Below, in pieces: positions 1 to 64,000 of a stretch of 64,000 nt of DNA. This stretch comes from Gammaproteobacteria bacterium (GTDB taxonomy: Bacteria; Pseudomonadota; Gammaproteobacteria; Pseudomonadales; Azotimanducaceae), in the NCBI GenBank assembly GCA_004357385.1, contig SMWF01000001.1, forward strand, positions 1 through 64,000, written 5' to 3'. Made by a program: the position numbers and the translations under genes. A model generated the notes under the pieces. The model saw only the letters and a list, made by a program, of their open reading frames with translations, had not been told where the DNA came from and did no database searches. Numbering within the stretch: position 1 is the stretch's first letter; each line of letters begins with the position of its first letter.

Positions 1-260
1 ACCGGCACGCCGATATCCTGCTTGACCTTCTGCAGCACCCGCAGCCCCTGCTCCAATCCGGGCCCGCGGAAACTCTCATGGGACGAGCGGTTCGCTTTGT
101 CAAATGACGCCTTGAATATGTAGGGAATTCCGAGCCGCGCAGTGATCTCCTTGAGCCGGCCGGCAATGTTCATGACCAATGCTTCGTCCTCGATCACGCA
201 CGGGCCCGCGATCAGAAACAACGGATGATCCAACCCGACCTGGAAATCTAATAGTTGCAT
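1..260 (-). CDS. kdsA: 3-deoxy-8-phosphooctulonate synthase (KdsA), N-terminal part, cut by window edge
   Basis: KdsA condenses phosphoenolpyruvate with arabinose-5-phosphate to give KDO-8-phosphate, the precursor of the LPS inner-core sugar KDO, in the cytoplasm. The visible N-terminus reads [20 protein letters not shown], with the family's IAGPCVIE stretch near residues 17-24 and [11 protein letters not shown] further on. The ATG at 260 is the only sensible start. The 3' part lies beyond position 1, so about 86 codons are seen. It lies 30 bp downstream of pyrG on the same strand, the pyrG-kdsA order of pseudomonads (eno would be expected next). Its presence implies KDO-containing LPS even though the lpx genes are missing from the nearby cluster. 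Confidence 0.95.
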
Positions 261-290
261 TAGCCACCGCTACCTTGTGGTTGGGCCGCG

Positions 291-1991
<1,701 letters not shown>

Positions 1992-2006
1992 TCAAGATGG
2001 GATTGC

Positions 2007-2035
2007 ACGATAGCAAATGCCCCTATCCAGCACAA
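2007..2035 (-). promoter_or_regulatory. possible sigma-70 promoter of pyrG
   Basis: On the minus strand TTGTGC (2030-2035) and TATCGT (2007-2012) are separated by 17 bp, about 48 bp upstream of the pyrG ATG. Both hexamers are imperfect. A 14-bp tandem repeat (2037-2064) abuts the -35 box on its upstream side and could be a regulator site. This is inference from position and spacing only. Confidence 0.35.
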
Positions 2036-2036
2036 C

Positions 2037-2064
2037 GTAGTGGCCGAAATGTAGTGGCCGAAAT
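2037..2064. repeat. 14-bp tandem direct repeat upstream of pyrG
   Basis: The unit GTAGTGGCCGAAAT occurs twice, perfectly and head to tail (2037-2050 and 2051-2064), in the tilS-pyrG gap, next to the predicted -35 box of pyrG. The function is unknown. It may be a binding site or a chance duplication. Confidence 0.8.
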
Positions 2065-2094
2065 CCTGTTCACTCCTGCGCATGAAGAGTTTGC

Positions 2095-3399
2095 TCACGA
2101 TACGCCGCGCGTGATTGTGTCAGCCGGCTCCCAGCTCAGGTTCCATCCGCCGACTTCGCAGCGCTCGGTGTGCGCAACCGCAATCCCGGGAAGCGCGGCC
2201 AGCACCTCTCCCTTATAGAGTAACGGATAGTCGCGTCGTCGCCAGGGCAGGATCCCGGCTTCGGCGAGAAGTCGCTTGACCGAACGGGACGGACCGCCCG
2301 CCAGCGGACGCAGGCGTGCGCCACCACGCCGCAACGTGACCCGGAACGACCCATCGTGCAACCCGGCGCCAGCCGCGCGGCGCGCGCGCAACCGTCCGTG
2401 GGGCAATTCCAGGTCGGTGCCGGGTGACCAGTCCACATCGCACCATTCATCCGCGAGCGGCACCTCTCGGACCAGGTACAACCGCCCCGCGTAGCCGCGC
2501 ACCACCACATCGTCCGCAACCCGCAGTTCAGGCAGCGTATCCGGTTGAGCCAGTTGCCTCACCAGTTCGCCCAACGCCCGTTCGCGGCACCCGTGCACGC
2601 CATAGCCCTCAAGCCAGCGGCGCAACAACCGGGTGGGCGCCACAAACGCCAGCAGGTATTCGGTGTCGAGGGTCTCGCCGACGCGCGCGCGATCGACTTC
2701 CTGATTCAGCAAGGCCTCCAAGAGCGTGAGCTCCGCTGCCTGGGCGCGCGCCGAGCGTACGATGTTCGCCACCGCATTGGGCCAGCGCTCGACCAGACGG
2801 GGCAGTACCACGTGGCGCAAGTAGTTTCGATCATGCCGCGGATCCGCGTTACTGGGGTCATCGAGCCACTCGAGTCGCCGTTCACGCGCGTATTGCTCAA
2901 GCCTTCGACGTGGCAATCCCAGCACCGGACGCAGCAATAGCCCACCCCCCAACGGCCGCGACGCGGGCATCCCTCCGGGTCGCGCCGCACTACCACGCAG
3001 CAGCCGGAACAGCACCGTTTCACTCTGATCGTCAAGGTGATGCCCCAGCATCAGCACATCGCCCGCTGCGAGGACGCACGCGAACACGTCGTAGCGCGCC
3101 GCTCGCGCCGCCGTCTCGACGCTGCCGTGCGCCGGCACGTCGACATCGTGGCACTGAAATTCGATGCCGCGCGCCCGGCAGACGGCCGCGCAATGCGCCG
3201 CCCAGGAATCGCTGTCCGGATGAAGATGGTGATTCACGTGCAACGCGATCGGTTGCACGCCCGGCAGCCGTGTCGCCGCATCGAGCACCACCGTGGAGTC
3301 GAGACCACCGCTGAATCCAACCCACAACCGCTTCGAACCCGGCCCGTCGATCTCGCCCAGAGCCCGCGTCAACGCCTCGGTTACGAGTTCTCCGCTCAC
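2095..3399 (-). CDS. tilS: tRNA(Ile)-lysidine synthetase
   Basis: Modifies the wobble cytidine of the CAU-anticodon tRNA-Ile to lysidine, switching it from AUG to AUA decoding. The 434-residue protein has the N-type ATP pyrophosphatase P-loop SGGLDS at residues 30-35, and ALHVNHHLHPDSD and GHHLDDQSETVLFRLLRGS further on, all TilS signatures. The C-terminal substrate-binding domain follows. The GTG start (3397-3399) overlaps the dnaE stop as GTGA, so the two are probably translationally coupled. In Pseudomonas accA lies between dnaE and tilS; here it does not. Confidence 0.96.
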   Translation of the reverse strand: MSGELVTEALTRALGEIDGPGSKRLWVGFSGGLDSTVVLDAATRLPGVQPIALHVNHHLHPDSDSWAAHCAAVCRARGIEFQCHDVDVPAHGSVETAARAARYDVFACVLAAGDVLMLGHHLDDQSETVLFRLLRGSAARPGGMPASRPLGGGLLLRPVLGLPRRRLEQYARERRLEWLDDPSNADPRHDRNYLRHVVLPRLVERWPNAVANIVRSARAQAAELTLLEALLNQEVDRARVGETLDTEYLLAFVAPTRLLRRWLEGYGVHGCRERALGELVRQLAQPDTLPELRVADDVVVRGYAGRLYLVREVPLADEWCDVDWSPGTDLELPHGRLRARRAAGAGLHDGSFRVTLRRGGARLRPLAGGPSRSVKRLLAEAGILPWRRRDYPLLYKGEVLAALPGIAVAHTERCEVGGWNLSWEPADTITRGVS

Positions 3400-6300
3400 A
3401 TCGTGGCGCGCGGATAACTCAGGTGGACCTGCTCCACACCAAACTCGGCACGCAGCCGTTCCAGCATCTCGTCACTCGGCACAACCCGCCAGCGCGGCCC
3501 AAGTACCACCTGCCCTTCCGCATCATGACGACGGTAGGCCACTGCAACCGCGCATCCCTCGCCACCCTGCGCATCACGAACCGGCTGCAACGCGCGACGC
3601 AACCTGGCCGGCAGATCGGGCTGCAGGACGGATCCGTCGACGTCGATCTGCAGCCATCCGGCAAAGTGTTGGCGGGCTTCGTCCATGGTGAACACCCGGG
3701 CAACCCGCATCTTCAGCACGCCGCTGAAGTCGTCCGCCTGCGTCTCGCCTTCGACGATGATCACCGCATCTTTCTCGATCTTCCGACGATGCTCCTGGTA
3801 TGCCTCAGAGAACAACGACAACTCGATTCGGCCGCTGCGATCGTCGATCACGGTGAACGCCATGTCACCACGTCGACCGCGCATGGTCCTGCTGGAAACC
3901 ACCAATCCGGCGACCCACTGCTTGCCACGAGCGGCCTTCAAATCCGCGATCCGCATTGGGCAGAAGCGCCGGATCTCATCGATGTAGTCGTCGATGGGAT
4001 GGCCGTTCAAATACAATCCGAGCGTGTCCCTCTCGCCCTCCAGCCGTTCGCGCCGGGTGAGCGGCACCACCTCGATTTCGCGGATCGGTGTTCGTCCCGC
4101 CGCGACCGCCACACCGCCAAACAGATCCGCGATCCCGCTGGCTGCGTCACGAGCAACCTGCTCCGCCCCTTGAACGGCATCGCCCAGCGTGCCGAGCAGG
4201 CGCGCACGGACGTGTTCCACCGGCTCGTCCGATGCGCCGAATCCATCCATCGCACCGGCTCGGATCAGCGCTTCAAGGACGCGCCGGTTCGCCTTGCGAC
4301 CATCCACGCGTTGGCAGAAGTCATCGAGGTTGACGAACGGTCCGTTGGCACGTTCCTCGACGATTGCCGCCACCGGCCCTTCACCGACCCCTTTCACCGC
4401 ACCCAGCCCGTACACGATGGCATCGTTCTGGACGGTAAATCGGAAAGCACTTCGATTCACATCCGGGGCATCGAGACCCAACTGCATGCACTGAACCTCA
4501 TCGATCAGGGTCACGATCTTGTCGGTGTTCTGCATCTCCGCTGACAGCACCGCCGCCATGAAGTGGGCCGGATGATGAGTTTTCAACCAGACCGTCTGGT
4601 AGGACACCAACGCATAAGCCGATGAGTGGGATTTGTTGAATGCATAACCGGCGAATTTTTCCATGTCGTCGAAAATCTCGTTCGCCAGCGCCGCGGACGC
4701 GTCGTTCGCGACCACGCCATCGGTAAACTGCTGACGCATCTTCGCCATTTCTTCGGGCTTCTTTTTGCCCATCGCGGCGCGCAACAAATCTGCCTGACCC
4801 AACGTGAAACCCGCCAGATCCTGGGCGATCTGCATCACATGTTCCTGATAGAGCATGACGCCATAGGTCTCCCGCAGCGACCCTTCGAGACAGGGGTGCG
4901 GAAATACCACCGGTTTCTTGCCGTGCTTACGGTCGATGTATGCATCGACGGCGCCGGACTGCAACGGCCCCGGACGAAACAGCGCCACCAGGGCAATGAT
5001 GTCTTCGATCCGGTCGGGCAACAGGCGCCGCATGAGGTCCTTCATTCCGCGCGACTCGAGCTGAAAGACCGCGGTCGTCTCTGCGCGCTTCAACGTCTCG
5101 TAGGTCGCCGCGTCATCGAGCGGAATTTCCGCTATGTCGATCTGCGACCCCGCGTCGCGCCCGGCGTTGATCGCGGCGACGGCCCAATCGATGATGGTCA
5201 GCGTCTTCAAACCGAGGAAGTCGAACTTCACGAGCCCGGCGCGCTCCACATCGACCAGGTCAAACTGAGACACCAGGCCGCCGCCGGCTTCCTCTGCATA
5301 CAACGGCACGAAATCGGTGAGACGCGACGGCGCGATAACTACGCCGCCGGCATGACGGCCAACGTTACGCACGATTCCCTCGAGCTGATAGGCCATGTCC
5401 ATGATCTCAGCGACTTCTTCATCGGCATCGATGAGATCGCGCAACTCGGGCACCTCCGCGACCGCCTTTTCGAGGGTCATGCCCACCTCGAAGGGGATCA
5501 GTTTGGAGACCCGGTCCGCAAGCCCATACGGTTTACCCTGAACCCGTGCAACATCCCGCACCACGGCCTTTGCCGCCATGGTTCCGAAGGTGATGATCTG
5601 GCTGACCGCATCTTGACCATACAGTTCGGCCACGTGCGCGATGACTTTGTCCCGGCCCTCCATACAGAAATCGATGTCGAAATCCGGCATCGACACACGC
5701 TCGGGATTTAGAAAGCGCTCAAACAGCAAGCCGTACTCCAACGGATCGAGATCGGTGATGCCCAGCGCGTAGGCAACCAGCGACCCGGCACCGGAACCGC
5801 GTCCCGGACCCACCGGAATATGCTGGCTCCTGGCCCATTCGATGAACTCCATGACGACCAGAAAATACCCCGCGAAGCCCATCCCGATGATGACGTCCAG
5901 CTCTGTGCCGAGCCGGTCCCGGTACGGACCGTCCTCGACACCGTCCGGCCGGCGGCGCGCAACGGCAGCGAGTCGCTCGTCCAGCCCGGCACTGGCTCGT
6001 TCGCGCAGATAAGTCTCCAGCTGCGTACCGGCCGGCACCGGGTAGTCCGGCAGAAAGTAGGTGTCGAGCTCGAGGGTGACATTGCAGCGTTTGGCGATCT
6101 CGAGCCCATTTTCGATCGCTGCTTCGAGTCCGCGGAAGCGCTCGCGCATCTCCGCCCCCGTCGCGAAGTACTGCTGAGCGTTGTAGCGCCGGGGCCGGCG
6201 CGGATCGTCCAGCGTCCGGCCCTCCTGAATGCAGACGCGCGTCTCGTGGGCTTCGAAGTGATCCGCATCCAGAAAGCACACGTCATTGCTCGCCACCACT

Positions 6301-6887
6301 GGAATATCCAGCTCCGCTGCCAGCCCGAGCGCGGCCGTGAGGTACACCTGCTCTCCCTCGCGGCCGGTACGCGTCAATTCGATGTAGAAACGATCGCCAA
6401 ATGCCTCCCGCCACTGCAGCGCGACCTCGCGCGCCCGGTCGGGATCGGCGTTCAACAACAGCTGACCCAACTGGCCGCCCACACCGCCCGACAGTACGAT
6501 CAGTCCCGGCGCGCAATCAAACAACCAGTCCCGCTCGACGACACCACGCCGCGCGGCCTGCGTGTACGCCCGGGACACCAGCTCCAACAGAGCGCGGTAG
6601 CCGCGATTGTCGATCGCCAACAGGACGCAGCGGTACTCCGCCGCATCGTCCGCGGCCACGTCGCGAAACGCCAGATCCACCCCGATGAGTGGTTTGACCC
6701 CCTGCGCGATGCAGGCCCGGTAAAACTTAATCAGGCCGAACAGGTTCGACCGATCCGTTATGGCGACGGCTGGCATGTCCAGTGCTGCGGCGCGCCGCGC
6801 GAGATCGTCAATCTTGATCAGACCATCAGCAATCGAATACTCCGTGTGGACTCGCAGATGAACGACCGTATCGGAGAGTGGCGTCAC
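3396..6887 (-). CDS. dnaE: DNA polymerase III alpha subunit
   Basis: Replicative polymerase subunit of the Pol III holoenzyme. The reading frame is open further upstream to 7058, but the GTG at 6885-6887 forms a GTGA overlap with the rnhB stop and begins [20 protein letters not shown], the expected PHP-domain start. That gives 1163 residues, close to the 1160 of E. coli. Seen in order: the PHP domain (HLRVHTEYS), the polymerase core with the catalytic aspartates in [21 protein letters not shown]-like helices, the helix-hairpin-helix region, and an OB-fold domain ([19 protein letters not shown]). It sits between rnhB and tilS, with coupled overlaps on both sides. Confidence 0.97.
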
Positions 6888-7519
6888 GTCGGCAAGCCTG
6901 GCGGGTGACCCATCTCGAGCCAGGTGCGAAGCGGTGCAAAACTGCGCCGATGCAGGGGCGTGGGGCCGTAGCGTCCGAGCGCCGCCAGATGGCGCGCAGT
7001 GGCATATCCCTTGTGCGCGTCGAAGCCATACTCCGGATATTCGAGGGCGATGGCGCACATCTCACGATCGCGGGCAACCTTGGCGATGATCGAGGCCGCG
7101 CTGATCGCCGGCACCCGGCCGTCGCCACCGACCACGGCAACTGCCGGCATTGGAATCGCCGGGGTCTGCTTGCCATCGACATAGACCACCCGCGGAGCCA
7201 GCGGTAGCGCCGCAATCGCGCGCTGCATCGCGAGCAAGGCCGCTTGAAGTATGTTCAGCTGATCGATCTCCTCCACCTCGGCCCGGCCAACCCCAATTCC
7301 GACCGCACGGGCCCGGATTTCCCCATTGAGGCGCTCACGCGCTGGCGCAGTCAATTTCTTGGAATCCCGGAGCCCCTCGAAGGACACGTTGGGGTCCAGC
7401 ACTACGGCAGCAGCGACCACCGGCCCCGCCAACGGTCCGCGCCCCACTTCGTCGACGCCCGCGATTCCTGGTCCGCTCATGGACCACGGCTCGAACAGGT
7501 CGCTAGCGTCCAGAATCAC
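6884..7519 (-). CDS. rnhB: ribonuclease HII
   Basis: Cleaves the RNA strand of RNA-DNA hybrids and starts removal of single ribonucleotides from DNA. The motif [17 protein letters not shown] holds the first catalytic Asp/Glu pair, and [13 protein letters not shown] and [11 protein letters not shown] follow as in the family. It has 211 residues from a GTG at 7519. An internal ATG at 7480 ([11 protein letters not shown]) would give 198 residues, also a normal length, so the start is uncertain. It is coupled to dnaE by a GTGA overlap. lpxA and lpxB, which normally precede rnhB, are absent; a 168-bp gap separates it from fabZ. Confidence 0.95.
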
Positions 7520-7687
7520 GTTCGACCGGCGCCGGATCTCCGGTGGATATCAGGAAGCGCCCCATACTCACTTCGCTCTCGGGAGATTCTGACCAGATGA
7601 TAGCTTAGCGCGCCGAGCCGGTACCTCACCACCGCTACACGCCTCAACCGACGATCTCAAGCCTCAATCGATGATCTCGCGCGTCGA

Positions 7688-8137
7688 TCACGCGCCAAGC
7701 TCTTTCTCGACGCAGATGATCTCGGCGGAGCACGCAGTTTGGCCGTCGACCTGGGCAGTGCAGGCGAACTTCATGACCCGGCTCCGGTCTGCGATGATGC
7801 GCGCTTCCATCTCCAGCCGGTCACCGGGCACCACCGGACGCTTGAAGCGTACCGAGTCGGTGCCGCCGAGGTAGTAGATCGACCCGTCCGACGGTTTTCG
7901 ATCCTTGGTCTTGAACGCGAGAATGCCAGCCAGCTGTGCCATGGCTTCGACCATCAGCACCCCGGGCATCACCGGGTTGCCCGGGAAATGGCCATTGAAG
8001 AACGGTTCGTTGGCCGTGACGTTTTTGAAGCCGCGGATGAATGAACCCGGTACCACCTCCAGCACCCGGTCGACCAGCAAAAACGGGTAGCGGTGCGGCA
8101 GGTACTCGGCAATCTCGTTGATGTCCATCGAACTCAT
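7688..8137 (-). CDS. fabZ: (3R)-hydroxyacyl-ACP dehydratase FabZ
   Basis: Dehydrates beta-hydroxyacyl-ACP in type II fatty acid synthesis, so it competes with LpxA for hydroxyacyl-ACP. It has 149 residues. The catalytic His50 lies in [14 protein letters not shown] and the acidic partner Glu64 in [21 protein letters not shown] at the N-terminus is the family signature. The start is ATG at 8137; ATG at 8128 is an alternative. It lies 26 bp downstream of skp. In most relatives lpxD lies before it and lpxA-lpxB after it; both flanking genes are missing here. Confidence 0.97.
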
Positions 8138-8163
8138 GGGCTTTCAATCGTCGAGACTGCGCG

Positions 8164-8700
8164 TCACTGCTTTTCGTTCAACTTCTCGGTCACCTTGCGG
8201 GTGATGTCGTGCTTGGTATTCACGTACAACACGGTCTGCTGATTTTTGTTGAGAATGAAGTCGTATCCTTCAATCTCGACCAGATCTTTGAGCACCGCAT
8301 CCAGCTTCGGCACAATCTGGGAGATGATCTCCTGTTGCCGGTCGTTGAATTCCTTGCGCAGTTTGTTGGCCTGAAATTGAAGGTCAGCTTGCTTGCTTTC
8401 GATGTCGTTCACCAGCCGCCGCCGCTCGGCGTCGCTCAAAATTTCGCTGTCTTTGGTGAGCCTTTCTCGCAACGAGGCGATCTCGACCTGGAGCGCAGCC
8501 AGGGCGTCCTGATCACTCTGAAGCTCCTGTTGCACCGTCGTGAACAGCGTCTTGGCTTCCTCGCTGTCAGAGATGGCTCGAAGCACGTCCAGCGACGCAA
8601 CCTTCATTTCGGCAAACGCGCTTACGGCACTCAGCGCCAATACCGACACCAGGGCCAGCATGAAGCGCCTGACCGAAAAGAGTTTTACTGCTTGAAACAC
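8164..8700 (-). CDS. skp: periplasmic chaperone Skp/OmpH family
   Basis: Trimeric periplasmic holdase that carries unfolded outer-membrane proteins from the Sec translocon to BamA. The frame is open to an ATG at 8748, but a GTG at 8698-8700 preceded by GGAG at a 7-nt spacing gives a clean Sec signal peptide (basic FSVRR, hydrophobic LALVSVLALSAVSAFA, cleavage before EMKV). An ATG at 8661 is the other option. The mature part is alpha-helical and charged (long coiled-coil arms with EIASLRERLTKDSE), as in Skp. It directly follows bamA, the standard order. Confidence 0.9.
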   Translation of the reverse strand: MFQAVKLFSVRRFMLALVSVLALSAVSAFAEMKVASLDVLRAISDSEEAKTLFTTVQQELQSDQDALAALQVEIASLRERLTKDSEILSDAERRRLVNDIESKQADLQFQANKLRKEFNDRQQEIISQIVPKLDAVLKDLVEIEGYDFILNKNQQTVLYVNTKHDITRKVTEKLNEKQ

Positions 8701-8760
8701 CGCACGGCTCCAGAATTTGTTCTTCGCATAGCAGCCGATTGTACACATAGCGAATGTTCT

Positions 8761-11082
8761 TTAGAACGACCGTCCCAGTTCGAACTGGAAACTCTCGTCC
8801 TCATCGAAAGGACCCTCATTAATGGGTTTCGACAGCGCGAACGTCATCGGCCCGAGGCCCGCAAGCCAGGTGATGCCCACCCCCACGGAGTAGCGCATCT
8901 CGTCAAGGTCGAAGCCACTGCAAATGACGCTGACGTTCGGACAGTTGGTGTTGAAAACCTGGCCTGCATCGAAGAACACCACCGGTCGAAACGAACGGTT
9001 GTCCTCGATGAACGGCAGCGGGAAGATGATCTCGACGCTGCCTTCAACCAGCAGGTTGCCCCCGTAGGGATCGAAATCCTGGCTGAAGTCGAACGGCGAC
9101 GGGGTCGATCGCGGTCCCAGCGTGTTCGACTCGTAGCCGCGCACCGACCCGAACCCACCGGCGTAGAAGTGTTCGTAGAACGGGAACGTATCGGACGTTC
9201 CGTAGGCGTCGCCAAAACCAAGTTCGGTGCGCAGGTGGAAGGTCAGCGATCGGGTGAACGGGACCGGGAAGTACATCTGCCCCTGGTAGCGGATCTTGTA
9301 GAACTCGAGGTCACTGCCCGGGACCGCAACCTGCAGTTGCAGCGACTGGGATCGGCCGCGAGTCGGAAACAGACCTCGATTGAGCGTAGAGCTCGACCAG
9401 GTCAGGTTCGTCTTGAAGTTCAGAAATTCATTGCCTTCCTCAGCCAGGAACTCGGAAATTTCCTGTGCAGGAACCACGCCCTCGGTAATGTCGGTGTACT
9501 CGATGGTCAGCCCGAATCCCATCCGCCGCGTCTCGCCGATCGGAAAACCGAAGTCGACGCCCCCACCGTAAGCATTCGTGGAGTAGCTCGCTATGTTCCG
9601 CTCATCGAAGTCCGTCGTTCGGAAGAACAGATTGTAGCCACGGCTGATGCCGTCGAGCGTGAAGTACGGATTGAAATAGTTGAACGTAACGGCGCGCTGA
9701 AACTCGCTCCAGCTCACGCCCAGACCGAGACTGTTGCCGGTACCGAACACATTGCTTTCCTGGTAGCTCGCACCCAGGATAAGGCCGGCACCCTGGCTGA
9801 AGCCCAAGGTCGCCGAGATGCTGCCGGAAGGCTGCTCTTCCACGCTGAATGCCACGTCGATCTGATCATCCGTACCTGCCACTTCGGGTGTCTCGACGTT
9901 GACGCCTTTGAAATAACCGAGCCGCTCGAGCCGCACTTTAGACAGGTTGATCAAGGCGCTGGATGCCCAGCCGCCTTCCATCTGGCGCATCTCACGACGC
10001 AACACTTCGTCCTGCGTGATGGTATTGCCAGTGAACTCGACCCGCCGCACGTACGCGCGCTTACCTGATGCGATGGCAAATTTCACATCGACGGTGCCGT
10101 CCTCCCTGACTTCGGGAATTCCGGCGGCCGTAGCAAACGTATAGCCGGAATTGCCGAGCGCCTGAGTCAAACGCTCCTCGCTGGCCGTGACCAGCGCCTG
10201 CGAGAAGGTCTGGCCGCTCGTGACCAGGATCAACGCGCGCAGATACGCCGGTGACATGTCCCGGAGCTCGCCAATGATATCGACCTGACCGATGGTGTAG
10301 GAATCGCCCTCAGCGACATTGATGGTGATATAGACCTGCTGTTTGTCCGGAGTGATGCTCACCTGGGTCGACGTGATTTCGAACGTCACATAACCGCGGT
10401 CGCGATAGTATGATTCCAGGCGCTCGAGATCGCCGGACAGCTTTTCTCGGGAATATTTGTCATCGTTCCGGTAAAACGACAGCAAGCTCGGGTGCTTCAG
10501 TTCCAATATGTCCAGCAGTTCACTCTGGTCGTAGACGGTATTGCCGACGATATTCAGGTGCTGGATCCCCGACGTTTTGCCTTCATCGATGACGATCTTC
10601 ACTGACACCCGGTTGCGCGGCAGCTGCTCCACCGTGGTATCGATGCTCGCTCCATAGCGACCCTGGCCCACGTATTGGCGCTCCAGCTCCAGGTCGACCC
10701 GCTCCAGGGTCGACTGCTTGAAGATTTCGCCTTCCTTCAAGCCCTGCCTACCCAGGCCATCGAGCAGCGCCTCGGTAGGAATGGACTTGTTGCCCTCGAT
10801 TTCGATGGCATCGATCGCGGGACGTTCCGCCACGGTCACGATCAGCACCCCGCCATCCCGCGCCATACGAATATCCTGAAAGAAGCCCGATCGAAACATC
10901 AGGCGCATGAGCTGACGCACAGCGATTTCGTCGATCGTGTCACCGACGTCGACGGGTAACAGATTGAAGACGGTACCGGCGGAAATTCGCTGCAGGCCCT
11001 GGATGCGGATATCGGTGACCGTGAAAACGTCAGCCACAGCCAGGGCCGGCACCAGCAGCGCCGATGCCAACCAAACCTTCAT
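8761..11082 (-). CDS. bamA: outer-membrane protein assembly factor BamA (Omp85)
   Basis: Core of the BAM complex, which folds beta-barrel proteins into the outer membrane. The Sec signal peptide is MKVWLASALLVPALAVA, cleaved before DVF. Five POTRA domains follow (first TVTDIRIQGLQRISAGTVFN), then a 16-strand barrel with the GFGSVRGYESNTLGPRS loop typical of lid loop 6 (family motif VRGF/Y). The last residues, ELGRSF, end in Phe, the outer-membrane targeting signal. An in-frame GTG at 11100 would add six residues; I prefer the ATG at 11082 because it gives a classic signal peptide. It lies 30 bp after rseP and 60 bp before skp. Confidence 0.97.
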   Translation of the reverse strand: MKVWLASALLVPALAVADVFTVTDIRIQGLQRISAGTVFNLLPVDVGDTIDEIAVRQLMRLMFRSGFFQDIRMARDGGVLIVTVAERPAIDAIEIEGNKSIPTEALLDGLGRQGLKEGEIFKQSTLERVDLELERQYVGQGRYGASIDTTVEQLPRNRVSVKIVIDEGKTSGIQHLNIVGNTVYDQSELLDILELKHPSLLSFYRNDDKYSREKLSGDLERLESYYRDRGYVTFEITSTQVSITPDKQQVYITINVAEGDSYTIGQVDIIGELRDMSPAYLRALILVTSGQTFSQALVTASEERLTQALGNSGYTFATAAGIPEVREDGTVDVKFAIASGKRAYVRRVEFTGNTITQDEVLRREMRQMEGGWASSALINLSKVRLERLGYFKGVNVETPEVAGTDDQIDVAFSVEEQPSGSISATLGFSQGAGLILGASYQESNVFGTGNSLGLGVSWSEFQRAVTFNYFNPYFTLDGISRGYNLFFRTTDFDERNIASYSTNAYGGGVDFGFPIGETRRMGFGLTIEYTDITEGVVPAQEISEFLAEEGNEFLNFKTNLTWSSSTLNRGLFPTRGRSQSLQLQVAVPGSDLEFYKIRYQGQMYFPVPFTRSLTFHLRTELGFGDAYGTSDTFPFYEHFYAGGFGSVRGYESNTLGPRSTPSPFDFSQDFDPYGGNLLVEGSVEIIFPLPFIEDNRSFRPVVFFDAGQVFNTNCPNVSVICSGFDLDEMRYSVGVGITWLAGLGPMTFALSKPINEGPFDEDESFQFELGRSF

Positions 11083-11112
11083 CCACCTCAGTTCGCCCAC
11101 GTAGATCAGCCC

Positions 11113-12438
11113 TTAGAACAAACGCGTGACGTCGTTGTAAAATGCAAGCACCATCAGGCCACCCACCAGAAACAACCCCATCTGCACGCCAAGCGCCTGA
11201 ATGCGCTCCGGGACCGGTCGTCGGATCACCAGTTCCACCACGCAATACAGGATGTGCCCACCGTCCAGAATCGGGATCGGTAACAAATTCAGCACACCCA
11301 GGCTGATGCTCAGCAGCGCCAGCACCGAGAAGAAGCTCCCGAACCCGGAGCGCGCCGAATCGCCGGCCACTTTGGCAATGGTGATCGGTCCTGCGAGGTT
11401 CTTGGTCGAAACCGACCCCGTGAGCATCTTCCTGAGCAGGTCGAGGGTCAGAAGGGTCTTCGACCAGGTCTCGGCAAGGCTTCTCGGGATGGCCTCAAAG
11501 ACGCCGTATCTGATCTCCCGGGCAACCGACATTACCCCGACGAAACCGTAGCGGGTACCCTCCTCGGTAACCCGGGCCCCGGGAACCAGCGTCAGATCGA
11601 CCCTCGCCTCGCCTCTTCGCACCGTCACACTGAGCACTTCATCCGGCGCGGCGCGCACGACGTCGACCCATTCGCCCCAGTTGTGGATTGTCGTCTCGCC
11701 GACCTGGTCGACGCGGTCCCAGGCCCTCAGTCCCGCATGCTCGGCCGGGCTGTCCGGCAGCACCCGCCCGAGAATGGCCGGCAGCGTCGGAACCAGGCCA
11801 AGCGAACCGAGCAGGTCCGGCTCTTCCATGCCTCGGAGCCAATCACTGATCGGGACATCGCTGTGCGTGATGCGACTGTCGCCGGGAATCCGGGTGGCCA
11901 GGCGAATGGCGCCGCTGTCACCCAGCCGCGCCGCAAGGGCCATCGTGACCTGCGGCCAGGAAGGCGTCTCCGATCCATCCACGGCAACCACCTCCTCACC
12001 GCCTCGCAATCCCGCTTGATAGGCCGGGCTGGTGGCAGGAACCTCGTCCAGCACGGGGATCAGTTGAGTGGTCCCGAGGACGAACACCATCCAATACACG
12101 AAAATGGCAAGCAAGAAGTTCGCGATCGGACCGCCCAGGGCGATCGCAATGCGCCCCAGCGGTGACAATCGATTGAAGGACCGGTCTAGGTCCTCCGGCG
12201 GAACCTCGCCTTCACGCTCATCGAGCATCCGCACATAGCCGCCCAGCGGGATCGCGGCCAGGACGAATTCCGTGCCGTGCCGGTCAACCCGGGACCACAG
12301 CGGCCGGCCAAAGCCGATCGAAAACCGTGTGACTTTGACCCCCAATCGACGGGCAATGACAAAGTGACCGAGTTCATGAACGCTCACCAGGATGCTCAAG
12401 GTGACGATCAGCGCGAGAACGTATTGCAGGAACTCCAT
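11113..12438 (-). CDS. rseP: site-2 intramembrane zinc metalloprotease RseP
   Basis: Inner-membrane protease that makes the second cut in anti-sigma factor RseA, releasing sigma-E; it also clears remnant signal peptides. The zinc motif HELGH is at residues 21-25 in the first membrane helix. Two tandem PDZ domains follow, and the third zinc ligand lies in PIPILDGGHILY near the C-terminus. The 441-residue length is normal. Its substrate RseA and sigma-E are encoded at 47014-48209 in this window. dxr, which usually lies between cdsA and rseP in pseudomonads, is absent; a 140-bp gap with a GC-rich stem-loop takes its place. Confidence 0.97.
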   Translation of the reverse strand: MEFLQYVLALIVTLSILVSVHELGHFVIARRLGVKVTRFSIGFGRPLWSRVDRHGTEFVLAAIPLGGYVRMLDEREGEVPPEDLDRSFNRLSPLGRIAIALGGPIANFLLAIFVYWMVFVLGTTQLIPVLDEVPATSPAYQAGLRGGEEVVAVDGSETPSWPQVTMALAARLGDSGAIRLATRIPGDSRITHSDVPISDWLRGMEEPDLLGSLGLVPTLPAILGRVLPDSPAEHAGLRAWDRVDQVGETTIHNWGEWVDVVRAAPDEVLSVTVRRGEARVDLTLVPGARVTEEGTRYGFVGVMSVAREIRYGVFEAIPRSLAETWSKTLLTLDLLRKMLTGSVSTKNLAGPITIAKVAGDSARSGFGSFFSVLALLSISLGVLNLLPIPILDGGHILYCVVELVIRRPVPERIQALGVQMGLFLVGGLMVLAFYNDVTRLF

Positions 12439-12578
12439 ACACCAGTCCGGACCAGTAGCTGTTCATTAGACCCGGGTTGTGCGGGGGAGTTGCCCGCGCA
12501 CACCCGGAGGTTTGTTTGGGGCTCAAGGTTTTAGCCCGAGTCATATAGTTTAACGGGGCTGAGGGGCTGAAACTACGT
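12439..12578. other. cdsA-rseP gap with GC-rich stem-loop, where dxr would be expected
   Basis: No ORF is credible here. Arms at 12472-12485 (CCGGGTTGTGCGGG) and 12493-12507 (CCCGCGCACACCCGG) pair almost fully with one or two bulges around a 7-nt loop. There is no T-run on either side, so it is not a textbook terminator. It could be an mRNA processing or stabilising element between cdsA and rseP. Confidence 0.5.
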
Positions 12579-13436
12579 TCAGTTCCGCAGCATCAGCAGC
12601 ACGAACAACGCGAAGCTGGGAAGCACCGCCAGCAACGCATCGATTCGATCCAGCAGGCCCCCGTGCCCGGGCAGTAGCGTGCCCGAATCCTTGGCGCCCG
12701 TCTCGCGTTTCAGGACGCTCTCAAACAGGTCGCCGACAATCGATATCGCACCCAGGGCAAACGCCAGCAGCGCCCAGTCCGTCAGCGACAACGAGACCAT
12801 GTGCAATGCCGGTACGATCCCGACCAGTCCCGTGGCAAGCAGCACGGAACAAACCAGTCCGCCGGCGGCACCCTCCCATGTCTTGCCCGGACTGACCGCC
12901 AGCGCGAGCTTGTGTCTGCCATACGCACGGCCGACGAAGTACGCACCAATGTCAGCGGACCACACGACCACGAATAGCCAGATGATCAGCCAGGCACCCA
13001 GGCCAGGCTGCGCGCGCAGCGACACCAGGCCGAGCCAGGCGCCCGTCAGCACCAGCAACCCGGCCCCAGGAATGACACCCGGAGCCCGAAGCACCATTGC
13101 GCTGCGCGGGTAGCCAACGACGATGCCGGCGGCGATCACCCAGCCGACGCCCATGACAGCCAGGGCCGCAACCGCCGCCCCAGGCATCTGAGCCAGCGCT
13201 ACACAAAGACCGCCGAACACCAGCAGATAGACCATCCGACCGCGCCACGTCGAGTAACCGGCCAGCCTTCCCCACTCGTCCAGGGCGATTCCAGCCAACA
13301 CCGCGAACACCAACGCAAAGCTGGTCGGAGGCAGCAGGAACACTGCCGCGACCGCCAACGGCGCGGCAATCAGCGCAGAAACGATACGCAGTTTGAGGGT
13401 GCGGCCCGATTGATCCGACGTGCCAACCTCAGGCAC
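12579..13436 (-). CDS. cdsA: phosphatidate cytidylyltransferase
   Basis: Integral membrane enzyme that makes CDP-diacylglycerol from phosphatidate and CTP, feeding all phospholipids. The 285-residue protein has about eight hydrophobic segments. The C-terminal CDP-DAG synthase signature is present as KRETGAKDSGTLLPGHGGLLDRID, preceded by SPGKTWEGAAGG. The GTG start overlaps the uppS stop by 8 bp. Phosphatidate made by PlsB (28280-30688 in this window) and PlsC is its substrate. Confidence 0.96.
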   Translation of the reverse strand: MPEVGTSDQSGRTLKLRIVSALIAAPLAVAAVFLLPPTSFALVFAVLAGIALDEWGRLAGYSTWRGRMVYLLVFGGLCVALAQMPGAAVAALAVMGVGWVIAAGIVVGYPRSAMVLRAPGVIPGAGLLVLTGAWLGLVSLRAQPGLGAWLIIWLFVVVWSADIGAYFVGRAYGRHKLALAVSPGKTWEGAAGGLVCSVLLATGLVGIVPALHMVSLSLTDWALLAFALGAISIVGDLFESVLKRETGAKDSGTLLPGHGGLLDRIDALLAVLPSFALFVLLMLRN

Positions 13437-14169
13437 GACGGCCGAAGCGGCGCTGCCGCTCGGCGAACGTTCGCATCGCCCTGGTCAGGTGCTCGGCGTC
13501 GAAGTCAGGCCAGAAGGCATCGGTGAAGTACAGTTCGGAATAGGCCAGATCCCAGAGCAGAAAGTTGCTGATTCGTTGCTCCCCGCCGGTCCTGATGCAC
13601 AGGTCCGGCGCCGGCAACTCTCCCAGCGACAGATAACGCGATGTCACCGCTTCGTCGATCGACTCCGGATCCAGCGTTCCCTCACACGCATCGCGAGCCA
13701 TGGCCCGCGCCGCCTGGGCAATGTCCCAGCGACCACCAAAGTTGACCGCGATATTGAGGTTCAAACGAGCATTCTCGCGGGTCATCTGTTCGGCGCGCTT
13801 CATGAGCATCTGCAGGTCTGGCGCCAGTCGGGCAGTATCACCGATGACGTTGAGTCGAACCTCATTCTCGTTCAGTTCTTCGATGTCCGATTCGAGGAAA
13901 CGGCGCATCAAGTCCATCAACAGGTTGATTTCACGACGGGGTCGTTGCCAGTTCTCGGTGCTGAAAGCAAACAGCGTCAGGCACTCGACACCCGCGTCCG
14001 CCGCCGCCTGAGCCACCGGTTTGACGTTCCGTGACCCCGCCCGGTGGCCTGCGGCGCCGGGGAGATGGCGCGCCTTCGCCCAGCGATGATTACCGTCCAT
14101 GATGATCGCGATGTGGCGCGGAACTTCATCCAGTTCCAGGGCCGCCGCCGCTGCCTGCACTTCCGACAT
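13429..14169 (-). CDS. uppS: undecaprenyl diphosphate synthase (isoprenyl transferase)
   Basis: Adds eight cis-isoprene units to farnesyl diphosphate to make the C55 carrier of peptidoglycan and O-antigen synthesis. It has 246 residues. The signature HIAIIMDGNHRWAKAR carries the catalytic Asp25, and GHRAG, NFGGRWDI and RTGGEQRISNFLLWDLAYSE are family motifs. The ATG at 14169 is chosen. It lies downstream of frr and overlaps cdsA by 8 bp. Confidence 0.97.
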   Translation of the reverse strand: MSEVQAAAAALELDEVPRHIAIIMDGNHRWAKARHLPGAAGHRAGSRNVKPVAQAAADAGVECLTLFAFSTENWQRPRREINLLMDLMRRFLESDIEELNENEVRLNVIGDTARLAPDLQMLMKRAEQMTRENARLNLNIAVNFGGRWDIAQAARAMARDACEGTLDPESIDEAVTSRYLSLGELPAPDLCIRTGGEQRISNFLLWDLAYSELYFTDAFWPDFDAEHLTRAMRTFAERQRRFGRRA

Positions 14170-14212
14170 GACGTTCCCGGTGAAATCCAGTGTCAGTTTC
14201 GAGATTCTATCG

Positions 14213-14770
14213 CTAAATCTCTAATAAATCGGATTCTTTTTCGCCCAAAGCGTGATCAATCTCCGCAATTCGCCGATCGGTGAGCTTCTGGATCTCATCT
14301 TCGGCACGATGAACGTCATCCGCACTCGCCTCCTTCGCTTTGACCAGTTCCCGTACCTCGTGAATGGCGTCACGGCGAATATTGCGCACCGCAACCCGGG
14401 CGTTCTCCGCCTCGTGCCGCGCCTGGCGCGTCAGGTCCTTGCGGGTTTCCTCGGTCAACGCCGGAAGTGGCAAGCGGATCACTTCGCCCGTGGTGGAAGG
14501 CGTCAAGCCCAGATCGCTTCTAAGAATCGCCTTCTCGATCTCTGGAATCAGGGGTTTTTCCCAAGGCGAGATCATTAATGTGCGTGCGTCTTCAACGGTC
14601 ACCGAGGCAATCTGATTCAAGGGCGTGTCCGTGCCGTAGTACGGCACTTCGATGCCGTCCAGGAGACTCGGGCTGGCGCGGCCGGTGCGGATTCGCGCGA
14701 AAGCCTGCTGCAAGGCGTCGCTCGACTTCCCCATGCGGGTATCCGCATCCTGTTTGATTGCGTCAATCAC
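14213..14770 (-). CDS. frr: ribosome recycling factor
   Basis: With EF-G it splits post-termination ribosomes. It has 185 residues, the usual length. It contains [24 protein letters not shown] and the C-terminal helix [23 protein letters not shown], both hallmarks of RRF. The GTG start (14768-14770) lies inside the end of pyrH, an 8-bp overlap. The order pyrH-frr-uppS-cdsA is standard. Confidence 0.98.
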
Positions 14771-15548
14771 GTGGTGTGCTTCGCCTACTCCTCCGTGCCG
14801 TACCCGCGCCTCGCCCGTCTGTCCCGTCCGACCCAGCGTCGATCAGGGTACCGATGCGATCACCGCGCGCAACCTTTGCCAATGCACCCGCAGCGTTCAC
14901 GTCCAACACCAGAATCGGCATTTGATGGTCACGACACAGACAGATCGCCGTCAGGTCCATCACCCTCAGGTCGCGGCCAATGACCTCATCGTAACTCAAA
15001 TGGTCGTATCGTTCCGCAGTCGGATCGAGCATCGGGTCTGCGCTGTACACCCCATCGACCTTAGTCGCTTTCAGCACCAGGTCCGCATCGATCTCGATGC
15101 CCCGCAGGCACGCGGCGGAATCGGTGGTGAAGAAGGGGTTGCCGGTGCCGGCCGCGAAGATGACTACGTGACCTTCCGCAAGGAGGCTCATGGCGCGCTG
15201 CTGTGCATAACCTTCGACGATACCTGCGATGGGCAGCGCAGAGAGCACGGTCGACGCAACGCCGAGGCTTTGCAGCACGTCCCGGAAGGCCAGCGCATTC
15301 ATGACGGTCGCCAGCATACCCATGTGATCGCCCGTCACCCGGCCCAGGCCTGCATCGGCAAGCGTGGCTCCGCGGAACAGGTTACCGCCGCCGAGGACCA
15401 GCGCCACCTCGACCCCGCCCTTCTGACTTGCGGCGACCTCCCGCGCAAATCGCCGGATGGTCTGAGGATCGATTCCGAATTCCGAATCACCGGCGAGCGC
15501 CTCGCCACTCAGCTTTACCAGAATACGCAGAACCGGTGTGGCGCTCAC
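14763..15548 (-). CDS. pyrH: UMP kinase
   Basis: Phosphorylates UMP to UDP, upstream of CTP synthase in pyrimidine synthesis. The frame is open to 15653, but the GTG at 15546-15548 gives [20 protein letters not shown], the correct family start, five bases after the tsf stop. Motifs seen: [44 protein letters not shown]. The 261 residues exceed the usual 240 or so because of an Arg-rich tail after GDRIGTLID that runs into frr. The tail is probably dispensable. Confidence 0.96.
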
Positions 15549-15553
15549 CCGCG

Positions 15554-16435
15554 TCAGCCCTGGCCCTTCACCTGGGCAGCGACCTCCGTTGCGAAGTCCT
15601 CGTCGCGCTTGTCGATCCCTTCGCCTACCTCGAATCGAACGAAGCTGATACACCGGGCGGAATGGTCCGCAAGCAACTTGCCGATGGTGACATCCGGATC
15701 TTTGACGAAGGGTTGATCCACCAGGGATATCTCGGCGAGGTACTTGCGTAGCCTGCCATCCACGATTTTAGTGATGATCTCGGGCGGCTTGCCGCTATCC
15801 TGCGCCTGCGCCGCATAAATTTCCCGTTCCTTGTCCAACACCTCCCGCGACACGTCGTCGGAGGTCACCACCAGCGGCGCGATGGCCGTGACATGCATGG
15901 CGATATTCTTGCCCAGGTCCGCGTCACCCCCATCGAGCTCGACCAGCGTCGCCTTGCGCTTGTCGACGTGCAGATAGCTGCCGACCCGGCCACCGTCGGT
16001 GTCAATTACGGCAATCCGACGCACGGTGATGTTCTCGCCAATCTCCTGGACCAGCGTTTCCCGTTCCGCCCCCAGCCCCTCGGCGAGCAGAGCCTCGACA
16101 TTCCGCTCGCGTCGATCGAAGGCAGCGGCGGTAACCTTGCCAACGAATTCGATGAATTTTTCGTTGCGGGCGGCGAAATCCGTCTCGATGTTCACCTCGA
16201 CCATCACGCCGCAGCTGCCGTCATCGGAGATACGGATGCCCAGCAAACCATCCGCCGCCGTTCGGCCAGCTTTTTTAGCGGCTTTCAGGGAACTGTTCTT
16301 GCGCAGCACATCGATCGCTTGATCGAGATCACCGTCGGCCTCCGTGAGCGCCGTTTTACAATCCATCATCCCGAGCCCGGTGCGCTCCCGAAGCTCCTTG
16401 ACCATCGCCGCCGTTACTGCCGTTGCCGCCGCCAT
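15554..16435 (-). CDS. tsf: elongation factor Ts
   Basis: Guanine-nucleotide exchange factor of EF-Tu. The start is ATG at 16435 because GGAGGT lies four bases upstream; the longer open frame to 16663 would add a Pro/Arg-rich stretch that is only the antisense of rpsB repeats. The 293-residue product contains [20 protein letters not shown] (the UBA-like N-domain that contacts EF-Tu) and the [10 protein letters not shown] motif. It is cotranscribed with rpsB 43 bp upstream. Confidence 0.97.
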
Positions 16436-16478
16436 GCTTACCTCCAGATTCATCCGTTGCGCGCCACGCGCGCTCAAA

Positions 16479-17390
16479 TTACTCGGGTTTGGCCTGTTCG
16501 GCGTCTGCGGCCACGTCCGGCTGCGCGGCCGCGTCCGGTTCCGGGACGGGTTCCGGGTCCGGTTCAGGCGCCGGCTCGCTGGCAGCCTGCGCCGCCGGTG
16601 CGGCGGGGGCGGGGGCCGCGGGTGCAGCAGGTGCAGCAGGTGCAGCAGGTGCAGCAGCTTCATCTTCGTCGATCTCGACGAACTCGTTCAGGTCCACGTT
16701 GCCCGCGGCATCGCTCTGCCCTTCGGCAATGGCGTCTGCCACGGCAGACACGTACAGACGAATCGCACGGATGGCATCGTCGTTGCCCGGGATGACGTAA
16801 TCGATGCCATCCGGATCGCTGTTACTGTCGACGATTCCGATGACCGGAATCCCCAGCTTGTTGGCTTCGCTGACGGCGATGTGTTCGTGCTTTACATCGA
16901 CTACGAACAGCGCGTCCGGCAAACCGCCCATCTCCTTGATCCCACCCAGGCTACGGTCCAACTTCAGCATGAGCCGGGTTTTGGTCAGGGCTTCCTTCTT
17001 GGTCAGCTTCTCGAACGTGCCATCAGCCGCTTGCGTCTCGAGTTCCTGCAACCGCCGGATCGACTGACGTATGGTCTTGTAGTTGGTGAGCATGCCGCCC
17101 AGCCAGCGCTGATCGACGTACGGCATACCCACGCGAACCGCCTGTTCACGAATGACCTTGGCGGCCGCGCGCTTGGTGCCCACGAACAGAACTTTGTTGC
17201 GACGCCGCCCCAGGCTGCGCAGCTGGTCCAGCGCCTCTTTGAACGCCGGCATGGTCTGTTCGAGATTGATGATGTGAATCTTGTTGCGCGAACCGAAGAT
17301 GTAGGGGGCCATCTTCGGATTCCAGAATCGTGTCTGATGGCCGAAGTGCACGCCTGCAGCCAACATGTCACGCATGGTGATCGTCGTCAT
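16479..17390 (-). CDS. rpsB: 30S ribosomal protein S2 with Ala/Pro/Glu-rich C-terminal extension
   Basis: S2 binds the head-body junction of the 30S subunit and is needed for S1 binding. The start is ATG at 17390 with GGAG eight bases upstream; the open frame to 17438 is rejected. The body matches S2 ([72 protein letters not shown]). After DEDE near residue 238 comes a tail of about 60 residues rich in Ala, Pro and Glu (runs of APA and PEPD), absent from E. coli S2 (241 aa) but present in some other proteobacteria. It heads the rpsB-tsf-pyrH-frr cluster and is divergent from map. Confidence 0.97.
16621..16656. repeat. 9-bp tandem repeat (4 copies) in the rpsB 3' end
   Basis: GGTGCAGCA is repeated four times exactly and head to tail (16621-16629, 16630-16638, 16639-16647, 16648-16656), with degenerate copies at lower coordinates. 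It encodes the tripeptide repeat of the RpsB tail in frame, so changes in copy number would lengthen or shorten the protein without frameshift. Confidence 0.9.
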
Positions 17391-17563
17391 ATCTATGTCT
17401 CCGGGTTGTGTCTTCCACGTACCCCAGCTCGAAACCACCTCAAGGATGGCACCCGCGAGCCTGTGACGGTGCGTGTGACTCGTTACGTCGTAATGTTACG
17501 TTGCAAAAATGTCCAAACCCTCGAGGCTGCGCAGAACACCCACGTTGCCTAAGAGCGGCGCGC

Positions 17564-17591
17564 TTTATACCATAAACCGTTTTGCGCTTAA
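17564..17591 (-). promoter_or_regulatory. possible promoter of the rpsB operon
   Basis: On the minus strand TTAAGC (17586-17591) and TATAAA (17564-17569) lie 16 bp apart, giving a leader of about 165 nt before the rpsB ATG. A long leader fits known autoregulation of rpsB by S2. The 18-bp palindrome at 17606-17623 sits just upstream of this -35 box. Confidence 0.5.
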
Positions 17592-17605
17592 ACTTTGGCC
17601 CGGGG

Positions 17606-17623
17606 AGCCTTTGATCAAAGGCT
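17606..17623. promoter_or_regulatory. 18-bp perfect palindrome between map and rpsB (possible operator)
   Basis: AGCCTTTGATCAAAGGCT is fully self-complementary with no spacer. It lies in the 276-bp gap between the divergent map and rpsB genes, 15 bp upstream of the likely rpsB -35 box and 43 bp before the map ATG. A dimeric regulator site or a cruciform-forming element are both possible. I know of no named regulator with this site. Confidence 0.6.
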
Positions 17624-17666
17624 TCGTCGTACGCGTCCCGGGCGCGCGGCACTGTAGGATGACCTC

Positions 17667-18458
17667 ATGGGTATTAAACTGAAGACGGCCGACGAGATCG
17701 CGAAGATGCGCGTCGCCGGGCGCATGGCCGCGCGCGTGCTCGAGATGATCGGCGAGCACGTGGTCGCCGGGGCAACCACCGAAGATCTCGACCGTACCTG
17801 TCACGAGTTCATCGTCGAGGATCTCGACGCTGTTCCGGCACCGCTCAACTATTCCAACGCGCCTGGCCAACCGCCGTTCCCGAAGTCGATATGCACTTCA
17901 GTCAATCACGTGGTCTGCCACGGCATCCCCAGCGAACGGAAGAAGCTCAAACGCGGCGATGTGCTGAACATCGACATCACAGTGATCAAGGATGGTTACC
18001 ACGGCGATACCAGCAAGATGTTCTACGTCGGCGAGCCGAGCGTGTTGGCCCAGCGCCTGATCGACATCACTCAGGAATGTCTCTACAGGGGAATAAAGTC
18101 GGTACGCAACGGTGCCAGGCTCGGGGATATCGGCGCCGCGATCCAGGCTCACGCAGAAGGCAACAACTTCTCGGTGGTCAGAGAGTTCTGCGGCCACGGC
18201 ATCGGCGACGTGTTTCACGACGAGCCTCAAGTGCTGCATTACGGCCGTGCCAACACCGGAACCGAGCTGAAATCCGGCATGATTTTTACGATCGAACCGA
18301 TGATCAACGCCGGACGCCGGCACATAAAGATGCTGCCTGACCAGTGGACGGTGGTGACCAAGGACCACAAGCTCTCCGCCCAGTGGGAACACACGATTCT
18401 GGTCACCGATGAGGGCGCCGAGGTGCTGACCCTTCGCGGAGAAGAAAACCTGTTGTGA
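17667..18458 (+). CDS. map: methionine aminopeptidase, type I
   Basis: Removes the N-terminal Met from new proteins. It has 263 residues. The five metal ligands are in place: Asp103, Asp114, His177, Glu210 and Glu241, matching the E. coli set at 97/108/171/204/235. AGGA precedes the ATG by seven bases. map diverges from rpsB, the standard arrangement, and its stop overlaps the glnD start (GTGA). Confidence 0.98.
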   Translation: MGIKLKTADEIAKMRVAGRMAARVLEMIGEHVVAGATTEDLDRTCHEFIVEDLDAVPAPLNYSNAPGQPPFPKSICTSVNHVVCHGIPSERKKLKRGDVLNIDITVIKDGYHGDTSKMFYVGEPSVLAQRLIDITQECLYRGIKSVRNGARLGDIGAAIQAHAEGNNFSVVREFCGHGIGDVFHDEPQVLHYGRANTGTELKSGMIFTIEPMINAGRRHIKMLPDQWTVVTKDHKLSAQWEHTILVTDEGAEVLTLRGEENLL

Positions 18459-21103
18459 CCCAACGCGCCACGACCCTCGACATCCGCGCCCGGATTGCGG
18501 CGGCCAATGCATCTGAAGCAGAACGTTTCTGGTCCGGCGACGACGTCAGTCTACTTCTGGCGGACCGCGCGGCCAGTTTCGATACCTTCATCCGCGAACT
18601 CTGGGACCAGATCGGCTGGCCGGATGCGGCCACCGAGCAGCTCGCACTGTTCGCCGTCGGCGGTTATGGCCGCGGTGAGCTGCATCCTTACTCCGACATC
18701 GATCTGCTGATTCTCTGTGACGGGAACCCAGCCAGATTCGAAGCACAGCTGGAGCGGTTCGTCCAGTCTCTGTGGGATCTGAACCTCGACATAGGCCACA
18801 GCGTGCGCAGCGTCGAGGAGTGCCGCGCCGAAGCCGAAAGCGACATCACGGTGGCAACCACACTGCTCGAACGACGATTGCTGTGCGGGCCACTCGCGCT
18901 CGATCGGAAGATCGGCGCCCTGTTCGCCACTGACGAGATCTGGCCGAGCGCCAAATTCTTCAAGGCAAAAGTGGATGAGCAACGGAAGCGACACGCCCGC
19001 TACCAGGACGTCGAGTACGACCTGGAACCCAACATTAAAGGCGCTCCCGGCGGCCTGCGAGACATCCACACCATCGGCTGGATCATTCGCCGACATTTCG
19101 GTAGCACCGGGCTGGAAGACCTGCCCCTGCGTGGCTTTCTGACCGATGAAGAACGGTCCCGTCTCAACGAGGGAAAGCAATTTCTGTGGCGCGTCCGCTA
19201 CGGATTGCACCTGATCGCCGCGCGCGCCGAGGATCGTTTGCTGTTCGATCATCAACGGGAGCTGGCGAGCCGGCTCGGCTACACCGACAGCGAAGCCCAA
19301 CTGGGTGTCGAGCAGTTCATGCACGATTACTACACACGGGTGCTGGCATTGCGCGAAGTAAACGATGTGCTGCTGCAGCACTTCGACGAGGCGATTCTGC
19401 GAGCCCACTACATTCCCGAAATAGAAGCGATCAATGAGCGTTTCCAGATTCGCGACAGCTACATCGAAACCACCCACGACCGGGTCTTCGAACAACAGCC
19501 CGCGGCGCTGCTGGAGCTGTTCGTCATCATGGCAAACCGGCGTGACATCGCCGGGGTAAGAGCGACGACGATTCGCCTGGTCCGAAGCAGCCTCGACCTC
19601 ATCACCGAGGACTTCCGCAACGACCCAACGATTACCGCGCTGTTCATCGACCTGCTGCGCGCACCCTACACGCTCGTTTCACAGTTGACTCGGATGCGCC
19701 GGTACGGCGTGCTGGGCCGCTATATTCCGGAGTTCGGCGAGATCATCGGGCAGATGCAGCACGATCTGTTCCACATATACACGGTCGACGCGCACACCAT
19801 GATGGTGATCCGTAACATGCGTCGCTTCCACTACCGTTCGAGCCAGGCAACGTTTCCGGTCGCATGCCATTGCGTGAAGAACCTGCCCAAGATCGAGTTG
19901 CTGTACATCGCCGGGCTGTATCATGACATTGGTAAGGGGCGTGGAGGCGACCACTCCGAACTCGGCGCTGTCGACGCGATCCGGTTCTGCACCCGGCACG
20001 GTCTCGATGCGGCAGACACTGCGCTGGTCGGATGGCTGGTGCGTAACCACCTCGTCATGTCGGCGACCGCCCAGCGGCAGGACATTGACGATCCCAACAT
20101 CATTCACGCCTTCGCCGCCCAGGTCGGCAGCGAGACACGGCTGGACTACCTGTACGCGCTGACCGTGGCCGATATCAACGCGACCAATCCAACCCTGTGG
20201 AACAGTTGGCGCGCCACCCTGATGCGACAACTGTATAATGAGACACGCAAGGCGCTGCGGCGCGGCCTCGATACGCCGGTGGATCGTGGCTCGACCATCC
20301 AACGGACCATGCATGACGCGCTGGACCGACTCGAGGCGCGCGGCATGAGCAGAGAGCACGCTCATGTACTGTGGGACACGTCCGATCCGGATTTTTTCCT
20401 CCAGCATTCGGCGAGCCAGATCGTCGCCATAACCGAAGCGATCGATGGCCAGGACGTCGATAGCGAACCCCTCGTGCTGATCCGCGACCTGCCCGGCGAG
20501 GTGCGCAATGAAGGTGCCACGGAGATATTCCTGTACGCGAGGGACCAACCGAACCTGTTCGCCGCCAGCGTCATCGCAATCGGCCAACTCGGCCTTTCCA
20601 TCCACGGCGCGCGCATCTATACATCGGCCAGCGAACGCTGTTTCAACAGCTACATCGTGCTCGATGAAGCGGGACAGCCGCTGGGGCTGGACGAGCGACG
20701 TCGGGAACACATTCGCACCACCATCGCCCGGCAACTCCGCTATCCGATCCAGGCAGGAACACTCAACCCGCGACGTCTGCCGCGGCGCCTTCGCCAGTTC
20801 CAACGGCCCACCGAAGCGCATATCACCAACGACCCGAACAGCTTGTACTCGGTGCTCGTGGTCGAGGCATCCGATCGACCCGGCATACTGGCCCAGCTCG
20901 GTCTGCTGTTCGTCGAGCTGTCGATCACGGTCCACAGTGCCCGGATCACCACCCTCGGCGAACGCATCGAGGATACCTTCTACATCAGCGGCGAACAGCA
21001 ACGCCCCATTGATGACCCAGCCCGCATCGCACAGCTGACCCGTTCGATCTGCGCCCGGCTCGACGCCGGCCTCGAGACCGTGGCGCGGAGCGCGCCACCA
21101 TGA
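18455..21103 (+). CDS. glnD: bifunctional uridylyltransferase/uridylyl-removing enzyme GlnD
   Basis: Primary nitrogen sensor: it uridylylates PII proteins when glutamine is low and removes UMP when it is high. The 882-residue protein shows a nucleotidyltransferase domain (AVGGYGRGELHPYSDIDLL, catalytic Asp81 and Asp83), an HD hydrolase domain (GLYHDIGKGRGGDHSELG, near residue 490) and two C-terminal ACT domains (SVIAIGQLGLSIHGARIYT and VVEASDRPGILAQLGLLF). The GTG start overlaps the map stop and its end overlaps dapC as ATGA. PII uridylylation feeds the NtrB/NtrC relay, which acts through sigma-54. Confidence 0.97.
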   Translation: MTQRATTLDIRARIAAANASEAERFWSGDDVSLLLADRAASFDTFIRELWDQIGWPDAATEQLALFAVGGYGRGELHPYSDIDLLILCDGNPARFEAQLERFVQSLWDLNLDIGHSVRSVEECRAEAESDITVATTLLERRLLCGPLALDRKIGALFATDEIWPSAKFFKAKVDEQRKRHARYQDVEYDLEPNIKGAPGGLRDIHTIGWIIRRHFGSTGLEDLPLRGFLTDEERSRLNEGKQFLWRVRYGLHLIAARAEDRLLFDHQRELASRLGYTDSEAQLGVEQFMHDYYTRVLALREVNDVLLQHFDEAILRAHYIPEIEAINERFQIRDSYIETTHDRVFEQQPAALLELFVIMANRRDIAGVRATTIRLVRSSLDLITEDFRNDPTITALFIDLLRAPYTLVSQLTRMRRYGVLGRYIPEFGEIIGQMQHDLFHIYTVDAHTMMVIRNMRRFHYRSSQATFPVACHCVKNLPKIELLYIAGLYHDIGKGRGGDHSELGAVDAIRFCTRHGLDAADTALVGWLVRNHLVMSATAQRQDIDDPNIIHAFAAQVGSETRLDYLYALTVADINATNPTLWNSWRATLMRQLYNETRKALRRGLDTPVDRGSTIQRTMHDALDRLEARGMSREHAHVLWDTSDPDFFLQHSASQIVAITEAIDGQDVDSEPLVLIRDLPGEVRNEGATEIFLYARDQPNLFAASVIAIGQLGLSIHGARIYTSASERCFNSYIVLDEAGQPLGLDERRREHIRTTIARQLRYPIQAGTLNPRRLPRRLRQFQRPTEAHITNDPNSLYSVLVVEASDRPGILAQLGLLFVELSITVHSARITTLGERIEDTFYISGEQQRPIDDPARIAQLTRSICARLDAGLETVARSAPP

Positions 21104-22329
21104 ACCCCAACATCGAGCGGCTGAACAGGTATCCGTTCGAACGCCTCGCCGACCTCAAAGAAGGTGTAGTCCCCGCGAACCGGCCGCCGATCGCATTGTC
21201 GATCGGCGAACCTAAACATGCCCCGCCCGACTTCCTCGTAGAACTGCTGCTCGACCAGGACAACCTGCGCGCCAGTCTCGGCAGTTACCCAGCGACTCGT
21301 GGAGCGGTCGCGCTGCGTGCCACAATCGCCACCTGGTTGACGTCACGCTTCTCCCTGGCGGCCGGTTCGCTCGACCCCGCGCGTCACGTGCTGCCGGTCA
21401 ATGGCACGCGCGAGGCGCTGTTTTCTTTCGGCCAGGCAGTGCTCAGCGGCAGTCGGACCGCAAGCGTTCTGATGCCCAATCCCTGTTACCAGATCTACGA
21501 AGGCGCAGCCTTGCTCCGTAATGCACAGCCAGTGTACGTACCGTGCACCGAGGAAACCCAGTTCAATCCAGATTTCCAGCGTGTGCCCGATTCGGTATGG
21601 AAACGCTGCGAACTGGTGTACATCTGTTCGCCCGGCAACCCGACCGGTGCCATTCTGGACATCGCGACGCTGACCGCGCTGATCGAACTGGCCGATCGAC
21701 ACGAGTTCGTCATCGCTGCAGACGAGTGCTACTCCGAGATCTATCACGACGAAGCGCATGCGCCCCCGGGTCTGTTGGAAGCCTGCGCCTCGATGGGCCG
21801 CGACGACTACCGGCGCTGCGTCGTGTTTCACAGCCTTTCCAAGCGCTCGAGCCTGCCGGGACTGAGGTCCGGTTTCGTCGCAGGCGACGCCGAACTCATG
21901 GATGCCTATTACCGTTATCGCACCTACCACGGCTGTGCGATGCCCGAGCACGTGCAGACCGTAAGTGCCGCGGCCTGGGCCGATGAAGATCACGTCGCCG
22001 CGAATCGCGCACGCTACCGCGAGAAGTTCGACGCAATCACCCCCATTCTGGCGCGCCACCTCGAGTTGAAGGTCCCCGCCGGGGGGTTCTACTACTGGGC
22101 GCCCACACCCGAACCCGACCCCGACTTTGCGCGCGCCCTGTTCGAAGCACAAAATGTCACGGTACTACCCGGCAGCTTCCTTGCACGCAAGGCCAACGGG
22201 ACAAATCCCGGTGCCCAGCGAGTTCGGATGGCACTGGTAGCTTCGCTGGATGAGTGCCTCGACGCCGCGGCCCGGATCATCGACTTCATGGAGACGCGCT
22301 TCGGGCGACCCTTCAGGCGACGCGGATGA
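21100..22329 (+). CDS. dapC: succinyldiaminopimelate transaminase
   Basis: PLP-dependent fold-type I aminotransferase that converts N-succinyl-2-amino-6-ketopimelate to N-succinyl-L,L-diaminopimelate on the lysine/peptidoglycan route. It has 409 residues. CSPGNPTGAILD and the Schiff-base lysine in FHSLSKRSSLPGLRSGF are seen. The assignment as DapC rather than a generic aspartate transaminase rests on the context glnD-dapC-dapD-dapE and the N-terminal MNPNIERLNRYPFERL, typical of proteobacterial DapC. The ATG overlaps the glnD stop. Confidence 0.93.
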   Translation: MNPNIERLNRYPFERLADLKEGVVPANRPPIALSIGEPKHAPPDFLVELLLDQDNLRASLGSYPATRGAVALRATIATWLTSRFSLAAGSLDPARHVLPVNGTREALFSFGQAVLSGSRTASVLMPNPCYQIYEGAALLRNAQPVYVPCTEETQFNPDFQRVPDSVWKRCELVYICSPGNPTGAILDIATLTALIELADRHEFVIAADECYSEIYHDEAHAPPGLLEACASMGRDDYRRCVVFHSLSKRSSLPGLRSGFVAGDAELMDAYYRYRTYHGCAMPEHVQTVSAAAWADEDHVAANRARYREKFDAITPILARHLELKVPAGGFYYWAPTPEPDPDFARALFEAQNVTVLPGSFLARKANGTNPGAQRVRMALVASLDECLDAAARIIDFMETRFGRPFRRRG

Positions 22330-22336
22330 CGCTCCC

Positions 22337-22360
22337 TGTGCTGTCCCTTGGGACAGCACA
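22337..22360. repeat. perfect 11-bp inverted repeat in the dapC-dapD gap
   Basis: TGTGCTGTCCC (22337-22347) and GGGACAGCACA (22350-22360) are exact reverse complements around two T residues. As RNA it would form a ten-pair stem closed by a CUUG tetraloop. It starts 7 bp after the dapC stop. No T-run follows, so it is more likely an mRNA stabilising or processing hairpin, or a protein site, than a classic terminator. Confidence 0.85.
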
Positions 22361-22431
22361 CCAGCAACTGTGTAAGCTTGCCGCCCTCCTGAGGTCAGAA
22401 GCTGCCAGGCCGCGGTGGCAGGGTTGAGCAT

Positions 22432-23442
22432 ATGTTCGCATTTGGTATCGGGCTTGCGTCCTACAGCAGTCGCGGCGACATCCTCGATGTCTACTATCCG
22501 ACGCCGGCCAAGGATCTGGATGCCCAACTCAGCAAACTGCTCACCTCCCGGGCCCCCGCTGATGACGCGCTGAGCCCCGAGCAGACATCGCGTCTGGCGG
22601 ATGCCTTGCTCGACGCCGGCCATGCGCGGCTCGGGTCGGCGGCGCGGCTGCTCGCGGAAGCCGACAGGCCGTTGTGCTGGACGGAACTCGACGAGGATCG
22701 GCCGATCGAAACGACCACCCAGGCCTACCTCAAGTTGCACCTGCTCTCGCACCGGTGCGCGCTGCCCAACAGCCTGAATCTGGACGGCATCTTTGCGGCC
22801 CTGCCGAACGTCGCCTGGAGCAGTCAGGGTCCCATCGGCATCGCAGATATCGACGAACGGCTGGTGCGCGCGCGGATCGAAGGTGCCCCCATTATCGTGC
22901 ACTCGCTGGACAAGTTTCCGCGCATGACCGACTACGTGATTCCGTCCGGCGTGCGCATTGCCGACGCCTCGCGAATCCGGCTGGGTGCATACCTCGGCGA
23001 GGGAACCACGGTCATGCACGAAGGGTTCATCAACTTCAATGCCGGGGCTATCGGTCCCAACATGGTCGAGGGGCGAATTTCGCAGGGCGTCATGCTGGGT
23101 GCCGGAACCGACCTAGGCGGTGGCGCCAGCACGATGGGCACGCTTTCCGGAGGTGGAAACATCACCATCAGTATCGGCGAGAACTGCCTGATTGGCGCCA
23201 ACGCCGGCACGGGCATCCCGCTGGGCGACCGCTGCACCATCGAAGCCGGTTTGTACATCACCGCCGGAACGCCCGTCGAATTGCTGGACGACGCTAGAGA
23301 ATCGGTACGCACGGTCAAAGCGCGGGAGTTGGCCGGCGAATCGGATCTGCTGTTCATCCGCAACGCACGCACCGGAACGGTCGAGTGCCGTACCAACCGC
23401 TCCGCGATTCAACTGAACGAACAGCTTCACGCGCACAACTGA
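22432..23442 (+). CDS. dapD: 2,3,4,5-tetrahydropyridine-2,6-dicarboxylate N-succinyltransferase
   Basis: Succinylates tetrahydrodipicolinate with succinyl-CoA, the step before DapC. It has 336 residues, matching the longer Pseudomonas-type DapD rather than the 274-residue enteric form. The C-terminal half is a left-handed beta-helix of hexapeptide repeats (IRLGAYLGEGTTVMHEGFINFNAG, NITISIGENCLIGANAGTGI). The N-terminal MFAFGIGLASYSSRGDILDVYYP is typical of this subgroup. It is seven bases upstream of dapE. Confidence 0.95.
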   Translation: MFAFGIGLASYSSRGDILDVYYPTPAKDLDAQLSKLLTSRAPADDALSPEQTSRLADALLDAGHARLGSAARLLAEADRPLCWTELDEDRPIETTTQAYLKLHLLSHRCALPNSLNLDGIFAALPNVAWSSQGPIGIADIDERLVRARIEGAPIIVHSLDKFPRMTDYVIPSGVRIADASRIRLGAYLGEGTTVMHEGFINFNAGAIGPNMVEGRISQGVMLGAGTDLGGGASTMGTLSGGGNITISIGENCLIGANAGTGIPLGDRCTIEAGLYITAGTPVELLDDARESVRTVKARELAGESDLLFIRNARTGTVECRTNRSAIQLNEQLHAHN

Positions 23443-23449
23443 GCCACCC

Positions 23450-24586
23450 GTGAGCGCCGTTGTTGAGCTAACCCGCCAGCTGATCGAGCGGCCCTCGGTT
23501 ACGCCCGCCGACGAAGGTTGCCAGGACCTCATGATTGCGCGCCTGGAAGCACTCGGCTTCGACGTGACCCGAATCGACGTCGGCGCCGTGAAGAATTTCT
23601 GGGCGCGCCGTGGCAGTTCGTCTCCCTTGTTCGTGTTCGCCGGTCACACCGATGTCGTGCCACCCGGGCCGGAATCGAAATGGCGTAGCCCGCCGTTCGA
23701 ACCCACAGAGATCGATGGGCTGCTGTTCGGGCGTGGCGCCGCCGACATGAAAGGCAGTCTGGCTGCGATGGTCATCGCCACAGAACGGTTCCTGCGCACC
23801 GAACCGCAGCCCAACGGCTCAATCGGATTCTTGATCACCAGTGACGAAGAGGGACCGGCGATCGATGGCACCCGGCAGGTGATCGACTATCTCGCCCGGG
23901 AGGACGTCGCAATCGACTGGTGCCTGGTGGGTGAGCCGTCCTCAACCGCGGCGCTTGGCGATGTGGTACGCAACGGCCGACGCGGTTCTCTGAACGGCAC
24001 ACTGCGCATCAACGGAGTCCAGGGTCATGTGGCCTACCCGGAACTGGCCGCCAACCCGATTCACGCAGCGCTCGGAGTGCTCGAGGCGCTGTGCGAGCGC
24101 ACCTGGGATGAGGGTAACGACCACTTCCCGGCCACGTCGTTTCAGATCTCCAACATCAACGCGGGAACCGGCGCCGAGAACGTCATCCCCGGCGAGTTGA
24201 AGGTGACGTTCAACTTTCGTTTCAACTCCGAGCAGTCCCCGGAAACACTCCAGCGCGCCGTCAACGAGACGCTGGACGGCGCTGGACTGGACTATGAAAT
24301 CGACTGGCGCTTATCGGGGATGCCTTTCATCACCGCGGTGGGAGCGCTCACCGATGCAGTCAACGCAAGCGTCGCCGCAGTCACCGGACGAACGCCACGG
24401 ATGTCGACCTCGGGTGGCACATCGGACGGTCGGTTCATCGCGCCCACCGGTGCGGCCGTGGTGGAGCTCGGTCCGGTGAACGCAACGATCCACAAGATCG
24501 ACGAACACGTCGTGATCGAAGACCTCGAGCGGCTCGCGGACATCTACGTGGATCTGCTGCGTCGATTATTGTCCTCGGATACCTGA
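23450..24586 (+). CDS. dapE: succinyl-diaminopimelate desuccinylase
   Basis: Di-zinc M20-family hydrolase releasing L,L-diaminopimelate and succinate. It has 378 residues from GTG. Zinc-site motifs: FAGHTDVVPPG (His), GRGAADMKGS (bridging Asp), ITSDEEGPAIDG (catalytic Glu and ligand Glu), LVGEPSS, and the C-terminal His in NATIHKIDE. With dapC and dapD it completes the succinylase branch of lysine and meso-DAP synthesis in one plus-strand operon. Confidence 0.97.
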   Translation: MSAVVELTRQLIERPSVTPADEGCQDLMIARLEALGFDVTRIDVGAVKNFWARRGSSSPLFVFAGHTDVVPPGPESKWRSPPFEPTEIDGLLFGRGAADMKGSLAAMVIATERFLRTEPQPNGSIGFLITSDEEGPAIDGTRQVIDYLAREDVAIDWCLVGEPSSTAALGDVVRNGRRGSLNGTLRINGVQGHVAYPELAANPIHAALGVLEALCERTWDEGNDHFPATSFQISNINAGTGAENVIPGELKVTFNFRFNSEQSPETLQRAVNETLDGAGLDYEIDWRLSGMPFITAVGALTDAVNASVAAVTGRTPRMSTSGGTSDGRFIAPTGAAVVELGPVNATIHKIDEHVVIEDLERLADIYVDLLRRLLSSDT

Positions 24587-24611
24587 TCAGCACTGCGCAA
24601 GCCGCAACGCC

Positions 24612-25346
24612 ATGACGACAACGCTTCGCTACACGCTCATCGGAACCGCAACGTTCATTGCCTTTCTGGTGCTGTTCGCTCCACCTACGCCCATCAGCTC
24701 GGCGCTGCAACGCGTTCCCGGCATACTCGTCGGGCAACCGTCGGGTTCGTTGTGGTACGGTGCAGTCGACGTCGACTACCACGGCAGCGAACTCGGACGC
24801 CTGAGCTGGTCATACCGCCCCCAGGACCTGCTGCGACTACGAATCGGCTTCAACTACTCACTCCAGGAATCCACCCACGCATTTACTGGCGTCGGATCTG
24901 TCTCGGCCGTCGGCGCCAACGCGACCATCACCGGTGAGATGAGTGCGACGTTGCTGACGGATCTGTTATCGCGCTATGACATCTCTATTTCCGGTACGTT
25001 CGACATCCCCGAGACGATCCATCTCGCCGCCCCGCACGATGGCACTCCAAGCGCCACCGGAAAGATCCGTTGGAGTGGAGGTACCGTAGCATATCGACTC
25101 GGCACGACATCTCGCCGGGCCACGCTGCCACAGCTGACCGCCTATCTGGAAACACCAGCCACGGGGCCCAGCGCAACGGTCTACGCCCAGGGCGACGACA
25201 CGCCGCTGCTGCTGGCCAGTGTGCAGCGGGACGGCTGGGTAAGCATCGGCGTAACCGTTAAGTTCCTCGAACTCGTTGGACAACCCTGGTCGGGCAGCCA
25301 ACCGCCGCAAGCCGTGATTATGGAGGTGCAGGAGAAACTGTTCTAA
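24612..25346 (+). CDS. gspN: type II secretion system protein GspN
   Basis: Accessory inner-membrane/periplasmic component of the type II secretion system. It has 244 residues with one N-terminal membrane segment (YTLIGTATFIAFLVLFAPPTP). LQRVPGILVGQPSGSLWYGAV and the C-terminal QAVIMEVQEKLF fit GspN. Its identity is reinforced by gspC and gspD immediately downstream. Low overall conservation of the family makes the name slightly less certain than for its neighbours. Confidence 0.85.
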   Translation: MTTTLRYTLIGTATFIAFLVLFAPPTPISSALQRVPGILVGQPSGSLWYGAVDVDYHGSELGRLSWSYRPQDLLRLRIGFNYSLQESTHAFTGVGSVSAVGANATITGEMSATLLTDLLSRYDISISGTFDIPETIHLAAPHDGTPSATGKIRWSGGTVAYRLGTTSRRATLPQLTAYLETPATGPSATVYAQGDDTPLLLASVQRDGWVSIGVTVKFLELVGQPWSGSQPPQAVIMEVQEKLF

Positions 25347-25378
25347 TATCGGCATCCAACCGTTGGGCAGTAGAATTC

Positions 25379-26302
25379 GTGCAACGCGTCGCCCTCAAGC
25401 TCGCCGAGCCGGCAAAGATACTCATCGTCATCGGCATTGCCTACAGCCTCGCCCAGTCAGGCTGGTACTTCCTTTCAGATCCCCAGCTGCAACCCATAGG
25501 TGATGCTCCGCGCACCATCATCGGCCGCAACCGCCCCGCACCCATATCCGTCAACGCAATCATCGAAAGCAACCTGTTCGGTGACGCGGTTGCCGGCGCA
25601 GCGCGGACCCTAGCCGACGACAATCCCCCGAATACGCGCCTGCGGCTGACATTGGAAGGGGTATTTCGCGCCGACAATGCCGATGAGTCGGCGGCGATCG
25701 TCGCCGAACAGGGACGACCTGGCCGGCTGTACCTCATCGGCGAATCCCTGCCAGGCAATGCGGTCCTTACCGAGGTATTCCAGGACCGCATCATATTTCG
25801 ACGCGGAGCCAGTTACGAAACATTGCGTTTCAGCGAGGAAACACCCCTGCTGACGAACGACGGCCCCGTCGCGGCCGCTTCCTCGAGCGCTCGACGCGCG
25901 GGCAACAGGCCAGGCAACCCATACCGCGCCAATCAGTTCGAACGCCCGCCCGCTGGTGGGGAAACGAGCGGAGCCGTGCCCGGCCGCTCATTGGACGAAG
26001 TCGTGGCCGACTATCGCGACCGGCTCCAGAGGGATCCCGAAGGGACCCTCAACCAACTCGGCCTGCAGCCAGTATCCACCGGCGCCGCAGAAGGATATCG
26101 GCTTGGGAACCTGGCACAATCGCCCTATCTCAGCCAGACCGGGTTACAGGCGGGCGACATCATACTGTCGGTGAACGGCAACCCAGTCGGCAACGTTGCT
26201 CAGGACCAGATGCAGATAGACAACATCATGGCGCAGGGATCGGCGCGGTTGGAAGTCCAACGCGGCGATCGACGGTTCTTCGTCACCGCTTCGCTGCGCT
26301 GA
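25379..26302 (+). CDS. gspC: type II secretion system inner-membrane protein GspC
   Basis: Links the inner-membrane platform of the type II system to the secretin. It has 307 residues from GTG. A single N-terminal membrane helix (ILIVIGIAYSLAQSGWYFL) is followed by the homology region (INAIIESNLFG-like and LRLTLEGVFRADNADESAAIV), a Pro/Gly linker, and a C-terminal PDZ-like domain (SPYLSQTGLQAGDIILSVNG). It precedes gspD by 24 bp. Confidence 0.93.
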   Translation: MQRVALKLAEPAKILIVIGIAYSLAQSGWYFLSDPQLQPIGDAPRTIIGRNRPAPISVNAIIESNLFGDAVAGAARTLADDNPPNTRLRLTLEGVFRADNADESAAIVAEQGRPGRLYLIGESLPGNAVLTEVFQDRIIFRRGASYETLRFSEETPLLTNDGPVAAASSSARRAGNRPGNPYRANQFERPPAGGETSGAVPGRSLDEVVADYRDRLQRDPEGTLNQLGLQPVSTGAAEGYRLGNLAQSPYLSQTGLQAGDIILSVNGNPVGNVAQDQMQIDNIMAQGSARLEVQRGDRRFFVTASLR

Positions 26303-26326
26303 CCGAAACGGAAGTAACACGCCGCC

Positions 26327-28258
26327 ATGAGAAGCCTTTCACATACGCTATTCGCTCCCCTGGCGACGTTGCTGCTGTGTGTGGTGCTCGGCGGGTCGAA
26401 CGCGATGGCCAGCGAATCGCAATCCTGGAAGATCAATCTCAAGAACGCGGATATCCAGGAATTCGTCGCCCAGATCGCCGCAATCACCGGCCGCACCTTC
26501 GTGGTCGATCCGCGCGTCAAAGGCAAAGTGACCGTCATCTCCAACGCCAGCCTGGATGAGGCCGGAATCTACGAGTTGTTTCTCTCCGTGTTGCGTGTGC
26601 ACGGTTTCGCCGCAATTGAAGCGGGCGAGGTGGTTCGAATTCAGCAGCAGACCCTGGCGAAACAAAGCGGCAGCCCGCTGGATTCGGCGCAGGAGATTTC
26701 CGGTGAGCAGCTGGTGACGCGCGTCATTGCGGCCCAGTACGTCGCATCCGCCGAGTTGGTGAAGACGTTGCGCCCGATGATTCCGCAGTATGGTCACATC
26801 GCCGCAGTCACCCAACCCAACGTCGTGATCATCAGCGACCATGCGGCAAACATCGTGCGGCTGATGAAGATCATCGCGCGTATCGATGTCGCGGATGAAG
26901 AGGAGATCGTGGTCATTCCTCTCAAAGAGGCGTGGGTCGGCACGATCGTCGAACTCCTGGAGAAGCTCGCACCGGAAGAACTCGGGCGCAACGCCAAAGG
27001 ACCGCAGAGCATTCAGGTCATCGCTAACGAACGCAACAACAGTATCGTGCTGCGTGGCAAGTCCCGGCCCATTGCCCAAGTCAGAAAGCTCATATCGATG
27101 CTCGACCAGCCCGCTACCAGCGGCGGTACGACCCAGGTCATCTACCTGGCGCATTCGGATGCCGCAAGCGTCGCACAGATCCTCACCCAGCTGGTCGGGG
27201 ACCAGCGCGCGGAAGGAGCCCCGGCGGCTGAGGTCAAGATCCAGGCCGACGAAAGTCTGAATGCGCTGGTGATCAAAGCGGACCCAACGACGATGAACGA
27301 GATCATGAGCATCGTGAGGATGCTGGACGTGCGTCGCACTCAGGTGCTCATCGAGGCGGCCATAGTCGAGATCTCGCTTGATGCCGATTTCGAGCTCGGC
27401 GTGGAGATGGCCGCGATCGATCGCGGCAATTCGTCGATCCCGTTCTTCAGCACCGCGTTGAGCCCGACGCTCGCACAGATTCTGGGGGGGCTCGGACCCG
27501 GCGATGGTGAGGACGGGCCGTTCGATCCCGCAGCAGTGCTGGGCGTGGCGACCCAGCCCACGTTGGGGGTCGGCAAGCTGGATCCAGACGGCTTCTCCTT
27601 CGCTGTCATCCTGCGGGCGATAGCCTCCAGCAGTGCCGCGAATCTGCTATCGACGCCCAGCATCCTGACGCTGGACAACGAGGAGGCGAAGATCCTGGTC
27701 GGCCAGGAAGTTCCGTTTCGAACCGGCTCCTTCACCACGACCGCCGACGGCGCCAACAACCCCTTTCAGACCATTCAGCGCGAGGACGTGGGCATCACCT
27801 TGACGGTTACGCCACACATCCACGACGGCACGGCCCTCCGACTGGAGATCTCTCAGGAAGTCTCGAGCGTCGTCCTTGCATCGCTCCTCGAGGGTTCCCC
27901 CGGCATCATCACCAACAAGCGCACGATCGATACGACGATTCTGGCCGAGGACCGACAGACCATCGTGCTTGGCGGCCTCATTCAGGACGATATCCAGCAC
28001 AAGGTACGCAAGGTTCCGCTGCTGGGCGACATCCCCTGGCTGGGACGGTTGTTCCGCGTGGATGAAGAGACTCACGACAAGCGGAGCCTATTGGTGTTCC
28101 TACGCGCCACCATACTGCACGACCCGTCAGAGGTGACCGAGGTCACGCAGCGCAAGTACGACAGCATCTGGGACGTGGAGATTCAGTCGCGAACTCTCAA
28201 GACGGAAGATCCCGTCCAGCCGCCGCTCGACACCATTTATGACGGGCGCCTACAGTAG
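26327..28258 (+). CDS. gspD: type II secretion system secretin GspD
   Basis: Forms the outer-membrane channel of the type II system. It has 643 residues. The signal peptide ends near AMAS. N0 (WKINLKNADIQEFVAQIAAITGRTFVVDPRVKG) and repeated N1-N3 modules (QYVASAELVKTLRPMIPQ, VIYLAHSDAASVAQILTQLVGD) come before the secretin domain (VLIEAAIVEISLDADFELGVE, LLSTPSILTLDNEEAKILVGQEVPF, VPLLGDIPWLGRLFR). The gspE-M genes do not follow; plsB does. Confidence 0.96.
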   Translation: MRSLSHTLFAPLATLLLCVVLGGSNAMASESQSWKINLKNADIQEFVAQIAAITGRTFVVDPRVKGKVTVISNASLDEAGIYELFLSVLRVHGFAAIEAGEVVRIQQQTLAKQSGSPLDSAQEISGEQLVTRVIAAQYVASAELVKTLRPMIPQYGHIAAVTQPNVVIISDHAANIVRLMKIIARIDVADEEEIVVIPLKEAWVGTIVELLEKLAPEELGRNAKGPQSIQVIANERNNSIVLRGKSRPIAQVRKLISMLDQPATSGGTTQVIYLAHSDAASVAQILTQLVGDQRAEGAPAAEVKIQADESLNALVIKADPTTMNEIMSIVRMLDVRRTQVLIEAAIVEISLDADFELGVEMAAIDRGNSSIPFFSTALSPTLAQILGGLGPGDGEDGPFDPAAVLGVATQPTLGVGKLDPDGFSFAVILRAIASSSAANLLSTPSILTLDNEEAKILVGQEVPFRTGSFTTTADGANNPFQTIQREDVGITLTVTPHIHDGTALRLEISQEVSSVVLASLLEGSPGIITNKRTIDTTILAEDRQTIVLGGLIQDDIQHKVRKVPLLGDIPWLGRLFRVDEETHDKRSLLVFLRATILHDPSEVTEVTQRKYDSIWDVEIQSRTLKTEDPVQPPLDTIYDGRLQ

Positions 28259-28279
28259 GCGCGGCCCTCGCGATCCCCC

Positions 28280-30688
28280 ATGTCCGGCCACTTGAGAACC
28301 CTCTGGATCCGCGCGCTGCGCACCGTGCTCGGGTGGCTCACCCGGCCATCCGTGCAGGGGGCCGACAAGATCGACAACGCGCGCACCTGCTACGTTCTGG
28401 CGAACCGATCAGATGCCGATCTGGCAATGCTCGACCTCGTCGCCCGGCGCGAAGGGCTGGCGCCGCCCGGTGATCCGATTCCCGATTGCCCAACGCGGCA
28501 ACGCGTTCTGTTTCTCAGCAGCGGATCGCGGCGCCTGTTGCGACGCAACCTGATCCGCAGTTACGCCGAACGGGTTCGTTACCTGGAAGCGAACATGCAC
28601 GAGCTGCGAGATCTGAACCTCGAACTGATAGCTGTGACGGTGTTCTGGAGCCGGGCGCCCGCCAAGGAGCGGGCACTGTTCCGAGTGCTGCTGTCCGAGA
28701 ACTGGCGTTTCACCTCCCGCCTCCGGCGCCTGGCGATGCTGCTGTTCAACCGGCGCCACATTCGTGTTCAATTCGGCACACCCGTCGCCCTCCTGGACAC
28801 GGTCGACGGGCAATCCAGCGACCATCAAATCGCCCGCAGAATTGCGCGACTGATGCGCGTCCAATTCAAGAATCAACGCTCCGCCATGCTCGGTCCCAAT
28901 CTGTCGCACCGAACCACGATGATCAATCGGATCGTCAACAGTCGCGACGTCCGAGCGGCGATCGACGTGGAAGCGGCACACAGCAATCGCTCGACCCGGA
29001 AAGTCCGCAACAGCGCACGTCGTGACGCGACAAAAATCGTCTCTGACATGTCCCATGTCACCGTTCGCGTTCTCGACCGCCTGCTCGGATGGTTCTGGAA
29101 TCGCATTTATGACGGTATCGACATGACGGGAGTCGACCAACTCCAGGCCTTTGCCGAGCGCTACACACTGGTCTACGTGCCCTGTCATCGCAGCCACGTC
29201 GACTATCTGCTGGTTTCATACATTCTGTACCAGCGGGGTCTGATGATTCCCCACGTGGCCGCCGGCGACAACCTCGACATGCCGCTCATCGGCGGAGTGC
29301 TGCGGCGCGCTGGGGCCTTCTTCATGCGTCGAAGCTTCCGCGATGATCCGCTGTACAGCGCGATCTTCTCGGAGTACGTGTTTCAGATGCTGCAGCGGGG
29401 CTCCCCCATCGAGTTTTTCATCGAAGGCGGACGCTCGAGAACCGGCCGTTTACTGCGGCCGAAAACCGGTCTGCTGCGAGTCACCCTCGAGAGTCAGCAC
29501 CGAGGTATGGATCGACCCATCGCGTTCGTGCCTGTCTACGTTGGCTACGAAAAGCTGATCGAAGCAGGCAGTTACCAGCAGGAGCTGCGCGGCAGCAAGA
29601 AGAAAAAGGAACGTGCATCCGACGTACTGAAATCCACGCGTTTAATTCGTCAATCGTTCGGCAAAGTCACAGTGAATTTCGGCCAACCCGTCGTGCTGGA
29701 CGAACAGCTCGATCTCACTGCCAACCCAAGCCCGCAGCGCATCAGTCAACTCGGCGACCTGCTGCTGCAGCAAATCAATAGTTACGCGAGTGTGAACCCG
29801 ATTAATCTGGTTGCCTTGGTCACGTTATGCACACCGAAGCTCGCAATCGACGAAGCAGCCCTCGTTCAGCAGATCGAATGCTACACCGCCATGCTTCGGG
29901 AGCAACGCTCGGCAATCACCATAACGCCGCTGTCGGGCAAGGAAGTCATTGCCCAGGCCGAGTCGCTGAACCTTCTGACACGCGAGACGCATGCGTTCGG
30001 CGATGTGTTGAGCCACGATCCTTCGAGCGCAGCGTTGATGACCTGGTACCGTAACAACGTCATGCACACGCTTGCGCTGCCATCGCTGATCGCTTGTCTG
30101 ATCGTCAATCGTCGGCGGCGAATCACGATCGGGAAACTGCGCGAAATGGTTCGAACCGTTTATCCGTATCTCTGCAGCGAACTGTACATCGCCGCGCCTG
30201 AATCCACTGACGAAACCCTCGAGGCGTGGCTGACCCGGATGGGAGATCAGGGCCTGCTGAAACGCACGGCCGACAGCATCGCCCCACCCGCAGGCGATTC
30301 GGAGGACAACTTCCGACTCCGGCTACTCGCCGGCATCGTCAGACAAACGCTGGAACGGTTCTTCATCGTCATCGCGTTGCTCAAGCACGCCGGGCAGAAC
30401 CAGCTCGACCAACCCACCCTCGAAGACCGCTGCCAAAACGTCGCCGAGCAGATGTCACGATTCCACGGGCTGAACTCGCCGGAGTTTTTCGATCCACAGC
30501 TGTTCCACGGATTTGTCGGCAGCCTGCTCGGGCAGGGGGCGATTGCCCGCGACGCGCACGGAAAGATCAGCTTCACGCCGCTGGTAAGCGAAGTCGTACG
30601 GGCCGCCAGTACCGTCCTCACCCCCGAATTCAGGCACGCCGTGTTGCGCGCCCACCTCAAGATGGATGCACTTCAGAGCGTCGCTTGA
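28280..30688 (+). CDS. plsB: glycerol-3-phosphate 1-O-acyltransferase PlsB
   Basis: Membrane-bound enzyme of the first step of phospholipid synthesis, acylating glycerol-3-phosphate. It has 802 residues, like E. coli PlsB (807). The catalytic HX4D motif is at His303-Asp308 in YVPCHRSHVDYLL; block II GAFFMRRSF, block III FIEGGRSRTGRL and block IV PIAFVPVYVGYE follow. It lies 21 bp after gspD, so it may be read from the same transcript. The last 16 bp overlap the convergent rsmJ. Confidence 0.97.
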   Translation: MSGHLRTLWIRALRTVLGWLTRPSVQGADKIDNARTCYVLANRSDADLAMLDLVARREGLAPPGDPIPDCPTRQRVLFLSSGSRRLLRRNLIRSYAERVRYLEANMHELRDLNLELIAVTVFWSRAPAKERALFRVLLSENWRFTSRLRRLAMLLFNRRHIRVQFGTPVALLDTVDGQSSDHQIARRIARLMRVQFKNQRSAMLGPNLSHRTTMINRIVNSRDVRAAIDVEAAHSNRSTRKVRNSARRDATKIVSDMSHVTVRVLDRLLGWFWNRIYDGIDMTGVDQLQAFAERYTLVYVPCHRSHVDYLLVSYILYQRGLMIPHVAAGDNLDMPLIGGVLRRAGAFFMRRSFRDDPLYSAIFSEYVFQMLQRGSPIEFFIEGGRSRTGRLLRPKTGLLRVTLESQHRGMDRPIAFVPVYVGYEKLIEAGSYQQELRGSKKKKERASDVLKSTRLIRQSFGKVTVNFGQPVVLDEQLDLTANPSPQRISQLGDLLLQQINSYASVNPINLVALVTLCTPKLAIDEAALVQQIECYTAMLREQRSAITITPLSGKEVIAQAESLNLLTRETHAFGDVLSHDPSSAALMTWYRNNVMHTLALPSLIACLIVNRRRRITIGKLREMVRTVYPYLCSELYIAAPESTDETLEAWLTRMGDQGLLKRTADSIAPPAGDSEDNFRLRLLAGIVRQTLERFFIVIALLKHAGQNQLDQPTLEDRCQNVAEQMSRFHGLNSPEFFDPQLFHGFVGSLLGQGAIARDAHGKISFTPLVSEVVRAASTVLTPEFRHAVLRAHLKMDALQSVA

Positions 30689-31308
30689 TACACGTCGAAC
30701 CGAACCACCCGGCCACGCAATGCAAAGGTGGGCGACCCGAGGTCGGGATCCAGGCGCCGCCGCTTGATCACGACCCGGCGGCGCGCACACCGCCGTGCCT
30801 GAGTGACCAGCTCGGTGAGTAATTCGTCTTCCCAGCCGAGCAGGTCGGCAAGGTAACGGGCTCGCTTGTTGGGCAGCGCGGTCTTGGCCCGCCGCGGGAA
30901 CATCGGGTCGAGGTAAACAACATCATAGCGGTCGGGGCCGCGCAGCACGTCGCGCGCGTCCGCCTGGAGCAGCTTGATGTCGCCCCGGGCCAGCGCGGCC
31001 GAGCCGAGCCGATGGGTTCCGTCCTCGAGCAGTGCATACACCATCGGGTGCCGCTCACACAGGGTCACAGAACAACCCAGGGCACTGAGCGTCAGTCCGT
31101 CCAGACCAAATCCCGCGGTAGCGTCGAGCACCGAAACGCCAGGTCCCGCGGCACAGGCGCGCGCCAGAAGCAGGCGCTTGCCCTGCCGCAGACGGCGCCG
31201 CAGATCGTGCTCGGAAAGCCTGACCCCACCCCTCTCTCCAGACTTATGAAGTTGCAGTCCGGAGGTCTTCCGCTCGAGATGGAAGCGCCCCGACTTATCC
31301 TCAGTCAT
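30673..31308 (-). CDS. rsmJ: 16S rRNA (guanine1516-N2)-methyltransferase RsmJ
   Basis: SAM-dependent methylation of G1516 in 16S rRNA. The start is ATG at 31308, overlapping the tsaB stop by 8 bp; upstream codons to 31443 are antisense noise. It has 211 residues, slightly short of E. coli (250). Seen: the SAM motif SVLDATAGFGLDGLTLSALGC, the acidic motif CERHPMVYALLEDG, and the catalytic YLDPMFPRRAKTAL, which is diagnostic of RsmJ, ending VVRFDVYQATL. It converges on plsB with a 16-bp 3' overlap. Confidence 0.9.
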   Translation of the reverse strand: MTEDKSGRFHLERKTSGLQLHKSGERGGVRLSEHDLRRRLRQGKRLLLARACAAGPGVSVLDATAGFGLDGLTLSALGCSVTLCERHPMVYALLEDGTHRLGSAALARGDIKLLQADARDVLRGPDRYDVVYLDPMFPRRAKTALPNKRARYLADLLGWEDELLTELVTQARRCARRRVVIKRRRLDPDLGSPTFALRGRVVRFDVYQATL

Positions 31309-31993
31309 GGGTCTTGCGCCAGGGCAGTTGTGTCTGCAGATAGACCGGTAACGCGTATTCGGCGGACACTCCCTCTCCCTCCATCCACCGCGGCAGTGCC
31401 ATCTCGAGCAGCGCGCCGGCATGCGGGTAGGCATCCACGGCATCTTCGAGACCCACGCGGGTACAGCCCGGCAGCCCGCTCAGAACATCCGAGGCACCCA
31501 CAAGAACCCAGTCCGGACCCGCCGCATCGGGAAGCTGAAAGTCTTCCTCCCGGACCCGTACGTCGGGTTGAGATTCCACCGGGCCACCCGCGCCGTCGGC
31601 CGCGGCATACGCGCCCACGTACAGCTCCCCCTGGCGGGCTCGCAGCACACAGACGTACCCGCCCGCCTGTGGTCGCAATCGTGCCGCGCTGGCGGCGATC
31701 GTCTGCAAGGTTGATACGGAAATCACACGCAACCCCCGTGCCAGGGCAAGCCCCTGGACCACGCCAGCGGCAATCCGCAGGCCCGTGAACGATCCCGGAC
31801 CGCGGCCAAAGGCCAGTGCGTCGAGGTCTGCTAGCTGGATGTCCAGTCGCCGCACCAGCCCGTCGATGCATTCCAGAACCAACGCATTGTGCTGCCTCGG
31901 TACGATCCGATGATCCTCCTCGACGCGGCCGTCGACGCTGATTGCCACCGAGCATGCGTCGGTGGAGGTTTCGATGCCCAGCAGAACAGCCAT
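31301..31993 (-). CDS. tsaB: tRNA threonylcarbamoyladenosine biosynthesis protein TsaB
   Basis: Inactive Kae1-like partner that scaffolds TsaD and TsaE in t6A37 modification of ANN-decoding tRNAs. The start is ATG at 31993 (MAVLLGIETSTDACSVAI); the open frame to 32266 is antisense of moeA. It has 230 residues, as in E. coli (231). The signature LDALAFGRGPGSFTGLRIAAG is clear. It is divergent from moeA and overlaps rsmJ. Confidence 0.95.
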   Translation of the reverse strand: MAVLLGIETSTDACSVAISVDGRVEEDHRIVPRQHNALVLECIDGLVRRLDIQLADLDALAFGRGPGSFTGLRIAAGVVQGLALARGLRVISVSTLQTIAASAARLRPQAGGYVCVLRARQGELYVGAYAAADGAGGPVESQPDVRVREEDFQLPDAAGPDWVLVGASDVLSGLPGCTRVGLEDAVDAYPHAGALLEMALPRWMEGEGVSAEYALPVYLQTQLPWRKTHD

Positions 31994-32099
31994 GATTCTA
32001 CGATCTCGTTGTCGAACACTGGTAGGGGGCCTTTGAGCGCTTGAATGTAGACCAAACGTTGGCGACCATGGCCCACCACCATGACGAACCCATGATACC

Positions 32100-33323
32100 G
32101 TGCAACAGCTACTTGATCTCGACACCGCACTGGCCTTGCTGCTGGATCGCCTCGAGCCACCGCGCACCGACAGCGAAACAGTTGCCTTGCACGCCACCCG
32201 CAACCGCGTCACCGCGGTCGACGTGGCGGCGCCCGTTAGCCTGCCGCCGTTTACCTCATCGGCCATGGACGGCTATGCCGTGCGCACGGCGGACTTCTCG
32301 GGCGACCCACCGCACCCGCTCGACGTTCAGGGCGCGAGTCTGGCCGGAGCGCCCGCCAAGCAATCGCTATCGCCAAACAGCGCCGTGCGCATCTTCACTG
32401 GCGCTGCGGTACCCGAAGGGGCCGACGCCATCATCCTGCAAGAGGATACCTACACCGAGACGAACCGGCTGTTCACGACCCAGACACCGGCGCCGGGCCA
32501 GCATATTCGCGCGATCGGTAACGATGTCCACGAGGGCGAATTGTTGATTCCACGCGGCGAGCCACTCGGACCGTTTCAGCAAGCCTGGTTGAGCGCGTGC
32601 GGCATCCAGGAGTTGGCCGTCGTTCCCAAGCTGCGCGTCAGCATCTTCGCGACCGGCGACGAATTGGTTGAGCCAGGCCGGCCGCTCGCATACGGCCAGA
32701 TCTACGAGTCCAATCGACACGTGCTCGCCGAGTTGATGTTCGACCTGCCGGTTGCGATCCAGGACCTGGGCATACTCCCCGACGATCCGGATACGCTGCG
32801 CACCGCCCTGGGCGCGGCGGCCCAACGCAGTGACGTAATTCTGACATCCGGCGGCGTTTCGGTGGGCGACGCGGATCACGTCAAAGCGGTCGTTGAATCA
32901 ATCGGCCAGCTGGAATTCTGGAAGCTTGCGCTGAAGCCTGGGAAACCCATAGCCTATGGAAGTATCGGCGATGCCGCATTCTTCGGTCTGCCCGGCAACC
33001 CGGTCTCGACGATCGTCACCTTTCTGTTGATCGTAAAACCCGCACTGCAAGCACTGTCGGGAATGCACCCCCAACCCATACTACGGCTTGCTGCCCGCCT
33101 GCAGTCCCCCATCCACCACTCGGCAGGGCGCGCCGAGTATCAACGTGGAGTTCTGGCGCTGCACCGTGACGGTGCCACGGTGACCAGCACCGGCGACCAG
33201 GGATCGAATCGACTGGGCAGCTTCCGCAACGCAAACTGCCTCATCGAGGTCCCCAAGACTGAAGGTGACCTGAGTCCCGGTGCGTCCGTTCAGGTACTGC
33301 CCTTCTTCGGCTTGCTGAACTAA
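32100..33323 (+). CDS. moeA: molybdopterin molybdotransferase MoeA
   Basis: Inserts molybdate into adenylated molybdopterin. It has 407 residues from GTG. FTSSAMDGYAVR, RIFTGAAVPEGADAIILQEDT, GDELVEPGRPLAYGQIYESN, the SGGVSVGDADHVK catalytic loop and FFGLPGNPVST are all MoeA signatures. It stands alone between the divergent tsaB and the convergent histone-like gene; no other molybdenum cofactor gene is in the window. Confidence 0.96.
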   Translation: MQQLLDLDTALALLLDRLEPPRTDSETVALHATRNRVTAVDVAAPVSLPPFTSSAMDGYAVRTADFSGDPPHPLDVQGASLAGAPAKQSLSPNSAVRIFTGAAVPEGADAIILQEDTYTETNRLFTTQTPAPGQHIRAIGNDVHEGELLIPRGEPLGPFQQAWLSACGIQELAVVPKLRVSIFATGDELVEPGRPLAYGQIYESNRHVLAELMFDLPVAIQDLGILPDDPDTLRTALGAAAQRSDVILTSGGVSVGDADHVKAVVESIGQLEFWKLALKPGKPIAYGSIGDAAFFGLPGNPVSTIVTFLLIVKPALQALSGMHPQPILRLAARLQSPIHHSAGRAEYQRGVLALHRDGATVTSTGDQGSNRLGSFRNANCLIEVPKTEGDLSPGASVQVLPFFGLLN

Positions 33324-33387
33324 CGAACACACACGATCGCTCGCTTCGCGCGGAGCTTACCCCCACCACCACATCCGTCAGGGGGTA

Positions 33388-34356
33388 TCAGCTCTTGCGA
33401 GCCTTGCGGCCAGCCTTACGGCGACGCTTCGGCTTTGCCTTCGCTTTGCGCGCCGCAACTCGTTCCGCGGCCGCGCGCGCCACTGCGTGCGCCTTTTCGT
33501 CGGCTCTGATCTTGGCCAATGCGATGCGTGTCCGTTGTTTCGCACGGGTCGCTTCCGCCTTTACCTGTGCAACACGCTTAGATGCCGCCAGTCGCTCCAT
33601 AGCGGCTTCGACTCTTCCTTCGATAGCCGCGATTCCGGCCGAATTCTGAGCGTCGAGCACCGATTTGATCGAGGCGATACGCGCCTTCAACTGCTCGTTT
33701 TCCTGCGCGGATCCTAACTGGGAACTGGTCGAACGTACCTGCGTCCGAATCGTGGTCAGCCGGGCATTGATGCGTTTTACCGCCACCCCAGCCCGCTTCG
33801 CGGCATTCCTGTCCAGCGCCTTTTTGCTTCGGAGCGCCTTGTTGCGCGCGATGCGTGCAGTACGCTGGGCGGATTTCAATATTTTGCGTTCCGCTTTCAG
33901 GCGAGCGCCGACCTTGGTCGCTGCTTCTTGAGCACGTTGCAATGCGGAAACCGCGGCCTGCTTAGCGGCCGCCTTGCGTACAGCAGCCGACGCTCTCCTG
34001 ACCTTTCTTTTAGCTGGCGTTCTCTTAGCAGGCGCTTTCTTAGCAGCAGCTTTCTTGGCAGCAGCTTTCTTGGCAGCAGCTTTCTTAGCAGCAGCTTTCT
34101 TAGCAGCAGCTTTCTTAGCAGGGGTTTTCTTGGCGGCAGCTTTCTTAGCAGGGGTTTTCTTGGCGGCAGCTTTCTTGGCAGGGTTTTTTCGTAGAGGCTT
34201 TTTCGCAGCTCGTTTCTTTGCGACCGCCTTCGCAGTTGTTCTTTTTGCAGGTGACTTTTCAACCGCCGCTCGTTTCGCAGGTGATTTCTTTACGGTCTTC
34301 TTCGCAACTTTCTTTACCGCCGCTTTCTTTACTGCCGCTTTCTTCGCTCTGGCCAT
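33388..34356 (-). CDS. Lys/Ala-rich histone H1-like (AlgP-like) repeat protein
   Basis: The 322-residue, very basic protein starts at ATG 34356 behind GAGGAG; the extra upstream codons lack support. Residues 2-60 are Lys/Ala-rich, then come about 11 pentapeptides of the type AAAKK and TPAKK, then an Ala/Arg/Lys helical middle and C-terminus ending [15 protein letters not shown]. The composition resembles eukaryotic H1 tails and Pseudomonas AlgP (AlgR3), which are thought to bind DNA. It lies 171 bp after adk; an adk-end hairpin lies in the gap. Function is inferred from composition only. Confidence 0.8.
34021..34185. repeat. 15-bp tandem repeats (11 units) in the histone-like gene
   Basis: Eleven 15-bp units of the type TTTCTTAGCAGCAGC run without interruption on the plus strand. 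They encode pentapeptides of two Lys plus Ala/Thr/Pro. Variants (GGGGT or GGCAGC endings) alternate. The multiple-of-three unit makes copy-number change frame-neutral. Confidence 0.92.
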
Positions 34357-34481
34357 ACCGGTCTCCTCAGCAAACGTGTTTAATGAGTTGGGCTCGGTTC
34401 CGATGATATTTGATCTCCACACAAATACCAGCCCAATTCGCGTCACGAAATTGAAACTTTTTAGACGTCACACGAATACTT

Positions 34482-34511
34482 GAGCGGCGTATCAGCGTGT
34501 AGCTGCCGCTC
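34482..34511 (-). terminator. hairpin downstream of adk
   Basis: GAGCGGC (34482-34488) and its complement GCCGCTC (34505-34511) enclose a loop that can add CAGC/GCTG pairs. It begins 16 bp after the adk stop on the minus strand. No clear T-run follows, so it may only attenuate reading into the histone-like gene. Confidence 0.4.
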
Positions 34512-34527
34512 GATCTAATCGTTGGGG

Positions 34528-35175
34528 TCAGGACGCCAGTGCATTCATTACTGCGGCGCGAATCACTTCGACGTCACCCAGGCCGTTGACTTCATGATAC
34601 TTGACCGGGTTGCTGTGCGACCCCTGTCGGTAGAACTCGACCAGCGGATAGGTCTGGGAGTGGTACACGACAAGTCGTTGTCTAACGGTCTCCTCCTTGT
34701 CGTCCTCGCGTTGGACCAGTACGTCACCGGACTCATCATCGATCTCCGCCTGGCGGGGCGGATTGAACACCACGTGGTAGACGCGGCCAGACGCTTCGTG
34801 AACCCTGCGCCCGCTCAAGCGTCGGACGATCTCCTCGTCAGGCACGGCGATTTCGAGCACGCAATCGAGGTCGATCTCGGCTTCCGCAAGCGACCGCGCT
34901 TGCACGATGGTCCGCGGAAAACCATCAAACAGAAATCCGTTCGCGCAGTCCGGCTGAGCGATTCGTTCCTTTACCAGTGTGATGATGATGTCATCTGATA
35001 CAAGGTCACCGCTGTCCATGACCTGTTTTACCCGGGAACCCAGTAATGTCTCGGCACGCACGGCGGCTCGCAGCATACCCCCCGTTGAGATCTGCGGTAT
35101 CTGATACTCATCGCAGATGAACTGCGCCTGGGTCCCTTTCCCTGCACCGGGCGGACCCAGCAGAATTACTCGCAT
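34528..35175 (-). CDS. adk: adenylate kinase
   Basis: Interconverts AMP + ATP and 2 ADP. It has 215 residues, the long-LID form. The P-loop GPPGAGKGT is at residues 7-15; FDGFPRT and the [22 protein letters not shown] follow. The LID lacks the four zinc cysteines, as in other gammaproteobacteria. It lies 35 bp after relA on the same strand, an unusual pairing of two nucleotide-pool genes. Confidence 0.97.
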
Positions 35176-35210
35176 TCGACAGCTCCTGACTCGTAACGAA
35201 TTAAAAAAAA

Positions 35211-37214
35211 CTAACCAATGCGCCGCGCTTCGATGATTCCCGCCACTTGGCGCACTCTATCCACGATTCGCGCGAGCCCCGGCAGCCCATCGGTTTCCAG
35301 ATCAAAAGCGATGCACGCCGTGTTGCCGGCCGGATCCGATGTCGCCTCCATCGATCCCATCGACACATGATCGGCGAGCAGCACGGCGGTGATGTCGTGC
35401 AGCAGGCCTGCGCGATCGTGGCCTCGTATTTCCAAACGGAATTTGCGTTTGGTGAGCGCCCCACGGCGGCTGGCATCTTGGACGATCGACGGTCCGCTCG
35501 CCAACAGATCGAGCTGCCCTGCGGGTAGTTCATCGAGCACCGCGACGACATCAAACACGCTCCGCTCGCCAACGCCCAGGTCATAGTAAAGGTCGCTTGC
35601 ATCGCTGTATCCCAGGCGTTCGGTGACGCGCTGAACATCTGCGCGAACGGCGAGGCGTTCCAGTTCGCGTTCCAACAGGTCCCGACCGGCGGCAATGTTC
35701 TGGCTCGCGTCGAGCGCTCTAAACCATCCCCGGACCTTCGCCTTGGCCCGGGCCGACTTCACGAAACCCAGATTCGGATCCAGCCAGTCGCGACTGGGTT
35801 GTTGGTTCTCGGAGGTGATGATCTCGACGCTCTGCCCGGTGGCCAGCGGTGTCGCCAGCGGCACCAGGCTACCGTTCACGCGCGCGCCCAAGCAGTGGTG
35901 GCCGATCTCCGTATGCACACGATAGGCGAAATCCAACGGTGTTGCGCCTGCCGCCAAGTCAACAACGTGGCCGCCGGGGGTGAACACATAGATCCGGTCC
36001 TGCTCGATGTTGGCGCGTAATTCCTCGCCCACCGCTGTATAGCCACCGACCTCTTCATGCCAGTCGAGCACCTGGCGAAGCCAGTCCAGCTTCTCCCCAT
36101 AGGCAACGTCAGCGGGTCGGGGCGGACTCGCGTCCTTGTATGACCAATGCGCGCATACGCCAAGTTCTGCTTCCCGATGCATTTCCTGCGTACGGATCTG
36201 AACCTCGAGGGTGTTGCCATCCGGGCCAATCACCGCAGTGTGGATGGAGCGGTAGCCGTTGTCTTTCGGATTGGCAATGTAATCGTCAAACTCGCTGGGG
36301 ATGTGCCGCCAGTTCGTGTGAATGACACCCAGCGCCGCATAGCAGGCACGAGTGTTGTCAACCAGCACGCGGACAGCTCGCACATCGTAGATCTCTGCAA
36401 AATCCACGTTCTTCGTGTGCATCTTTCGCCAGATGCTGTAAATATGCTTGGCACGCCCCACCACGTTGGCCTCGATTCCTTCAGCGGCCAGCGCGCGCGC
36501 TAACGACTGTTCAATGGCGTCGATCTGGCGTTCACGTTCGACTCTACGACCGTCGAATTTGCGGGCGACTTCCCGGTAGGCGTCCGGTTCGAGATAGCGA
36601 AATGCAAGATCGTCGAGTTCCCACTTCAATCGCCAGATGCCCAATCGGTTGGCCAAGGGCGAAAACACGTCCAATACCTCACGAGCCAGGCGCTGCTGGT
36701 GCGGTGGCGGCATAAGCTTGGCGCGGCGTAGCGCAATGATGCGTTCGGCAAGTTTTACGATTGCGACGCGCACATCGTCGATCAGCGCGACCAGCATCTT
36801 GCGGACGTTGTCTACCTGATCCCGCGATTCCGTACTCAACAGTGGCGTGTTGGAAAGCTCGAGCAAACTGACGGACGCCATTCGCTCGACCTCTGCGACC
36901 AGTTCCGCCGACCCGTCACCGATGGCCTGCGCGAGGGCCTCGTACGTGGCGTGTCTGCCTCGAAAACAGCGATAGGTAATGCCCGCGCAGACCGCATCCG
37001 TATCGAGATCGAGGTCCACGAGCAGGTGGGCAAACTCGAGACCAATCGCCAGCAGTGACTGGTCTTGCTGTGGCAGCGCTTCGACGAATCGGCACGCCGC
37101 GTTCAATCGATCCGGATCGAGCCTGGAACTTCGGCCAACGAGCCGGCGTATACACGCCGGTACATCGAAGCGTCCATCCGCTGCCCTCGCAAGGTCTTCG
37201 TTGATTTTGACCAT
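35211..37214 (-). CDS. relA: GTP pyrophosphokinase RelA (p)ppGpp synthetase
   Basis: Makes the alarmone (p)ppGpp on stalled ribosomes. It has 667 residues. The hydrolase HD motif is missing from the N-terminal half ([12 protein letters not shown] where HDxxED is expected), which marks RelA rather than SpoT. The synthetase domain has [34 protein letters not shown] and [28 protein letters not shown] ([24 protein letters not shown]) and a C-terminal ACT domain ([21 protein letters not shown]) follow. It lies 49 bp after rlmD, the same neighbour as in P. aeruginosa. Confidence 0.95.
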
Positions 37215-37263
37215 GTACTACCGTTGCAACGAATTGAACCGAGGCGCACAACGCCCGCGAAGA

Positions 37264-38643
37264 TCAGCGCCGCTCGAACACCGCCAGCGTCTCGACGTGC
37301 GCCGTGTGCGGGAACATATCAAAAAGCCCGAGCCGTTTCAGATCGAACCCTTGCGCCCGCAGGCGTGCAGCGTCTGCGGCGAAGCTTTCCGGATGGCACG
37401 AGACATAGATTACGCGGCCAACCCGGGGGGCGGTGAGCAATGCGAGTGCGATACCACAGCCACTGCGGGGCGGATCAACGAGCACTTTGTCGAATGGCTC
37501 GCCGAATGGCTCGCCGAATGGCTTGCCGAACGGCTCCTTCGAGGCCGTGCCACGTTGCGCCTGATCGTAGAGATCCGCACCTAGGAACCGCAACCGGTGC
37601 CCGAGACGATTGCGCTTGGCGTTAGCGACGGCCCGGGCGACCATGTGCGCGGAACCGTCAATGCCCACGACCTCTGCACCGTGTCGCGCGATTGGCAACG
37701 TGAAGTTGCCGAGACCGCAAAACAGGTCCAGCACGTGTTCACCCGGAGTGGGTTTGAGCAGCGCCAATGCGGCCGAGACAAGCCGTTGGTTCACGCGTTC
37801 GTTGACCTGGACGAAATCGCCGATCTGAAACGATATGCAAACGCCGAATTCGTCCAGGCGATAACTCAACGCCCGCTCGGGTGCTCCATCGAGACGTACC
37901 AACGTGTCGTACCCTCCGCTCTGCAGAAGTATCTGGATGCCACTGGTTCGCTCGAATGCGCCCAGCAGCTCCAGATCCCGTTGCGATAAGGCGGCAAGAT
38001 GACGTAACGCCAGGCTGGCCCCGTCATCACCTGAAGCGATTTCGATCTGGGGCAGATCCGCACGTGCCGGCATTGCTCCCAGGAGATTCTTCAACTCGGC
38101 AAATAGCGCGCTGAACGGTTCAGCGAGCACCGGACAGGTATCCAGCCGGGCGACCCGACTGCCGAAACTCTCCCGAAACCCGAGCAGGAATTCCTGCTTG
38201 TCGGCAAGGTATCGACCGCCAAGCCGTGCCTTGCGCCGGTAATGCAGCCGCGGACCGTAAACCGGCGCCGCGATCCGTTCCGGTTGCACACCGTGCGCTT
38301 GCAGGGCCTTCAAGACCAAACGCTGCTTGTGGTCCAACTGAGCCGCCGCATCCAGTTGCTGCATCGCACAGCCACCACAGCGAAGAAACGCGGAGCACGC
38401 CATCACTGCCCCGCCCGCGGTCGACTCGGGAATGCCCCACCATATGCCTTTGCGCCGCTTGATGATCCGGACAACGACGCGTTCGCCGGGCAACGCCCCT
38501 TTGACGCGCACCTGGCGCCCTTCGGCCGTTCCTTCAGCAAAACCATCTTCCGCCATATCGACGATATCCACATCGACGATCTTCGGTGCCTTTTTGGGCG
38601 CCTTCCCAGGTGAGTGGAGGCGCCGATTAACCGGCTGGTTCAT
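37264..38643 (-). CDS. rlmD: 23S rRNA (uracil1939-C5)-methyltransferase RlmD
   Basis: SAM-dependent m5U1939 methylation of 23S rRNA. It has 459 residues versus 433 in E. coli. An N-terminal TRAM domain is followed by the iron-sulphur cysteines (CSAFLRCGGC plus a later CPV), SAM motif VLDLFCGLGNFTLPIARHG, and the catalytic VDPPRSGCG and YVSCHP (nucleophile Cys). Between the SAM region and DPPR there is an inserted PFGKPFGEPFGEPFDK stretch from a 12-bp repeat. The ATG overlaps the recO stop (ATGA). Confidence 0.94.
   Translation of the reverse strand: MNQPVNRRLHSPGKAPKKAPKIVDVDIVDMAEDGFAEGTAEGRQVRVKGALPGERVVVRIIKRRKGIWWGIPESTAGGAVMACSAFLRCGGCAMQQLDAAAQLDHKQRLVLKALQAHGVQPERIAAPVYGPRLHYRRKARLGGRYLADKQEFLLGFRESFGSRVARLDTCPVLAEPFSALFAELKNLLGAMPARADLPQIEIASGDDGASLALRHLAALSQRDLELLGAFERTSGIQILLQSGGYDTLVRLDGAPERALSYRLDEFGVCISFQIGDFVQVNERVNQRLVSAALALLKPTPGEHVLDLFCGLGNFTLPIARHGAEVVGIDGSAHMVARAVANAKRNRLGHRLRFLGADLYDQAQRGTASKEPFGKPFGEPFGEPFDKVLVDPPRSGCGIALALLTAPRVGRVIYVSCHPESFAADAARLRAQGFDLKRLGLFDMFPHTAHVETLAVFERR
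37492..37539. repeat. 12-bp tandem repeat (3 good copies plus 1 degenerate) inside rlmD
   Basis: GAATGGCTCGCC occurs at 37492-37503 and 37504-37515; GAATGGCTTGCC follows at 37516-37527 and a decayed copy ends at 37539. It encodes the tetrapeptide repeat (E/K)PFG in a loop before the DPPR motif. Confidence 0.88.
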
Positions 38644-39374
38644 CGCGATGTGCGAAACAGCGCTCGGCTGTGCAGTGGTCGATCGCCCAGATGCGGCGCG
38701 AGCGCCTCACGCATGATCCGCTTGGCGACGCGTCTGACCTCGGTCTCGTCAAACTCGTCTGCTGCGATCGCGAGCAACACAGCACCACGATAGCCGCTTG
38801 CCGCGTCCTTGCCGGCCGACACTCGCCGAAACCCGAAATCGGGTTCCAGAAAGTACCGTGCCTGCGCAAGTACCGGTTCACCCGTGTCCGCATCCCGATC
38901 GAACACCAGTTCATAACCGCACTCCTTCAACAACAGCCTCTCGAATCGCCGCAACACTATTTCGATCCGGGATTCGATCGGAGTTTCGATCGGTTCCCCA
39001 CCAGCCAGCGCGCTTACGGTGAGCGCATAGCCTCGGAACAGCTGGGTATGCGGATCGTCGGAGCGCAGCAGCCGCAGCATCAGCTCGTTCACGTACAGCC
39101 CGGCGTACAGCGATTTTCCGACCAGCCAGTGGTGTTCAGTGCGTTCAAAGGATGTCAGTGTGCGCAGCTGTCCACGGCCCGCCCAGCTAACCAGCAATCG
39201 CGCGAACGGCATAAGCGTTTCGGCGCCCTTTCGTTTCCGGCCACGCACGCCGCGCGCAACCACGCATACACGACCATGTTCCAACGTCATCAGCTCGGCG
39301 ATGGCACTGGTTTCACGATAAGGCCGAACGTGCAGGACGAACGCGTCCTGACTTACGGCGCGAACACCCGTCAC
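38640..39374 (-). CDS. recO: DNA repair protein RecO
   Basis: Mediator of RecFOR recombination; it displaces SSB and loads RecA with RecR. The start is GTG at 39374, because it overlaps the era stop as GTGA; codons further up to 39437 lie inside era. It has 244 residues (E. coli 242). The N-terminal OB fold (AFVLHVRPYRETSAIAELMTLEHGRVCVVARGVRGRK) is characteristic. pdxJ, which often follows, is replaced by rlmD. Confidence 0.93.
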   Translation of the reverse strand: MTGVRAVSQDAFVLHVRPYRETSAIAELMTLEHGRVCVVARGVRGRKRKGAETLMPFARLLVSWAGRGQLRTLTSFERTEHHWLVGKSLYAGLYVNELMLRLLRSDDPHTQLFRGYALTVSALAGGEPIETPIESRIEIVLRRFERLLLKECGYELVFDRDADTGEPVLAQARYFLEPDFGFRRVSAGKDAASGYRGAVLLAIAADEFDETEVRRVAKRIMREALAPHLGDRPLHSRALFRTSR

Positions 39375-40261
39375 TGGAAGCCCAGACGACGCAGCGAACG
39401 CTCGTCGTTGGTCCAGCCCGACTTTACCTTGACCCACAGTCGGAGCATGACCTTGGTGTCAACGAGCGCTTCGATTTCATGCCTCGCTTCCTGACCGATC
39501 GACTTGAGGCGCGCGCCTTTGCGGCCGATGATGATGACCTTCTGGCCGTCCCGCTCGACGAAGATGTTGGCGTCGATCTCTACCAGCCGATCCGACGATC
39601 GGAAATTCTCGATGACCACGATGATGCGGTGTGGCAGTTCGTCGCCCAGTCGCCGCATCAGTTTCTCGCGAATGATCTCAGACACCATGAAACGTTCGGA
39701 CTTATCCGTGACCTGATCGGCCGGGAACAGGTGCGGCCCTTCGGGGAGTCGCCGGACCACTTCCTGCCAGACTCGATCGAGACCGTCGTTGCGCAGCGCC
39801 GAGATTGGAATGATCTCATCGAACACATTGCGCGCCCCGAGCTTCTCCATCTGTGGCAATAGTTCCGTGCGACCCTTGAGTTGGTCGATCTTGTTGATGG
39901 CGCAGATCTTAGGCGCCCGCGCGCGGGCCACGTGGCTGAGTACCAGGTCGTCTTCGGAGGTCCAACGTGCGCGTTCGACGATCATGACGACGATGTCGAC
40001 ATCCGACAGCACCGACGTTGCCGAACGAACCATGTATCGATTCATCGCGCGCTGTTTCGTTGGATGAATACCCGGAGTATCGACGAAGATCACCTGATCG
40101 CGCTGGTCGGTCATCACCCCAAGCAGGTTGTGACGGGTCGTCTGGGGCTTGCGCGAAGTGATGCTCAGTTTGCGCCCGAGCAGGTGATTCAGTAGCGTCG
40201 ACTTGCCGACGTTGGGGCGCCCGACCAGCGCCACGTAGCCGCAACGAACGGCGTCACTCAC
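39371..40261 (-). CDS. era: GTPase Era
   Basis: Ribosome-assembly GTPase that binds the 3' end of 16S rRNA. It has 296 residues. G1 GRPNVGKST is at residues 14-22, G2 SRKPQTTRH, G3 DTPG and G4 NKID are present. The C-terminal KH domain has the family's VKVKSGWTNDERSLRRLGF ending. It is coupled to rnc upstream (4-bp overlap) and to recO downstream. Confidence 0.98.
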   Translation of the reverse strand: MSDAVRCGYVALVGRPNVGKSTLLNHLLGRKLSITSRKPQTTRHNLLGVMTDQRDQVIFVDTPGIHPTKQRAMNRYMVRSATSVLSDVDIVVMIVERARWTSEDDLVLSHVARARAPKICAINKIDQLKGRTELLPQMEKLGARNVFDEIIPISALRNDGLDRVWQEVVRRLPEGPHLFPADQVTDKSERFMVSEIIREKLMRRLGDELPHRIIVVIENFRSSDRLVEIDANIFVERDGQKVIIIGRKGARLKSIGQEARHEIEALVDTKVMLRLWVKVKSGWTNDERSLRRLGFQ

Positions 40262-40941
40262 GACTGTTCTTCCAGTAAATCGAGCGCTCGTTGGGCGGCA
40301 GCTTTCTCGGCATCACGCCGGTTGCCCGCACGGGCTTCGACCGCAACATTCAGTTTCGCAAGCCTACATTCGACCAGAAACACGGGCTCGTGGGCCTCTC
40401 CGTCCTGGGCTTTGATGCGATAATCAGGAAGCGGCATGCGGCGCGCCTGCATCAGTTCCTGCAGCCGCGTTTTCGGGTCTTTGCGTGTCAACGCATCATC
40501 ATCCAGCCGGTCTCCGAGCAGCCGGACGACGAGTTCGCGAACGGCGTCCACACCCCCATCAATGAGCGCGGCTCCAAGGATGGCCTCGAGCGCGTTCGAC
40601 AGGAGGGAATCTCTGCGAAATCCGCCACTGCGCAACTCCCCCGGGCCCAGCCGCAGGTGGTCACCCAGATCAATCTCCCGGGCTACGGCTGCGAGCGCTT
40701 CACGATTTACGACATTTGCGCGCATCAGCGACAGGTGATGTTCCTGGACGTCGGGATAGCGTTGATACAGCAACTCCGCGACCGCCAGACCCAACGCCGC
40801 GTCGCCGAGAAACTCGAGACGTTCATTGTTGACCCCCGACACCCCCCGGTGGGTCAAGGCGAGCAGCAACAGCGCCTGGTCGGCGAATTTGTAACCGAGC
40901 CTGAGTTCGAGCTTATCGAGTTTAACGTCAGACGATTGCAC
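40258..40941 (-). CDS. rnc: ribonuclease III
   Basis: Double-strand-specific RNase for rRNA precursors and regulatory duplexes. It has 227 residues from GTG. The signature NERLEFLGDAALGLAVAE carries the catalytic acidic residues; a C-terminal double-stranded RNA-binding domain follows (DPKTRLQELMQARRMPLPDY). It is a likely processor of sRNA-mRNA duplexes in this organism. Confidence 0.97.
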   Translation of the reverse strand: MQSSDVKLDKLELRLGYKFADQALLLLALTHRGVSGVNNERLEFLGDAALGLAVAELLYQRYPDVQEHHLSLMRANVVNREALAAVAREIDLGDHLRLGPGELRSGGFRRDSLLSNALEAILGAALIDGGVDAVRELVVRLLGDRLDDDALTRKDPKTRLQELMQARRMPLPDYRIKAQDGEAHEPVFLVECRLAKLNVAVEARAGNRRDAEKAAAQRALDLLEEQS

Positions 40942-40999
40942 GCATTGCGGCGGGATTTGCGCCGGATGATGTGATCCGCGCAGCCTAGCACGTTACCCG

Positions 41000-41389
41000 T
41001 CAGCCGTAATCGAAGCGCTTGTTGAACGACAGCACCAGGTCAATGTTGTAGAACAGGTGCTCACGAATCTCATAGTCGAGGGTCAGGGCCGTCGCGCCAC
41101 GCTTACGCTCGATGCCGACGACCTCGGCAACGCTGATATCCCGGATATTGTTGATCTTGAACCGCTTGCGTAATGATTCGCGAATCTTCTGCTTGCTCAT
41201 TACGTGCACCTGGTTCTTGGGCAGAGCCTCCACCACCGAGACCATCGTATAGAAATCGATGTAATGCGGTATGGTGCGCATCGCCACCGTCACGATGCCA
41301 CCCACAATCAGGATCAGGAAAATCCATTGAATCATGGCCATGCCACGTTGTCGGCGCGGCCCGGACATCATGTCTCGTTGCGTGCTCAT
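41000..41389 (-). CDS. DUF4845 family membrane protein
   Basis: Small protein of unknown function with a single N-terminal membrane helix (MIQWIFLILIVGGIVTVAM) and a basic cytoplasmic start. The start is ATG at 41389 because GGAG lies six bases before it; an ATG at 41401 has no ribosome site. It has 129 residues. The conserved place between lepB and rnc in many gammaproteobacteria suggests a link with membrane protein handling, but nothing in the sequence shows an activity. Confidence 0.85.
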   Translation of the reverse strand: MSTQRDMMSGPRRQRGMAMIQWIFLILIVGGIVTVAMRTIPHYIDFYTMVSVVEALPKNQVHVMSKQKIRESLRKRFKINNIRDISVAEVVGIERKRGATALTLDYEIREHLFYNIDLVLSFNKRFDYG

Positions 41390-41402
41390 GGTGCGCTCCA
41401 TT

Positions 41403-42212
41403 TTAATCGATCAGGCCGTTGCGCTGAAACGTCGGCCAGTTAAGACCCGGGTCCTTGTGCACCCAGATCGCAAACGCCTTGCCAACAACCTTGGCATCTT
41501 CAACGAAGCCCCAGCGCCGGCTATCAAGACTCTTGCCGCGATTATCACCCATCATGAAGTAGTGCCCTTCCGGCACGGTCCATTCACCCGGACGCTCCCG
41601 CAGCGTGGGGTAACGATATATCCGGTGTCCGCCGTCGCCTAACTGCTCATCGTAAATTCGATACTGGGGTCGCACCCCATTCGTGACCTGATCCACGAAA
41701 TCCTGCGCCACGCGCTCACCGTTGATGGTCAGCACCTTATTTTGATACCGGACGTGGTCCCCCGGAAGGCCGATCACCCGCTTGATGAAGTAGCGCGACT
41801 CATGCGGCGGGATGAACACCATGACATCGCCGCGCTGAGGTTCTCCCACAGCAAAGATCTTGGTGCCCAGCACCGGCAATCGAATGCCGTATGCAAATTT
41901 ATTTACCAGAATGAAGTCGCCAACCTCGAGCGTCGGAACCATGGATTCCGACGGAATCTGATACGGTTCGACGAGAAAACTCCGCAGCAGCAGCACCAGC
42001 AGCAGCACCGGGAAGAACGAGCGCGCGTACTCCGCAATCACGGGCTCTTTGAGCACGCCCTCCAACGCATCCTCGTCGACGCGCTTCGAACTGCTTGCAA
42101 ACGCTTCAGCGGCACGTTGCCGACGTGGCTTGAAGATCACCACATCGCCCAACCAGAGCGCGCCGGTGACGACCACCGCCCAACTGAGCACAAGGGGAAA
42201 ATCGACGTCCAT
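41403..42212 (-). CDS. lepB: signal peptidase I
   Basis: Membrane-bound Ser/Lys protease that removes Sec and Tat signal peptides. It has 269 residues. The nucleophile Ser90 is in IPSESMVPTL and the general base Lys144 in YFIKRVIGLPGD, as in E. coli. MGDNRGKSLDSRRWGFV is box E. Two membrane helices precede the catalytic domain. It starts inside the lepA stop (TGATG overlap). Confidence 0.98.
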   Translation of the reverse strand: MDVDFPLVLSWAVVVTGALWLGDVVIFKPRRQRAAEAFASSSKRVDEDALEGVLKEPVIAEYARSFFPVLLLVLLLRSFLVEPYQIPSESMVPTLEVGDFILVNKFAYGIRLPVLGTKIFAVGEPQRGDVMVFIPPHESRYFIKRVIGLPGDHVRYQNKVLTINGERVAQDFVDQVTNGVRPQYRIYDEQLGDGGHRIYRYPTLRERPGEWTVPEGHYFMMGDNRGKSLDSRRWGFVEDAKVVGKAFAIWVHKDPGLNWPTFQRNGLID

Positions 42213-44011
42213 CAGCGTTCCATCTTCAAAACGGCGAGAAACGCCTCCTGAGGTATCTCCACGCGTCCCAACTGCTTCATTCGTCTCTTGCCTTTCTTTT
42301 GCTTTTCCAGAAGCTTTTTCTTGCGCGTGATATCACCGCCGTAACATTTAGCGGTGACGTTCTTGCGCAACGCCTTGACCGTCTGCCGGGCGATGATCTG
42401 GCCGCCGATCGCTGCCTGGATCGCCACGTCGAACATCTGCCGTGGAATCAGCTCCTTCATCTTCTCCGCAAGTTGTCGGCCCCGGTACTGCGCCTGATCC
42501 CGGTGCACGATCATGGCCAACGCATCCACACGCTCACCATTGATCAGGATGTCCAGCTTGACGAGATCACTTCGCTGGAATCGCACGAAGCCATAGTCGA
42601 GTGATGCAAATCCCCGGCTGACCGACTTGAGGCGGTCGAAAAAGTCCATCACGACCTCGCTCAGCGGCAGTTCGTAGGTAAGGGATACCTGGCCCCCACC
42701 GAACACCATGTCTTTCTGCACTCCACGCCGCTCAACACACAGGCCGATGACGCTGCCGAGATAATCCTGGGGTACGAGAATGTTGACGGCGGCGATGGGT
42801 TCGCGCATCTCCTCCACCGCACCCGCATCGGGTAGCCGGGACGGGTTGTCGACCAGTTCCGAGGTGCCGTCGCGCCTGAGCAGTTCGTACACTACGGTCG
42901 GCGCCGAGGTAATCAGGTCCAGATCATACTCGCGCTCCAGGCGCTCCTGGATGATCTCCATGTGCAACATGCCCAGGAATCCGCAGCGAAATCCGAAGCC
43001 GAGCGCCTCGGACGTCTCCGGCTCGTAGAACAACGACGCATCATTCAGTCTCAGCTTCTCGAGGGCTTCACGGAAACTCTCGAAATCTTCCGAGTTGACC
43101 GGAAACATCCCGGCATACACCTGAGGTTTGATCTTCTCGAATCCCGGTAGCTGCCCGACACTGCCTTGCCCACTAATCACGATCGTATCGCCGACCGGCG
43201 CACCGCGAATTTCCTTGATGCCGGCGACCAGGTAGCCCACCTCACCCGCGCCGAGCGAGTCCTTGGCGCTACGCTTGGGCGTAAAACAACCGACTTCGTC
43301 CACCACGTGGGTGCGACCGACCGACATCACCTGGATCCGATCACCACGGCCGACGCGTCCGTGGACCACCCGTACGAGCGAAACGACGCCCAGGTAATTG
43401 TCGAACCAGGAGTCGATGATCAACGCCTGCAGCGGCGCGCCGTCATCGCCGATCGGCGCGGGGACGCGTTCGACGATTGCTTCCAACAGCTCCGGCACAC
43501 CCGCGCCAGTCTTGGCGCTCACGGTGAGGGCTTGACTGGCGTCGAGTCCAATGATGTCTTCGATCTCGCTGGCAACCCGAACCGGGTCAGCCTGGGGTAG
43601 ATCAATCTTGTTGAGAACCGGGATCACCTCCAGGCCCTGATCGATCGCCGTGTAACAGTTGGCCACCGACTGCGCCTCGACACCCTGGGCGGCGTCCACG
43701 ACCAGCAGCGCCCCTTCGCAGGCGGCCAGCGAGCGGGATACCTCGTAGCTGAAGTCCACGTGACCCGGCGTGTCGATGAAATTCAGCTGATACCGCTGAC
43801 CATCCGCCGCCTGATAGTCGAGCGTCACACTCTGGGCCTTGATGGTGATCCCCCGTTCGCGCTCCAGATCCATGGAGTCGAGCACCTGCGCCGACATCTC
43901 CCGGGCGCTCAACCCGCCACACAGTTGAATCAAGCGGTCGGCCAGGGTGGATTTGCCATGATCGATGTGAGCAATGATGGAGAAGTTTCTAATCTGCGCT
44001 ACGGCAGCCAC
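42212..44011 (-). CDS. lepA: elongation factor 4 (LepA/EF4)
   Basis: Ribosome-bound translational GTPase. The GTG at 44009-44011, preceded by CAGG at five bases, gives 599 residues, the exact E. coli length; the frame open to 44065 is not needed. G1 [10 protein letters not shown]2 [10 protein letters not shown]3 DTPGH and G4 NKID are present, and the C-terminal [22 protein letters not shown] is LepA-specific. Confidence 0.97.
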
Positions 44012-44068
44012 GGATACCTGTCGGGGGTCGGGAAAATAGCCGCGGGAGTTTAGCGCATTTACCACGCG

Positions 44069-44097
44069 ATTATCACGATGGACCGCGCTCGTTGAAA
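44069..44097 (-). promoter_or_regulatory. possible internal promoter before lepA
   Basis: On the minus strand TTTCAA (44092-44097) and GATAAT (44069-44074) are 17 bp apart in the 104-bp gap between mucD and lepA, the largest gap inside the rpoE-to-rnc run. The -35 is weak. It would let lepA-lepB escape sigma-E control. Confidence 0.3.
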
Positions 44098-44115
44098 GCG
44101 TGCTGAGGGCGTCGC

Positions 44116-45504
44116 TTAGTCGTCGGGGACGCGCAGGGCCAGGAACGTTGGCGACTGGCCGCGCACGATCAGTACGGGCACCGATCGGCCGCGCTGCAGT
44201 CTGTCCACCACGTCATTGAAGGTCTCGACCGAATCAACTTCCTCGTTGTTCAGGCGGGTGATCACATCACCCTGCCTGATGCCTGCTGCATGGGCCGGTC
44301 CTTCGGACTCGACCACGCGCACGCCGAAACTGGTATTCGCTCGCTGACGCGCCGCTTCATTGAGTTCCTCCACCACCAGACCCAGAGGTGACGGCGTTGA
44401 TCCACCGTGCGACCCGGCGCGGCTCACCGCTTGGTCGTCCGCAAGTTCGCCGACCATGACCTGAAGCGTTTTGCGCTTACCTTCGCGCACAATCACCACG
44501 TCGACCTCCCCGCCGGCGCGGCTGCGCCCCACCAGATGCGGCAGGTCCGATGAAAGGTCGATGTCGCTGCCGTTGTAGGTAACGATGATGTCACCCTCCT
44601 TCAAACCGCCAACATCGGCCGGACCCCCATCGAGCACCCGGGCCACCAGAGCGCCGCCCGGTTTGTCGAGACCGAAGCTCTCCGCGAGATCACGACTGAC
44701 GTCCTGGATTACAACCCCTAGCCAGCCCCTCGACACCCGTCCATCCGCCTTGAGTTGCTCGACAACGCCCATGGCAATGTCGATGGGGATCGCGAAAGAC
44801 ACGCCCATGTAACCGCCCGATCGAGTGTAGATCTGGGAATTGATGCCAACCACCCGCCCATCCAGATCGAACAGGGGTCCGCCCGAGTTGCCCGGGTTGA
44901 TAGCGACATCTGTCTGGATGAACGGCACGTAGTTTTCGTTGTTCTCGTTGGGCAGGCTGCGGCCCTTGGCACTGACGATGCCTGCTGTCACGGAGTAGTC
45001 GAAACCGAAGGGTGACCCGATCGCCAGAACCCATTCACCCACCTCCAGCGCATCGGATTCGCCCAGTTGCACCACCGGAAGGTCCTCGGCCTCGATCTTC
45101 AACAGAGCCAGATCCGAGCGCGGATCTGCACCGACGAGGGTCGCCACCAACTCGCGCCGATCGCTCAGGCGAACGATGATTTCATCGGCGTCTTCCACCA
45201 CGTGGTTATTCGTCAACACGTAACCATCTTCGGAGATGATGAATCCCGACCCCAGCGAACGACGCTGCCCGCCAAATGGGTTACCCCGCCGGTCGGGTGG
45301 AAAAAACCGTCGGAAAAACTCATCCAGCTGGGGGCTTCCCGAGCTACGTCGGTGCGGGTTCGCCTGCACCGTGCTGACGTTTACGACCGCCGGGGAGTAC
45401 TTCTTGACCAGCTCAGTGAAGTCCGGAAGATCCCCGGCGAGTGCAACCTGGGCGACCAGGCTAAACAGCAAAGCGATACTGAACAGTACAGTGCGACTAG
45501 TCAT
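44116..45504 (-). CDS. mucD: periplasmic serine endoprotease DegP/MucD
   Basis: Degrades misfolded envelope proteins. It has 462 residues. The signal peptide is followed by a trypsin-like domain with the triad His101 (TNNHVVED), Asp131 (RSDLALLK) and Ser207 (GNSGGPL), then two PDZ domains. It ends the rpoE-rseA-rseB-rseC-mucD group, as in Pseudomonas algU-mucABCD, and overlaps rseC by 4 bp. Sigma-E control is expected from the operon. Confidence 0.96.
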
Positions 45505-46013
45505 TCGGGTGAAACTACCGTGGTTGTTTTTAACATCGTCCGCTCTGACTGCGGCACGCGACGATTGTTCAACAGTCTAACAGCGGCCGGCTCGATGGGC
45601 GCGGTGACGATGCGTGGCGAAAGTGCGGTGCTTGCCTGTGCAGCAATGCGCGCCAGCACCAGCAGTATAACGCCGAACACCGTAAATCCCGTAAGCGCCA
45701 ACGCGGCCTCCGTGGCCAGCGGGTCCAGCGCGCGATGCGCAAGTCCGGTAGTGATCAGCGCCAGAGTCGGTATACCCAGCAACATCAGCACAACCCTGCA
45801 AAGGCGCGACCGGGGCACGCCAACGTCGACGACCGAATCCAGCGGAAAGCCCGGTCCGGCGTTTTCAATCCACAGCATCTGATCGTCCCCGAAGCACTGA
45901 CCGCAGTGCCCGGTGCAGTTTGCACAGCGCTGCGAGGCAAATTCGACCCAACAACCGTTCCCTTCGACCCGGGTAACCCGCCCCCGGCGGATGCTGAAAC
46001 CCGAGGGAATCAC
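45501..46013 (-). CDS. rseC: sigma-E regulatory/SoxR-reducing protein RseC (MucC)
   Basis: Inner-membrane protein of the sigma-E operon. It has 170 residues. The N-terminal domain has four cysteines at 30, 33, 37 and 40 (CANCTGHCGQC) that could bind a metal or iron-sulphur cluster, plus Cys21. Two membrane helices follow (VVLMLLGIPTLALITTGLA and ALTGFTVFGVILLVLARIA). It overlaps rseB and mucD by 4 bp each. Confidence 0.9.
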   Translation of the reverse strand: MIPSGFSIRRGRVTRVEGNGCWVEFASQRCANCTGHCGQCFGDDQMLWIENAGPGFPLDSVVDVGVPRSRLCRVVLMLLGIPTLALITTGLAHRALDPLATEAALALTGFTVFGVILLVLARIAAQASTALSPRIVTAPIEPAAVRLLNNRRVPQSERTMLKTTTVVSPE

Positions 46014-47017
46014 CGCGACGCGTAGCGGACCGACAACGCCACTCGGCGTGCCGTCTCGGTTGGCACCTCCCCCACCACGGTGACCAGATGCCGTTCGTCA
46101 TCCGGACCCATGATGAGGTTGGTCACCGCGACCGTGGCGCCGTACCGGGACACCATCTCGCCTGCGCCGGCCAGCGGCATCGCTTCGATGAACACGGAAA
46201 AAGCCGCCAGTCCATCCGAGTACATCAGCGTGTTGATCGACTTCAGGTTACTGGGGGTGCGGCGTATGTCCCAGCTTGCCATGGCAAACCCCGCGGGCAG
46301 CCACGTCGCTTCCCAGCGCATCTCGCCACCCTCGAGGCGCGGTTGCGCGTGGGGGCCCAACGTCAAGTGACTGATGACGGAACCCTCACCGACCCTCAGG
46401 TCGAATACCGCCACATCGATCGGACCACCCACGTCCAGCGTCGCGAACTGAAATATCTCAAGCCTGGCGCTGTTGCCGTCAACCAGTTCCGAGCGCAGCA
46501 ACAGTCCCGTTGCCGTATCGATCCACAGTCGATAGCCGTAGCGATCCCCGTCCTGGGGCATAACCGCCAACCGAACCGCCTCCCGGTTCGCGACGCGGTC
46601 GAGACCATGAAAGGCCATGGTGTAGACATCGCCGATTTCATCGAAGCTTCGAGTGAAGGCACGCGCAAACGGCCCGGACGGGATGCTGCTTGCGAGTTCG
46701 AGCATTGAATCGCCGGGCTGGAGGATGCATGCAACCTCGTCGCCATGCCGAATAATCTCCCTGGGTTCGCCGTTCAGGTGCACCAATCGCTCGCGTTGCA
46801 CGCCGTCCTGAACCACATGGGTAACACGCAACGTCGACAGCTCAATGCCGGTGTAGTAGCTGAACACGCCGTCGTAATCCAGCTCGGCGAACGCCACGTT
46901 CATTCCGTCGAGCCATTCCCCCGGCGTACGGCCACGGAACTCCTCAGCATAAGCGGTCGCTGAACCCAGGGCGATCGCCAGAACCATCGGGAGCGCTCTG
47001 TACAAAGCGAGCTTCAT
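46010..47017 (-). CDS. rseB: periplasmic sigma-E regulator RseB (MucB)
   Basis: Binds the periplasmic part of RseA and shields it from cleavage; in E. coli it is released by mislocalised LPS. It has 335 residues, with a signal peptide (LALYRALPMVLAIALGSATAYA). The large N-terminal LolA-like domain and the small C-terminal domain (WEATWLPAGFAMASWDIRR, SDGLAAFSVFIE) are recognisable. It overlaps rseA and rseC by 4 bp. Confidence 0.92.
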   Translation of the reverse strand: MKLALYRALPMVLAIALGSATAYAEEFRGRTPGEWLDGMNVAFAELDYDGVFSYYTGIELSTLRVTHVVQDGVQRERLVHLNGEPREIIRHGDEVACILQPGDSMLELASSIPSGPFARAFTRSFDEIGDVYTMAFHGLDRVANREAVRLAVMPQDGDRYGYRLWIDTATGLLLRSELVDGNSARLEIFQFATLDVGGPIDVAVFDLRVGEGSVISHLTLGPHAQPRLEGGEMRWEATWLPAGFAMASWDIRRTPSNLKSINTLMYSDGLAAFSVFIEAMPLAGAGEMVSRYGATVAVTNLIMGPDDERHLVTVVGEVPTETARRVALSVRYASR

Positions 47018-47601
47018 CGGCTTTGGAAAGCAGCGACCTTCACGAACGGCACGATACCCGGCTGGTGGTACATCGAAGTATGTTGTGCGTGATGCAGCAT
47101 GTAGGCACGCATGCGCTGCATGTCGACCCGGCTGGGAAATTCATCGAGCGCCGGGCGCACAGCAGCGTTCTGTACATCCGCGCCCAATGTTCGTTGATCC
47201 AGCGTCGAGGGCTGTATATCCGCGAGCAGGTTCCCACCTTCCAGTGCGTCCTGCTCCGAGAGATTGAATCCCAGCACGATAGCAAGCGCGACGGTTGCGG
47301 CAACCGCCGCGCCGGCCATGCGACCGACCCAGGACGGCGCACTCCGGACTTCGGCAGCAACCTGCTCGTCTAGCCCTTCGCCCGCGTCGATCCGACGCCA
47401 GAGTGAATCGATGCTGTGTGCCGGCGCGGCCCGCGAGCCAAAACGACCCTGCTGGAGAACGCCGCGCACGAGATGATAGCGTTGCCACACCGCATGCAGC
47501 GACTGATCTTCGGAAACCTCGTCCAGCAACCGCCGAAGCTCGAACTCATCCGCTTCGTCGTCCATCGCAGCGGACAGAAATTCTTTCAATTTGTCAGACA
47601 T
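47014..47601 (-). CDS. rseA: anti-sigma-E factor RseA (MucA)
   Basis: Single-pass membrane protein that sequesters sigma-E until cleaved by DegS and RseP. It has 195 residues. The cytoplasmic N-terminus MSDKLKEFLSAAMDDEADEF is the sigma-binding region; the membrane helix is near AGAAVAATVALAIVLGF and the periplasmic part has MRAYMLHHAQHTSM typical of MucA. RseP is encoded at 11113-12438. DegS is not in the window. Confidence 0.93.
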   Translation of the reverse strand: MSDKLKEFLSAAMDDEADEFELRRLLDEVSEDQSLHAVWQRYHLVRGVLQQGRFGSRAAPAHSIDSLWRRIDAGEGLDEQVAAEVRSAPSWVGRMAGAAVAATVALAIVLGFNLSEQDALEGGNLLADIQPSTLDQRTLGADVQNAAVRPALDEFPSRVDMQRMRAYMLHHAQHTSMYHQPGIVPFVKVAAFQSR

Positions 47602-47630
47602 GTCGATACCTATCTCTCACCGCAGTGCGC

Positions 47631-48209
47631 TCATGATCTGGTCACGAAGGGTTGAATATGCTGGTCAATCGCTTCCCGGGCGCGAAATATTCGGGATCGA
47701 ACCGTTCCCACCGGGCACTCCATGATCTGGGCAATCTGCTCATAGGTTAGACCATCGAATTCCCGAAGTGTTACCGCACTGCGCAGGTCGTCGGGCAATC
47801 TGCGAATCGCGTCATTTATGGCGTTTTCGAGCTCGTCGCGGGACAGTTGGTTTTCGGGGTTTTCAGTCTCCCTGAGGAAATCCCCACCGTCCATGAACTC
47901 CGCATCCTCCGCATCGATGTCTGCCGCCGGCGGTCGCCGGCCGCGAGCCAGAAGATAGTTCTTCGCCGTGTTGATCGCAATGCGATACAACCAGGTGTAA
48001 AACGCGCTTTCGCCGCGAAACCTCGGCAGCGCCCGGTAGGCCTTGATGAACGCCTCCTGTACCACATCATCGATATCCTGCGCATCGCGCACGAACCGGC
48101 TCACCAGGCCATAGATCTTGTGCTGATAGCGAGAAAACAACAGGTCGAAGGCGCGCCGGTCGCCCTTCTTCACGCGTCTTACCAACTCCTGGTCGGTGTC
48201 CTTGGCCAC
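47631..48209 (-). CDS. rpoE: RNA polymerase sigma-E factor (RpoE/AlgU)
   Basis: Extracytoplasmic-function sigma factor of the envelope stress response. The GTG at 48209 gives 192 residues, matching E. coli (191); ATG codons at 48287 and 48302 would add a non-conserved leader. Region 2 reads YQHKIYGLVSRFVRDAQDIDDVVQEAFIKAYRAL and FYTWLYRIAINTAKNYL; region 4 reads LTYEQIAQIMECPVGTVRSRIFRAREAID. Targets in this window could include rseP-bamA-skp and mucD, as in E. coli. I found no clear sigma-E promoter just upstream. Confidence 0.95.
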   Translation of the reverse strand: MAKDTDQELVRRVKKGDRRAFDLLFSRYQHKIYGLVSRFVRDAQDIDDVVQEAFIKAYRALPRFRGESAFYTWLYRIAINTAKNYLLARGRRPPAADIDAEDAEFMDGGDFLRETENPENQLSRDELENAINDAIRRLPDDLRSAVTLREFDGLTYEQIAQIMECPVGTVRSRIFRAREAIDQHIQPFVTRS

Positions 48210-48343
48210 GCTAACGGACGCCCCGTGGCGTGGCTGGCTGCTCGCGGCACATGGAATTCTACGATCGATCCGTTGGAGGGGTTGCATATTCTGCCCATTC
48301 ACCGTGGTTTATACTAGGTTCTCCTTGGTCCCAGAGGCCCGAC

Positions 48344-49963
48344 GTGAGCGATCGCTTTCGCCACGATGTGCTGGTGATTGGCAGCGGCGCCGCCGGGCTT
48401 GCCGCCGCGCTGCATCTGAGCGACCACGCTCGTGTCGCGGTGCTCAGCAAGTATGGTCTCGATGCCGGTTCCACCGACTGGGCCCAGGGCGGCATCGCCG
48501 CCGTTACCGATTCGACTGACACCGAGTTCGAGCATGTTCAGGACACCCTGCGCGCGGGCGCCGGGCTGTGCCGAGAACGCACCGCCTGGCATACGGTGTG
48601 CCACGCCCAGGAAGCCATCTCCCAACTCGCCCAGTGGGGCGTCGATTTCGACCGGGATGGCAATCAGTACCATCTGACCCAGGAAGGTGGCCATTCGTTC
48701 CGTCGAATCCTGCACGTCGCGGACGCAACGGGCCACGCCGTATCATCCAATCTTGTCCGCGAAGCCCGGCAGCGTGAGTCAATCGAGCTGTTCACCAACC
48801 GGGCAGCGATCGACCTGATCACGACGGCGCGCTTGGGATACCCGACGAACAGGTGTTTCGGCGCTTATGTACTGAATCAGAGAAGTGGTCGCGTCGAAGT
48901 GTTCGAAGCACGCCACGTCGTGATTGCCACAGGCGGCGCGAGCAAGGTTTATCTGTATACGAGCAATCCTGATGGCTCGACCGGAGACGGCATTGCCATG
49001 GCCTGGCGCGCCGGCTGTCGCGTCGCAAATATGGAGTTCAATCAGTTCCACCCGACCTGCCTCTACCACCCGCATGCGAAATCGTTTCTTATCTCCGAAG
49101 CCGTGCGGGGCGAGGGCGCAAAGCTGATCCTGGCCGACGGCGAGCGGTTCATGCCGCGCTTTGACCCCCGCGGCGAACTCGCACCTCGGGACATCGTCGC
49201 CCGGGCGATCGACCACGAAATGAAACGTCTGGGCAGCGACTGCGTCTATCTCGACATCTCACACCGACCCGATGCATTGATCACCCGCCATTTCCCGACT
49301 ATCTACGCAACCTGTGCGGCACTGGGCATCGATATCACCCGTGAACCGATTCCCGTCGTCCCCGCTGCCCACTACACCTGCGGCGGGGTAATGAGCGATC
49401 TTCATGGCGCCACGGATGTGCCCGGCCTGTACGCCATCGGCGAGGTGAGTTGTACCGGGCTGCACGGCGCCAACCGGCTGGCATCGAATTCCCTGCTGGA
49501 ATGTCTGGTGTTCGCAAAGTCTGCCGCAGATCACATCAAAGCGCGGATGCATGATCGGCTCGACGTTCCCAAAGCGCCCGACTGGGACGAGAGCCGGGTG
49601 ACCGACTCGGACGAAGCCGTAGTCATCTCGCACAACTGGCACGAGTTGCGTCAATTCATGTGGGATTACGTCGGTATCGTCCGCACCACGAAACGCCTGG
49701 AGCGCGCCATGCACCGCATCGAGCTCCTCAAACGCGAAGTTCACGACTACTACAGCAACTTCCGGGTCAGTAGCGACCTGATCGAGCTACGCAATCTCAT
49801 CCATGTCGCAGAATTGATCGTTCGTTCCGCGCTGGCGCGGCGCGAGAGCCGCGGGCTGCACTACACGCTCGACTATCCGGCCAAGTTGCCGCACGCCCGC
49901 GACACCGTCCTGTATCCGGCGCTCACGGACCCGCTGGACGTCCTGCAGCCGGTCGCCGGCTGA
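48344..49963 (+). CDS. nadB: L-aspartate oxidase
   Basis: FAD enzyme that oxidises aspartate to iminoaspartate, the first step of de novo NAD synthesis. The GTG at 48344, with GAGG six bases before it, gives 539 residues (E. coli 540); the frame open from 48230 is rejected. The dinucleotide-binding motif [38 protein letters not shown] and [20 protein letters not shown] are family signatures. It is divergent from rpoE, as in Pseudomonas. Its 3' end overlaps ygfX by 41 bp. Confidence 0.97.
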
Positions 49964-50390
49964 AGCGCTGCTTGTCTAGCTGCGTCCTGCGGCGCAGCAT
50001 CTTATCTAGCTGCGTCCAGCGGCGCAGCGTCGCCCACTCGTTGGCGGCCATCTCCGAGTCGAAGATATCAACCACCTCGCGTCCAACCGGAGACGCAAGT
50101 TCCACGGTTACCCAGCGGGGTAACGACCAGATGACCCGCACAACCTGGCGCGTTCCCGGGTCCTCCGAGGATAAAGAGTACGGTGGAGAGCCGTACGGCA
50201 GGGAAATGCGGATGGCGCTGCCGATGCGCTGCCAACGCTTGCGAGTCTGGCGCAACACACTGATCATCAACAGCGCGAACATCACCGCGGTCCACGCGCT
50301 GAAGCCTTGCCGCGACAATATGACGACGATCAGCAGATGAGTGGCTACCGGCACCACCATTTGTCCCCAGCCCGGAATCCAGGTCAGCAT
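49923..50390 (-). CDS. ygfX: YgfX (CptA)-like small membrane protein
   Basis: It has 155 residues with two N-terminal hydrophobic helices ([17 protein letters not shown] and [14 protein letters not shown]) and a basic soluble part with [10 protein letters not shown] and NEWATLRRW. Position directly after sdhE is the classical sdhE-ygfX pair; sequence similarity in this family is low, so the call leans on context. The C-terminus holds a tandem duplication (TQLDK twice) encoded by a 30-bp repeat and overlaps the end of nadB on the other strand. Confidence 0.65.
49971..50030. repeat. two 30-bp tandem repeats, each a hairpin, at the nadB/ygfX 3' ends
   Basis: 49971-50000 and 50001-50030 match at 27 of 30 positions. 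Each holds GCTGCG and CGCAGC arms six bases long around an 8-nt loop (49979-49998 and 50009-50028). They start 7 bp after the nadB stop and are read through by the end of ygfX. A REP-like or bidirectional transcript-end function is possible. Confidence 0.85.
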
Positions 50391-50393
50391 TCC

Positions 50394-50672
50394 TCAGTTC
50401 AGCTCAGCATGCTGGGCTGCGCATGTATTGAAGCGCAGAATCGCTTCCACGATACTCAGCAGTTCCGGTGCGTCCGGCGTGGTGCGATGCTGCAACCACG
50501 ACCAGATTTCCGTATCTTCACGCTCGAGCAAGGCTCGGTACGCGGCACGCTCGGCAGCGTCGAGCAACTGATACCGCGCTCGGGTAAAAGGAGGTAACAG
50601 CAGATCGAGTTCCAACAAACCGCGTCGACTTCGCCACAAGGTGCGCCGAGCGTCAGTTTCCAGGTCATTCAT
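50394..50672 (-). CDS. sdhE: succinate dehydrogenase assembly factor SdhE (YgfY)
   Basis: Helps covalent attachment of FAD to SdhA (and fumarate reductase). It has 92 residues from ATG 50672; a GTG at 50684 is the alternative. The conserved RRGLLELDLLLPPF corresponds to the RGMRELD motif needed for flavinylation, and LLEREDTEIWSWL to the family's LLE..D..LFxWL. It is followed three bases later by ygfX. Confidence 0.92.
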   Translation of the reverse strand: MNDLETDARRTLWRSRRGLLELDLLLPPFTRARYQLLDAAERAAYRALLEREDTEIWSWLQHRTTPDAPELLSIVEAILRFNTCAAQHAELN

Positions 50673-50726
50673 CGCGGGCAGCACTCATCCGGCTCAGGGC
50701 TCATCAGGACTCGAAGCTAGCAGGAA

Positions 50727-50754
50727 TGGACACTATCCCGATCCACCTTAAAAA
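50727..50754 (+). promoter_or_regulatory. possible promoter of ygfZ
   Basis: TGGACA (50727-50732) and TAAAAA (50749-50754) are 16 bp apart, about 36 bp before the ygfZ GTG, in the divergent gap with sdhE. The -35 matches five of six consensus bases and the -10 four. Confidence 0.35.
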
Positions 50755-50790
50755 TCATGCCTCCATACGCGGAGCCGATGAGGAGCGAAC

Positions 50791-51732
50791 GTGCATCCAA
50801 CGTGGCAGCTATTTCTGAACGCACGCGGTACTGACACTCCGTCGCCGACGGGTGGTTCGCCGCAAGGTTATTGTGCGGCATTGGTCGATCTGGCTGTGCT
50901 GAGCCTGCACGGGGCGGATGCCGCGAGCTTCATGCAGGGGTATTTTACCGCAGATCTCGACGACCTGAACGACACCCGCACCCTGTTCGGCGCGTACTGT
51001 GACATCAAGGGACGGGTGGTCGCCGATCTGATCATCCTTGCAAACCGCAACGGGCTGTTGCTGGTAACGCACCGCAGCCTGGTCGAACCCATCCGCGAGA
51101 GCCTGCAGAAATATCTGATGTTCTCCAAATCCGAACTCAGTGACATCAGTGAAGACTGGCTGACCCTCGGTCTACTGGGTCGCAATGCCGAGGGGGCGAA
51201 CCCTGCCGCGCCGCCTTGGGCTCTCGAGCACACCGACGACTATTGGCAGGTCGCACTGCCGGGCGGCAATCGTTGGCTCTGTCTAGCCCGGATCGACGAA
51301 GCCGAACGGATCTGGTCGACGTTTGAAGGTCGCACCGGGGCGCTGGTCCCGTGGCAGCTCGCCGACATCGACGCAGGGATTGCGCATCTCGACGCTGCGA
51401 CCAGCGCGAGCTTTCTGCCACAGATGCTCGGCTACGATGAGCTCGACGCGATCAGCTTCACCAAGGGGTGTTATCTCGGCCAGGAAGTGGTGACGCGTGC
51501 CCAGAGCCGGGGCCGCGTAAAGCGTCGGCTTTCTCGCTGGAGTTGGGCGGACCAGCCGGGGGATGCGCCCGCGACGGGTGCGGATCTTACCAACGCTGAC
51601 GCACGACGTATCGGCACGGTGATTCAAGCAGTGGCAACATCGTCCAGCGCAGGCGAACTGCTTGCAGTGGCTGCCGAGGCTGCGCGCGACCAGTCGGCGC
51701 GGGTTGGTTCGCTGGCATTGGACCCCGCCTAG
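50791..51732 (+). CDS. ygfZ: folate-binding iron-sulphur protein YgfZ
   Basis: GcvT-like tetrahydrofolate-binding protein that supports repair or assembly of certain Fe-S enzymes. It has 313 residues from GTG behind GAGGAG. The diagnostic FTKGCYLGQEVVTRAQSRGRVKRRL contains the KGCYxGQE motif with its conserved Cys. It is divergent from sdhE-ygfX, as in E. coli. Confidence 0.94.
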   Translation: MHPTWQLFLNARGTDTPSPTGGSPQGYCAALVDLAVLSLHGADAASFMQGYFTADLDDLNDTRTLFGAYCDIKGRVVADLIILANRNGLLLVTHRSLVEPIRESLQKYLMFSKSELSDISEDWLTLGLLGRNAEGANPAAPPWALEHTDDYWQVALPGGNRWLCLARIDEAERIWSTFEGRTGALVPWQLADIDAGIAHLDAATSASFLPQMLGYDELDAISFTKGCYLGQEVVTRAQSRGRVKRRLSRWSWADQPGDAPATGADLTNADARRIGTVIQAVATSSSAGELLAVAAEAARDQSARVGSLALDPA

Positions 51733-51753
51733 CCGCGCGCATAAGCGCTGCCA

Positions 51754-53247
51754 TTACTGCACGCGGATCGTCATGTTCGGACCGCCCGTTGCGTCGTCAT
51801 CGAACCAACGCGCCGTGACGGTCTTGGTTTCCGTGTAGAAGCGCACGCCCTGCTTGCCATAGACATGCTGGTCGCCGAGGAACGATTGCTTCCAGCCGGT
51901 AAACGAGAAGAACGGGAGCGGCACCGGGATCGGAACGTTGATCCCGACCTGGCCAACCTCGATCTCGTGTTGAAACCTGCGTGCCGCAGCGCCGCTGGAG
52001 GTGAAGATCGACGTGCCATTACCATAGGCATTGGCGTTGATCATGGCGATTGCCTCGTCGAGGCTATCGACCTCGGAGGTGATCAGCACCGGTCCGAAAA
52101 TCTCTTCCTGGTAGATGTGCATGTCCGGCGTCACGTTGCTGAACAGGGTCGGTCCTACCCAGTTGCCGTCCGGATAGCCGTCGACCGCGCAGTCCGATCC
52201 GTCGAGCAGGCAGGTCGCACCCTCCTGCTTACCGGTTTCAATGAATCCGAGGACCCGATCGCGTGCGGCGGGAGTAATCTGCGGCCCATACGCAGCGTCC
52301 GGGGAATCCCAGGGACCCGGGTGGACATCGGCCATGGCATCCCGCAACTCCGGAATCCACGCCGCCGCCCCACCCACGAACACGGCCACGCTGATCGCCA
52401 TGCAGCGCTGCCCTGCCGCGCCGCAGGACGCGCCGAGGAGGCTGTTGATCGTCTGGTTCTTATTGGCGTCAGGCATAATCACCATGTGATTCTTGGCACC
52501 CGCCAACGCCTGCACGCGTTTCAAGTGCTCGGTTGCCGTGCGATACACGTGTCTGGCCACCGGCACCGAACCGACGAAGGATATCGCCTTGATCCCAGGA
52601 TGGGTCAACAAGGCATCAACCTGCGTCGCACCCCCGTGCAGAATCTGCAGCACACCTTTTGGAGCGCCCGCCTCCACGAACAACTCAGCGAGTTGATTGG
52701 GCGTCATCGGGTCCTGTTCCGACGGTTTTAGAACAAAGGTATTACCCGTCGCGATGGCCAACGGAAACATCCACAGCGGAATCATCGCCGGGAAATTGAA
52801 GGGTGTGATACCTGCACAAACCCCCAGGGGCTGCGTGTAGCTGTAGGTGTCGATGCCCCGGGCAACGTTGCCGACGGTCTCACCCATCATCAGCGAGGCA
52901 ATGTTGGCCGCGTGTTCCACCACTTCGATACCACGCCAGACATCGCCCTGCGCATCGGCAAAGGTTTTACCTGTTTCCAGACTCAAGGTTTTCGCCAGGT
53001 CGTCCTGGTGACCCTTCAACAGTTCCTGGAATTTCAGCATCAACCGCGCGCGCTCTGAGATCGGCACGTCGCGCCAGGTTTCGAACGCCACCGCGGCGCT
53101 GGCCACCGCTCGCTCGATCTCCTGGGTGGTGGCGTATGGCACGTCGCACAACACCTCCTGAGTCGCGGGATTGGTGACCGGCAGTGATTCGTTGCTGGCG
53201 CTCTCGACGAACTCGCCGTCGATGAACAGGGGCAGGTTATTGGACAT
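51754..53247 (-). CDS. mmsA: methylmalonate-semialdehyde dehydrogenase (CoA-acylating)
   Basis: Oxidises methylmalonate semialdehyde (valine breakdown) or malonate semialdehyde to propionyl- or acetyl-CoA. The start is ATG at 53247 because GAGGT sits five bases upstream; an earlier GTG lies inside that site. It has 497 residues. The catalytic Cys282 is in [26 protein letters not shown] is typical of MmsA, and the C-terminal [11 protein letters not shown] confirms it. It is alone, without mmsB or other valine genes, convergent with ygfZ and 76 bp after ung. Confidence 0.95.
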
Positions 53248-53323
53248 GAGGTACCTCACGCTGCGCAGAGGCGCATGATGTCACAGCCCGGCTTCGGCCT
53301 GCAGGGTCAATTCCTGAGGGTGG

Positions 53324-54049
53324 CTATTCCACGGCGAACCAATCAACGGGTTCGCCCCCGTTTGCGACCAGGTAACGATTCGCGGCTGAAAAGTGGCGGC
53401 AACCGAAAAATCCCCGGTGCGCGGACAGCGGCGATGGATGGGGTGCCTTCAGCACGCAGTGTCGATCGGCATCGACGATGGCGCCTTTCTTCTGGGCATA
53501 GCCGCCCCACAGCAGGAACACCAGCCCATCGCGCTGCGCGTTCAGCAGGGCAACAATCCGATCTGTAAAGACCTCCCAGCCTTTGTCCTGATGCGAGCCT
53601 GCGCGGCCACGCTCAACGGTAAGCACGGCGTTGAGCAACAGCACCCCCTGAGCGGCCCAGCCACGCAAGCAACCGGCGCCCGGTTGCAGCCGCGAGCGAG
53701 GGTTGCCGCCCGGCACCGAGGAATCGGCCATGTCCGTGTTGATCTCGGCAAAGATGTTGACCAGCGACGGTGGCTCGGCCACGCCGGACATGACGGAGAA
53801 ACACAATCCGTGGGCCTGGTTGGGGCCATGATAAGGATCCTGCCCAATGATCACGACCCGGACCCCATCGAAGGGCGCCGCGTCCAGCGCAGCGAAAATC
53901 TCTGAACCTCTGGGATAGATGGTCTTGCGCGCTCGTTTTTCCTTGACGAGAAACTCGCGCAGGTTGCGCATGTAGGGCTTATCGAATTCGTCGAGCAGAA
54001 GCCGCTTCCACGACTCTTCCAGCACCACCCGATCTGCCGCTGCGTCCAT
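53324..54049 (-). CDS. ung: uracil-DNA glycosylase
   Basis: Removes uracil from DNA to start base-excision repair. It has 241 residues. The water-activating Asp71 is in VIIGQDPYHGPNQAHGLCFSV, and the second motif is HPSPLSAHRGFFGCRHFSAAN. Relative to E. coli a Gly/Arg-rich insertion of about ten residues (GGNPRSRLQPGAG) precedes the conserved WAAQGVLLLNAVLTVE. It lies 11 bp after lysS. Confidence 0.97.
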   Translation of the reverse strand: MDAAADRVVLEESWKRLLLDEFDKPYMRNLREFLVKEKRARKTIYPRGSEIFAALDAAPFDGVRVVIIGQDPYHGPNQAHGLCFSVMSGVAEPPSLVNIFAEINTDMADSSVPGGNPRSRLQPGAGCLRGWAAQGVLLLNAVLTVERGRAGSHQDKGWEVFTDRIVALLNAQRDGLVFLLWGGYAQKKGAIVDADRHCVLKAPHPSPLSAHRGFFGCRHFSAANRYLVANGGEPVDWFAVE

Positions 54050-54060
54050 TGTGTTCGATC

Positions 54061-55548
54061 TCAGTTGTCACTCGGGCGCATGTGCGGAAACAACAGAACT
54101 TCCCGAATCGAATTGCTGCCGGTGAGCAGCATCACCAATCGGTCGACGCCGATACCCTCGCCCGCGGTCGGCGGCAGTCCATGCTCCAAGGCGGTGACGT
54201 AGTCCTGGTCGAAATGCATCGCTTCGTGGTCACCCTGAGCCAGCCGTTCGACCTGATCCGCGAACCGCCGGGCCTGATCTTCAGGGTCGTTCAGCTCGGA
54301 GAAGCCGTTGGCGATCTCGCGCCCGCCAATGAACAGTTCAAAGCGATCGGTGAAGTCCGGGTCGTCGTCGGTGCGGCGCGCCAGGGGAGAGACCTCGGCA
54401 GGATAGGACGTGATGAACGTCGGTTGCATCAGGCGCTCTTCGACGCGCACCTCGAACAACTCCATCTGCAGCTTGCCAACTCCCCAATCGTCCTCAAGCC
54501 TGACGTTGAGGTCATTGAGAATGCGGCGCAACGCATCTCGATCACGCAGGTCTGCGTCCTCGAAATCGCCGTAGCGCTGGATCGATTCGATCAGCGTCAG
54601 GCGTTCGATGGGCTCGGCAAAGTCGATGGTTTCACCAGCGTACTGCACCGTCATGGTGCCGAGCACGGTCTGGCTGACATCGCGCAGCAGATCCTGGGTG
54701 AGATCCATGAGCTCGTGATAGTCGCTGTAGGCCTGATAGAACTCGAGCATCGTAAATTCCGGGTTGTGCCGGGTCGACAGTCCCTCATTGCGGAAGTTGC
54801 GATTGATCTCGAACACCCGTTCGAAGCCACCCACCACCAAGCGCTTCAAAAACAGTTCCGGTGCCACCCGCAGATACAGATCCATGCCGAGCGCATTGTG
54901 ATGCGTCACGAAAGGTCGCGCGGTCGCACCGCCCGGAATCGTCTGCATCATCGGTGTTTCGACCTCAAGAAAGTCTCGCGCGATGAAAAAGGCGCGCAGC
55001 GCCTGCACGATCGCCGAGCGTTGCCGGAACAACGCCCTGGACGTCTCGTTCATAATCAGGTCCAGGTAGCGTTGCCGATAACGCATTTCCTGGTCCGCGA
55101 GCCCGTGAAATTTTTCCGGCAGTGGCCGAAGGGACTTGGTCAGCAGGCGCGCGGTACTTGCCTGCACGGTGAGCTCACCCTTGTTGGTCTTGAACAGCGT
55201 TCCCGTCACACCGACCAGATCGCCGATGTCCCACAGGTCGTTGAACGCCTGGTAGGCGTCTTCGCCGAGGTCCTCCTGTCGCAAGTAGCATTGGATCCGG
55301 CCACTGACGTCCTGCAGGGTAAAAAAGCTGGCTTTGCCCATCACCCGACGCAGCATGACTCGCCCCGCCACGCTGACCCGTCGATTCAGCTCGGCCAGCG
55401 CATCCCTGTCCTGCTCACCGTAGTCGGCGTGCAGATCAGCCGCCAGCGCCGAACGTCGAAAATCGTTGGGAAACGCCGGTCCCATGGCGCGCACCCGTTC
55501 GAGCTTTTGCCGTCGGCTGGCAACGATGTCGCTTTCGTTATCGCTCAT
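54061..55548 (-). CDS. lysS: lysyl-tRNA synthetase, class II
   Basis: Charges tRNA-Lys. The start is ATG at 55548; its ribosome site TAAGGA contains the prfB stop codon, five bases upstream. It has 495 residues. The OB-fold anticodon domain ([23 protein letters not shown]) is followed by the class II core: motif 1 region, motif 2 [24 protein letters not shown] and motif 3 [12 protein letters not shown]. It is coupled to prfB, the usual pair. Confidence 0.97.
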
Positions 55549-55552
55549 GTCC

Positions 55553-56651
55553 TTACAATCCCGCCTTGAGGCTTGCCTCGATAAACTCATCGAGGTCTCC
55601 GTCGAGCACCGCGCCCGGATCGCTCCGCTCGACCTGGGTGCGAAGGTCTTTCACCCGCGACTGGTCGAGAACGTAGGAGCGAATCTGGTTCCCCCAGCCG
55701 ATATCTGCCTTGCTGTCTTCCAGTTCCTGCTGCTTCGCACGGCGTTTCTGCATCTCCAGCTCGTAGAGTTTGGCGCGGAGTTGCTTGTACGCTTTGTCTT
55801 TGTTCTGGTGTTGTGAGCGCTCGCTCTGGCACTGCACGACCACGTTGGTCGGCAGGTGTGTGAGACGAACAGCGGAGTCGGTACGGTTGACGTGCTGGCC
55901 GCCCGCGCCGCGCGCCCGATAGGTGTCCACACGAACGTCGGACGGATTGATCTCTATCTCGATGGTGTCGTCGACTTCGGGAGAAATGAACACGGACGCA
56001 AAGGACGTGTGGCGTCGGTTTCCCGAATCGAAGGGAGACTTGCGTACCAGTCGATGAATCCCCGTTTCGGTTCGCAACCACCCGTACGCGTGGTCACCCC
56101 GAACCTGCAGCGTGGCACTCTTGATGCCCGCGACTTCACCCGGCGACAGTTCGATGACGTCGGCATCGAAACCACGTTTTTCGGCCCAGCGCAGGTACAT
56201 TCGCAACAGCATTTCCGCCCAATCCTGCGCTTCGGTCCCGCCTGACCCTGCCTGAATTTCGACAAAGCTGTTCGCCGAGTCCAGCTCTCCCTGAAACATG
56301 CGACGCAGTTCCAGTTCCCGTAGCTCGGCATCCAGCGTGGCCAGTTCGTCCCCGATCTCGTCCAGGGTCTCCTGGTCGCCTTCTTCCGCGGCCAACTCCG
56401 CGAGTTCCGAATATTCGTCGATGCCCGACTCCAGTCGTTCCAGCCCGCCGACGACGCGCTCCAACGAGGCCCGTTCACGGCCTAACGCCTGTGCTTTTTC
56501 CTGATCGTTCCAGACTTCGGGTTGCGCAAGCTCGCGCTCCAACTCTTCGAGATGATCCTTGCATTCGGCGAAGTCAAAGATACCCCCTGAGCGCATCATT
56601 TCTGGTCCGCAGATCTTTGAGCGACTCGCGCAAAGAGGTCAGTTCGGTCAT
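55553..56651 (-). CDS. prfB: peptide chain release factor 2, with programmed +1 frameshift
   Basis: RF2 reads UGA and UAA stops. It is encoded in two frames: ATG 56651 to codon 25 ([20 protein letters not shown] then LRGYL), an in-frame TGA at 56574-56576, then a +1 shift into the frame ending at 55553 (joined product 365 residues, the E. coli length). Seen: the SPF stop-recognition motif in [16 protein letters not shown] and the GGQ motif in [17 protein letters not shown]. The residue at the position of E. coli Thr246 is Ala, which is the more common and active form. It lies 40 bp after recJ. Confidence 0.97.
56573..56588 (-). promoter_or_regulatory. prfB programmed frameshift signal
   Basis: On the coding strand AGGGGG, TAT, CTT, TGA and C follow in order: an internal Shine-Dalgarno three bases before the slippery CTT, a UGA stop and a 3' C. 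This is the same arrangement as in E. coli prfB. RF2 shortage slows termination at UGA and favours the +1 shift, so RF2 limits its own synthesis. Confidence 0.97.
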
Positions 56652-56691
56652 GGCTGTGGTGATTCGGGCCCGCAAAAAGCGCGGCAGTGTA

Positions 56692-58425
56692 TCACGATTG
56701 CAGCGCTTCGATGTGCACCACGCGCAACTGCAGGGTGGTCCGTTCCCGATAGTCATTCCGGTCCAGTTGATACGCGATCCGGGCCCGCTTGACACCGGCG
56801 AGCGGCAGTTGATTGAACGCAATAGCATCGACCACGCTACCCCCCAGGCGCAGCGTCAGCCGGGTGTGTTTCTCGCCAACCACGCGTTGATGAACCAACT
56901 CGAAATCGCCGTGAAAGACAGGTTCGGGAAATGCCTGTCCCCAGGGCCCAGCGTCGGCGATGCGCTCCGCGTTGTCGAGGTGAATGTCCGGGGCACTCAG
57001 TTCTCCGTCACTCAACACCACGCCGCGCACTTCATCCTCGGTAACCCAGCGTTCCACCTCGTCGGCAAAGGCGGCGGCGAACCGTTTGTAGTGAATGCGT
57101 CGGATCGATAGTCCTGCGGCCATGGCGTGGCCCCCGAACTTGACGATCAGCCCGGGAAAGCGTGCTGCAATCGCGTCCAACGCATCACGGACATGCACCC
57201 CGTCAATGGACCGTGCTGAACCTTTCAGTTCATCGGGCGCCACGTCACCAGCATCCGCAAACGCAATCACCGGACGATGGAACCGCTCCCGGAGTCGGCC
57301 GGCGACGATTCCGACCACGCCCTGGTGCCAGCCGGGTTCGTAGACACACAATCCCAGTCGCTGCGAGTCGGCGGGCACGTTGGCAACCAGCAACTCGGCT
57401 TCGCTGGTCATCTCCTGCTGGATCGCGCGACGCGCCTTGTTGAGTTGTTCCAGCGCGGTCGCAAGCGAACGTGCCTCGGGCAACGCATCCGCCAGCAAAC
57501 AGCGGATCCCGATGCTCATGTCATCCAGGCGTCCGGCGGCATTGAGTCGCGGACCGATGGCAAAGCCGATGTCCTGGGCGCGCAGCGAACCCATGTCGCG
57601 GCCCGCCGCCTCGCACAGCGCTTGAATGCCCGGCCTCGTCCGCCCTGCGCGAATTCGGCGCAACCCCTGCTGTACCAGAATTCGATTGTTGCGATCCAAC
57701 GGCACCACGTCGGCCACTGTGCCGAGCGCTACGAGGTCGAGATACTCGGCAATGTTGGGCGCTTCGATGCCCCGATCCTCGAACCAACCGCAGGCACGCA
57801 ACACGCTGCGCACGGCCCCCACCACATAGAAGATGACGCCGACCCCCGCCAATGCAGTGCTGCCGAATTCGGATCCCGGGAGGTTCGGATTGACGATGGC
57901 GTCCGCAACGGGCAGCTCGCCACCCGGCAGATGATGATCGGTGATGACCAGCCCAAGTCCCGCGGCACGTGCGGTTGCAGCGCCTGCAACGCTCGATACG
58001 CCATTGTCTACCGTGACTAACAAATCCGGGTTGTCGCGAACCGCGAGTTCGACGATCTCGGGGGTCAAGCCGTAGCCGAACTCGAATCGATTCGGCACCA
58101 GGAAACTGACCTGGGCCGCACCCATGGCCCTGAGCGCCGAGACTGCAATCACGCTGGCGGTCGCGCCATCCGCGTCGAAGTCGCCAATGATCTTGATGTG
58201 TTCCTGGTCGCGCACCGCGCTTGCGAGCCGCGCGGCCGCCGCATCGATGCCAGGCAGCGCATCGGGCGCCAACAGGCCGGTCAGCGATAGATCGAGCTCA
58301 CGCACCGAAGTGATTCCGCGGGCCGCGTAGATTTTCGCCAGCAGCGGCGGCAGATCGGCACGCAGTTCCGCTTCTGCCGCGCCCGGGCGGCGCTCAACGA
58401 TGACGGTGGACAATCCCTCAGCCAT
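56692..58425 (-). CDS. recJ: single-stranded-DNA-specific exonuclease RecJ
   Basis: 5'-3' ssDNA exonuclease acting in RecFOR recombination and mismatch repair. The start is ATG at 58425, overlapping the hom stop by 8 bp; it gives 577 residues, equal to E. coli. Motifs: IIGDFDADGATASVIAV (DxD of motif I), VTVDNGVSS, ITDHHLPGGELP (DHH) and KFGGHAMAAGLSI (DHHA1 domain). Confidence 0.96.
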   Translation of the reverse strand: MAEGLSTVIVERRPGAAEAELRADLPPLLAKIYAARGITSVRELDLSLTGLLAPDALPGIDAAAARLASAVRDQEHIKIIGDFDADGATASVIAVSALRAMGAAQVSFLVPNRFEFGYGLTPEIVELAVRDNPDLLVTVDNGVSSVAGAATARAAGLGLVITDHHLPGGELPVADAIVNPNLPGSEFGSTALAGVGVIFYVVGAVRSVLRACGWFEDRGIEAPNIAEYLDLVALGTVADVVPLDRNNRILVQQGLRRIRAGRTRPGIQALCEAAGRDMGSLRAQDIGFAIGPRLNAAGRLDDMSIGIRCLLADALPEARSLATALEQLNKARRAIQQEMTSEAELLVANVPADSQRLGLCVYEPGWHQGVVGIVAGRLRERFHRPVIAFADAGDVAPDELKGSARSIDGVHVRDALDAIAARFPGLIVKFGGHAMAAGLSIRRIHYKRFAAAFADEVERWVTEDEVRGVVLSDGELSAPDIHLDNAERIADAGPWGQAFPEPVFHGDFELVHQRVVGEKHTRLTLRLGGSVVDAIAFNQLPLAGVKRARIAYQLDRNDYRERTTLQLRVVHIEALQS

Positions 58426-59713
58426 CGGCGTCGAGCGTTTCGACGCGAATCCGGGTAATCGTGTCGACGACGTCGTCGAGCTGCTGGATCTCACGCAATG
58501 CCTGATTCAGATCGCGCTCGATCACCCGGTGGGTCAGGATGATGACCGGCACCCAGGCGGTTCCGGTATCCGCCCTGATCGCCTGTTCGCGCTGGATCAC
58601 CGACTCGATGCTGATCTCCTTGCTGCTGAGAATCTGCGCAACCCTGGCCATCACGCCGGGTTGATCGGCCGCGGGAATGCGCAAATAGTACGCCGACTCG
58701 ATGTCGTCAATCGGGACACGCGCCGGTGCGGGGTCCTGTCCGAACGCGGGTAAGGCATTACCCCGGGCCACATCTATCAGGTCGGCAACCACCGCCGAGG
58801 CGCTGGGCAATGCACCGGCCCCCGGTCCGCAGTATAGCGATGCACCGACGGCGTCGCTGTGGATGACCACCGCATTGGTCACCCCGTCGACCCGGGACAG
58901 CAACCGTGTCTCAGGCACCAGGGTCGGATGCACGCGCATCTCGATGCCGGCCGAGGTCCGGCGGGTGATTCCAAGGTGTTTGATACGGTATCCGAGCGCG
59001 GCCGCGTACTCGATGTCTTCCGCGGTGATTGCCCCGATGCCCTCCGTATAGACGGCATCGAACTGCAGTGGCGTGTCGAACGCCAGCGCGGACAGGATCG
59101 ACAACTTGTGCGCCGCATCGATCCCGTCGACGTCAAAGGCAGGATCTGCCTCGGCGTAGCCAAGTGCCTGGGCGCTGGCCAGTGCATCCGCGAAACTCGC
59201 ACCGTCGCTGGCCATCGCGGAGAGGATATAGTTCGAGGTGCCGTTGATGATACCGGCGATCCAATGAATTCGATTCCCGGCCAGCCCCTCGCTCAATGCT
59301 TTGACGATCGGAATGCCGCCCGCGACCGCCGCCTCGAAACGGACCATCACCCCCGCGTTCCGGGCTGCAGCCAGCAGTTCCTGGCCATGCAGCGCAATCA
59401 GCGCTTTGTTTGCAGTAACGAAGTGTTTGGCCGCGCCACAGCTGTCGGACATCAGCTGTCGCGCCGCCGCCTCGCCACCCATCGTCTCGACCACCACATC
59501 GACATCCGACGCTCTCACGACATCGTCCAGGCGGGTGCTGAAAGTTGCGCCCGCGAGATCGACCTCCGGCTTCGGGGTGCGGCTGGCAACCCGGGTGATA
59601 ATCACGGACCGGCCGGCCCGACGCGCAATGCTGGACGCATTGCGGGCAAGCAGCTCCACCACGCCCTGACCCACGGTACCCAGACCACAAAGACCCACCC
59701 GCAACGGTTCCAC
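58418..59713 (-). CDS. hom: homoserine dehydrogenase
   Basis: NAD(P)H-dependent reduction of aspartate semialdehyde to homoserine, for threonine and methionine. The start is GTG at 59713, four bases after GGAGG; a TTG at 59731 is less likely. It has 431 residues. The Rossmann motif VGLCGLGTVGQGVV, ANKALIALHG, IINGTSNYILSAM and LGYAEADPAFDVDGIDAAHKL are family signatures; a C-terminal ACT domain (IPAADQPGVMARVAQIL) suggests threonine feedback. It is monofunctional (no kinase). thrC, its usual neighbour in pseudomonads, is absent and recJ follows. Confidence 0.96.
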   Translation of the reverse strand: MEPLRVGLCGLGTVGQGVVELLARNASSIARRAGRSVIITRVASRTPKPEVDLAGATFSTRLDDVVRASDVDVVVETMGGEAAARQLMSDSCGAAKHFVTANKALIALHGQELLAAARNAGVMVRFEAAVAGGIPIVKALSEGLAGNRIHWIAGIINGTSNYILSAMASDGASFADALASAQALGYAEADPAFDVDGIDAAHKLSILSALAFDTPLQFDAVYTEGIGAITAEDIEYAAALGYRIKHLGITRRTSAGIEMRVHPTLVPETRLLSRVDGVTNAVVIHSDAVGASLYCGPGAGALPSASAVVADLIDVARGNALPAFGQDPAPARVPIDDIESAYYLRIPAADQPGVMARVAQILSSKEISIESVIQREQAIRADTGTAWVPVIILTHRVIERDLNQALREIQQLDDVVDTITRIRVETLDADG

Positions 59714-59800
59714 CGGCCCTCCAACAGGCAAAAGATGCAGGGGAACCTAGCGGCCCGAGCCCGCCTGTGTCAATTCATCTGGATCAACAGGCCCTGCGGA

Positions 59801-60604
59801 TCAGCTGGGTTCGATCCCCAGCGTCCTGGCCAACTCGTCCGCCGAGAGGTACCCCGGCAGCAGCTGCCCATCGGGCAAAACGATTGCCGGCGTGCCGGTG
59901 ACGCCCACGCTACGCCCCAGCTGATAGTGCCTGGCAACCGGATTGTCACAGGTGACCGCGGCAAGCTCCTCACCGCGCTTCAGGCGCGTCAATGCTTCAT
60001 TCCGATCGTCACTGCACCAGGCCGTTACGATCTTGTCGTAGCTCTCCGAGCCAATACCCGCGCGAGGGTACGCGAGGTAGCGCACCTCGATGCCCATCGC
60101 GTTCATCTGCGGCACTTCGAGATGCAGCTTGCGGCAGTATCCACAGTCGACATCGGTGAATACGCTGATCGACGCCCGAGTAACACCCTGGGGCGAGAAC
60201 ACCAGTTGTTCGTCCATCGCGACCGTAGCCATCAACTCGAGGCGTTTGGCGATCCGTTGCTGCTCCGCAAGATTGATCAGGTCCGTGTCACCCAGCTCGT
60301 ACAGGTCGCCGGCGAACAGATATCGTGCGTCTGCTGTGACATAGAGGATCTGGCCGCCAGCCAGCTCGACGCCAAACATGCCCGGCATTGGCGCCGGACG
60401 GACCTCTTCGATCGGCAGATCCGGACGCAATTCGCGCAGCCGCTGCATGATCAACGATGCGTCGGCTCCGGGGCCCCCTGGGGCTCCGAGGGACCGTCCC
60501 GCCCCGTCCGCGCCCGCCGCTGAATGCGCCACACCCACCATCCCCAGCGCGAGCACGCCGAACGCAAGGCCAGCGCACCGCGAAATTGCTGAACTGTTTT
60601 TCAT
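59801..60604 (-). CDS. dsbC: periplasmic disulfide isomerase DsbC
   Basis: Shuffles wrong disulfides in secreted proteins. The start is ATG at 60604 (MKNSSAISRCAGLAFGVLAL), giving a signal peptide cleaved near AHSA; codons up to 60664 are not needed. It has 267 residues. The active site is FTDVDCGYCRKLH and the cis-Pro loop is GVTGTPAIVLPDG. A low-complexity Gly/Ala linker follows the signal peptide. The xerD-dsbC-hom order is that of pseudomonads. Confidence 0.94.
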   Translation of the reverse strand: MKNSSAISRCAGLAFGVLALGMVGVAHSAAGADGAGRSLGAPGGPGADASLIMQRLRELRPDLPIEEVRPAPMPGMFGVELAGGQILYVTADARYLFAGDLYELGDTDLINLAEQQRIAKRLELMATVAMDEQLVFSPQGVTRASISVFTDVDCGYCRKLHLEVPQMNAMGIEVRYLAYPRAGIGSESYDKIVTAWCSDDRNEALTRLKRGEELAAVTCDNPVARHYQLGRSVGVTGTPAIVLPDGQLLPGYLSADELARTLGIEPS

Positions 60605-60660
60605 CCTCGGCTTCCGTTTCGTCGGGCAGCTGAGCTTGGACCGTCGTTGCGGGTCAAAAT

Positions 60661-61545
60661 TCATCCTCGAGGGTGGTGTTCCTGGTGCAACGACTTCAAG
60701 CGCCGCTGCGCCACGTGAGTATAGATCTGGGTGGTGGATAAATCCGCATGTCCAAGCATCATCTGCACGGCTCTCAGATCAGCGCCGTGATTCACCAGAT
60801 GTGTGGCAAACGCATGCCGTAGCGTGTGGGGCGAAATTGTGACGCGCATCCCAGCCTGGCGGGCATAGCGCTTGACCGCATACCAGAACGTCTGACGGGT
60901 CATGGCCCGGCCACGCCGGCTGGGAAACAGCACGTCGCTGGTACGTTCTCCCAGCAGCAGCGCCCGGCCACTTCCAAGGTAGCGCTGCAACCAGTCAAGC
61001 GCCTCTTCACCAACGGGCACGAGCCGTTCCCGGCCGCCCTTGCCAATCACCCGCACCACGCCCTGGCGCAGGTTGAGCATGCTGAGCTTCAGTCCAACCA
61101 GCTCGGACACCCGAAGTCCCGTGGCGTACAGCAGTTCCAGCATGCTGCGGTCCCGCAAGCCGATGGGTTGGTCGCAGTCCGGTGCCTCAAGCAGCGCCGT
61201 CACCTGAGCTTCGGACAGCGATTCCGGTAGTCGGCGACCGAGTTTAGGCAGGTCCAGGCGCTGGGTGGGATCCAGGGCGATGATGCCCTGCTCGGCGAGT
61301 TGCCGGTAAAACCCGCGCAGGCACGACAACAGGCGTGCGGTAGAACGTGAACTGTAGCCCGCTTCCTGGCGTTCACCGAGGAATTCGAACAGATCGTCCG
61401 GACGCGCCCGATCGAGTGATCGTGGCGACAACCATTTTGCAAACGTCTGGAGATCACGTCGATAGGCCTGCAACGTGTTGGCCGCGAGACCGCGCTGCAA
61501 CCACATTGCGTCCAGGTGCCGATCGATGAGCGTCACGTCAGTCAC
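60661..61545 (-). CDS. xerD: site-specific tyrosine recombinase XerD
   Basis: Acts with XerC and FtsK at dif to resolve chromosome dimers. It has about 294 residues. The start is GTG at 61545 (VTDVTLIDRHLDAMWLQRGL); a TTG at 61551 is possible. The catalytic Arg is in YATGLRVSELVGL, HTLRHAFATHLV gives His-x-x-Arg, LLGH-like LGHADLSTTQIYTHV holds the last His and the Tyr nucleophile. The C-terminal end HQEHHPRG is typical of XerD. XerC is not in the window. Confidence 0.95.
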   Translation of the reverse strand: MTDVTLIDRHLDAMWLQRGLAANTLQAYRRDLQTFAKWLSPRSLDRARPDDLFEFLGERQEAGYSSRSTARLLSCLRGFYRQLAEQGIIALDPTQRLDLPKLGRRLPESLSEAQVTALLEAPDCDQPIGLRDRSMLELLYATGLRVSELVGLKLSMLNLRQGVVRVIGKGGRERLVPVGEEALDWLQRYLGSGRALLLGERTSDVLFPSRRGRAMTRQTFWYAVKRYARQAGMRVTISPHTLRHAFATHLVNHGADLRAVQMMLGHADLSTTQIYTHVAQRRLKSLHQEHHPRG

Positions 61546-61702
61546 TGGCAAAATTCGTCGTCAGATGACCCTGTTTGTTAGTTCAGTTCACAATGTAAAC
61601 GGGATCTAAATTCTCACGCTGCCGACAGATTACACCAATAACTGCATGAAAAATAACCACTTACCTAGATATTCTTGGAATAACTCACGCGCATCGGATT
61701 TC
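61546..61702. other. upstream region of the sigma-54 unit (no gene)
   Basis: This AT-richer stretch separates xerD from the sigma-54 promoter. I see no ORF. It has two close GTTCA repeats at about 61581-61590 and a short dyad TATTC-TTG-GAATA (61670-61682) about 20 bp before the -24 box. Enhancer-binding protein sites are expected in such a region, but no consensus NtrC site (TGCAC-N-GTGCA) is visible. Confidence 0.5.
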
Positions 61703-61718
61703 TGGCACGGTTGCTGCA
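61703..61718 (+). promoter_or_regulatory. sigma-54 (RpoN) promoter
   Basis: TGGCACGGTTGCTGCA has the invariant GG (61704-61705) and GC (61716-61717) with exactly 10 bp between them. Only one base (C for T in the -12 TTGCA) departs from the core consensus TGGCACG-N4-TTGCA. The expected transcription start is about 12 bases on, at 61729-61730. It faces away from xerD and toward no ORF. Confidence 0.85.
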
Positions 61719-61728
61719 CATAGCGTTG

Positions 61729-61900
61729 TAGCTTCAACGAACATACGAGCTGTCCCCCTCGGTTCGTTGAAGCTCGCGGCAGATCGGTCGTCTCTCCCCG
61801 ATCGCTGCATAGCGTTCAGCCCACCAGGACCGGACGCAACCAGCTTGTTAGGCGACACCTTCCCCTCCTTGGTCTGCGCCTAGCAAGCTGGTTTTCTTTT
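61729..61900 (+). ncRNA. predicted sigma-54-dependent small RNA with three C-rich loops
   Basis: About 172 nt with no credible ORF, between a sigma-54 promoter and a rho-independent terminator. Hairpin 1: a 13-bp perfect stem, 61730-61742 with 61762-61774, 19-nt loop holding GTCCCCCTC. Hairpin 2: GATCGG 61782-61787 with CCGATC 61798-61803, loop TCGTCTCTCC. Hairpin 3 is the terminator, with CTTCCCCTCCTT in its loop. All loops are pyrimidine-rich and could pair with GGAG/GGGGA in mRNA ribosome sites. Vibrio Qrr and Pseudomonas NrsZ are known sigma-54 sRNAs, and Xanthomonas sX13 uses C-rich loops. I do not recognise this one as a member of a named family. Confidence 0.75.
61838..61900 (+). terminator. 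rho-independent terminator of the small RNA
   Basis: AACCAGCTTGTTAGGCG (61838-61854) pairs with CGCCTAGCAAGCTGGTT (61877-61893): 17 pairs including one G-U, with a 22-nt loop, followed by TTTTCTTTT (61892-61900). The T-run is on the plus strand only, so the element serves the plus-strand transcript, not rplS. Confidence 0.92.
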
Positions 61901-61935
61901 CGCAGGGTACCCTCGGATGGCCAGGCCGTATCCGC

Positions 61936-62286
61936 CTAGACTTTTTCCTTGATCCGCGCGGCGCGGCCGGTAAGACCGCGAAGGTAGTACAACTTCGCCT
62001 GGCGTACGTCGCCGCGGCGTTTCACCTCAACCGCCGCAATCAACGGGCTGTGACTCTGGAAGGTTCGTTCGACACCCACGCCGTGAGAGATCTTGCGCAC
62101 GGTGAATGACGAGTTGAGGCCACGATTGCGCTTGCCAATCACCACGCCTTCGAACGCCTGCAATCGCTCCCTGTTGCCTTCTTTGACTCGGACCCGGACG
62201 ACAACAGTATCACCCGGCCTGAATTCCGGTAGGTCGGCCTTCAGCTGTTCCGATTCCAACGCGTCGATAATCTTATTGTTCCGCAT
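61936..62286 (-). CDS. rplS: 50S ribosomal protein L19
   Basis: L19 lies at the 30S-50S interface. It has 116 residues, the normal length, with [46 protein letters not shown] and the end [18 protein letters not shown]. It is the last gene of ffh-rpsP-rimM-trmD-rplS, four bases after trmD, and converges with the predicted small RNA. Confidence 0.98.
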
Positions 62287-62290
62287 CTTC

Positions 62291-63055
62291 TCACTCCTCG
62301 TTTTCGAGCCGGGACCCTACAAAATGTTCCCGCAACAGCCCGCGCTCCTCATCCGATAGGGAGCGTCGAGCCAACATGTCCGGGCGGCGTTCGTAGGTTC
62401 GTCGCAAGGACTCGCCCAAACGCCAACGGCGTACCGCTTCGTGGTCGCCACTCAACAATACGTCCGGAACCTGGTGTCCCAGCACACGTTCCGGTCGCGT
62501 GTAATGCGGACAATCCAGCAATCCGTTGCGGTGAGATTCGTAGTCGGCCGATTCCGGATTGCCAAGGGTTCCGGGCAGACACCGCGCGACCGCGTCGATC
62601 ACCACCATGACCGGCAATTCACCTCCGGTCAGCACGTAATCTCCGATCGACAACTCTTCGTCGATCACTTCATCCATCAGGCGCTCGTCAATTCCTTCGT
62701 AGCGCCCGGCGACCAGCACCAGCGCCGGCTCGGCTGCCAATCGTTGCACGTTGGCCTGATTCAGCGTCACCCCCTGGGGCGAGAGGTAAACCACCCTCGC
62801 CGGCTGAGTCGATGCGCTCGGAGCCTGCGCCTTGCTCGCCTGGATCGCGGCCAACAGCGGCGCGACCTTCATCACCATTCCCGGTCCACCGCCATACGGT
62901 CGGTCATCTACGGTGGAATGGCGATCCTCCGCGAAATCGCGCGGGTTCTGGACCTCGAACTGCAGGACGCCCTGCGCTATGGCCCGCGCCAACACACCTT
63001 GCTCCGAAATGATCCGCATCATCTCCGGAAACAAGCTGACTACGCCAATCCACAT
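62291..63055 (-). CDS. trmD: tRNA (guanine37-N1)-methyltransferase
   Basis: Makes m1G37 in tRNAs reading CNN codons, preventing +1 frameshifts. It has 254 residues. The SPOUT trefoil knot region shows [35 protein letters not shown], and [14 protein letters not shown] near the N-terminus is typical. The order rimM-trmD-rplS is universal in the class. Confidence 0.98.
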
Positions 63056-63065
63056 CTACCCAACC

Positions 63066-63557
63066 TCAGTAGTCGGCTTGCCATTGGGCGATCATTCGTC
63101 CCGCGCTCAGATCGACCGAGGTCACTATCTGACGGACGAACGGGATCAGAACCTGCCCCGCATCACCCTCAACCACCAAGACATCGTGCGCGCCTGTCTC
63201 GATCAGCCGCACCACCCGACCTAACGCAGCTCCATCACCGCTCTGCACGGTGAGCCCGACCAGATCCTTCCAGTAGTATTCGTTTTCCTCGGTCGCGGGG
63301 AGAACTTCCTCCGCCACACCGATCTCCAATCCTTTGTAGCCCTCGATCGCTGTCCGGTCATCGACCCCATCAAGGTGTGCCACGACGCCTTTCTGATGAC
63401 TTCTTGCGCCGTCCACCTCCAGTGGCCGCCAGTCTCCATCCGAACGAACATACCAGGGCTCGTAGCGCAGAATGTTGAGGGCTGGGACCGTGAAAGACGA
63501 AATCCGCGCCCAACCTTTGACGCCATACGCCGCGCCAAACTTTCCCACCACCACCAT
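63066..63557 (-). CDS. rimM: 16S rRNA processing protein RimM
   Basis: Assembly factor that binds S19 and helps mature the 30S head. It has 163 residues. VVVGKFGAAYGVKGWARISSFT is the N-terminal RimM motif; the C-terminal PRC-barrel part has EYYWKDLVGLTV, ETGAHDVLVVEG and VLIPFVRQIV. The ATG at 63557 lies 10 bp after rpsP; no strong ribosome site is seen, so coupling to rpsP is likely. Confidence 0.96.
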   Translation of the reverse strand: MVVVGKFGAAYGVKGWARISSFTVPALNILRYEPWYVRSDGDWRPLEVDGARSHQKGVVAHLDGVDDRTAIEGYKGLEIGVAEEVLPATEENEYYWKDLVGLTVQSGDGAALGRVVRLIETGAHDVLVVEGDAGQVLIPFVRQIVTSVDLSAGRMIAQWQADY

Positions 63558-63567
63558 TGCGCTGCAA

Positions 63568-63840
63568 TCAGGCTTCGGCCGCGACCTCCGCCGTCGCAGC
63601 GCTGCGGGCCCGTTTGATCAGCTTGGTGACCCGTTCGGATGGTTTGGCACCCACCGACAGCCAGTAATCCACGCGCTCGAGGTCCACCCGGAGTTGCTCT
63701 GCCTTGCCTTTAGCCAGAGGATTGAAGAATCCGACGCGCTCGACGAAACGACCGTCGCGCTTAGCGCTGCGGTCCGCCACGGTGAGGTGATAGAACGGCG
63801 CTTTCTTCGCGCCGTGGCGCGCCAACCGTATCGTTACCAT
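63568..63840 (-). CDS. rpsP: 30S ribosomal protein S16
   Basis: S16 is a core 30S assembly protein. It has 90 residues, opening [32 protein letters not shown], the typical N-terminus, with FFNPLAKG and [18 protein letters not shown]. It has a short Ala-rich tail. It follows ffh by 53 bp. Confidence 0.98.
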
Positions 63841-63893
63841 GCAAATGCCCTGATCGAAAGGCGCGGTATTGTAATGGAAGGGTCCGCGGTTGC

Positions 63894-64000
63894 CTAGCGC
63901 GACGGGAAGCTCTGGCCGGGCCGCCGGCCCTGCAATCCGCGCATCATCCTCTGCATGCCGCCTTTCCGGGTGACTTTCTTCATGACCTTTTGCATCTGCT
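63894..64000 (-). CDS. ffh: signal recognition particle protein Ffh, C-terminal end, cut by window edge
   Basis: Only the last 35 or so codons are seen, ending at a TAG (63894-63896): [19 protein letters not shown] then [15 protein letters not shown]. This is the Met-rich end of the M domain that binds signal peptides and 4.5S RNA. Its position before rpsP is standard. The rest lies beyond the window. Confidence 0.93.

Follow-up and report, generated by a model that had tools for sequence, protein, structure and literature searches.

Does the gap between xerD and rplS of an uncultured gammaproteobacterium hold a small RNA (sRNA) gene, and what would such an RNA be made for? The gap is part of a contiguous stretch of 64,000 nt (the window in the following), for which an original prediction had proposed a self-contained, sigma-54-driven RNA gene. 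We read it as a member of an undescribed sigma-54 sRNA family that is probably activated by PilR and probably acts via antisense pairing of C-rich loops, and we give this reading a probability of about 0.57.

Locus and Unit Layout

Both neighbors are encoded on the minus strand, i.e., xerD (60661-61551) is divergent from the sRNA and rplS (61936-62286) convergent to it. The sigma-54 promoter TGGCACGGTTGCTGCA is located at 61703-61718 on the plus strand, with its GG at 61704-61705 and its GC at 61716-61717. Given the position of these -24/-12 elements, transcription is predicted to start at about 61729, and one nucleotide later begins a perfect 13-bp stem (61730-61742 with 61762-61774). The unit closes with a terminator hairpin (61838-61901, plus strand), whose arms CCAGCTTGTTAGGCG (61840-61854) and CGCCTAGCAAGCTGG (61877-61891) are extended by AA/TT to a stem of 17 bp. 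They enclose the large pyrimidine-rich loop ACACCUUCCCCUCCUUGGUCUG (61855-61876) and are directly followed by TTTTCTTTT (61892-61900). That is, the predicted ends of the RNA are 61729 and 61901 on the plus strand (about 172 nt), which is backed by the covariance model, covariation and synteny detailed below. The GG-N10-GC promoter, the stem at start distance, the 17-bp terminator stem and the opposite strand of rplS were all part of the original prediction and were recovered as described. The terminator is missing from the output of our terminator scan, presumably since its 22-nt loop exceeds the scan's loop limit of 8.

It had also been stated that no ORF lies within the unit. This holds with regard to genes but not for mechanical frames, of which two on the minus strand (35 and 57 aa) and one on the plus strand (38 aa) overlap it. 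A frame of at least 20 codons that is common to all copies of the RNA was not found. A small ORF was rejected: three copies (L049, L061, L077) are without a frame of at least 20 codons, and the frames found elsewhere differ except for look-alikes in close relatives. We also discarded a leader or 3' UTR, since the RNA's own promoter and the convergent neighbor speak against it.

Within the genome of the window, the promoter word TGGCAYN5YTGCW shows 13 matches compared to 15 for the reversed control, i.e., it occurs at chance level. The case for an RNA gene thus has to rest on relatives.

Conservation among Relatives

When 150 genomes of the window's family were searched at the nucleotide level, five more clear copies stood out from numerous chance matches. 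Together with the window copy, they were used to build a covariance model (R1), which matches 39 of the 206 family genomes. When applied to 293 genomes of the order, R1 matches only two, both from the window's family. A second model (R2), built from 38 copies, matches 7/390 genomes of the order, namely four within the family, including two new ones (G048, G034), and three outside of it (G466, G574, G273). The latter were counted as false, since neither a TGGCAC-type promoter precedes the match nor do xerD or rplS match nearby. One additional copy (G076) was found by locus inspection, such that the 39 R1 genomes and the three R2 copies (G048, G034, G076) sum up to 42 carriers, all of them in the window's family. 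A pattern scan of named genomes yielded seven loci. They all come from metagenome assemblies that carry the label Gammaproteobacteria, Pseudomonadales or Proteobacteria, and at least most of them are genomes already covered above. Antisense copies of the palindrome, a second match in G114 (L079; no promoter, no neighbors) and a partial second match in G175 were dropped before counting.

In 37/42 copies (35/39 R1 loci plus L133 and L157), the RNA is flanked by both xerD and rplS, i.e., with regard to neighbors and their orientation, the arrangement seen in the window recurs in relatives. Among the remaining loci, L047, L068 and L071 keep the RNA with rplS not within 1500 bases, xerD is unmatched at L063, and at L134 xerD alone was seen.

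The promoter is kept as well. GG-N10-GC is present in 42/42 copies, and TGGC and TGC are invariant in the 41 tabulated promoters. With regard to the general sigma-54 consensus, 38/39 copies match 10-12 of its 12 letters, while 28 RNA-less regions reach at most 8. Since our promoter picker favored GG-N10-GC words (the promoter of L077 was read by eye after a wrong word had been picked), these scores rather than the bare GG and GC carry the weight.

To cover genomes without an R1 match, rplS was sought in 30 of them, which resulted in 29 loci. At 28 of these, R2 does not match and no sigma-54 word exceeds 8 of 12 letters, with xerD out of reach in three and an early contig end in one of them; the 29th locus is that of G076 and holds the RNA. 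Genomes without a model match thus seem to truly lack the gene.

No named family was recognized in the original prediction, which agrees with Rfam 15: the window shows no match (the only weak one has 12.3 bits compared to a threshold of 44), and neither do 20 of the 39 homolog-type loci, L133 included. Conservation across 42 genomes, with kept -24/-12 elements, covarying stems, synteny and no common ORF, confirms that the observed unit is real and beyond chance and supports the proposed self-contained RNA gene. Relatives without conserved stems and -24/-12 elements, which would have contradicted the original prediction, are not what we observe.

RNA Structure and Apical Loops

The region 61729-61915 folds with -84.8 kcal/mol (z-score -7.59), and none of 200 shuffled sequences reaches an energy as low. 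The 13-bp stem forms hairpin H1 (61730-61774), whose apical loop includes CUGUCCCCCU (61750-61759). Beyond the two hairpins of the original prediction, we find a second conserved hairpin H2 (61776-61808) with the most conserved loop UCGUCUCUCC (61788-61797). A small third hairpin at about 61812-61837 is an insertion that none of the other five sequences in the first alignment has. All are encoded on the plus strand.

For 38 copies, standard base pairs are observed in 89.6% of the pair cells, and 33 of the 37 stem pairs are changed on both sides. The covariation score is 0.465 compared to 0.190 for shuffled and at most 0.092 for slid alignments, where the alignment was fitted by the model and thereby favors the structure. 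This difference rules out chance hairpins. One AT-rich and poorly matching copy (L077, genome G167) shows a second hairpin that looks degenerate; PilR was not found in that genome.

Given the predicted folds of 39 copies, apical loops consist of 53% C, 32% U, 9% A and 6% G, i.e., they are 85% pyrimidine. The C content of the whole RNA is 35%. UGUCCCC is found in the H1 loop and GUCUCUCCC in the H2 loop. The terminator loop has additional C runs besides CUCUCCCC or a similar stretch, and many of the most conserved letters fall into loops. One genus (g37 in the following) differs: most of its copies show CGCCUCUCC in the H2 loop, and none of the ten folds such that H1 has a CCCC loop.

Upstream Sites and Candidate Activators

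The genome of the window is 92.7% complete and encodes three intact sigma-54 activators and a broken one. Of the intact ones, NtrC is encoded next to NtrB and PilR next to PilS and a minor-pilin-like gene, and the third is a CbrB-like protein whose gene is flanked by gluQRS and pcnB. Here, NtrC, NtrB, GluQRS, PcnB, XerD and RplS passed curated family-model cut-offs, while PilR, PilS, PilA, the minor-pilin-like protein, PilB/C/D, CoaE, the CbrB-like protein, DsbC and TrmD are presumed identities, assigned by neighborhood or general knowledge. The CbrB-like gene (L082:1063-2547 on contig C12) ends about 92 bp before pcnB, and the place that CrcZ takes in Pseudomonas appears empty. The fourth activator is split over two frames (L083/L084, C121:810-1290), i.e., it is either a pseudogene or an assembly error.

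Among the 13 promoter words of this genome, 10 fall within ORFs of more than 150 aa. Another one (L087) is part of a short frame at the end of a contig, and no gene is seen behind it. Only two are intergenic and precede a suitable gene, namely those of the sRNA and of pilA. The latter gene (L170:13581-18296, contig C137) is divergent from pilB, pilC and pilD-like genes followed by a coaE-like gene, which resembles a type IV pilus cluster.

The older tandem consensus of PilR sites first raised the idea of PilR as activator. We compared sRNA and pilA upstream regions. Since the family model PF00114 reported no pilin in 26 genomes, pilA was sought with the protein of the window's own genome, which gave pilA-like genes in 27/30 genomes. 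Of the 30 resulting loci, 21 with a credible promoter were used and nine dropped. Their upstreams have a GTGAC-N7-GTCAGC-type motif in common. Counts for the sRNA cover 38 copies, with L077, L133, L134 and L157 set aside, and shuffled sequences are first-order Markov samples.

Paired TGAC/GTCA half-sites occur 43 times in 21/21 pilA upstreams (null 1.0) and 21 times in 15/28 sRNA upstreams outside g37 (null 1.4), where the pair patterns as well as the g37 split were chosen after inspecting the sequences. Single GTGAC/GTCAC half-sites are found 39 times in 22/28 of the latter (10.7 expected). That is, 13/28 loci do not show the paired arrangement and 6/28 are wholly without GTGAC/GTCAC. Words matching the general IHF consensus are present in 9/28 sRNA upstreams (null 0.2) and 6/21 pilA upstreams (null 0.1) at similar distances from the promoter word, i.e., -41 to -65 and -53 to -86, respectively. 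A matrix trained on pilA only yields a mean best score of 0.22 on 38 sRNA upstreams, compared to -6.68 (sd 0.81) for 20 shuffles. In g37, neither paired half-sites nor IHF words are observed (0/10 each).

Being scarce in gaps without the RNA, the sites do not just belong to xerD: 25 such gaps (3861 nt) hold four half-sites, three pairs and no IHF word, while the sRNA upstreams (5320 nt) hold 39, 21 and 10, respectively. Within the window itself, the upstream sites are weak, i.e., the candidate PilR-type site GTCGTCAGATGACC (61557-61570) is weaker than in several relatives. The best match of the pilA matrix is CTAACAAACAGGGTCATCTG (61562-61581, minus strand) with a score of 9.1, compared to a mean of best shuffle scores of -6.7. 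A weak IHF-like site TAACTGCATGAAA (61639-61651, reverse orientation) has two mismatches to the consensus WATCAANNNNTTR. New here is that spaced TGAC/GTCA half-sites and IHF-like sites, as seen at the sigma-54 promoter of pilA, appear to recur in many sRNA upstreams. Neither these sites nor the C-rich loops were part of the original prediction.

PilR orthologs (63-76% identity) are clearly separated from paralogs (at most 45%) among the matches listed, which reach down to an E-value of about 2e-82, such that short PilR fragments may escape. Among these matches, PilR is found for 30/32 carriers outside g37 (exceptions are G099 and G167) and for 0/10 carriers within g37. Over all 206 genomes and again for the matches listed, 30 PilR-bearing genomes have the RNA and 38 do not, compared to 12 and 126 genomes, respectively, where PilR was not listed (Fisher's p=1.4e-8; 6.8e-14 without g37; genome counts uncorrected for ancestry). 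In other words, the RNA is absent from 38/68 PilR-bearing genomes. The exception G099 is 74% complete and shows the RNA and tandem GTGAC sites, with neither PilR nor pilA found.

The g37 carriers (L064, L068, L069, L071-L076, L078) keep the sigma-54 promoter, are without pilA-like sites and have a changed H1 loop. Since they have the RNA without PilR, another activator must serve there. This pattern agrees with a role of PilR outside g37, and it shows that a different activator can take its place.

Proposed Mechanism and Alternatives

The RNA would represent a family of trans-acting small regulatory RNAs, transcribed by sigma-54 RNA polymerase at the -24/-12 promoter, for which the conservation of the latter argues. 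PilR bound about 90-180 bp upstream would open this promoter, and DNA bending by IHF would assist; shared motifs and co-occurrence point to both. The sRNA would then be made together with the major pilin PilA. Given the covariation-supported structure, H1, H2 and the terminator hairpin would each present a C/U-rich loop. These loops may lower the translation of several mRNAs by pairing with G-rich stretches in or close to their ribosome-binding sites, i.e., the sRNA may act as sX13 of Xanthomonas does. The resemblance between the switches of the sRNA and of a pilus gene, as judged from their sequences, suggests that the RNA retunes protein production during pilus making. Concerning targets, the pilA mRNA is not supported (mean z-score of 0.13 for 21 same-genome pairs, a crude estimate that takes the most upstream possible start), and a scan for G-rich words near ORF starts within the 64-kb window returned one ORF and nothing convincing.

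A more far-reaching version, to which we give just short of even odds, sees here the first sRNA family of the PilS/PilR-sigma-54 regulon: a multi-headed C-rich antisense RNA made with the pilin, which represses mRNAs with G-rich leaders and whose promoter was passed to another activator in one genus when PilR was lost. If true, pilus deployment carries its own post-transcriptional arm.

The main competitor, which we consider unlikely, keeps the sRNA but assigns it to another sigma-54 activator, i.e., NtrC or the CbrB-like protein, such that it would respond to nitrogen or carbon starvation as NrsZ or CrcZ do. Both proteins are present in the window's genome, the g37 carriers have to use some activator other than PilR, and PilR was not found in G099, which carries the RNA together with GTGAC sites. 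However, NtrC-type GCACC/GGTGC half-sites are not enriched outside g37 (8 compared to 9.5 expected), which makes NtrC an unlikely main activator there. Their excess within g37 (15 compared to 6.3 expected, 10/10 loci) seems to stem from the xerD start region of the related genomes, and the motif in common is shared with pilA. Somewhat less probable still is that the C/U-rich loops titrate an RNA-binding protein, as CsrB-type RNAs do with CsrA and CrcZ with Hfq. This would suit similar loops being repeated on separate stems and the many highly conserved loop letters. But CsrA binds exposed GGA, for which loops with 6% G and 9% A leave little room, and the A-rich (ARN)3 stretches expected from a CrcZ-like decoy, which we rejected for this reason, are present in only 4/39 RNAs. 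To our knowledge, there is no bacterial decoy with CUCUCCC-type loops.

Two explanations remain. A mainly local role, in which transcript and hairpin would insulate or control either the convergent rplS operon or the divergent xerD, would account for the presence of both neighbors in most copies, yet we consider it improbable: loop letters are more conserved than a terminator requires, promoter and upstream sites are retained too, and three loci have the RNA with rplS out of the 1500-base range. Hardly credible is a chance promoter next to a REP-like palindrome or terminator, i.e., no RNA gene at all. The chance-level frequency of the promoter word would allow for it, as would similar palindromes in other families: G466 has palindromes of the type GGAGCCAGCTTGCTGGCGATC at three places (L135, L138, L140), which look like REP elements and also match the stem of the terminator. 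Against this stand the covariation of three hairpins, the kept promoter and synteny. The palindrome of the sRNA is moreover single-copy in its own genome and the matches outside the family come without promoter or xerD/rplS, such that a REP-like palindrome was rejected.

The PilR-activated antisense RNA remains our preferred reading. The family is directly testable, given its strong covariation, its conserved promoter and the one genus that lacks the presumed activator.

Comparison with Known Systems

Sigma-54-dependent sRNAs are already known for nitrogen and carbon sensing, and also in quorum sensing. A PilR-linked sRNA, if true, would couple the deployment of type IV pili to the control of translation. 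Our literature survey, which covered few subscription papers and is no proof, found no description of the window's sRNA family or of a PilR-controlled sRNA.

According to the accessible parts of the sources, NrsZ of Pseudomonas is a sigma-54-dependent sRNA linked to motility, which is located after ntrC, activated by NtrB/C and processed from a length of about 226 nt, and which acts as an activator of rhlA (PMC8395346, PMC9731577). The window's sRNA is likewise a sigma-54-type sRNA gene in Gammaproteobacteria but resides between xerD and rplS. CrcZ and CrcY are driven by sigma-54, a response regulator and IHF, and CrcZ has 407 nt, A-rich Hfq motifs and a cbrB-pcnB location, as given in the available portions of PMC8395346 and PMC8657755. 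The same type of drive is proposed here, while A-rich motifs are rare and the locus is not cbrB-pcnB. For FlmE (CJnc230) of Campylobacter, the accessible text reports an RpoN-dependent RNA of about 98 nt that is processed from the flgE mRNA and co-regulated with a surface filament, the flagellum (PMC11187230). Co-regulation with a surface filament is also what we propose, although with pili and not flagella.

The sRNA sX13 of Xanthomonas is reportedly confined to Xanthomonadaceae. The window's sRNA resembles it in having three stems with C-rich apical loops (in g37 without the CCCC of H1). In the parts of PMC3771888 available to us, sX13 is described as strongly structured, with three stable stems and C-rich apical loops of 4C, 4C and 5C as likely pairing sites, which need G-rich motifs of the target mRNAs and act without Hfq. 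Its gene adjoins polA and is said to be absent from other bacteria (PMC3771888). By contrast, the window's sRNA is found at xerD/rplS and shows a hairpin at its predicted start, where the 5' region of sX13 is unstructured, as well as a sigma-54 promoter with pilA-like upstream sites; no sigma-54 promoter is named for sX13 in those parts of the source (PMC3771888). Since locus and promoter differ and the comparison is one of layout and not of sequence, we do not file the sRNA under sX13. Rather, it adds a further occurrence of the design known from sX13, i.e., C-rich loops on stable stems.
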